A stretch of DNA of 24,632 nucleotides from positions 1 to 24,632 of IMG/VR virus record IMGVR_UViG_3300032282_001259. One strand, given 5' to 3'. Numbering within the stretch: position 1 is the first letter of the stretch; every line of letters begins with the position of its first letter. The notes below the pieces were generated by a model. That model ran no database searches. It was given only the letters and a program-made list of their open reading frames with translations, and had not been told where the DNA came from. The position numbers were made by a program, and so were the translations under genes. This DNA comes from a virus. Positions 1 to 24,632 of this stretch are shown one piece after another.

Positions 1-83
1 CTGAGAAGGACATCAAAGCTAAAAAGGAAAAGCGTGATGCCCTAATGAAGGCGTACAACGAAGAGGTCAGACGGGGCCAATGA
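1..83 (+). CDS. 3' end of a plus-strand gene, partial
   Basis: An open frame enters from the left edge (first whole codon at 3) and stops with TGA at 81-83. The 26 visible residues are lysine- and glutamate-rich (starting EKDIKAKKEK and ending EVRRGQ), as in a charged helical C-terminus. The other two plus frames hit stops in this stretch. Its last 17 bases overlap the end of the convergent minus-strand YbcO-like gene. The product cannot be named from this tail. Confidence 0.55.
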   Translation, partial: EKDIKAKKEKRDALMKAYNEEVRRGQ

Positions 84-354
84 TCCCCTGCTCAAAGAAT
101 AAACCCAGAGTTTTGCGATGTGCATCCTCCCACATCTCAACTCTCTGGGCTTTATCCATCTTAGCCCCCTGATCCAGCTCCATGTGACAGCGATAGCATA
201 GGGAGGCGATACGGTAATCGTGTGCCTTGATTCCTTTGCCTTTGCCATCTCGAAGCTGGTTGCTGTGGGCGGCCACGACAGTACCGTCACTCACTCCGCA
301 GTGCTGGCAGGGCAGGAGCCTTGCGGCCTTTAGTAGTTTTTCGTTTCGGTACAT
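67..354 (-). CDS. YbcO-like (DUF1364) HNH-type nuclease
   Basis: This 95-aa protein resembles the DUF1364/YbcO family of small phage nucleases, which often sit among recombination genes. Visible hallmarks are C16-x2-C19, H30, the run KGKGIKAHDYRIASLC and C53-x2-C56-H57, consistent with a zinc-supported HNH-like (beta-beta-alpha metal) fold. ATG at 354 is preferred because family members begin just before the 'KLLKAAR..PCQ' segment; a TTG at 378 would add eight residues. The gene is last in the minus-strand recombination operon, and its 5' end overlaps the preceding zinc-ribbon frame by 68 bases. The family assignment is from memory of its pattern; a role in trimming DNA during recombination or packaging is inferred. 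Confidence 0.75.
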   Translation of the reverse strand: MYRNEKLLKAARLLPCQHCGVSDGTVVAAHSNQLRDGKGKGIKAHDYRIASLCYRCHMELDQGAKMDKAQRVEMWEDAHRKTLGLFFEQGIIGPV

Positions 355-490
355 TTGGTTTCTTCGGTTTGCAGTCAAAGCACACCCAGCGGTTTCCCTT
401 TGGGTCTATCAGTTTGCCGTGGTCAAGTGGTTTGGAGTGCTCACAAGTAGCACAGTAGCGTTTACCGTAGATCCTCATGTTTTCTAACAT
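287..490 (-). CDS. Small zinc-ribbon-like protein
   Basis: A 67-aa protein with two CxxC knuckles (C13/C16 and C37/C40) spaced 20 residues apart, typical of a zinc ribbon, followed by a basic proline/lysine-rich tail. ATG at 490 follows a GGGAAG ribosome site; an in-frame ATG at 478 would leave the cysteines intact. It overlaps the end of the upstream 69-aa gene by 29 bases and the start of the YbcO-like gene by 68 bases. All cysteines lie in the part that does not overlap the nuclease, which supports it being a real gene. No named family was recognised; nucleic-acid binding is inferred from the fold type. Confidence 0.6.
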   Translation of the reverse strand: MLENMRIYGKRYCATCEHSKPLDHGKLIDPKGNRWVCFDCKPKKPNVPKRKTTKGRKAPALPALRSE

Positions 491-671
491 TGCGCTTCCC
501 TTTTTTGATTGCAGCCAAACCTTCTTCGGGTTCTTTGTTGCGGGCTTCTAACCATTGGTCGGCTATCTCATTGGCCGCTTCGATTAGGTTTTCACCTTCC
601 CTGTTACGGATGATGAGCCCAGCCAAAGCAAACATGGACGCCAGATCACGCAGATTGGTGTCGTGTTCCAT
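462..671 (-). CDS. Unknown 69-aa protein
   Basis: A small protein with an acidic, helical N-terminal half (MEHDTNLRDLASMFALAGL) and a basic C-terminus (KKGKRNVRKHEDLR). The ATG at 671 shares its A with the TGA stop of the upstream gene (TGATG), so translation is probably coupled; an AGAGGT site lies upstream. Longer starts would run well into the neighbour. No family recognised. It belongs to the string of small genes downstream of the ERF and exonuclease genes. Confidence 0.65.
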   Translation of the reverse strand: MEHDTNLRDLASMFALAGLIIRNREGENLIEAANEIADQWLEARNKEPEEGLAAIKKGKRNVRKHEDLR

Positions 672-904
672 CAGTGAACCTCTGTATCTTTGTCCAACTG
701 AACAACAGTCTGGTATGAATGCCCCATGCAAAACAAGAATGCCGGCTCTGGCATCTTCATCTCAAGCGAAATCATGGCGGCAACATGGCCAAGAGCTGTA
801 ATGGCAATCTCAGGACTTTCCATCTCAGCGTTCATGACAATGGCCAGAAGCTTGTCTGCAAGTATATTGATCTGGTCAATCTCTTTGTCTGTAATTTCGT
901 CCAT
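671..904 (-). CDS. Unknown 77-aa acidic protein
   Basis: The protein begins MDEITDKEIDQINILADKL and is acidic and helical, with a methionine-rich middle. The ATG at 904 overlaps the upstream stop as TGATG, which fixes the start over an in-frame GTG three bases upstream. The downstream 69-aa gene is joined by the same TGATG overlap. No domain or family was recognised. Confidence 0.65.
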   Translation of the reverse strand: MDEITDKEIDQINILADKLLAIVMNAEMESPEIAITALGHVAAMISLEMKMPEPAFLFCMGHSYQTVVQLDKDTEVH

Positions 905-1176
905 CACATCTCCAGTTCTTTAATTTGATCAGCCAACACATCGGCCAAGTACTTACCGCGAACGGCAATATGCTCGATCTCTTTGCAGGCATCGATCTCT
1001 TTGATGCAGTCTTTCAGCGCTTTGTTATATCCGGACTTAAAAGTATCGTCACCATCAACGATCATGCAAATAGCGTCCCGCACCATGGATGATGCCTTGC
1101 GCTGTTTGGCCAGCTCCTTGATCTTGTCGTGATACTCCACAGGTAGATACACGCTGTAGGGGATTAGTTTCTTCAT
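904..1176 (-). CDS. Ribbon-helix-helix-like DNA-binding protein
   Basis: A 90-aa protein whose first 45 residues fit a ribbon-helix-helix or MetJ/Arc-type fold: a short strand (IPYSVYLPVEY), a helix (HDKIKELAKQR), a turn, and a second helix (ASSMVRDAICMIV). The C-terminal half is a long helix likely to mediate oligomerisation. The ATG at 1176 follows GGAGGAAAGC, one of the strongest ribosome sites in the operon, and overlaps the upstream stop by ATGA; a TTG at 1188 is less likely. Its place in an operon with its own upstream control region makes an operon regulator plausible, but that is inference. Confidence 0.6.
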   Translation of the reverse strand: MKKLIPYSVYLPVEYHDKIKELAKQRKASSMVRDAICMIVDGDDTFKSGYNKALKDCIKEIDACKEIEHIAVRGKYLADVLADQIKELEM

Positions 1177-1595
1177 GCTTTCCTCCAAGCTTCGAAGCTA
1201 GTTCGTAATTGGTTAAATAAATGACGGGCTTCTTCGTTGGTTTTAAGCTCTTTGCGAGACTCTATGTCCAAGTAGGATGAGATCCAACTGGCACAAGCCT
1301 TCTCGTTCTTCTCCATCAGCCACTCTTTCTGGTGCAGCCACTCCCAAAACTCTGGATCACGGCACAGAATGCCGGCCAGCTTCACCGCATGATCGCCTGG
1401 AAACTCATGTTCACGGTTCATCGGTTGTTCGTTATCACCAAGGCGAACCATGACAACAACGTAGCGCGAGCCTACAAAGTCGCGCATGAGGTCGTTGTGG
1501 AGCTCGTCAGGGTGAACAGCCAAAGACAGCATATAGCCGTCCTTAGATTGTTTAAGCCCTGTTTTTATCGCTTCGAACTGGATTGGATCTGGCAA
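1173..1595 (-). CDS. Conserved phage protein, 140 aa, unknown function
   Basis: The core 'KDGYMLSLAVHPDELHNDLM' followed by 'RDFVGSRYVVVMVRLGDNEQ' resembles a hypothetical protein recurrent in phage recombination operons; I know the pattern but not a function. The C-terminal 60 residues are helical and tryptophan-rich. The start is a TTG at 1595 with GGAG seven bases upstream. No in-frame ATG lies upstream before a stop, and the next internal ATG at 1532 would remove the conserved N-terminus. The 5' end overlaps the preceding gene by 44 bases. Confidence 0.65.
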   Translation of the reverse strand: MPDPIQFEAIKTGLKQSKDGYMLSLAVHPDELHNDLMRDFVGSRYVVVMVRLGDNEQPMNREHEFPGDHAVKLAGILCRDPEFWEWLHQKEWLMEKNEKACASWISSYLDIESRKELKTNEEARHLFNQLRTSFEAWRKA

Positions 1596-1782
1596 TTTGT
1601 AACTCCAAGTATTTGATGACGCCTACAGACATGGTCAGCTGCTCTTCCAGCTTGCCAATCTGTTCTTCAAGGTTGTCAATGACTGAGCGAAGCTTTAGCT
1701 CATCCTTCATTTGGGATTGGAGAGCGCTGTTAAGGTTCTCGCAAACCTTCTTCCATCCTTTGATTGTTTTAGGCTCAGTCAT
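1552..1782 (-). CDS. Coiled-coil protein, 76 aa
   Basis: The protein begins MTEPKTIKGWKKVCENLNSA and continues into a heptad-like helix (DNLEEQIGKLEEQLTMSVGV), so it is probably a dimeric coiled coil with a short basic tail. The ATG at 1782 has AAGGAC upstream and overlaps the upstream gene by 8 bases. It lies between the SSB-like protein and the conserved 140-aa protein. No family recognised. Confidence 0.6.
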   Translation of the reverse strand: MTEPKTIKGWKKVCENLNSALQSQMKDELKLRSVIDNLEEQIGKLEEQLTMSVGVIKYLELQIARSNPVRSDKNRA

Positions 1783-2038
1783 CCCATGGGTCCTTCACTT
1801 TAGTTGCTGGCGCTGCTTTTTGAGCCGTATCAACTGAGAGGCTTACCTTGCGATTGCCGTCCTTGTCCTTGCCCAGCCATGCGCTGAGCTTAATAACAAC
1901 GTGGTCTGACTCTGCTGTGTCTAGCATCTGGCGAAACAAGTCCAGCTCAATCTTCAGGTCGCCCTTCATGTCTGGCTGTTGTGATCCTTCTTTCTTGTAG
2001 CTGTTAGCCCACAAAGTACCGCGATTTGGATAGTCCAT
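1775..2038 (-). CDS. SSB-like / DUF736-like accessory DNA protein
   Basis: An 87-aa protein with the layout 'NRGTLWANSYKKEGSQQPDMKGDLKI... VIKLSAWLGKDKDGNRKVSLSV', matching the strand pattern of small phage proteins related to DUF736, and ending in an acidic, aromatic tail (KDPWDD) like the tail by which SSB proteins recruit partners. The ATG at 2038 follows AAGGAG. It is ten bases downstream of the ERF gene, a common place for single-strand DNA-binding proteins. The SSB-like role is inferred from tail and context; direct homology to SSB is not visible. Confidence 0.55.
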   Translation of the reverse strand: MDYPNRGTLWANSYKKEGSQQPDMKGDLKIELDLFRQMLDTAESDHVVIKLSAWLGKDKDGNRKVSLSVDTAQKAAPATKVKDPWDD

Positions 2039-2048
2039 TATTTACTCC

Positions 2049-2756
2049 TTAAAAAAATGATCGTTTGGCTGATGAGAAGCCGTCCATGATGTCGGCATAG
2101 ACAGCGGGGTTTAGTTCTTTGAGCTTTCCATATAAAGCTTTGTTAACTTGGAACATCTCTTTGAGCTGGTCGGCATCGGTGGCCATGCTGATCTTCAGCT
2201 TAGTGGCCTCCAATAACATAATCACCCATGTCTCATCGTCAGGAGCTTCTATCAAGATAGTCCACTCAGGCTTTGTCTCTACATACTGGGGTGGAATGGG
2301 GTCTACTTTGCCTTTAACGGGCTTTACAGGCGGTTTTAGCGGCTGGACAGGGGTTGGCTTGGGTTCTGGCTTCGGCGCTTCTACAGGCGGTGCTGAATCA
2401 ATGGCATCCCCCTCGACTAGCTCCATGGCTGCCATCCATAAATAACGGCGTTGATAAGACAAAACAGCGCCCAAATTTTGTATGGGGTGAGCGCCTTTGA
2501 GGTTGGCCTCGGCCATTGGGCTAGTCACCACAATAACGGTGCCGTCTTCTACATCTGTGATGGTCAAAGAGGCGTAAGTATCGTCAAACGACACAACACC
2601 ACACAGGCCAAGCTCGTTAAAGATGGTCTGAACATGGGGAATGAAGTCGCCCAGCTCGAAATATGAGTAGCCGGCGAACTTGTTCTGGCCTGACTTCTTC
2701 ATATCTACCGACAGAAGCTTGACCCTCGCTTGCATAAGTTTCTTATGAACTGACAT
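2049..2756 (-). CDS. erf: ERF-family single-strand annealing recombinase
   Basis: A 235-aa protein matching the ERF superfamily: an N-terminal helix (HKKLMQARVKLLSVDMKKSG), 'KFAGYSYFELGDFIPHVQTI' at residues 26-45, the strand 'ASLTITDVEDGTVIVV' near 62-77, and 'GAVLSYQRRYLWMAAM.L.EGDA' at 96-118, the family's signature end. A proline/lysine-rich linker (about 122-157) leads to a helical C-terminal domain ending KRSFF. ERF proteins coat single-stranded DNA and anneal complementary strands in RecA-independent phage recombination. The ATG at 2756 follows AAAGGAAAACA; the open frame continues far upstream but only as antisense to the exonuclease. It overlaps the exonuclease end by 14 bases, consistent with a paired exonuclease/annealase system. 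Confidence 0.9.
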   Translation of the reverse strand: MSVHKKLMQARVKLLSVDMKKSGQNKFAGYSYFELGDFIPHVQTIFNELGLCGVVSFDDTYASLTITDVEDGTVIVVTSPMAEANLKGAHPIQNLGAVLSYQRRYLWMAAMELVEGDAIDSAPPVEAPKPEPKPTPVQPLKPPVKPVKGKVDPIPPQYVETKPEWTILIEAPDDETWVIMLLEATKLKISMATDADQLKEMFQVNKALYGKLKELNPAVYADIMDGFSSAKRSFF

Positions 2757-3636
2757 TGTTTTCCTTTGTTGATAAATACTCTTGGTACTGGTTACAGAAG
2801 CGACTGACTGAGCAGAAGTTCGCGCATCGCGTTCTTTCACCCTGCCTGACCTGTATCTCGTACTCTTTTCCATACTCAGCCACTTTGGCTTGAGCTTCCT
2901 CATCGGTATCGCAAACGTTCCTAGCTTTGACGTTACCAATCTTCTTGACTGCGTATGTTGTAGGCTTCTCCCATGTCTGGTCGGGCGTACAAAATGGCAG
3001 TTCATCTCCTGTCTCCAAGTCAAATAATGCGTTGGAGTGTTCTTTGATTCGTTCCTGAATGAAGGCTTCGCGCTGTTCCATTGGCCACAGCTGTATCGGG
3101 ATAACCTTGATCGGTGCATCTGGGTAGCCGGCTTTAACAGCTGCATCACGGCGTGACCAGTCTCTGATGATAGCCACGATCTCAAGCTTAGAAACCGTAT
3201 CACCCTTAACTTTCTCTACTAACCAAGCGTAGATGTTAAGCTGATACTCCCAGTCGATCTTCTCATTCATCACAGACCAAGCACCCGTAGTCTTGTAGTC
3301 GTTGATGGTGACTGTGCCGTCTTCGTTCAGGATCTGTAAGTCAATGGCACCAGAGATAGACCAGCCATCAAGGGTAGCGTGTAAGCGTTCTTCGATCAGG
3401 TGGTTCTCATCACTGCCGTGTTCGAGGACGCCGTGAATGGCCGTGCCAAAGATAGACCAGACCATCTCTGTAACGTCTGTTTCGATCTTGTCTTCGTGGA
3501 GCTTGCGTAGCTGGACGATGCGCGGTGAGTTCAGCAGCTCGGTGGCTGATATGTTTGCCTTACCCTTGGAGTAGGTAGGCCGCTTCATGATGTTCACAAA
3601 GGTCTGTGGCAAGTTGTATTTGTTTGTGATGATCAT
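2743..3636 (-). CDS. PD-(D/E)XK exonuclease, Cas4/RecB-like
   Basis: A 297-aa nuclease of the PD-(D/E)XK superfamily. Visible catalytic motifs are GTAIH (H68), GAID (D99) and NDYKT (D113, K115), followed by QLNIYAW (Q132), the usual RecB-family order. Near the C-terminus three cysteines (C271, C275, C281) recall the iron-sulfur cluster region of Cas4/AddB-type nucleases, although the fourth cysteine normally placed early is not seen. It probably resects double-stranded ends to make the substrate for the downstream ERF protein. The ATG at 3636 follows AGGAG and overlaps the upstream stop by ATGA. Codons and ribosome site resemble its neighbours. Exonuclease polarity cannot be judged from sequence. 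Confidence 0.85.
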   Translation of the reverse strand: MIITNKYNLPQTFVNIMKRPTYSKGKANISATELLNSPRIVQLRKLHEDKIETDVTEMVWSIFGTAIHGVLEHGSDENHLIEERLHATLDGWSISGAIDLQILNEDGTVTINDYKTTGAWSVMNEKIDWEYQLNIYAWLVEKVKGDTVSKLEIVAIIRDWSRRDAAVKAGYPDAPIKVIPIQLWPMEQREAFIQERIKEHSNALFDLETGDELPFCTPDQTWEKPTTYAVKKIGNVKARNVCDTDEEAQAKVAEYGKEYEIQVRQGERTRCANFCSVSRFCNQYQEYLSTKENNVSS

Positions 3637-4118
3637 GGCTGGCTCCTGTCTGCAATTTGCTGAAGCTCTCGCTTCTCAATGGTCAGCATTCCAGCTAGCT
3701 TTGAGATCTTTGCTTGGGCATCAGCATTTTTCTTACGGCCTTCGTCTGTGAGTAGGTCTATCTTGGTGAAGCTCACACCCATGGCCATGCGCTTCATCTC
3801 TCGGCCAATAGCCTTCACCCCTACATCAACTGCGTGTTGGGTTTGGGATTCGGGCTCAATGATGATGTAGTTGCCGGCATGATCGCTAACCATCAGCATA
3901 CAGTGGGCTGTAAGCAGAATGTCTTTGATCTCGGTAATACAGCGAAGCACCTCAAGGTCATACCGGCGTACATCATCAATGTCTTTTGGCTTTGGGACTT
4001 CGCAAAGCTCTGAAATATAACTGCGCTTGAGGACGCTGCCGTATGTCAGGCCGCTGTCCAACAGGGTTCTAACCGCTTGCTTCCAAGCTGGGAATAGTTT
4101 TGGGTTCTCGTCACTCAT
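3633..4118 (-). CDS. Conserved phage protein, 161 aa, unknown function
   Basis: Residues 50-95 ('RYDLEVLRCITEIKDILLT' then 'AHCMLMVSDHAGNYIIIEPESQT') match a pattern I know from phage hypothetical proteins lying next to exonuclease/annealase pairs, followed by a helical region with 'LLTDEGRKKNADAQAKISKLAGM'. No enzymatic motif is visible. It is joined by ATGA overlaps on both sides (4115-4118 and 3633-3636), so it should be made together with the exonuclease. A recombination-accessory role is inferred from position only. Confidence 0.7.
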   Translation of the reverse strand: MSDENPKLFPAWKQAVRTLLDSGLTYGSVLKRSYISELCEVPKPKDIDDVRRYDLEVLRCITEIKDILLTAHCMLMVSDHAGNYIIIEPESQTQHAVDVGVKAIGREMKRMAMGVSFTKIDLLTDEGRKKNADAQAKISKLAGMLTIEKRELQQIADRSQP

Positions 4119-4684
4119 ACGAACTCCACATTAAAACGTCCAAAACGTGGGCGATAGTCACCTAGACCAATCAATGATCCAGCATCTACTAAAGCTTTTT
4201 TAACTTCGTTAATGTTGACTACATCCTCATTGACCACCACAGTGGCAGAGAGTGACCAGCTGCGGAAGATAGGGCGGTATCGCATGATCTTGGCCATGCC
4301 GACCTTAACGCCACGGGCATCTACATTCTTTGGGTTTTCCCAAAGCTTCTCTGGTGTCATGTTCTTAAGGCCGTCAATTGGCAGTTCGTCTTCCAAGACC
4401 TGAACGCCTTGCTTAAACTTAACGCCCAGCTTTTGTAACTTGGCCGCCGCGATCAAACATGAGTCAAGGTTCTGCGCTGGGATAAAAAAGCCAGTGTCTT
4501 CATTCCAATAGCAGCCACCAATAAACTCACTCTTGGCAATAGCGATGTGGTCATCGTCTGTTTTCTTGCGCTTGCCGGTCAGCTCTTTGTGTGACTTAGT
4601 CAGCGGATCTAGTGGATTTGCAAACCTGTCAGAGTGCATAAGTAAAGCCGCCGATCCAGTTATTTTTACTGGTATAGATTTCAT
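4115..4684 (-). CDS. First gene of recombination operon; RAMP/Cas7-like pattern
   Basis: A 189-aa protein. The N-terminus 'IPVKITGSAALLMHSDR' and the C-terminal glycine loop 'LIGLGDYRPRFGRFNV' (G173, G175, G182) resemble the start strand and glycine-rich loop of RAMP (Cas7-like) RNA-binding folds. A basic insert (KELTGKRKKTDDDH) lies near residue 40. The protein is a known recurrent phage hypothetical; the RAMP link is my inference from pattern only. The ATG at 4684 is chosen over ATG 4726 because AAAGGAAACAAA lies just upstream and the extra 14 residues look unrelated. It leads the minus-strand operon, directly next to the pentamer-repeat region, and overlaps the next gene by ATGA. Confidence 0.7.
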   Translation of the reverse strand: MKSIPVKITGSAALLMHSDRFANPLDPLTKSHKELTGKRKKTDDDHIAIAKSEFIGGCYWNEDTGFFIPAQNLDSCLIAAAKLQKLGVKFKQGVQVLEDELPIDGLKNMTPEKLWENPKNVDARGVKVGMAKIMRYRPIFRSWSLSATVVVNEDVVNINEVKKALVDAGSLIGLGDYRPRFGRFNVEFV

Positions 4685-4762
4685 TTTGTTTCCTTTGTTG
4701 TTTGATACACACTTTGTATCGGACATAGGACTGTTACCAATCCCATGGCCGCTACATTAGCC

Positions 4763-5033
4763 CTTGCCAAACCGAGCCTCACTAAACCTAGCCTTACCAT
4801 AGCCGGCCGCGCTTTGCCCCGCCTCACCGCATAACACTCGAAGTGGTACTGTTGCCAATACCCTATCGACTGTTTCCAGTTCCTTGCCAGTCCCCGCCTC
4901 TCCTCGCCGTGCCGAGACTTGCCCGACCGTGCCTAACACTCGAAGGAACACTCTTTAGAATGCTCAATCGGCTGTTGTCAGCCCTTGCCATACCCGACCG
5001 GGCCCCGCATCGTCCCGCCATACATTGCCAGAG
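4763..5033. repeat. Three blocks of a degenerate 5-base tandem repeat (NNNRC)
   Basis: Read on the plus strand, three stretches break into contiguous pentamers that almost all end in purine-C: 4763-4832 (14 units, from CTTGC, CAAAC, CGAGC, CTCAC), 4883-4937 (11 units) and 4984-5033 (10 units). Each block opens with CTTGC. In block 1 all 14 units have a purine at position 4 and 12 have C at position 5. The spacers also share sequence: TAACACTCGAAG at 4832-4843 and 4934-4945, and ACTGTTACCAAT/ACTGTTGCCAAT at 4730 and 4848, giving a larger unit of about 100-120 bases. The array lies between the divergent recombination operon and ruvC. A GATAC/GTATC inverted repeat (4704-4720) sits between it and the operon start. 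Reading frames through it give only low-complexity peptides. Function unknown; protein-binding array, origin or transcript leader are options. Confidence 0.8.
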
Positions 5034-5037
5034 CACG

Positions 5038-5066
5038 TTGTATAAATTCAATTGATCAGTTACAAT
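5038..5066 (+). promoter_or_regulatory. Putative promoter for ruvC
   Basis: TTGTAT (5038-5043) and TACAAT (5061-5066) are separated by 17 bases; the -10 matches consensus at five of six positions, the -35 is weak. The same segment reads on the minus strand as TTGTAA, 16 bases, TATACA, so it could also drive the minus-strand operon through the pentamer array. It starts just after the last pentamer. Prediction by eye only. Confidence 0.4.
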
Positions 5067-5122
5067 CGGCAACACATTGTACCCACATATATTCATGTCT
5101 TGCAATACCTTTGAAAGAAAAT

Positions 5123-5584
5123 ATGATTAAAATTGGAATAGATCCTGGCCTGTCTGGTGCAATAGTTTTCTTGGAGTCAAACTCTCCTATTGAGTGGCAC
5201 CGGATGCCAACAATGAAGACGGGCTCGGCCAATCGGGTGAATGCTTCTGCTTTGGCTGCCAAGATCAGGCCGTACTGGCTATTGAATAAAAAGCTCCATG
5301 CGTATGTTGAGCTGGTGGGCAGTATGCCCGGCCAAGGCGTGGCTTCGATGTTCTCCTTCGGTCACTCAGCTGGCGTGATCCAAGGTGTGCTTGGTGCGTT
5401 TGAGATACCTGTGACGATGGTGACACCCAGTCAATGGAAGAAGCGCGCGGGTCTTACTGGTCAGGATAAGGATGCTTCAAGGACGTTGGCTATCCAGATG
5501 TTTCCTTTTTGGCGCGAGCTGGATCAAAAGGGAGCTGGCCAAGCGTATGCTGATGCAGCTTTGATTGCATTGCATGGTGATTAA
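5123..5584 (+). CDS. ruvC: RuvC-like Holliday junction resolvase
   Basis: A 153-aa protein of the RuvC/RNase H-like nuclease fold. The first strand carries GIDPGLSGA with the catalytic D7; E63 lies in 'HAYVELVGSMPGQGV', the usual place of the second acid together with a conserved glycine-rich turn; and 'AYADAALIA' supplies D144 near the C-terminus. The length is typical for short phage RuvC proteins. It would resolve branched DNA formed by the ERF pathway or before packaging. The ATG at 5123 begins the conserved first strand; upstream in-frame codons run into the repeat region. The ribosome site is weak (GAAAG). It stands alone, with a strong terminator 48 bases after its stop. Confidence 0.85.
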   Translation: MIKIGIDPGLSGAIVFLESNSPIEWHRMPTMKTGSANRVNASALAAKIRPYWLLNKKLHAYVELVGSMPGQGVASMFSFGHSAGVIQGVLGAFEIPVTMVTPSQWKKRAGLTGQDKDASRTLAIQMFPFWRELDQKGAGQAYADAALIALHGD

Positions 5585-5631
5585 TGTAGAATGGCATCGG
5601 CTTCTTTGCAGTTGCCACTCTCCTTTGTTTT

Positions 5632-5663
5632 AAGCCCCGAGCTAACCCCTTGGGGCTTTTTTT
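5632..5663 (+). terminator. Intrinsic terminator after ruvC
   Basis: AAGCCCC (5632-5638) pairs with GGGGCTT (5652-5658) and is followed by a run of seven T. The GC-rich stem and T run make a standard rho-independent terminator for ruvC transcripts, and separate ruvC from the structured RNA region. Confidence 0.85.
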
Positions 5664-5665
5664 AT

Positions 5666-5680
5666 ATTAACAGTGTTAAT
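5666..5680. promoter_or_regulatory. Operator-like palindrome, copy 1
   Basis: ATTAACA-G-TGTTAAT is an odd-centred perfect inverted repeat, 26 bases upstream of the phased promoter at 5706. The same half-sites recur at 13780-13795 and 18174-18189, always in gene-control regions, and the sequence after it (GTGAAAAACTT) resembles the flank of the other two copies. Confidence 0.6.
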
Positions 5681-5705
5681 GTGAAAAACTTTTTTTCGTA
5701 GGGTA

Positions 5706-5743
5706 TTGACATTTGTTGATATTTCCTGATACAGTTCGATACA
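5706..5743 (+). promoter_or_regulatory. Phased double promoter upstream of the RNA region
   Basis: A perfect TTGACA (5706-5711) is followed after 16 bases by GATACA (5728-5733). Ten bases later TTGATA (5716-5721) is again followed after 16 bases by GATACA (5738-5743). The stretch is built of four similar 10-base units, so the two promoters are one helical turn apart. The second -10 puts the transcript start near 5750, exactly where the first strand of the long RNA stem begins (5749). Confidence 0.6.
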
Positions 5744-5748
5744 GCTAG

Positions 5749-5969
5749 GTGTGGAAACCGATGCAATTAGAGCCGTTAATGAAGTCCCGACCCCGACTGG
5801 GGTAGCGCGTCAGCCACAAGCTGAAGTGTTTTTCCACCGGGGTTTCATTAACGGCTTTTTTGTTTTTGAGACTGGGATTGTGTGTCGGGTTAGCGCCGGC
5901 ACCTCCTAAGAGGACGAAATGCTAAAAAACACTGCTTCATGTGAGCAGTCCCAGTCTCACCTTCCACAC
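5749..5969 (+). ncRNA. Candidate structured RNA, domain I (three-way junction)
   Basis: GTGTGGAA (5749-5756) pairs perfectly with TTCCACAC (5962-5969), closing a domain with two long arms. Arm 2: 5771-5789 with 5838-5856, 19 pairs (13 perfect, then two G-U and four more), carrying hairpins ACCCC/GGGGT (5790-5803) and TCAGC/GCTGA (5810-5824). Arm 3: GAGACTGGGA (5868-5877) with TCCCAGTCTC (5949-5958), enclosing GTGTCGG/CCGGCAC (5882-5902), CCTC/GAGG (5902-5913) and ACTGCT/AGCAGT (5931-5949). No convincing protein frame exists. The predicted transcript start coincides with the closing stem. I cannot assign an Rfam family; large ornate phage RNAs such as GOLLD or ROOL are of similar scale but identity is not claimed. 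Confidence 0.6.
5771..5866 (+). terminator. Terminator-like arm inside the structured RNA
   Basis: The 19-pair arm (5771-5789/5838-5856) is followed directly by TTTTTTGTTTTT, which has the form of an intrinsic terminator and could release a small RNA of about 115 bases. A competing pairing exists: GTGGAAA (5751-5757) with TTTCCAC (5831-5837), crossing this arm as a pseudoknot or replacing it. It could therefore be a terminator/read-through switch; this is inference. Confidence 0.45.
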
Positions 5970-6290
5970 GCAGCCGTCAGAGCGCGTTAGCTAATGGCCT
6001 GTATGGGCTGAACTCAAGAAACACAGAACCTCGGTGTGACCCGCACCTCCAAGTAGAGCAATCGAACGGAATAAACAAGGATGTCGTAAAGACAAATACC
6101 CTAGTACGCTGGGAGTTGATCGTTAAGGCCGGTGCAAACTGACTTTATCGGGATTTCAGGGGAGGGCGGCTTGGCTGGCCGGTAGCTCACTTAACAACTG
6201 GGCAAAGCTCCTTGATAAAGAGACGTTGGTCCTTTAGCCTCCTGTAGGGGAGGGAGGGTCAACGGGTAAGAGGGCTTTTAGTTGGTAACA
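5970..6290 (+). ncRNA. Candidate structured RNA, 3' domains
   Basis: This gene-free stretch continues the run of inverted repeats. CAGCC/GGCTG (5971-5975/6006-6010); GGTGTG/CGCACC (6033-6047); TGTC/GACA (6082-6094); CCC-AG/CT-GGG with a TACG loop (6099-6113). Immediately after that comes a long stem AGTT, GTTAAG, CCGG (6114-6132) with CCGG, CTTAAC, AACT (6179-6199). Next is CGTTGG/TCAACG (6224-6229/6259-6264) enclosing CCTCC/GGAGG. Several stems abut, suggesting stacking. No clear terminator follows except a short TTTT at 6276-6279. It may be one long RNA with domain I or a 5' leader of the next operon. Confidence 0.5.
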
Positions 6291-6296
6291 TAACAG

Positions 6297-6326
6297 TTGA
6301 CTTGTGGTTTATTCATGAGTTATATT
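6297..6326 (+). promoter_or_regulatory. Putative promoter of the early/replication operon
   Basis: TTGACT (6297-6302) and TATATT (6321-6326) with an 18-base spacer form a good sigma70-type promoter 20 bases before a strong AGGAGG ribosome site and the first ATG at 6346. It would drive the long plus-strand operon independently of the RNA region. Confidence 0.6.
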
Positions 6327-6345
6327 CTTAACACAGGAGGTAGGT

Positions 6346-6510
6346 ATGAACGATACGACAAAGCGTTTTCCACGCACGATGAATGAAGCGTTTAACTGTG
6401 AGAGCGATCCCATCAGTGGACCATATGGAAGACAACCAGTTTGGCCTGCGTTTGTCATTGTGTTTGTGATACTTATTGCCGGAATTGTGGTGGTTTGGAG
6501 TCGCATATGA
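6346..6510 (+). CDS. Small single-pass membrane protein, 54 aa
   Basis: This frame is short but has the best ribosome site in the area (ACAGGAGGTAGGT before ATG 6346). The N-terminal half 'MNDTTKRFPRTMNEAF' is a motif I recognise from small phage proteins at the start of early operons. Residues 33-51 (from WPAFVIVFVILIAGIVVVW) form one transmembrane helix, so the polar N-terminus probably lies in the cytoplasm. It is joined to the next gene by an ATGA overlap. Function unknown. Confidence 0.75.
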   Translation: MNDTTKRFPRTMNEAFNCESDPISGPYGRQPVWPAFVIVFVILIAGIVVVWSRI

Positions 6511-6743
6511 AAGCATTTCCAACACCGACATTTACCATTAACGATGAAGCGCGTGTCACAGCTGTAGGCGGTGAAGGCGGCATGGATCTCAGGGACTACT
6601 TTGCAGCCAAGGCATTACCGATGGCAATTCAAGAAATGAATGAGGCAGAGTCTTATGACACCAATGATGCGGCCATCATGGCGTATCACTACGCAGATGC
6701 AATGATGAGGGCGAGGTCTAAGAATGACTCCTCTGCTTCCTGA
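6507..6743 (+). CDS. Conserved small phage protein, 78 aa
   Basis: The middle 'GMDLRDYFAAKALPMAIQ' and C-terminal 'MAYHYADAMMRAR' are typical of a small helical protein common in phage early regions; its role is not known to me. The ATG at 6507 overlaps the upstream stop by ATGA, which fixes the start. It overlaps the next gene by 20 bases. Confidence 0.75.
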   Translation: MKAFPTPTFTINDEARVTAVGGEGGMDLRDYFAAKALPMAIQEMNEAESYDTNDAAIMAYHYADAMMRARSKNDSSAS

Positions 6744-6906
6744 ATACACAAGGTGTAAGCCAGTTGTTTACAGCTCCAAGTGCGAGAACTGCAAGCGCTG
6801 GTTAGATCACCCCGAGCAGACGCGCGGTAACGGCGTTGTTAATGTGCAGGACAGCAAGAGCAAGGCTTGCTTTTACATTCCAGTATCACTACAGGAGGAA
6901 GTATGA
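6724..6906 (+). CDS. Cysteine-containing small protein, 60 aa
   Basis: The protein has C11, C20-x2-C23 ('KCENCKRWLDHPEQ') and C49, a possible zinc-binding set. The ATG at 6724 lies inside the end of the 78-aa gene, and the stop overlaps the next start by ATGA (6903-6906). No family recognised. Confidence 0.6.
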   Translation: MTPLLPEYTRCKPVVYSSKCENCKRWLDHPEQTRGNGVVNVQDSKSKACFYIPVSLQEEV

Positions 6907-7175
6907 ACAGAGAAGACATTATTCGCATGGCACGAGAGTGCGGTTGGTCAAAAGAATACCTTGAAATTGGTGACGAGAGGCTTGAACGCTTTGCCACCCT
7001 TGTCGCTTCTGCCGAGCGTGAGCGATTAATTGACGCGTCAATGAAAGCCGCTGAAAAAGCGGTTGATGTGGCTATAGCGTTAGAGCGTGAGGCGTGTGCA
7101 AAGGTGTGTGATGAACATTGTGGTTGGACACCAAGAATGATTGGCGAAACCATCCGAGCAAGGGGAAAAGCATGA
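6903..7175 (+). CDS. Small helical phage protein, 90 aa
   Basis: Begins 'MNREDIIRMARECGWSKEYL', continues 'FATLVASAERERLIDASMKA' and is alanine/glutamate-rich, a layout frequent in phage early proteins of unknown function. ATG 6903 follows AGGAGGAAGT and overlaps the previous stop, which is the reason to prefer it over upstream codons. ATGA overlap to the next gene. C-terminal cysteines (CAKVCDEHCGW) may bind a metal. Confidence 0.7.
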   Translation: MNREDIIRMARECGWSKEYLEIGDERLERFATLVASAERERLIDASMKAAEKAVDVAIALEREACAKVCDEHCGWTPRMIGETIRARGKA

Positions 7176-7552
7176 CTAAAGAAGCATTGAAGCTGGCGCT
7201 GGAGGCTTTAGAAGCAAACCAGCCTGTCAACTATTGCATGAATAGCAATGGTGAACGATTCCCAATGATGCACGAAGACCCATTTAGATTTGAGCGCAAC
7301 ACTAAAGCCATCACCGCCATTAAAGCCGCACTAGAAGCGAAGGATGAGCCTGTGGCGTGCGCAGACAATGGCGTAGTAAATTGGATTGCAGACAAGCAGT
7401 TCATGCACGAAGCAGAGCTTTACATTGCCCCACCACAGCGCACATGGGTAGGTCTAACTAAAAAAGAATTTGAAGATGCAGTTTACAGATTGGAAGACTT
7501 AGAAGATTGTTGGGTTGCCATTGAAACCAAACTCAAGGGGAAGAACACTTGA
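7172..7552 (+). CDS. Unknown 126-aa protein with WVGLT tail
   Basis: The N-terminus 'MTKEALKLALEALEANQPVN' is a repeated-helix start often seen in phage early proteins, here followed by a helical 'TKAITAIKAALEAKDEPVAC' segment. The C-terminus holds 'TWVGLTKKEFEDAV' and 'AIETKLKGKN', a module repeated in the gene at 7737. The ATG at 7172 has AGGGGAAAAGC upstream and an ATGA overlap. Function unknown. Confidence 0.7.
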   Translation: MTKEALKLALEALEANQPVNYCMNSNGERFPMMHEDPFRFERNTKAITAIKAALEAKDEPVACADNGVVNWIADKQFMHEAELYIAPPQRTWVGLTKKEFEDAVYRLEDLEDCWVAIETKLKGKNT

Positions 7553-7554
7553 CT

Positions 7555-7740
7555 ATGTACAACGATGACACGCGAGAAAGCTACATTGAAAGATGCAAGG
7601 CCGAGAACCTTGCTCAGGCTGAGCGTTACTACGAAATCCACCACGACACTGTCAATATGTGGATATTTTTATTTCAGTGGGCTATGGCTGAAGAAGAGTA
7701 TGGAGAACACTGGGACAGAATACATAAGGAGAAGAGATGA
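7555..7740 (+). CDS. Unknown 61-aa protein
   Basis: A small acidic, aromatic protein (MYNDDTRESYIERCKAENLA...). Two starts are possible: ATG 7555, or TTG 7549, which overlaps the upstream stop as TTGA and is closer to the GGGGAAG site. ATG is listed. The 3' end overlaps the next gene by ATGA. No family recognised. Confidence 0.6.
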   Translation: MYNDDTRESYIERCKAENLAQAERYYEIHHDTVNMWIFLFQWAMAEEEYGEHWDRIHKEKR

Positions 7741-8039
7741 TTCACACAGACGAAGACGATGAGTTTGAGCGTATTGCTCATGAGGCAAAGATCAAGGGTC
7801 AACCTTACTACTTTGAGCCACACCCAACCGATTCAGAGAAACTAATCTTTAGAAAACCATCCCGCAAGTTAGATGACGATGACATTCAAGACTACGTTCG
7901 CCCTTGGGTAGGGCTGACGAATGAGGAAATTGCAGAGTTTGATACTTGGCACGACAACAGGGAGGAAGAAGTTGGTTGGTGTAACCCCTCAGAAATCGTG
8001 GCCTACATTGAAGCCAAACTTAAGGAGAAGAACAGATGA
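7737..8039 (+). CDS. Unknown 100-aa acidic protein with WVGLT tail
   Basis: The N-terminal half is strongly acidic (IHTDEDDEFERIAHEAKIKG; LDDDDIQDY). The C-terminus has 'RPWVGLTNEEIAEF' and 'AYIEAKLKEKN', the same module as in the 126-aa gene two genes upstream, with the two parts about 30 residues apart in both. ATGA overlaps on both sides. Function unknown; the shared module may be a protein-interaction tail. Confidence 0.7.
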   Translation: MIHTDEDDEFERIAHEAKIKGQPYYFEPHPTDSEKLIFRKPSRKLDDDDIQDYVRPWVGLTNEEIAEFDTWHDNREEEVGWCNPSEIVAYIEAKLKEKNR

Positions 8040-8674
8040 GCTACATCGTTGCATCTCTGCCCCCCATCAAATGCTTTGTTCGTAAGGAGTTCTTGTATAA
8101 CTTCCAGCAGGGACATGGCGAGCTGGAGCCGGCCATCTGGGTCAGCCTCAAAGCCCTGCGCGGTCAGGTGTTCCGCATTGAAAGCTTACTGCCAGCCTAT
8201 GGAGCTTTGTACGACAAGCTTCCCATCCATGCCTATGTTTGGAACAAAGAGGAAGGCATGGATGATCTACCCATTGATGTTTTGCAGCTGTGGGACTGCA
8301 TGGGCTACCGCTTCACAATCATTGAGAAGATTGGCTTGCGTAACCTTGGAGTGAAGTTCTTGAGTAAAAGCAAACATTGGCACTTCGGGCGCTATCTGTT
8401 TACTGTGGACTTCTGTGCTGAAGGTATGGACTTGGATACAGGATTCACAGAGCAGGCCGAGGAACACAAGTCTTTTAACTTTATTGCGCTGGACAATGGC
8501 CAGTTTGCTTGCCAGCCTAACAATCGGTGTTTGTGGTACGACCAGAGCCTGATTCCAGCTGAAACAAAGTTTCCAGACTTTCAGGCGGCACAAAGACTTT
8601 GGACTGTGGACGGGACGCGCAAGTGGTCGGCCGGTGATGATTGGTTTTACGATATACAGGAGAAAACCGGATGA
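8036..8674 (+). CDS. Conserved phage protein, 212 aa, unknown function
   Basis: This matches a widespread phage hypothetical with the features 'ASLPPIKCFVRKEFLYNFQQ', 'GHGELEPAIWVSLKAL', 'LPAYGALYDKLPIHAYVW', 'LQLWDCMGYRFTIIEK' and 'LDNGQFACQPNNRCLWYD' in that order. The length is as expected, so it is intact. It is rich in aromatic residues and has no visible enzymatic motif. ATGA overlaps join it to both neighbours. Its regular presence in phage early regions suggests a core function that remains unnamed as far as I know. Confidence 0.8.
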   Translation: MSYIVASLPPIKCFVRKEFLYNFQQGHGELEPAIWVSLKALRGQVFRIESLLPAYGALYDKLPIHAYVWNKEEGMDDLPIDVLQLWDCMGYRFTIIEKIGLRNLGVKFLSKSKHWHFGRYLFTVDFCAEGMDLDTGFTEQAEEHKSFNFIALDNGQFACQPNNRCLWYDQSLIPAETKFPDFQAAQRLWTVDGTRKWSAGDDWFYDIQEKTG

Positions 8675-8844
8675 AAATGAGAGACAACCGCCGCCGGATT
8701 TTGTCCAGGCTTCAGGAAAACAATAAGTATCGCTGGGTTGTAGCACCCATCATCAAGCGCGCAGAAGAGAAGCGAATCATCCGCGAGAGGATTCAAGCAA
8801 TCGTTGATAAAGCGTTTCCAGAACTGAAAGGTTTATATGTCTGA
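8671..8844 (+). CDS. Small basic protein, 57 aa
   Basis: A strongly basic, helical protein (MKMRDNRRRILSRLQENNK; IIKRAEEKRIIRERIQ). The ATG at 8671 overlaps the upstream stop by ATGA with AGGAGAA a little upstream. Nucleic-acid binding is possible from charge alone. It overlaps the next gene by 8 bases. Confidence 0.65.
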   Translation: MKMRDNRRRILSRLQENNKYRWVVAPIIKRAEEKRIIRERIQAIVDKAFPELKGLYV

Positions 8845-9049
8845 TCCTGAAATGAACACATCTGAAAAAGCCATGGGATGGCGTAAACGTCAAATGGTTG
8901 AAGCGCAGTTGTATGGTGTTCTTTATGTATCACCATCTCAACGCAACAAGGTTTTAGAAGAGGTAGCTAGAGAGATCGAGAAGATGACCGCCTTTGGTCC
9001 TGACACAATAGACAGTTTCACAGTTTACATAAGGAGTATGAAGAAGTGA
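8837..9049 (+). CDS. Unknown 70-aa protein
   Basis: Begins 'MSDPEMNTSEKAMGWRKRQM' and continues into 'VLEEVAREIEKMTAFGPDTI', mostly helical. ATG 8837 overlaps the preceding gene by 8 bases. The following gene starts in its stop codon (GTGA). No family recognised. Confidence 0.6.
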   Translation: MSDPEMNTSEKAMGWRKRQMVEAQLYGVLYVSPSQRNKVLEEVAREIEKMTAFGPDTIDSFTVYIRSMKK

Positions 9050-9237
9050 ATGGGTTTGCAAAACAACAGCTATCAATCGGCAGTAAGCAGCCGGTACATC
9101 AACATAAGGAGTGCACAAGTTGCAATGAAATGAGGCCACCAGAGGGTGGTATCCAGTTAAGTCACACAAAGTGGCATTGCGCGGCCTGCTGGGCTGGCAG
9201 AGCATCAAGAAGAACACCAAACAAAGGAAAACAATGA
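9046..9237 (+). CDS. Zinc-finger-like protein, 63 aa
   Basis: C23-x2-C26 ('ECTSCNEMRPPEGG') and C45-x2-C48 ('HCAACWAGRAS') with a basic tail form a probable zinc ribbon; this kind of 'CxxC...RPPEGG' protein is common beside phage replication genes. The start is a GTG at 9046 overlapping the upstream TGA, with AAGGAG about ten bases upstream. The stop overlaps the ParB-like start by ATGA. Confidence 0.65.
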   Translation: MNGFAKQQLSIGSKQPVHQHKECTSCNEMRPPEGGIQLSHTKWHCAACWAGRASRRTPNKGKQ

Positions 9238-10034
9238 GAGTTCAACTACAAAAAATCCGCCTTGATGGAGGCACACAGCCTCGCAAAGAGATTGACGAGC
9301 CGATGGTTCAGCACTACACAGAGGTATTGCTCGAAGGCAAAGACAAGTTTCCCCCGATTGATCTGTGGTTTGATGGTAAGTCATACTGGCCAAGCGATGG
9401 CTTCCACAGATTCCACGCACACAAACGAGCTGGCTTTACAGATATTGAGGCCAACATCAACCAAGGCACCAAGCGCGATGCGTTTTTAGCCTGCCTGAAG
9501 GCCAATGGTAAGCATGGCAAGCCACGTTCACCAGATGAACGCCGTTACGTTGTCCAGCTCGCTCTTGAGGATATTGAGCTGGGTGAGAAGTCTGACACAG
9601 AGATTGCCTTGATCTGCGATGTATCGTCTATGACTGTTGGCCGTGTTCGTAAGGCATTAGGACTTGAGAAGGCCATGCGCATTGACAAGAACGGACGCAA
9701 GATGGATGTATCCAAGTCAGGCCGGCCTATTGCACCAGAGCCAGAATACACCGAGGAAGACAAGCTCCATGAGTTGGCCATCGAGCACACAGCGTTAGCA
9801 GAAGAGAACGCAAAGCTCAAAGATCAGTTGGCTATTCGTTCATTGCCAGTCTCAGAGAAAGCCCGCACAGAAGTTCAGCAGACGATTGAAGAGCTGCGCG
9901 AGCAAGTCAAAGAGCTGGAGTTCCAATTAAGAACGATGACCCAGTCCCGCAATGAGTTCCAAAGTAAGAATGCTGAGATGATCAAGCAAGTTAACTACTG
10001 GAAGAAACGCGCTGAGAAGGCAGAAAAAGTTTAA
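9234..10034 (+). CDS. ParB-like DNA-binding protein
   Basis: A 266-aa protein with a ParB/Srx N-terminal domain: strand 'MRVQLQKIRLDGGTQPRKEI', then the box 'WPSDGFHRFHAHKRAG' at residues 52-67. A helix-turn-helix follows at about 119-142 ('SDTEIALICDVSSMTVGRVR'), and residues 172-265 form a long coiled coil. Similar ParB-fold proteins are frequent in phage replication modules; their role may be CTP-dependent clamping or nuclease activity, but no specific activity can be read here. The ATG at 9234 follows AAAGGAAAACA, the same ribosome site as the ERF gene, and overlaps the upstream stop. No ParA is present, so plasmid-type partitioning is unlikely. Confidence 0.8.
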   Translation: MRVQLQKIRLDGGTQPRKEIDEPMVQHYTEVLLEGKDKFPPIDLWFDGKSYWPSDGFHRFHAHKRAGFTDIEANINQGTKRDAFLACLKANGKHGKPRSPDERRYVVQLALEDIELGEKSDTEIALICDVSSMTVGRVRKALGLEKAMRIDKNGRKMDVSKSGRPIAPEPEYTEEDKLHELAIEHTALAEENAKLKDQLAIRSLPVSEKARTEVQQTIEELREQVKELEFQLRTMTQSRNEFQSKNAEMIKQVNYWKKRAEKAEKV

Positions 10035-10041
10035 ACCCGAA

Positions 10042-10059
10042 GCTGGGCGGTATCCCAGC
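10042..10059 (+). promoter_or_regulatory. Hairpin directly before the helicase ribosome site
   Basis: GCTGGG (10042-10047) and CCCAGC (10054-10059) form a perfect 6-pair stem whose last base abuts AGGAG, the ribosome site of the helicase gene. This is the only non-overlapping gene junction in the operon between 6346 and 12325 apart from the one at 7552-7555. A translational or RNA-processing role is possible. Confidence 0.4.
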
Positions 10060-10070
10060 AGGAGAATCAA

Positions 10071-11543
10071 ATGCTCAAGTTAAGACCGCACCAAGCGGAA
10101 GTAGTGGAGAAGCTCGCCCAAGGGTTTCAAGATGGCCACAGATGCCAGTTGTTATATGCTCCAACTGGTTTTGGGAAAACAGAGGTCGCCATGGCCGTCA
10201 TGCTTGAACAAGCCAAGCAGTATCAGAAGGTGGCCATGGTTTTAGACCGAATTGTGTTGGTCAACCAGACCAGTACGCGCCTTGGAAACTACCAGATCCC
10301 TCATGGGGTCATGCAGGCAAACCATTGGCGCTATCGTCCTTACGAGAAGATTCAGGTCTGTAGTGCTCAGACCTTGGAGAGCAGGGATAACTTCCCTGAT
10401 GTCTCGATGCTGATCATTGACGAGTGCCATGTGCAGCGCAAACAAATCGTCCAGTTCATCAAAGATCGCCCTGATATGAAGGTGATTGGCCTGACCGCCA
10501 CACCCTTTACGAATGGCCTTGGGGATGTCTATACAAACGTGGTCGGTGCCAGACCGACTGGAGAGCTGATCGAGGATAAGTGGTTAACACCGTTAAAGAT
10601 TTACATCGCTAAAGAGATCGACATGACTGGTGCGAAGAAGTTGGCTGGCGAATGGTCGGCTGATGAGGTATCTCACCGAGGCATGAAGATCACTGGGGAC
10701 ATTGTCCAAGAGTGGATCAACAAGACCATGCAAGTGTTTGGCCGGCCAAGAAAGACTGTCGTGTTTTGCTCGGGAGTTGAGCATGGCAGGGACTTGGTCA
10801 GGCAGTTTGGGGCGGCTGGATATAACTTTGTTTCGATCAGTTACAAGGAAGATGATGACTTCAAAGCCGAAACAATCGAGGATTTTGCGCGTCCAGATTC
10901 GCTAATCCATGGTCTGGTGGCTACTGACATACTGACTAGAGGTTTTGACGTCCCTGATGTGATGATAGGGGTGTCTGCTAGGCCGTTTTCCAAGTCTTTC
11001 AGCAGCCATGTCCAGCAAATGGGGCGAATTATGCGTCCCTACGATGGCAAAGACTATGGTTTGTGGCTAGATCACTCAGGAAACTACCTGAGATTCCGCA
11101 AAGAATGGGACAAACTGTTCGAAGAAGGCGTGACGGAGCTCGAAAACGGCACCGAAACAGCGAAGAAAGAGCCGCCAGACAAAGAAAAGAAGGAGGCAAA
11201 GTGTCCTGCGTGTAGTGCTTTGTGGGTCTGGCCTGACCGAGTTTGCGGGGAGTGTGGGTTTGAAAAGCCCATGAAGCAAGTTTTGAATGTGCCGGGTGAA
11301 TTAACAGAGTTAGAGACTACGAAAAGGGAGTTACTTTCAGAGAATCAGAAGTTCTATTCTGAGCTGATCTACTACGCCCGAATGCGTGGATACAAGGATG
11401 GTTGGGCAGCTCACAAGTACAAAGAGAAGTACGGGACGTACCCGAAGGGACTGGGTGCAATTGCCGTAGCAACATCCCACAAGACCAGTACATGGATTAA
11501 GTCTCGCAACATTGCATGGGCTAAGTCAAAGGCGCGTGTATGA
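10071..11543 (+). CDS. SF2 DNA/RNA helicase with zinc ribbon
   Basis: A 490-aa superfamily 2 helicase of the DEAD/RecG/UvrB-like restriction-helicase type. Motif I is APTGFGKT (30-37), motif II DECH (117-120), motif III TAT (142-144), and motif VI QQMGRIMRP (315-323); 'VATDILTRGFDVPDV' before it fits motif V. A four-cysteine ribbon (C378, C381, C392, C395) follows an acidic/basic linker, then a C-terminal helical domain of about 80 residues. The protein likely unwinds DNA for phage replication, feeding the Toprim primase encoded directly downstream (ATGA overlap). ATG 10071 follows AGGAGAATCAA. Complete length for phage helicases of this type. Confidence 0.88.
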   Translation: MLKLRPHQAEVVEKLAQGFQDGHRCQLLYAPTGFGKTEVAMAVMLEQAKQYQKVAMVLDRIVLVNQTSTRLGNYQIPHGVMQANHWRYRPYEKIQVCSAQTLESRDNFPDVSMLIIDECHVQRKQIVQFIKDRPDMKVIGLTATPFTNGLGDVYTNVVGARPTGELIEDKWLTPLKIYIAKEIDMTGAKKLAGEWSADEVSHRGMKITGDIVQEWINKTMQVFGRPRKTVVFCSGVEHGRDLVRQFGAAGYNFVSISYKEDDDFKAETIEDFARPDSLIHGLVATDILTRGFDVPDVMIGVSARPFSKSFSSHVQQMGRIMRPYDGKDYGLWLDHSGNYLRFRKEWDKLFEEGVTELENGTETAKKEPPDKEKKEAKCPACSALWVWPDRVCGECGFEKPMKQVLNVPGELTELETTKRELLSENQKFYSELIYYARMRGYKDGWAAHKYKEKYGTYPKGLGAIAVATSHKTSTWIKSRNIAWAKSKARV

Positions 11544-12325
11544 CATTTGAGAATTTCGCAAGACTGCACGGGCTGTTGATTAAGGAGCTGATCTTGGACA
11601 AGTGGGTCAGGGTCGGCACTCAAGATCACCCAAGAAAACAGAACGGCGCGTACATTTTCGATGGTCACAAAGGTGCATTGATCAATTTTGCCGTTCACGA
11701 CAAGCACATCCTTTTCAAGTCTGAAGAGCCATACATTCCTGACCCGAACGCACACAAGAAAATGTTGGCTGCCAAACAAGAAGGCGAACAGCGTCAGAAA
11801 AAGGCGGCTGGCAAGGCGGCATTCATTCTGAATAACTCTGTTAAGGAGCAACACCCTTACCTAATTCGCAAGGGTTTCGTGGACAAAGGTTTAGTCTGGA
11901 ATGGTTTGCTTGTGTTGCCCATGCGGGTAAATCAGAATTTAGTTGGCTGTCAACTGATCTCTCAGGATGGCACAAAACGATTCTTGTCGGGACAGAGGAC
12001 AAAAGGCGCGTCCCTGGTGATTGACGCAAAGGGTCGGCACATCCTTTGTGAGGGGTTTGCGACTGGAATGTCAGTTCGCAGGGCAATGAAGTATCTGCGT
12101 GAGAGATACACCATCCATGTATGCTTCTCTGCGGGGAATATGCTTGAGGTCGCCAAGGGTCTGCCTGACCCGTTGGTGATTGCAGACAATGACCCAATCG
12201 GGATTGCGACTGCCCAAAAAATAGCCCCGCACTACTGGGTAGGCGAGGCCGGTGAGGACTTTAACGATGCTGAGCAGAGAATCGGGACTGCATCCGCAGC
12301 CGACTCCCTGCGTTTGTTTGTCTAG
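11540..12325 (+). CDS. Toprim-domain primase
   Basis: A 261-aa protein with a Toprim fold in its C-terminal half: 'ILCEGFATGMSVRRAM' carries the catalytic E171, 'LVIADNDPIG' gives D216 and D218, and 'GEDFNDAEQ' closes the domain. The N-terminal half has a strand-rich 'GAYIFDGHKGALINF' segment typical of phage primase-like proteins, but no zinc-finger cysteine set. It probably primes DNA synthesis together with the adjacent helicase. It is the last gene of the plus-strand operon, and its TAG stop lies within CTAG shared with the stop of the convergent minus-strand operon. No terminator is visible here. Confidence 0.82.
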   Translation: MTFENFARLHGLLIKELILDKWVRVGTQDHPRKQNGAYIFDGHKGALINFAVHDKHILFKSEEPYIPDPNAHKKMLAAKQEGEQRQKKAAGKAAFILNNSVKEQHPYLIRKGFVDKGLVWNGLLVLPMRVNQNLVGCQLISQDGTKRFLSGQRTKGASLVIDAKGRHILCEGFATGMSVRRAMKYLRERYTIHVCFSAGNMLEVAKGLPDPLVIADNDPIGIATAQKIAPHYWVGEAGEDFNDAEQRIGTASAADSLRLFV

Positions 12326-12624
12326 TCTTCTGTCCCGCAAACTAGGCAAGTATGCTCTTCGTGTGGTGTTTCAGAATCACATGGGGAGCATATTCTCCAG
12401 TCATCTGCATGAATTTCACCAAAAATGGCGGCACGAATAACACCTGATTGCCCATGCTTTTCGTAAATATCAACTGCCTTTTCGTAATTGGTCATGCGTT
12501 CTTTGGTTGCCTGCATATAACCCAAGACCCACATTTCCCGACTCGAATCGGAAAGTGTTGTGGTCTTTGTGGCTTCTTCCCATGCGTAGAAGGCTTCGTT
12601 GGCTTTTGATTCTAGGTTGGTCAT
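12322..12624 (-). CDS. Unknown 100-aa protein with cysteine tail
   Basis: A helical N-terminal region (NLESKANEAFYAWEEATKTT; KERMTNYEKAVDIYEKHGQS) is followed by 'ICSPCDSETPHEEHTCLVCG', two CxxC pairs likely to bind zinc. ATG 12624 is preferred over 12636 because it has GGAG at the right distance and an ATGA overlap with the upstream gene. It is the last gene of the minus-strand accessory operon. No family recognised. Confidence 0.65.
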   Translation of the reverse strand: MTNLESKANEAFYAWEEATKTTTLSDSSREMWVLGYMQATKERMTNYEKAVDIYEKHGQSGVIRAAIFGEIHADDWRICSPCDSETPHEEHTCLVCGTED

Positions 12625-13112
12625 GATTTTCTCCATAGTGGGTAGAACTTACCCTCTTCGGTAAATGTCCACATATTGGTTTCCATGTTTTCATCTGCGG
12701 ATTCGTCAGAGTAGTAATACTCCACATCCCTGCTTACTGCGCGAACAAGATTGTGCAGGGCATCGTCAAAGGCGGCCTTGGCATCGCCTGTGCGTTTGAA
12801 TTCATCATAGAAGTGGGCAAAGAGCTCGCAGTCAAGCCACAAGCCTGTGGGCATGGCATCCCTGTCCTGCTCAGAGAGTTTGACCCCTCTGAAGTGTCGT
12901 TGTTCTGCGTCCGTCTTGACATAGCCTTGGTTATCGCCAAGCCTCCAGTCACGCACAGTCACATTGAAGTGGTCGCAGAAGGCTTTAAGACTGTCTTTGG
13001 CTTCGTCATACCAAGGATACTCAGAGTTTGTCCTGTACCAGTCACGCGCATTCCCCTTGGCTTGCTCGTCCAGCTCATGAAACTGGAATATTTGTAGTTC
13101 AACGACTTCCAT
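12621..13112 (-). CDS. Conserved accessory protein, 163 aa
   Basis: Begins 'MEVVELQIFQFHELDEQAKG' and continues 'NARDWYRTNSEYPWYDEAKDS', a pattern I know from hypothetical proteins of phages and mobile elements ('yqFdELs..AKerArdWyr'). 'RHFRGVKLSEQD' and an acidic, aromatic C-terminus follow. ATG 13112 has GAGGAGATC upstream; longer starts would enter the preceding gene. Overlap with the upstream gene is 14 bases. Function unknown. Confidence 0.75.
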   Translation of the reverse strand: MEVVELQIFQFHELDEQAKGNARDWYRTNSEYPWYDEAKDSLKAFCDHFNVTVRDWRLGDNQGYVKTDAEQRHFRGVKLSEQDRDAMPTGLWLDCELFAHFYDEFKRTGDAKAAFDDALHNLVRAVSRDVEYYYSDESADENMETNMWTFTEEGKFYPLWRKS

Positions 13113-13314
13113 TTGTGATCTCCTCAAAGTTTGGGATAAGTTGTTCAAATTTCTCTAGCACTTGGGCGCGTGTCCCAGTCAGGTCGAATTCTTTCTTGAT
13201 AATGGAGTAGCAGCTTCTGCCCGAATGACGCATTCCTTTGATCTCAAGTTGTAGTCCTTTACGCAGGGTCAGCATTCGGGCGGTTTGGATTTGGTCTAGG
13301 TCAGTCAAGATCAT
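13099..13314 (-). CDS. Unknown 71-aa basic protein
   Basis: The sequence 'MLTLRKGLQLEIKGMRHSGR' followed by 'SCYSIIKKEFDLTGTRAQVL' looks like a small helical protein; similar small basic proteins occur in phage accessory operons. ATG 13314 overlaps the preceding stop in the junction GGACGCATGA, which recurs elsewhere in this operon. No named family. Confidence 0.65.
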   Translation of the reverse strand: MILTDLDQIQTARMLTLRKGLQLEIKGMRHSGRSCYSIIKKEFDLTGTRAQVLEKFEQLIPNFEEITNGSR

Positions 13315-13580
13315 GCGTCCACCTCTTCTGGCATAGGGAATTTGTTGTCCACTACTGAGGCAATAAATTCCCAGTTAATGCCGATATTGGCATCGTGGTA
13401 TTTCTCCATCCACCAGAGCACTTCGCGGGCTTGGTCTTTAGTTAACCATTGGTGATCTTCTAAAACATCATCAATATGCCACTTCTCAATGTGCCAGTCA
13501 GGACTGGTCAGGGTCAGAATGTCCTCGACCTTTGGTATCTCCTGACCCTCGGGCAATTCAAATTCAATAGTTACTTTCAT
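13311..13580 (-). CDS. Unknown 89-aa acidic protein
   Basis: Starts with a strand 'MKVTIEFELPEGQEIP' and carries several tryptophans in an acidic context (DWHIEKWHIDDVLEDHQWLT). ATG 13580 has AGAGGA seven bases upstream. It ends EEVDA and overlaps the next start by ATGA. No family recognised. Confidence 0.65.
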   Translation of the reverse strand: MKVTIEFELPEGQEIPKVEDILTLTSPDWHIEKWHIDDVLEDHQWLTKDQAREVLWWMEKYHDANIGINWEFIASVVDNKFPMPEEVDA

Positions 13581-13581
13581 T

Positions 13582-13755
13582 TCAATAATCCTCTTCGATT
13601 CGTTCGTCTGTGTCTGCTTGGGTGTAGTAGCTTAAAAACCTTGGGTCATACTTCGATAGGACTTCGTCCTTACATTTGGTGCAGACTCGGGCAAGGGGAA
13701 TCCCCTGCCCATCGTTTTCCCACCATGAGTTTTCTTTTGTGTGATCGCATTTCAT
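13582..13755 (-). CDS. Small zinc-binding-type protein, 57 aa
   Basis: 'MKCDHTKENSWW', 'GQGIPLARVCTKCKDEVLSK' and 'TQADTDERIEEDY' match a small phage protein pattern with a CxH...CxxC metal site and an acidic tail. ATG 13755 follows AAAGGAAAC; a GTG at 13779 is less likely. Operator-like palindrome copy 2 lies 25 bases upstream of this start, so this gene may begin a separately controlled transcript within the operon. Confidence 0.7.
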   Translation of the reverse strand: MKCDHTKENSWWENDGQGIPLARVCTKCKDEVLSKYDPRFLSYYTQADTDERIEEDY

Positions 13756-13777
13756 TTGTAAGTTTCCTTTAAGTTTC

Positions 13778-13797
13778 ACATTAACACCTGTTAATGT
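13778..13797 (-). promoter_or_regulatory. Operator-like palindrome, copy 2
   Basis: Halves ATTAACA and TGTTAAT around a two-base centre, extended to ACATTAACA/TGTTAATGT (13778-13797). On the minus strand CTGACATTAACAGGTGTTAA, then TGTGAAACTTA, matches the flank of copy 3 at nearly every position. It lies between the stop of the 203-aa gene and the start of the 57-aa gene, 25 bases from that start. Confidence 0.65.
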
Positions 13798-14408
13798 CAG
13801 CCGCCTAAATTAGAGGGTGAATGATCAAAACCACTCTTTTCAAAGTAGTCATAAATCTTGATGGTGATCTCGTCATCTGCGGAAATGTCTTCGTTGTCGG
13901 GATAAAACTGTTCCATCTTTTCGCAGTTATCGACTCCATCTGAATAGAAACCGATGTAGCCCATACCCTGTTCGACATAGGTGGCCTCGACCTTGAATCC
14001 CATATCTTCAAGGGCGTAGTAGATTTGCATAGGTGGTGCCCATGCGGTATCAAAATAGATAGTGACTTGATTGCCCTCAATCGTGTAAGGCTCATCTTCG
14101 TTTGAAGTGTTTGTATCCCACTTGGTGCCCCATTCAGCAATACAGAATGAGTACCAGTCTTTGTATCCGTATTTTTTGAGGTTCGCTGCCTGCTCAAGTT
14201 CAAGAGCAGCCTGTTCGGGTGTATCTTTGCCTAGCCACCCTGAAGTGATCATTAGGGCTTCGGGAATGGGCTTGATCAGTTTAAAGATTTCGGCACTCTC
14301 TCCAGCGCATTTTGCTCGTTCGAGCTCGTGCACGATCTCTGCTAGTTTCTTCTCAGACTCAGCAGTAGTAGCAACAAGTTTCAATGAGTTGGCACACCAA
14401 TTTGGCAT
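13797..14408 (-). CDS. DUF1281 (YubB/api92-like ferredoxin-fold) protein
   Basis: A 203-aa protein with the family's N-terminal 'MPNWCANSLKL', the middle 'AEWGTKWDTN' (93-98 core) and 'YFDTAWAPPMQIYYAL' (119-134), and a tyrosine-rich acidic C-terminus, all in the order seen in the DUF1281/YubB family of plasmid and phage proteins. Function of the family is not established to my knowledge. ATG 14408 follows TGGAG. The 76-base gap upstream holds a hairpin. Confidence 0.85.
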   Translation of the reverse strand: MPNWCANSLKLVATTAESEKKLAEIVHELERAKCAGESAEIFKLIKPIPEALMITSGWLGKDTPEQAALELEQAANLKKYGYKDWYSFCIAEWGTKWDTNTSNEDEPYTIEGNQVTIYFDTAWAPPMQIYYALEDMGFKVEATYVEQGMGYIGFYSDGVDNCEKMEQFYPDNEDISADDEITIKIYDYFEKSGFDHSPSNLGG

Positions 14409-14458
14409 TTTGTTTCTCCAGTTAAGTTAAAGGACGAATTGCGGAAAATCCCGCCCAA

Positions 14459-14477
14459 AACCCTGACTCGCAGGGCT
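14459..14477 (-). terminator. Intra-operon hairpin, copy 1
   Basis: In the minus-strand RNA, AGCCCTG pairs with CAGGGTT (with one G-U pair) around a 5-base loop and is followed by a short U run, just after the stop of the 123-aa gene. It resembles a weak terminator or attenuator. A related hairpin with changed but still pairing bases lies at 16475-16495. Confidence 0.45.
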
Positions 14478-14484
14478 TCAGGAG

Positions 14485-14856
14485 TTACTTTGCTTGTTTG
14501 GCGAATGCCAATGCATCCCTCCACATTCCATGGGCATCAGCCAGTCCTGAGTAGTAGCAGGGATAGTCCTCGCAGAATTTATCGTGGTCATGCAATGACT
14601 GAAGAAATTCGTGGACGACACTTTCATTTGCGTCTGCAACATTGTGTAGATAGGCTTCCGTGAAGGCGATTTCATCAGCAGTCAGATTGCGTCTGATTTT
14701 GTGAACGTCCTGCGATACCAGTTTGCTATCTTTGTCATAGAAGTTAATGGTCAGGTCATTGTTGTCAACTGAAACGCAGACAAATCCATATTCTTGGCCA
14801 TCTCCAATGTCAATCACATGGGTGTTCATGACGATGTTGTGTTTAGTTTGAATCAT
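14485..14856 (-). CDS. Unknown 123-aa protein
   Basis: An acidic protein with an N-terminal strand-rich part (VIDIGDGQEYGFVCVSVDNN) and a helical C-terminus (HEFLQSLHDHDKFCEDYPCY). ATG 14856 overlaps the upstream stop by ATGA and has GAGGAAC upstream. No family recognised. Confidence 0.65.
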   Translation of the reverse strand: MIQTKHNIVMNTHVIDIGDGQEYGFVCVSVDNNDLTINFYDKDSKLVSQDVHKIRRNLTADEIAFTEAYLHNVADANESVVHEFLQSLHDHDKFCEDYPCYYSGLADAHGMWRDALAFAKQAK

Positions 14857-15152
14857 GCTGATTGTTCCTCAACGTAGGCGGAATTGCCTGTTTGCTCGCG
14901 GTAAAACTTGGCTTCATATTCGGCAGCAAACCTAGTTTCAAATTCGCCTAAGAGTGTGCCGTTGTGGTTTTTTACTAGGTATCTCATGTCATCGTCCGTG
15001 TCTGTGTTGAGCTCAACGAATGGGTATTGCTCGTCCTCAATGAATGAATCATCTACCATTGAAATGCCCATTCGATTGCCTGCGTCCCATATCAGGACAT
15101 CGAGGTCTTGTGGCAACTGGGTGAGTTGGTTGATCAGCTCAGATACTTTCAT
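14853..15152 (-). CDS. Small phage protein, 99 aa
   Basis: The start 'MKVSELINQLTQLPQDLDVL' with 'WDAGNRMGISMVDDSFIEDE' matches a common phage/prophage pattern ('MkvseLI..L..lPqdl.V'). The C-terminal half is acidic and helical. ATG 15152 has AAGGAG upstream and ATGA overlaps both neighbours. Function unknown. Confidence 0.7.
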   Translation of the reverse strand: MKVSELINQLTQLPQDLDVLIWDAGNRMGISMVDDSFIEDEQYPFVELNTDTDDDMRYLVKNHNGTLLGEFETRFAAEYEAKFYREQTGNSAYVEEQSA

Positions 15153-15613
15153 TTCATTTGCTCCTTAACAAGTTTGATAATTTGTGCGTGGGTTGTTTTC
15201 TTGGGCGCGATCATTTCAAAGTAGCGTTCACCGATTCGGGCGCACCATGTGTAGAGGTCATCTGTTTGGCATTCAATGACGCGAAAGGACTCGGTTGACC
15301 CTGCTTGCGTCCAATCGGCTGGCATAAGGACTTCGAGCAATTCCCAAAACCTTTGTTTAGTAATTTCCTTTGGGGGCTCACCCCTGTTAATCCGCATAGC
15401 CTCATAGCGTCCTAAATAGGCTTTGCACTCTGCGTCTGACTGTCTGACTCGTTCGAGATAGGGTGTATCGACTTCGCCAATGGCATGGTCACTCATGCCG
15501 TCATTGCCAGTCCCAAGTTGGTTATAGGCTTCGTATGCCTTGTCCCATGTAGGGTAGGTGCCAATGATGCGTCCTGACTCCTTGTGGACGATTTCGTGTG
15601 GGGTTTTGTTCAT
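15149..15613 (-). CDS. Unknown 154-aa protein
   Basis: N-terminal 'HEIVHKESGRIIGTYPTWDK' looks like a small beta-hairpin domain; the central part 'EPPKEITKQRFWELLEVLMP' and 'TESFRVIECQTDDLYTWCAR' recall a phage family in which 'ItkerFwE.LevLPP..W' is conserved. ATG 15613 follows AAGGAG. The start abuts the TAA stop of the preceding gene without overlap. Function unknown. Confidence 0.7.
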   Translation of the reverse strand: MNKTPHEIVHKESGRIIGTYPTWDKAYEAYNQLGTGNDGMSDHAIGEVDTPYLERVRQSDAECKAYLGRYEAMRINRGEPPKEITKQRFWELLEVLMPADWTQAGSTESFRVIECQTDDLYTWCARIGERYFEMIAPKKTTHAQIIKLVKEQMK

Positions 15614-15805
15614 TTAATTGCTCCTTGCTTCTTTACGGCCTTGCTCAAACCAATAGATGAATTGGTTGCGGTAAATTGGGTATTGCTGAAGTAGATTGCT
15701 GAAGGTCTGACGAATGGCGATAGACCTTTGGACTGAGGCGCGTTCATAGCGATAGCCCAGTTCAATGACTTCATGTTCGGTCGTGACAAACTGGGCTTCG
15801 GTCAT
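15614..15805 (-). CDS. Unknown 63-aa protein
   Basis: A small helical protein ending 'YRNQFIYWFEQGRKEARSN'. ATG 15805 overlaps the stop of the membrane protein gene by ATGA, which supports the start. No family recognised. Confidence 0.6.
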   Translation of the reverse strand: MTEAQFVTTEHEVIELGYRYERASVQRSIAIRQTFSNLLQQYPIYRNQFIYWFEQGRKEARSN

Positions 15806-15948
15806 GAGAGCACCATAACGCTGATAAAGCAGACTGCGAGGCAGACAAACATAGCGAGCAGGAATTCGTATCCTGCTTGCACTCGCTGAAGTCTTTGTTT
15901 GCGCGTGAGCTCCTCACGCATTGTCATTGTGTGGCGGTAGTATTTCAT
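15802..15948 (-). CDS. Tiny single-pass membrane protein, 48 aa
   Basis: Reads MKYYRHTMTMREELTRKQRL, then one hydrophobic helix from about residue 25 to the end (FLLAMFVCLAVCFISVMVL). CTGGAGGACGC precedes ATG 15948, and both ends overlap neighbours by ATGA, strong support for a real gene despite its size. The basic N-terminus should stay in the cytoplasm. Function unknown; a membrane role in host takeover is possible. Confidence 0.7.
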   Translation of the reverse strand: MKYYRHTMTMREELTRKQRLQRVQAGYEFLLAMFVCLAVCFISVMVLS

Positions 15949-16124
15949 GCGTCCTCCAGTAAGGCCAGTTCAATTTTCTTCAAGGTTGAGGGGGAAATGT
16001 TCAGCCAGTTCGACTGACCGAGTTCTGAGTACAGTTTGATCTTGATCTGTCCACAATCCTGTGGGGGCAGAGGGATAGCCTTGATCAACTGGGCTTCGAT
16101 GTACTTCTGTTCAAGGTTTGTCAT
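15945..16124 (-). CDS. Unknown 59-aa protein
   Basis: Reads MTNLEQKYIEAQLIKAIPLP, then 'IKIKLYSELGQSNWLNISPS' and ends LALLEDA. ATG 16124 has only a weak GAG upstream. The stop forms the recurring GGACGCATGA junction with the next gene. The spacing and overlap indicate a real gene. No family recognised. Confidence 0.6.
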   Translation of the reverse strand: MTNLEQKYIEAQLIKAIPLPPQDCGQIKIKLYSELGQSNWLNISPSTLKKIELALLEDA

Positions 16125-16132
16125 GGGTTATC

Positions 16133-16273
16133 TCAAAATTGGGTGTTAAAAATTTCGTGGATTTTCTTTTCATCTCGGTCTTTTAATGCTTGTCTTAACT
16201 CATCGTTTTCGAGGGCAATGGATGGATGGATTCCATATTCATTGCAGAGTATTAAGAAGTGAGTTAGCGTCAT
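16133..16273 (-). CDS. Unknown 46-aa protein
   Basis: Reads MTLTHFLILCNEYGIHPSIA, then 'LENDELRQALKDRDEKKIHE'. ATG 16273 follows AGGAGGACGC, a very strong ribosome site, and overlaps the preceding stop by ATGA. A longer open frame upstream is not used because it would overlap the preceding gene. The fold may be a small helical bundle. No family recognised. Confidence 0.6.
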   Translation of the reverse strand: MTLTHFLILCNEYGIHPSIALENDELRQALKDRDEKKIHEIFNTQF

Positions 16274-16443
16274 GCGTCCTCCTGTGTGATGTGGCAAACA
16301 GTATTGCCATTGGAATCGCGGGCGGAATCGGGAAGGACTTGGCAATCCCTGTAATAGTTCGCAATGCGTTCGAGTAGTTCAGCCATCTCGCGAGGGTTCT
16401 CCTCGAATGCTGAGTTATCGGTGTTGATGGTTATCGTTATCAC
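16270..16443 (-). CDS. Small conserved-type protein, 57 aa, GTG start
   Basis: Reads with GTG as Met: MITITINTDNSAFEENPREM, then 'AELLERIANYYRDCQVLPDS' and a C-terminus 'RDSNGNTVCHITQEDA'. This 'ItINTDNaAF......lL..iA' pattern is familiar from small phage proteins. AAGGAG lies five bases before the GTG. Missing ATG and short length make it easy to overlook. It ends in the recurring GGACGCATGA junction. Confidence 0.7.
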   Translation of the reverse strand: MITITINTDNSAFEENPREMAELLERIANYYRDCQVLPDSARDSNGNTVCHITQEDA

Positions 16444-16474
16444 AAGTTCTCCTTTGGTTGGTGGGTAATCCTCA

Positions 16475-16495
16475 AAGCCCCGACACGCGAGGCTT
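16475..16495 (-). terminator. Intra-operon hairpin, copy 2
   Basis: In the minus-strand RNA, AAGCCTC pairs with GGGGCTT (one G-U pair) around a 7-base loop, starting about 6 bases after the stop of the 60-aa gene. The T run after it is short, so termination would be partial. It resembles the hairpin at 14459-14477 in sequence and in position relative to a stop codon. Confidence 0.45.
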
Positions 16496-16501
16496 CAAGC
16501 A

Positions 16502-16684
16502 TCACTCAGCCATGTGTTCGCTGATGATGTACTCGGAGGCTTTCTTTGCGTCCGCGAGGGAATCGACTGCCCATCCTGTATAGGACTCGCACTCTTGTTC
16601 AAAGAAGAGCTCATAGACCTCGGCATCGTGATCAAACTTTGCCCAAATCTCATAGCCGTTTTTCTTGAGGATTAGTTTTGACAT
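16502..16684 (-). CDS. Unknown 60-aa acidic protein
   Basis: Reads MSKLILKKNGYEIWAKFDHD, followed by 'AVDSLADAKKASEYIISEHM'. A beta-hairpin plus helix is likely. ATG 16684 has TAGGAG upstream and lies three bases after the DUF6884 stop. No family recognised. Confidence 0.65.
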   Translation of the reverse strand: MSKLILKKNGYEIWAKFDHDAEVYELFFEQECESYTGWAVDSLADAKKASEYIISEHMAE

Positions 16685-16687
16685 GGT

Positions 16688-17092
16688 TCATTCTCCTAAG
16701 TGTTTGAGGGTCTGTAATTGCTGTCCGATTCCCTGACCCTTGAGAGGGAGACGAACATTGGGGAAACCTTTAACGGCACTCGCGTAATCAGCTCCTGCGA
16801 GGACTGTGATCTCGCGGTCATATGCACCGAGCATTTTTAACTGGGCTTGCACGATCTCTGCCCAGACTGCGCGTTCGGCCTTACTCATATTGCAAAGGGC
16901 TTTGTCATAGGGCGCGTATTGTGCGTGAGGCATAACAACACCATGAAGGGCAGAGAGGATGATCACATCTGCTTCAGCGCGTTGCGCGGCTCGCATAGCA
17001 AACTTGAATGCTTGTCCTTGATAGAGGTCGCGTCCCTTTGCAGGGCGGTCTAGCTTCTTGTTACTGCAGGCAATGAGGTAGAGGGGCTTCAC
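16688..17092 (-). CDS. DUF6884-like protein, GTG start
   Basis: A 134-aa protein with 'YLIACSNKKLDRPAKGRDLY' at the N-terminus, 'EADVIILSALHGVVMPHAQY' at residues 40-59 and 'PYDKALCNMSKAERAVWAEI' after it. This is the DUF6884 pattern, found in phages and related in layout to nucleotide- or base-handling YaaA/TGT-like folds; I am sure of the pattern, less of the function. GTG 17092 follows AAGGAG. It is the first gene of the minus-strand accessory operon and sits under a TTGACA promoter. Confidence 0.8.
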   Translation of the reverse strand: MKPLYLIACSNKKLDRPAKGRDLYQGQAFKFAMRAAQRAEADVIILSALHGVVMPHAQYAPYDKALCNMSKAERAVWAEIVQAQLKMLGAYDREITVLAGADYASAVKGFPNVRLPLKGQGIGQQLQTLKHLGE

Positions 17093-17121
17093 TTGCTTAC
17101 TCCTTAAACTTAATAAACTAA

Positions 17122-17164
17122 CACATGAGTCACTATTACATTATGTCATGTGCTGCATTGTCAA
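17122..17164 (-). promoter_or_regulatory. Promoter and inverted repeat of the accessory operon
   Basis: On the minus strand a perfect TTGACA (17164-17159) is followed after 18 bases by TGTAAT (17140-17135), five of six consensus bases. The inverted repeat CACATGA (17122-17128) / TCATGTG (17146-17152) encloses the -10, a layout suited to a repressor or activator dimer. The first gene starts at 17092. Confidence 0.65.
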
Positions 17165-17204
17165 GTGTTTTATTCATGTTTTCTTAAATTATTTTCTTAG
17201 TGTT

Positions 17205-17288
17205 GGTGATGGAGCTCGCGCGTCTTGCTTCCATGGGTTATCACTCTGAAGGGACTGGATGCGGTGATGGAGCTCGATGACCAGCTCG
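17205..17288 (+). repeat. Direct repeats upstream of terS
   Basis: GGTGATGGAGCTCG occurs twice exactly, at 17205-17218 and 17263-17276, 58 bases apart, and a third partial copy ending AGCTCG lies at 17283-17288. The stretch 17093-17360 has no gene. Repeats beside terS are typical of packaging-recognition (pac) sites or regulator sites; which applies here is unknown. Confidence 0.55.
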
Positions 17289-17299
17289 GCCTGACTGGT

Positions 17300-17328
17300 T
17301 TGCAAAGATTCGCGGGGTCTGCTATGTT
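17300..17328 (+). promoter_or_regulatory. Putative promoter of terS
   Basis: TTGCAA (17300-17305) and TATGTT (17323-17328) are 17 bases apart, four of six matches each. It lies 33 bases before the terS start, directly after the direct repeats. Moderate evidence only. Confidence 0.35.
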
Positions 17329-17360
17329 CGGGGTTCTTATTTCATACCCATGAAAACACC

Positions 17361-18122
17361 ATGCCACAGAAACTTACACGCGCGCAGATCAAAGCAGGAC
17401 TGGATACCATCCCGATAGAAACTCTACTAAGTAGCGGAGAAGGGAAGACACCCAAGTTAACAAGCAAGCAAAGAGCATTCGCTCATGCCGTAGCACTAGG
17501 TGAGACAAAGGCAGAGGCTTATAGGAAGGCTTATAAGAGAACGGCCAGTAAGAGGACTATGGCCTGTAAGCCATATGAACTGGCTCGGGATGAGAGAATA
17601 CAGAGGGAAGTCCAAGCCTACACACTAGCACTAGAGGCAGAGAAACATCGAACCCCTGCTCAGCTCAAGGCCTTACTTGTCCAGCAACTGGTTCAGCATT
17701 CCCTTGATGATGAGTTTCCCCCTGCTCAACGCATGAAGGCACTCCAGTTAATCGGCCAGTTGTTCGAGGTCGGGGCTTTCCTTGAACGAAAGGAGACGAC
17801 CATCGTACATAAGAGCTCGGACATACGCACAAGACTGCTCGAGAGACTGGGTAAGGCGACTGATGTGACGGCCAAGCAGGACGATGCACTCACATTGCTG
17901 CAGGAAATTCGGGGGGATGGCGCTGCGAATCCGTCCTCTGGCGCACCCACGGACGGGGTGGGCGAGCCTGTGGGCGGTGTGCACACGGGCGACCTAACGC
18001 ATACTGTTTCTGACATTCAATCACTAGACTCTAGCGTTTCACTCATTCAAACATCAAATAAATTCGGTGGGGGTACCCCTTCTGAAATTTCCGATGTGGT
18101 GAGCGACTTTGACAAGGAATGA
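17361..18122 (+). CDS. terS: Terminase small subunit
   Basis: A 253-aa protein whose segment at residues 33-90 ('LTSKQRAFAHAVALGETKAE', then 'AYRKAYKRTASKRTMACKPY') is the helix-turn-helix region of phage terminase small subunits, which bind the packaging start and load TerL. A helical middle (about 95-145) would form the oligomer ring, and the C-terminal 80 residues are serine/glycine/threonine-rich and probably disordered. ATG 17361 has no clear ribosome site. An unusual feature is that terL does not follow directly: a terminator-like repeat, an operator and a winged-helix gene lie between. Confidence 0.8.
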   Translation: MPQKLTRAQIKAGLDTIPIETLLSSGEGKTPKLTSKQRAFAHAVALGETKAEAYRKAYKRTASKRTMACKPYELARDERIQREVQAYTLALEAEKHRTPAQLKALLVQQLVQHSLDDEFPPAQRMKALQLIGQLFEVGAFLERKETTIVHKSSDIRTRLLERLGKATDVTAKQDDALTLLQEIRGDGAANPSSGAPTDGVGEPVGGVHTGDLTHTVSDIQSLDSSVSLIQTSNKFGGGTPSEISDVVSDFDKE

Positions 18123-18169
18123 CCCCCCTATGTGTTTTTTTATGCAAAGTGGTGGGGGGTATATTTTTC
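18122..18169 (+). terminator. Terminator-like C-run/G-run hairpin after terS
   Basis: ACCCCCC (18122-18128), beginning in the terS stop codon, can pair with GGGGGGT (18154-18160) across 25 bases, followed by ATATTTTTC. The large loop makes it an atypical terminator; it may reduce read-through from terS to terL. Confidence 0.4.
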
Positions 18170-18171
18170 TG

Positions 18172-18191
18172 ACATTAACAGCTGTTAATAT
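18172..18191 (+). promoter_or_regulatory. Operator-like palindrome, copy 3 (perfect)
   Basis: ATTAACAGCTGTTAAT (18174-18189) is a perfect 16-base palindrome ending 24 bases before the ATG of the winged-helix gene. With its flank (CTGACA before, then ATCAAACTTA after) it matches copy 2 closely, including the distance to the start codon and a CTTACAA just before the ATG. A CTGACA could serve as part of a -35 element. Confidence 0.7.
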
Positions 18192-18212
18192 CAAACTTAC
18201 TGATTTCTTACA

Positions 18213-18497
18213 ATGATACATAAGAATAGAGAAGCAATTAAACATACGTTAGATGCGTGTATGGGGGCGTGTATGACTGAGAAGCAGAGGACTGTGTTCC
18301 TTGTGATCGATGAGTATTGGAGGAACTTTGGGTATGGGCCGTCTATAGATGACATCATGTTTCATACTGGGGACAGGGGGCGGGGGAATGTTCATCGGGT
18401 GGTGAAGAAGCTGTGTGACTTGGGGATATGCAGGCGGGCGAAGAATTCTGCTCGGAGTGTGCGTCCTAGTTATTTAAAGTTGAGGAATCTTCCTTGA
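18213..18497 (+). CDS. LexA-like winged-helix DNA-binding protein
   Basis: A 94-aa protein in which residues 21-88 ('MTEKQRTVFLVIDEYWRNFG', 'YGPSIDDIMFHTGDRGRGNV', 'HRVVKKLCDLGICRRAKNSA') follow the LexA N-terminal winged-helix pattern 'LT.rQ..vl..I......G..PS..EI.......S..v.r.l..L...G.i.r'. The LexA protease domain is absent, so it would not self-cleave. ATG 18213 lies 24 bases after the perfect palindrome; the ribosome site is poor. The stop overlaps the terL start as TTGA. Autoregulation by binding the palindrome is a plausible inference. Confidence 0.75.
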   Translation: MIHKNREAIKHTLDACMGACMTEKQRTVFLVIDEYWRNFGYGPSIDDIMFHTGDRGRGNVHRVVKKLCDLGICRRAKNSARSVRPSYLKLRNLP

Positions 18498-20077
18498 ATA
18501 AGAAACAGGAGTTAGAGAGGAAAGAGGACGAGGACTTGTTTGTCAGGAGGGTAATGTTTGCATTAAACCTCCCGAGAGATGAGGCTGATGCCGCTGCGAA
18601 GACTTTCTTTGCGATGCCTTCTAACGAACAAGCCTCTTACCTTGACGACTTAGATGCTTTAGAAGCCAGCCAACAGAGGGAAGAAGCCTTTGATGATTTT
18701 ATAAAGTTTGCTCACGCCATGTGGCCGGGGTTCATTGACGGGCGGCACCATAAGGTAATGGCTAGAAAGTTTGAAGAGATTGCGACTGGGAAGATTAAGA
18801 GGTTGATTATCAATATGCCTCCAAGGCATACGAAGTCTGAGTTTGCTTCTTATATGTTACCGGCGTGGTTTTTGGGACGGGACCCTAGTAAGAAGATCAT
18901 CCAGTGCTCAAACACGGCGGAACTTGCGGTTGGTTTTGGACGTAAGGTTAGGAACTTAGTGGCGAGTGAGCCGTTTTCTAGGATATTCCCTAATGTTAAT
19001 TTGAGGTCAGACAGTAAGGCGGCTGGGCGGTGGTCTACGAATAAGAATGGTGAATACTTTGCGATTGGTGTTGGTGGAACGGTGACGGGTAAGGGCGCTG
19101 ATCTATTGATTATTGATGATCCCCACTCTGAGCAAGAAGCCGCCCTTGCGTCTAGTGATGCTTCTGTCTTTGATAAAGTTTATGAGTGGTACACCTCTGG
19201 CCCGCGCCAACGACTCCAGCCTGGAGGGGCGATTATTGTCGTGATGACGCGCTGGGCTAAGAGGGATCTGACGGGCAGGATCTTGCAGTCCTCTATAGAG
19301 AAGGACGGGAACGATGATTGGGAGGTCATTGACTTTCCAGCGATATTACCTAGTGGCAAACCCTTATGGCCAGAGTTTTGGAGTCTTGAAGAACTTGAAG
19401 CCTTGCAGTCTGAACTTCCAGCATCTAAGTGGAACGCCCAGTATCAACAGAGCCCTACAAGTGAGCAAGGTGCTATTGTTAAAAGGGAGTGGTGGAAAGA
19501 GTGGAAAGAAGACAGCCCGCCTAAGTGTGAGTTTGTGATCCAGAGCTGGGATACGGCGTTTACAAAGAATGAGCGGTCAGATTACTCTGCGTGTACAACT
19601 TGGGGGGTTTTCTATTTAAACGAGAATCAGAATGATGCGAATATTATTCTGTTAGATGCGTTTAAGAAGAGGATGGAGTTTCCAGAACTTAAAGAAAAAG
19701 CGTTCAACCACTATAAGGAGTGGGAGCCTGATGCTTTTATTGTTGAGGCCAAGGCTTCTGGAGCGCCATTGATTTACGAATTAAGGGCGATGGGAATTCC
19801 TGTGCAGGAGTTTACGCCATCTAGGGGTAATGATAAGATGGTGAGGATCAATTCTGTATCTGATTTGTTTGCCAGTGGTAAGGTTTGGGCGCCAGCTACG
19901 CGCTGGGCTGATGAGTTAATGGAAGAGATGGCGGCATTTCCCAACTCTGACCATGATGACTTGGTTGACTCATCCACGCAAGCTCTGATAAGGTTCAGAA
20001 AAGGCGGGTTTATACGATTGCAGACGGACGAAGAGGACGAAGTTCGCTCGTTTAGACGCAAAGTTTCTTACTATTAA
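18494..20077 (+). CDS. terL: Terminase large subunit
   Basis: A 527-aa packaging motor. The ATPase has Walker A MPPRHTKSE (P109-S115) and Walker B LLIIDDPHSE (D208, D209); the C-terminal nuclease has SWDTAF (D353), IVEAK (E418) and SDHDDLVD (D487, D489), the acidic residues of the RNase H-like terminase nuclease. Length is complete. The start is TTG 18494, overlapping the upstream TGA, with GAGGAATC eight bases upstream; the next ATG (18554) would remove 20 residues. TerL cuts concatemeric DNA and drives it into the head through the portal encoded next. A charged C-terminal tail (TDEEDEVRSFRRKVSYY) likely binds the portal. Confidence 0.95.
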   Translation: MNKKQELERKEDEDLFVRRVMFALNLPRDEADAAAKTFFAMPSNEQASYLDDLDALEASQQREEAFDDFIKFAHAMWPGFIDGRHHKVMARKFEEIATGKIKRLIINMPPRHTKSEFASYMLPAWFLGRDPSKKIIQCSNTAELAVGFGRKVRNLVASEPFSRIFPNVNLRSDSKAAGRWSTNKNGEYFAIGVGGTVTGKGADLLIIDDPHSEQEAALASSDASVFDKVYEWYTSGPRQRLQPGGAIIVVMTRWAKRDLTGRILQSSIEKDGNDDWEVIDFPAILPSGKPLWPEFWSLEELEALQSELPASKWNAQYQQSPTSEQGAIVKREWWKEWKEDSPPKCEFVIQSWDTAFTKNERSDYSACTTWGVFYLNENQNDANIILLDAFKKRMEFPELKEKAFNHYKEWEPDAFIVEAKASGAPLIYELRAMGIPVQEFTPSRGNDKMVRINSVSDLFASGKVWAPATRWADELMEEMAAFPNSDHDDLVDSSTQALIRFRKGGFIRLQTDEEDEVRSFRRKVSYY

Positions 20078-20085
20078 GGATAAAT

Positions 20086-22512
20086 ATGTCCATTGAAAAA
20101 TCACTTTACGCCGCACCAGAGGGTCTTGAATCCCTAATGCCTGAATCTCCCGAAGAAGATGCCATTGAAATTGAGATTGTTGATCCTGAAGAGGTGACAA
20201 TTAACACTGGTGATATGGAAATTGTCATTGGTGGTGAGGATGGCGGTGATTTTGACGCTAATTTAGTAGACGAACTGCCTGAATCAGTAGTAACTGGCAT
20301 AGTGACTGACCTTGTTGGCGACTATGACGATGATGTTAACTCAAGAAAAGACTGGATGCAGACGTATGTAGACGGTTTAGAGCTCTTGGGGATGAAGATT
20401 GAAGAGAGAGCAGACCCTTGGATTGGTGCTTGCGGTGTTTACCACCCGTTATTGTCAGAAGCTTTGGTGAAATTCCAAGCTGAAATTATGATGAGCACCT
20501 TCCCGGCCGCTGGTCCTGTGAAGACCCAGATCATTGGCAAGGAAACCCCTGAAAAGAAAGATGCTGCTACCCGTGTTCAAGATGATATGAACTATCAACT
20601 GACGGATGTAATGACTGAGTTCCGTCCAGAACACGAAAGAATGGTTTGGGGCCTTGGTCTTTCAGGAAATGCCTTTAAGAAGGTGTATTTTGACCCTAGT
20701 TTTGATCGCCAGACGTCTATTTTTGTGCCGGCCGAAGATTTGGTTGTGCCTTATGGCGCATCTGACATACAGACTTCTCCCCGTGTTACGCACGTTATGC
20801 GTAAGACAGAGAACGAACTAAGGAAGCTACAGGTTGCTGGTTTTTATGCTGACATTGACTTGGGCGAACCTAACAATACCCTTGATGAAGTAGAGAAAAA
20901 GATTGCCGAAAAGATGGGTTTCCGCGCTTTGTCGGATGACCGCTACAAAATCTTGGAAATGAACGTAGAGCTGGATCTCCAAGGATACGAGCACACCGAT
21001 AAAGACGGCGAACCCACTGGTATTGCCCTGCCTTACATTGTGACCATTGAATATGGAAGCATGAAGTGTCTGGCCATCCGCAGGAACTGGAAAGAAGGCG
21101 ATAAGTTACATACCAAGCGCCAGCACTATGTTCACTATGGTTATGTGCCGGGCTTTGGTTTCTATTGTTTTGGTTTAATTCACCTTGTAGGCGCATTTGC
21201 CAAGTCTGGTACTTCAATTCTCAGGCAATTGGTAGATGCTGGGACGCTGGCTAATTTGCCGGGTGGATTTAAGACTCGCGGCCTGCGGGTTAAAGGTGAC
21301 GATACACCGATTGGACCAGCTGAGTGGCGCGATGTAGACGTACCTAGCGGGACTATTGCCGACAATATCATGGCGTTGCCATATAAAGAGCCATCACAAG
21401 TATTGGCATCTTTACTAGACAAGATTGTTGAAGAAGGCCGTAAGTTTGCGTCTGCAGCTGACATTCAAGTGGCTGATATGTCTGCCAACTCACCAGTTGG
21501 AACGACACTGGCCATCCTTGAGAGATCGCTTAAAGTGATGACAGCTGTTCAAGCGCGCATCCACTATTCGTTTAAGCAAGAGCTGGCACTTTTGAGAGAC
21601 ATCATTCGCGAGTACACACCTCCTGAATACTCTTATGAGCCAGAAGAAGGAAGCCGCAAAGCCAAGAAGTCAGACTATGACTTGGTAGATGTGATCCCTG
21701 TGAGCGATCCTAATGCGGCCACAATGGCTCAGAAGATTGTTCAATATCAGGCGGTGATCCAGCTGGCCCAGCAAGCGCCACAGATTTATGACTTACCACA
21801 GTTACATAGGCAGATGTTGGATGTTTTGGGCATTAAGAATGCACAAAAGCTAGTGCCATTACCTGATGATGAGATGCCAAAAGACCCTGTTAGCGAGAAC
21901 ATGGCCGCGCTAAAAGGTGAGCCAATGAAGGCGTTTATCAGTCAAGACCAGCAAGCCCACATTGCTGTTCACCAGACATTTATGCAAGACCCTGTAATCA
22001 TGAAAACAATTGGCCAGAACCCACAAGCCAATATGATCATGGCCGCTATGCAGGCACACATAGCCGAGCACTTAGGCTTCTACTACCGCACAATGATTGA
22101 GAAGCAAATGGGTGTGCCGCTTCCAGCTCCCAATAAACAATTGCCTGATGATGTAGAAGTTCAGTTGTCTCAATTAGTTGCACAGGCAAGTGTTCAATTG
22201 TTACAGGCCAACCAAGCACAGGCTCAGCAAGAACAGGCTCAGCAGTTGGCACAAGATCCTCTTATTCAAATGCAACAACAAGAGTTGCAGATTAAGGGGC
22301 AAGAGGCACAGCGTAAGGCTCAGAAAGATGCGACTGATGCCCAGCTAAAACAATCACAACAGCAGATTGAACGCGAGCGGATCATGACCCAAAAGGAAAT
22401 TGATATGGCGCGCCTGCAAGCTACGATACAGAAAGATCAGATGGAATTGGCTCAAGACGCCCAATCAGAGAAGAACAAACTGATGGCTGAAATGATGAGG
22501 AACAAAAGATGA
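20086..22512 (+). CDS. Portal protein, large P22-like type
   Basis: An 808-aa portal. After an acidic N-terminus the core includes 'RKDWMQTYVDGLELLGMKIE', 'DPWIGACGVYHPLLSEALVK' and 'AAGPVKTQIIGKETPEKKDA', the pattern of large podovirus-type portals, and 'ASAADIQVADMSANSPVGTT' near residues 456-475. The last 120 residues are glutamine-rich coiled coil (QANQAQAQQEQAQQLAQDPL), which would form the barrel lining the channel. The size is at the upper end of portal lengths, as in P22-like proteins. ATG 20086 follows AAGGATAAAT. It overlaps the next gene by ATGA. The dodecameric portal connects head, terminase and tail. Confidence 0.88.
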   Translation: MSIEKSLYAAPEGLESLMPESPEEDAIEIEIVDPEEVTINTGDMEIVIGGEDGGDFDANLVDELPESVVTGIVTDLVGDYDDDVNSRKDWMQTYVDGLELLGMKIEERADPWIGACGVYHPLLSEALVKFQAEIMMSTFPAAGPVKTQIIGKETPEKKDAATRVQDDMNYQLTDVMTEFRPEHERMVWGLGLSGNAFKKVYFDPSFDRQTSIFVPAEDLVVPYGASDIQTSPRVTHVMRKTENELRKLQVAGFYADIDLGEPNNTLDEVEKKIAEKMGFRALSDDRYKILEMNVELDLQGYEHTDKDGEPTGIALPYIVTIEYGSMKCLAIRRNWKEGDKLHTKRQHYVHYGYVPGFGFYCFGLIHLVGAFAKSGTSILRQLVDAGTLANLPGGFKTRGLRVKGDDTPIGPAEWRDVDVPSGTIADNIMALPYKEPSQVLASLLDKIVEEGRKFASAADIQVADMSANSPVGTTLAILERSLKVMTAVQARIHYSFKQELALLRDIIREYTPPEYSYEPEEGSRKAKKSDYDLVDVIPVSDPNAATMAQKIVQYQAVIQLAQQAPQIYDLPQLHRQMLDVLGIKNAQKLVPLPDDEMPKDPVSENMAALKGEPMKAFISQDQQAHIAVHQTFMQDPVIMKTIGQNPQANMIMAAMQAHIAEHLGFYYRTMIEKQMGVPLPAPNKQLPDDVEVQLSQLVAQASVQLLQANQAQAQQEQAQQLAQDPLIQMQQQELQIKGQEAQRKAQKDATDAQLKQSQQQIERERIMTQKEIDMARLQATIQKDQMELAQDAQSEKNKLMAEMMRNKR

Positions 22513-22709
22513 TCGACAAGTATTTAAAACTTCTATCGTCAAAGATAGATGACAAAGTATCCCAACTCCAAATGTCAATAGCCGATGGCAAGGCTGATGA
22601 TTATGCGGAGTACAAGAAGATGTGCGGAGAGGTGAAAGGTCTACTTACTGCACGTTTATACATCATAGACCTACAGGAAAGAGTAACAAACGATGACGAT
22701 GACGAGTGA
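22509..22709 (+). CDS. Small acidic helical protein, 66 aa
   Basis: Reads 'MIDKYLKLLSSKIDDKVSQL', 'GEVKGLLTARLYIIDLQERV' and ends in an acidic run (NDDDDE). Such short helical proteins are common between portal and scaffold genes. ATGA overlap with portal; overlaps the GroES-like gene by 17 bases. Function unknown. Confidence 0.65.
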   Translation: MIDKYLKLLSSKIDDKVSQLQMSIADGKADDYAEYKKMCGEVKGLLTARLYIIDLQERVTNDDDDE

Positions 22710-23115
22710 GATTTCAAATCTCGACATTACCAAGGCCGTGGATTTATCCAAGATCTTGAACACTAAACCAGAGGAGAAAGCCAAACAGCTACCTCGCCCA
22801 TCTGGTTACAGAATCCTTTGTGCTATCCCAGAGATAGAAAAGGAATATGGAGAGTCCGGACTCATTAAAGCGGAAGAAACGATCATGGTTGAGGAAACCC
22901 TGACTACTGTGTTGTTCGTAGTAGACATGGGCCCAGATTGCTACAAGGACGAGAGCCGATTCCCATCGGGCCCGTACTGCAAGAAGGGTGACTTTATCTT
23001 GATTAGACCCAATTCAGGAACGCGACTGGTCATTCACGGCAAAGAATTCCGTGTGATCAATGACGATTCTGTTGAGGGAGTAGTAGATGATCCTCGCGGT
23101 ATTCGCCGTAAATAA
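22693..23115 (+). CDS. GroES-like co-chaperonin (Cpn10 fold)
   Basis: A 140-aa protein aligning in layout with GroES: 'RPSGYRILCAIPEIEKEYGE' at residue 35 like the RPLxDRVLV start, a mobile-loop-like segment around 55-72 (SGLIKAEETIMVEETLTTVL), 'VVDMGPDCYKD' like the VlavG turn, 'KKGDFILIRPNSGTRLVIHG' like the VGD-V-f--g-G strand, and a final 'VEGVVDDP'. It has a 30-residue N-terminal extension. It would cap host GroEL to fold the capsid, as T4 gp31 does. Its place among head genes supports that. ATG 22693 or 22699 possible. Confidence 0.82.
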   Translation: MTMTSEISNLDITKAVDLSKILNTKPEEKAKQLPRPSGYRILCAIPEIEKEYGESGLIKAEETIMVEETLTTVLFVVDMGPDCYKDESRFPSGPYCKKGDFILIRPNSGTRLVIHGKEFRVINDDSVEGVVDDPRGIRRK

Positions 23116-23123
23116 GGAACAAC

Positions 23124-24056
23124 ATGGCTGAAACATATAAATTCCCCGATGAAAAGGATGACGTAAAAGTCACCGTAGCAGACGATCAAGAAGATGACCA
23201 GATCATTATTGACGTAGAAGACAACACACCAGAGGAAGACCGTAATAAGCCTCCTCTGCCAGAGAAAGTCAAAGAAGAGCTGTACAACGATGAGCTTGAA
23301 GACTACTCTACCAAAGTTAAAAAGAAGCTAATTCAGATGAAGAAGCTGGCTCACGATGAACGCCGTGAGAAAGAAAACGCCTTGCGTGAACAGCAAGAAG
23401 CTATTTCATTTGCCCAACGGGTAATGGAAGAGAATAAACGCCTGAAGTCAAACCTTAATAACAGTGAGAAGAACGTGCTTGCCACGGTTCAGAAGGCTGT
23501 TGAAATGGAGATGACCGAAGCCAAGCGGGCATACCGCGAAGCTTATGATTCTGGCGATACTGATAAGGTCATGGAAGCGCAAGAGCGTCTTACCCAAGCA
23601 ACCTTGAAAGTGGAAAAAGTTAAAAACTTTAGGCCACAGCCTTTACAAGAGGAAGAAACTCCTGTACAAATGCAACCACAACCGATCCAACAGGTTCGTC
23701 CTGACCCCAGCGCGCAAGCCTGGCAACAGGAAAACCCTTGGTTTGGAGAAGATGAAGAAATGACAAGTTTAGCTCTTGGCCTCCATGAGAGGTTAAAGAG
23801 AGAAGGTGTTGCGGTTTCATCACAAGAGTACTATCGTAGGATTGACGCTACTATCCGCAAGCGGTTCCCGGAGAAATTTGAGGAAGAAGCGGAACAAGAA
23901 ACACGCCCAGTGCGTAAAAGCTCGGTGGTAGCACCGGCTACAAGGACAACTTCACCTAAGAGGGTTCGTTTGAATCCATCTGAACTGAACTTGGCCAAAA
24001 AACTAAATTTAACGCCCGAGCAATATGCCAAGGCGAAACTTGAAATGGAGGCCTGA
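23124..24056 (+). CDS. Scaffold-like head assembly protein
   Basis: A 310-aa protein with an acidic N-terminus, a long charged coiled coil (about 55-170), a proline/glutamine-rich linker, a small folded part (AWQQENPWFGEDEEMTSLAL), and a C-terminal helix-turn-helix-like 'LNPSELNLAKKLNLTPEQYA', which resembles the capsid-binding end of scaffolding proteins. Highly charged composition, predicted coiled coil and place between portal and capsid support a scaffold role. ATG 23124 follows AAGGAACAAC. No protease motif seen. Confidence 0.75.
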   Translation: MAETYKFPDEKDDVKVTVADDQEDDQIIIDVEDNTPEEDRNKPPLPEKVKEELYNDELEDYSTKVKKKLIQMKKLAHDERREKENALREQQEAISFAQRVMEENKRLKSNLNNSEKNVLATVQKAVEMEMTEAKRAYREAYDSGDTDKVMEAQERLTQATLKVEKVKNFRPQPLQEEETPVQMQPQPIQQVRPDPSAQAWQQENPWFGEDEEMTSLALGLHERLKREGVAVSSQEYYRRIDATIRKRFPEKFEEEAEQETRPVRKSSVVAPATRTTSPKRVRLNPSELNLAKKLNLTPEQYAKAKLEMEA

Positions 24057-24058
24057 AA

Positions 24059-24508
24059 ATGGCTGAAAACAGAAAACCGCGTGAACTTGAAGATAGATTG
24101 ATGGCTGAACGTCCTAAACAGTGGCAGCAGGCCGAACTTCTACCTGAACCCGACAAGCACCCGGACTACTCTTATCGTTGGATTCGTGTTGCTAATTTGA
24201 ATACAGCTGACCCTCGTAACCTTTCAAGCAAACTGCGTGAAGGCTGGGAGCCAGTTACTTTAGAAGAGCAACCAAAATTTAGACTGTTAGCCGATCCAGC
24301 TAGTCGATACAAAGACAATGTTGAAATTGGCGGGCTGTTACTTTGCAAGACGCCGAAAGAATTTGTGGAACAGCGAAATGCCCATTTTGCTAGACAAACA
24401 CAAGCTCAGACGGATGCTGTAGATAACAGTCTTATGCGTCAGAGCGATCCGAGAATGCCTCTCTTTAGGGAGAACAAGTCCTCGTCTAGCTTTGGCAAAG
24501 GTACTTAA
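24059..24508 (+). CDS. Head-region protein, 149 aa, unknown function
   Basis: The middle 'YSYRWIRVANLNTADPRNLS' and 'SKLREGWEPVTLEEQPKF' are a pattern found in small proteins just before capsid genes of related phages. The C-terminus is serine/asparagine-rich. The gene starts 2 bases after the scaffold stop, with GGAGG in the scaffold's last codons. Role unknown; a head minor protein is likely. Confidence 0.7.
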   Translation: MAENRKPRELEDRLMAERPKQWQQAELLPEPDKHPDYSYRWIRVANLNTADPRNLSSKLREGWEPVTLEEQPKFRLLADPASRYKDNVEIGGLLLCKTPKEFVEQRNAHFARQTQAQTDAVDNSLMRQSDPRMPLFRENKSSSSFGKGT

Positions 24509-24525
24509 ATTTTTAGGAGTCTTAA

Positions 24526-24632
24526 ATGGCATACCCTAGCGTTACCCAGACGTATGGCCTGAAGCCAATCAACCGATTGGATGGCTTGCCTTACGCCGGA
24601 GCGATCCGTCAAATCCCAATCGCAGCTGCTTA
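24526..24632 (+). CDS. Start of a head structural protein, partial (possible capsid)
   Basis: ATG 24526 follows TTAGGAGTCTTAA. The 35 visible residues (MAYPSVTQTYGLKPINRLDG, LPYAGAIRQIPIAAAY) match the N-terminus pattern 'GL.Pv.....G.PY.GA.R..pI' of head structural proteins in environmental phages. It continues beyond the window. Position after scaffold and the strong ribosome site suggest a highly expressed capsid-related protein; which one cannot be decided. Confidence 0.65.
   Translation, partial: MAYPSVTQTYGLKPINRLDGLPYAGAIRQIPIAAA

Follow-up and report, generated by a model that had tools for sequence, protein, structure and literature searches.

What occupies the gap between the ruvC-like gene and the replication operon of this phage, where a preliminary description of the DNA had noted nested inverted repeats, no credible coding frame and a candidate large structured RNA? 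In the window, by which we mean the whole stretch of viral DNA analysed (24,632 nucleotides), positions 5744-6276 are a conserved structured RNA of about 530 bases that consists of several modules. The lack of a coding frame is upheld. The ORF list of the window contains no ORF of 60 codons or more overlapping 5585-6308, and the 3' core of the RNA has no coding signature: the lengths of most indels are not divisible by three, and no codon phase is more variable than another. A conserved reading frame, which would have refuted the RNA, is thus not found. The surroundings of the RNA and its promoters are as follows.

5126-5584, + strand: upstream gene, RuvC-like Holliday junction resolvase (phrog_1770, E=1e-35)
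5632-5658, + strand: terminator of the ruvC-like gene, a 10-pair stem followed by a T-run, which separates the gene from the RNA
5706-5735, + strand: sigma-70 promoter of the RNA, TTGACA-18-TACAGT (10/12 matches)
6297-6326, + strand: second promoter, that of the downstream operon, TTGACT-18-TATATT (promoter match)
6346: ATG of the first gene of the downstream operon

The promoter of the RNA is a fixed element: across 145 homologous loci its second hexamer ends a median of 12 nt upstream of the loop sequence called a below (quartiles 12-13). Given this constant distance, the transcript is expected to begin at the first hairpin, P1. The predicted start near 5742, just 5' of P1 (5744), is derived from the promoter position, without transcript data, and replaces the start at 5749 that had been suggested initially. 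The second promoter is present in 69% of the relatives that carry the window's core, and is not above chance in those with other 3'-domain types. Further downstream, 8036-8674 encodes a 212-aa protein with a match to phrog_3704 (E=8e-76), a phage auxiliary family that carries the label ferredoxin.

Is this a known RNA? A tRNA search of the window found none. Rfam covariance models gave no match to the region at curated gathering thresholds, in agreement with the initial remark that it could not be matched to GOLLD or ROOL; at E up to 5 only rimP, mir-191 and similar models appeared, with scores far below gathering. The full RNA (5744-6276) is absent from Rfam, and a literature search found no paper describing it, though a published description elsewhere cannot be excluded. 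A blastn search with the whole region against isolated phages and plasmids returned only two weak, distant relatives. Relatives were found instead with exact DNA patterns in IMG/VR, in four productive scans and a fifth for the motif of module M1. The pattern GCAGCCGTCAGAGCGNGTTAGCTAATGGCCTG retrieved 18 contigs, GGGAGGGTCAACGGGTAAGAGG 50 and TCGGYGTGACCCGCRCCT 73, chance matches included; a 20-base stretch from the most common form of the 5' module retrieved at least 120 contigs and the M1 motif at least 120 phage contigs. These scans place the window's 3' core in about 50 other phage contigs; for the 5' module the number is at least 120. The counts are lower bounds, as pattern scans catch only sequences that keep the pattern and two of the sets are incomplete. 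Six matches to TCGGYGTGACCCGCRCCT (L083, L087, L092, L093, L101 and L104) were dropped as apparent chance matches in coding DNA, and a match in the cultured phage DSL-LC05 turned out to reflect a shared coding gene and not the RNA.

The RNA opens with a compact module in which a hairpin at the very 5' end is joined to a long, terminator-like one.

5744-5764, + strand: P1, hairpin at the RNA 5' end; the homologous P1 covaries in alignment A3
5749-5756, + strand: loop sequence a, GTGTGGAA, complementary to both a' and a'' (permutation tests)
5769-5855, + strand: P2, terminator-like hairpin with inner stems 5789-5803 and 5807-5829 (z -5.9)
5831-5838, + strand: a', which pairs with a across P2 to form a pseudoknot
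5856-5867, + strand: U-tract TTTTTTGTTTTT, directly 3' of P2 (P2 ends at 5855, TTTTTT starts at 5856)

The long arm described earlier (5771/5856) is P2: its 5' strand runs from about 5769, its 3' strand ends at 5855 with the U-tract behind it, and the minimum-energy fold gives it 21 consecutive pairs. In the homologous P2, 19 pairs are 98.7% paired, with both-sided changes at 14 of them, and at one pair UG is the commonest state. For the 5' module as a whole (24 pairs, 47 aligned sequences) pairing reaches 98.3%, and 118 cells are changed on both sides compared with 25.6 in shuffled controls. The pseudoknot is likewise established. The element a' lies inside the loop of the P2 stem, which gives the segment order a, P2-5', a', P2-3', U-tract; an exact a/a' match of at least six bases is present in 150/150 loci, and the mean match length is 7.55 against 5.04 +- 0.08 when partners are permuted, over 49 different a sequences. 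A handful of loci probably have a true a/a' pair other than the longest match. All 150 loci have a stem of about 12 or more pairs with a T-run immediately behind it. Because the search anchors included T-runs, this set is in part bound to contain them; loci obtained by the core pattern alone also show the T-run. A covariance model built without the window (R1) matches the window at 5744-5861 with E=1e-4 and the distant siphovirus MW202545 with E = 5e-8. With a G+C-containing stem and a U-tract directly behind it, the module meets the structural criterion for an intrinsic terminator, and it looks like such a terminator crossed by a pseudoknot; that transcription actually terminates there is inferred. 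In four loci (L031, L036, L051 and L167) a third 5' module, type C (CAACGGATTGGTAACCCGTTGTAG...), which R1 does not match, replaces the usual one, and in the first three it stands upstream of the window's 3' core.

The same loop sequence has a second partner.

5962-5969, + strand: a'', TTCCACAC, alternative partner of a (permutation tests)

This element lies 3' of the U-tract, just before the 3' domain, and is complementary to a plus part of P1. The stem between 5749-5756 and 5962-5969, GTGTGGAA/TTCCACAC, which had been described as an 8-pair closing stem and is indeed present, is this a/a'' pairing. The a/a'' match averages 5.53, compared with 4.42 +- 0.12 permuted; restricting the set to a single sequence for each a type (n = 33) gives 5.39 and 4.35 +- 0.19, the largest permuted value being 4.97. 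The permutation tests preserve composition, not the full phylogeny, a concern that the non-redundant test answers in part. The effect is present both with and without the intervening module M1. The signal is weaker than that of a' and is missing in some recombinant-looking members. Since a/a' and a/a'' share bases, both cannot fully form together in one molecule. We regard the competing partner as established, and a switch from one pairing to the other as an inference. That the closing stem rivals a pseudoknot, that the 5' part resembles a terminator and that the RNA has multiple modules had all escaped the preliminary description.

Between the U-tract and a'' stands an optional element.

5868-5958, + strand: M1, an independent, optional module with outer stem 5868-5880/5946-5958 and hairpins GGGTTAGCGCC and ACACTGCTTCATGTG

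The arm that had been reported at 5868/5958, GAGACTGGGA/TCCCAGTCTC, is found as its outer stem. This stem is free in sequence, with a mean of 11.8 pairs in 125 instances against 6.5 permuted, and the inner hairpin covaries. Because the loops GGGTTAGCGCC and ACACTGCTTYATGTG defined the search pattern, they are invariant by construction; that does not apply to the covarying flanking stem. The model R2 matches the M1 of the window at E=2e-18, but the window is in its training set. M1 follows the 5' module in 44/150 loci, and also occurs alone in other intergenic sites, often between a sigma-70 promoter and a start codon (e.g. L128, L155 and L177). It is rare in bacterial genomes (7 contigs in one search, 2/100 genomes in another), where solitary copies are seen in a few beta- and gammaproteobacteria, and it is absent from Rfam. 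M1 could be a mobile hairpin, or else a leader element that acts like a riboswitch or binds protein. M1 is often enclosed, as in L114, L116, L143 and L200, by a second stem, also conserved, that contains an internal loop, ACGCATGGGG...CCCCAGCCGT; this outer element resembles one more intergenic RNA module repeated among these phages. In Vreelandella rituensis (L217, near 3589) M1 lies within another dense, apparently non-coding stretch; the same sequence recurs in two rumen/gut MAG contigs (L216 and L218), probably through contamination.

How well is the remainder of the RNA supported? The fold of 5740-6300 has z = -4.9, with -5.9 for the 5' hairpin and -4.5 for the 5868-5958 arm, while the 3' core (5970-6268) is not more stable than its shuffles (z about 0 and -0.5). 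Folding energy therefore backs the first half only, and the 3' structure rests on covariation, in the following elements.

5974-6018, + strand: D1, first hairpin of the 3' domain, stem 5980-5982/6013-6015; 95.8% paired, both-sided changes at 3/3 pairs
6030-6050, + strand: conserved hairpin GGYG-TGACCCG-CRCC, 6033-6036/6044-6047; 100% paired, T-A to C-G in 14/40
6076-6214, + strand: long-range helix 6076-6081/6209-6214, which encloses hairpins 6083-6093, 6167-6181 and 6185-6203
6224-6276, + strand: 3' hairpin 6224-6229/6259-6264, conserved G-tracts 6247-6266 and the end of the core; 83% paired, both-sided changes at 2/6 pairs

Taken together, the seven helices of the core (31 pairs; 40 sequences, alignment A1) are paired in 96.1% of cells compared with 81.8% after shuffling, and 166 cells are changed on both sides against 46.6 expected from shuffling. 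When the partner is slid by one to three columns, pairing falls to 29-41%. Covariation of this strength here and in the 5' module bears out the initial proposal of a large structured RNA. The long-range helix and its three enclosed hairpins are 98.7-100% paired, with both-sided changes at 4/6, 2/3, 1/4 and 3/5 pairs, and the helix appears as CAAGG/CCTTG, CAGCG/CGCTG or CAAGA/TCTTG. G-U pairs are frequent in the conserved helices (UG in 20 and CG in 19 sequences at one pair), and their commonness in the core and in P2 points to RNA, not DNA. Some members lose entire sub-hairpins and keep the remainder. The stems had been followed as far as 6264; the RNA itself extends to about 6276. G positions in the 3' hairpin are invariant or nearly so in alignment A1. 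At 6247-6266, GGGGAGGGAGGGTCAACGGG, the G-tracts are almost invariant in the 40 core sequences and the loop bases vary (A to T, L102 and L105), a pattern compatible with a conserved RNA G-quadruplex. A long-range TGACCC/GGGTCA pairing suggested by RNAalifold was rejected, as GGGTCA varies in L102, L103 and L105 with TGACCC unchanged; the local hairpin 6224-6264 compensates in L102 and L105. Mosaic joints are visible: L024 and L080 have D1 swapped for an unrelated hairpin, and the core of L016 is truncated and joined to the SD of the following gene.

The modularity goes further, as several unrelated 3'-domain types follow the same 5' module. By sequence motif there are at least five, among them the window type, the CGTACTCC/CGGACTCC types and the CACGAGCAAGC type. 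In L003, L118, L152 and L296 the 3' domain directly behind the 5' module is the Betaproteobacteria-1 RNA (Rfam RF02932). The first of these, siphovirus MW202545 (2994-3248), has a five-tRNA gene cluster followed by the 5' module and this RNA; the hypothetical proteins annotated over the RNA are probably spurious, as in MW202484 (L002). The first SD-ATG ORF lies a median of 458 nt downstream of the U-tract (5th percentile 234). In the non-window types there is no promoter signal before this ORF (7.24 compared with 7.25 shuffled), and only 2/133 loci have a simple terminator between RNA and ORF, which together indicate that the RNA of these types runs into the mRNA as a long leader. In the window subtype, with its conserved second promoter before the operon, the RNA may have become largely independent.

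The carriers, many of them water-borne, look like virulent (lytic) phages with the RNA in their replication/recombination region. A tyrosine integrase (PF00589) is found in 0/40 carrier records, and the 5' module occupies one place in 37/40, the extra matches being weak, on the opposite strand and at the same place; we consider both the lack of this integrase and the single copy established. The 5' module was found in 0/300 genomes of the order of Curvibacter sp. CHRR-16, in a search with stricter filters and no positive control. The genes on the upstream side are mostly those for exonuclease, RuvC, primase and replication. Those downstream vary among phages, and the best-represented family accounts for only 4/51.

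What might such an RNA do? We tentatively interpret it, with confidence a little short of even, as a promoter-proximal leader that heads the early operon of a virulent phage and carries a conditional terminator. With a terminator-like element around +115 and a 5' strand free to pair with either a' or a'', a conditional terminator is the simplest reading, and the flanking recombination and replication genes support the early-operon role. According to this model, the RNA would be transcribed at the start of the early operon from a strong sigma-70 promoter of its own, and the 5' module (5744-5867), an intrinsic-terminator hairpin locked by the a/a' pseudoknot, would act as a conditional gate, at which polymerase either halts at the U-tract, leaving a short RNA of about 120 nt, or continues. 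On read-through, the M1 hairpin and a'' would emerge, a'' could capture the 5' strand so that the pseudoknot is broken and the long form closed, and the large 3' domain might then fold as transcription proceeds into the early genes. As a'' is made only after the U-tract, it cannot itself prevent termination there. The purpose, gating or tuning early transcription, is inferred. The downstream genes count against a leader, as they are not conserved and a cis-regulator would often keep its target; in the window subtype the operon has its own promoter and does not need the RNA as its leader. A large, conserved 3' domain swapped among unrelated types also looks like more than a leader.

The second promoter of the window subtype, 3' domains that are both conserved and exchangeable, and the lack of conservation of the downstream genes make a trans-acting role almost as likely. 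Here the RNA would be a stand-alone phage noncoding RNA, an effector, decoy or scaffold, whose 5' module provides expression and 5'-end stability and whose 3' domains act on host or defence targets. The terminator upstream of it, its own promoter, the separate downstream promoter of the window subtype, its invariant unpaired bases and its single copy per phage fit this view. In an oligomeric version, a/a' and a/a'' would be intermolecular contacts similar to the kissing loops through which ROOL and GOLLD, phage RNAs of similar size, assemble (PMC12286853); no homology to either was found, however. A conserved terminator-like U-tract in the middle would be odd for a single long RNA, and 131/133 loci are without a simple terminator at the 3' end. 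An unlikely alternative, in favour of which speaks the place at +1 of the early transcript with a terminator-like element right behind, is an antitermination leader whose nascent 5' module binds RNA polymerase and renders it terminator resistant, at its own U-tract first. HK022 put RNA alone is described as suppressing pausing and termination in early phage transcription (PMC9378689). The size, pseudoknot and large 3' domain found here are unlike put as described, and no sequence link is seen, although homology is untested. Two sites complementary to a single loop, whose sequence takes 49 different forms, might also recall an antisense immunity RNA of the P4 CI/P1 C4 kind, in which pairing of a with a' and a'' shuts off transcription in the immune cell. 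We judge lysogenic immunity very unlikely, since no carrier record has the integrase, no lysogens appear among the 300 host-order genomes, searched with stricter filters and without a positive control, and Rfam gives no C4 match. Slimmer still is the chance of a DNA-level element, such as a replication origin or recombination hairpins, or of a fortuitous cluster of inverted repeats. The adjoining recombination and replication genes would suit such an element, but the helices retain G-U pairs, the orientation of U-tract and promoter does not vary, and the shuffled and slid controls fall far short of the observed covariation; with the absence of a coding signature, DNA hairpins, a protein and chance are rejected.

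The conditional leader, our preferred reading, predicts a short and a long product and competition of a' and a'' for a, which can be tested in vitro without the host. Large phage RNA classes are few and their functions open; in this RNA the start is placed with precision, the modular layout is clear and covariation supports most of the length. It is possible, at somewhat less than even odds, that this RNA represents an undescribed superfamily of modular virulent-phage RNAs, in which a common 5' pseudoknotted terminator with two competing partners drives 3' domains that are swapped like effector genes. If true, a switch made of RNA alone would be coupled to RNA effectors that can be exchanged.

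How does this RNA compare with known systems? HK022 put RNA resembles it only in position, as a structured RNA with which an early phage transcript begins; put is small and is not known to have a pseudoknotted terminator or a large exchangeable domain. In the P4 CI and P1 C4 immunity RNAs, one sequence is complementary to two sites in the same transcript, as a is to a' and a'' by the permutation tests, but those RNAs belong to temperate elements and the carriers here are without the integrase. The likeness to GOLLD and ROOL raised at the outset holds for size and phage origin and not for homology by Rfam models. GOLLD is a large, ornate phage RNA of similar scale with one conserved and one variable half (PMC12286853). 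Here the plan is reversed, the 5' module being shared and the 3' domain changing; there is a terminator-like pseudoknot at the 5' end, no covariance-model match at gathering thresholds or at E up to 5, and no tRNA in the window, the distant siphovirus MW202545 being the only relative with tRNAs. ROOL shares phage origin, pseudoknots and a similar size (659 nt for ROOL env-120, about 530 nt here), and differs in architecture, in the absence of a covariance-model match and in that the window has no tRNA island. The window RNA is not filed as a member of either class. The Rfam model of Betaproteobacteria-1 spans only 120 nt, includes neither the 5' module nor M1 and does not match the window's 3' domain, yet in four relatives that RNA is the 3' domain behind the same type of 5' module. 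That one 5' module is repeatedly joined to different 3' domains, an orphan Rfam family among them, suggests a single system of which several unexplained phage RNA motifs are parts.
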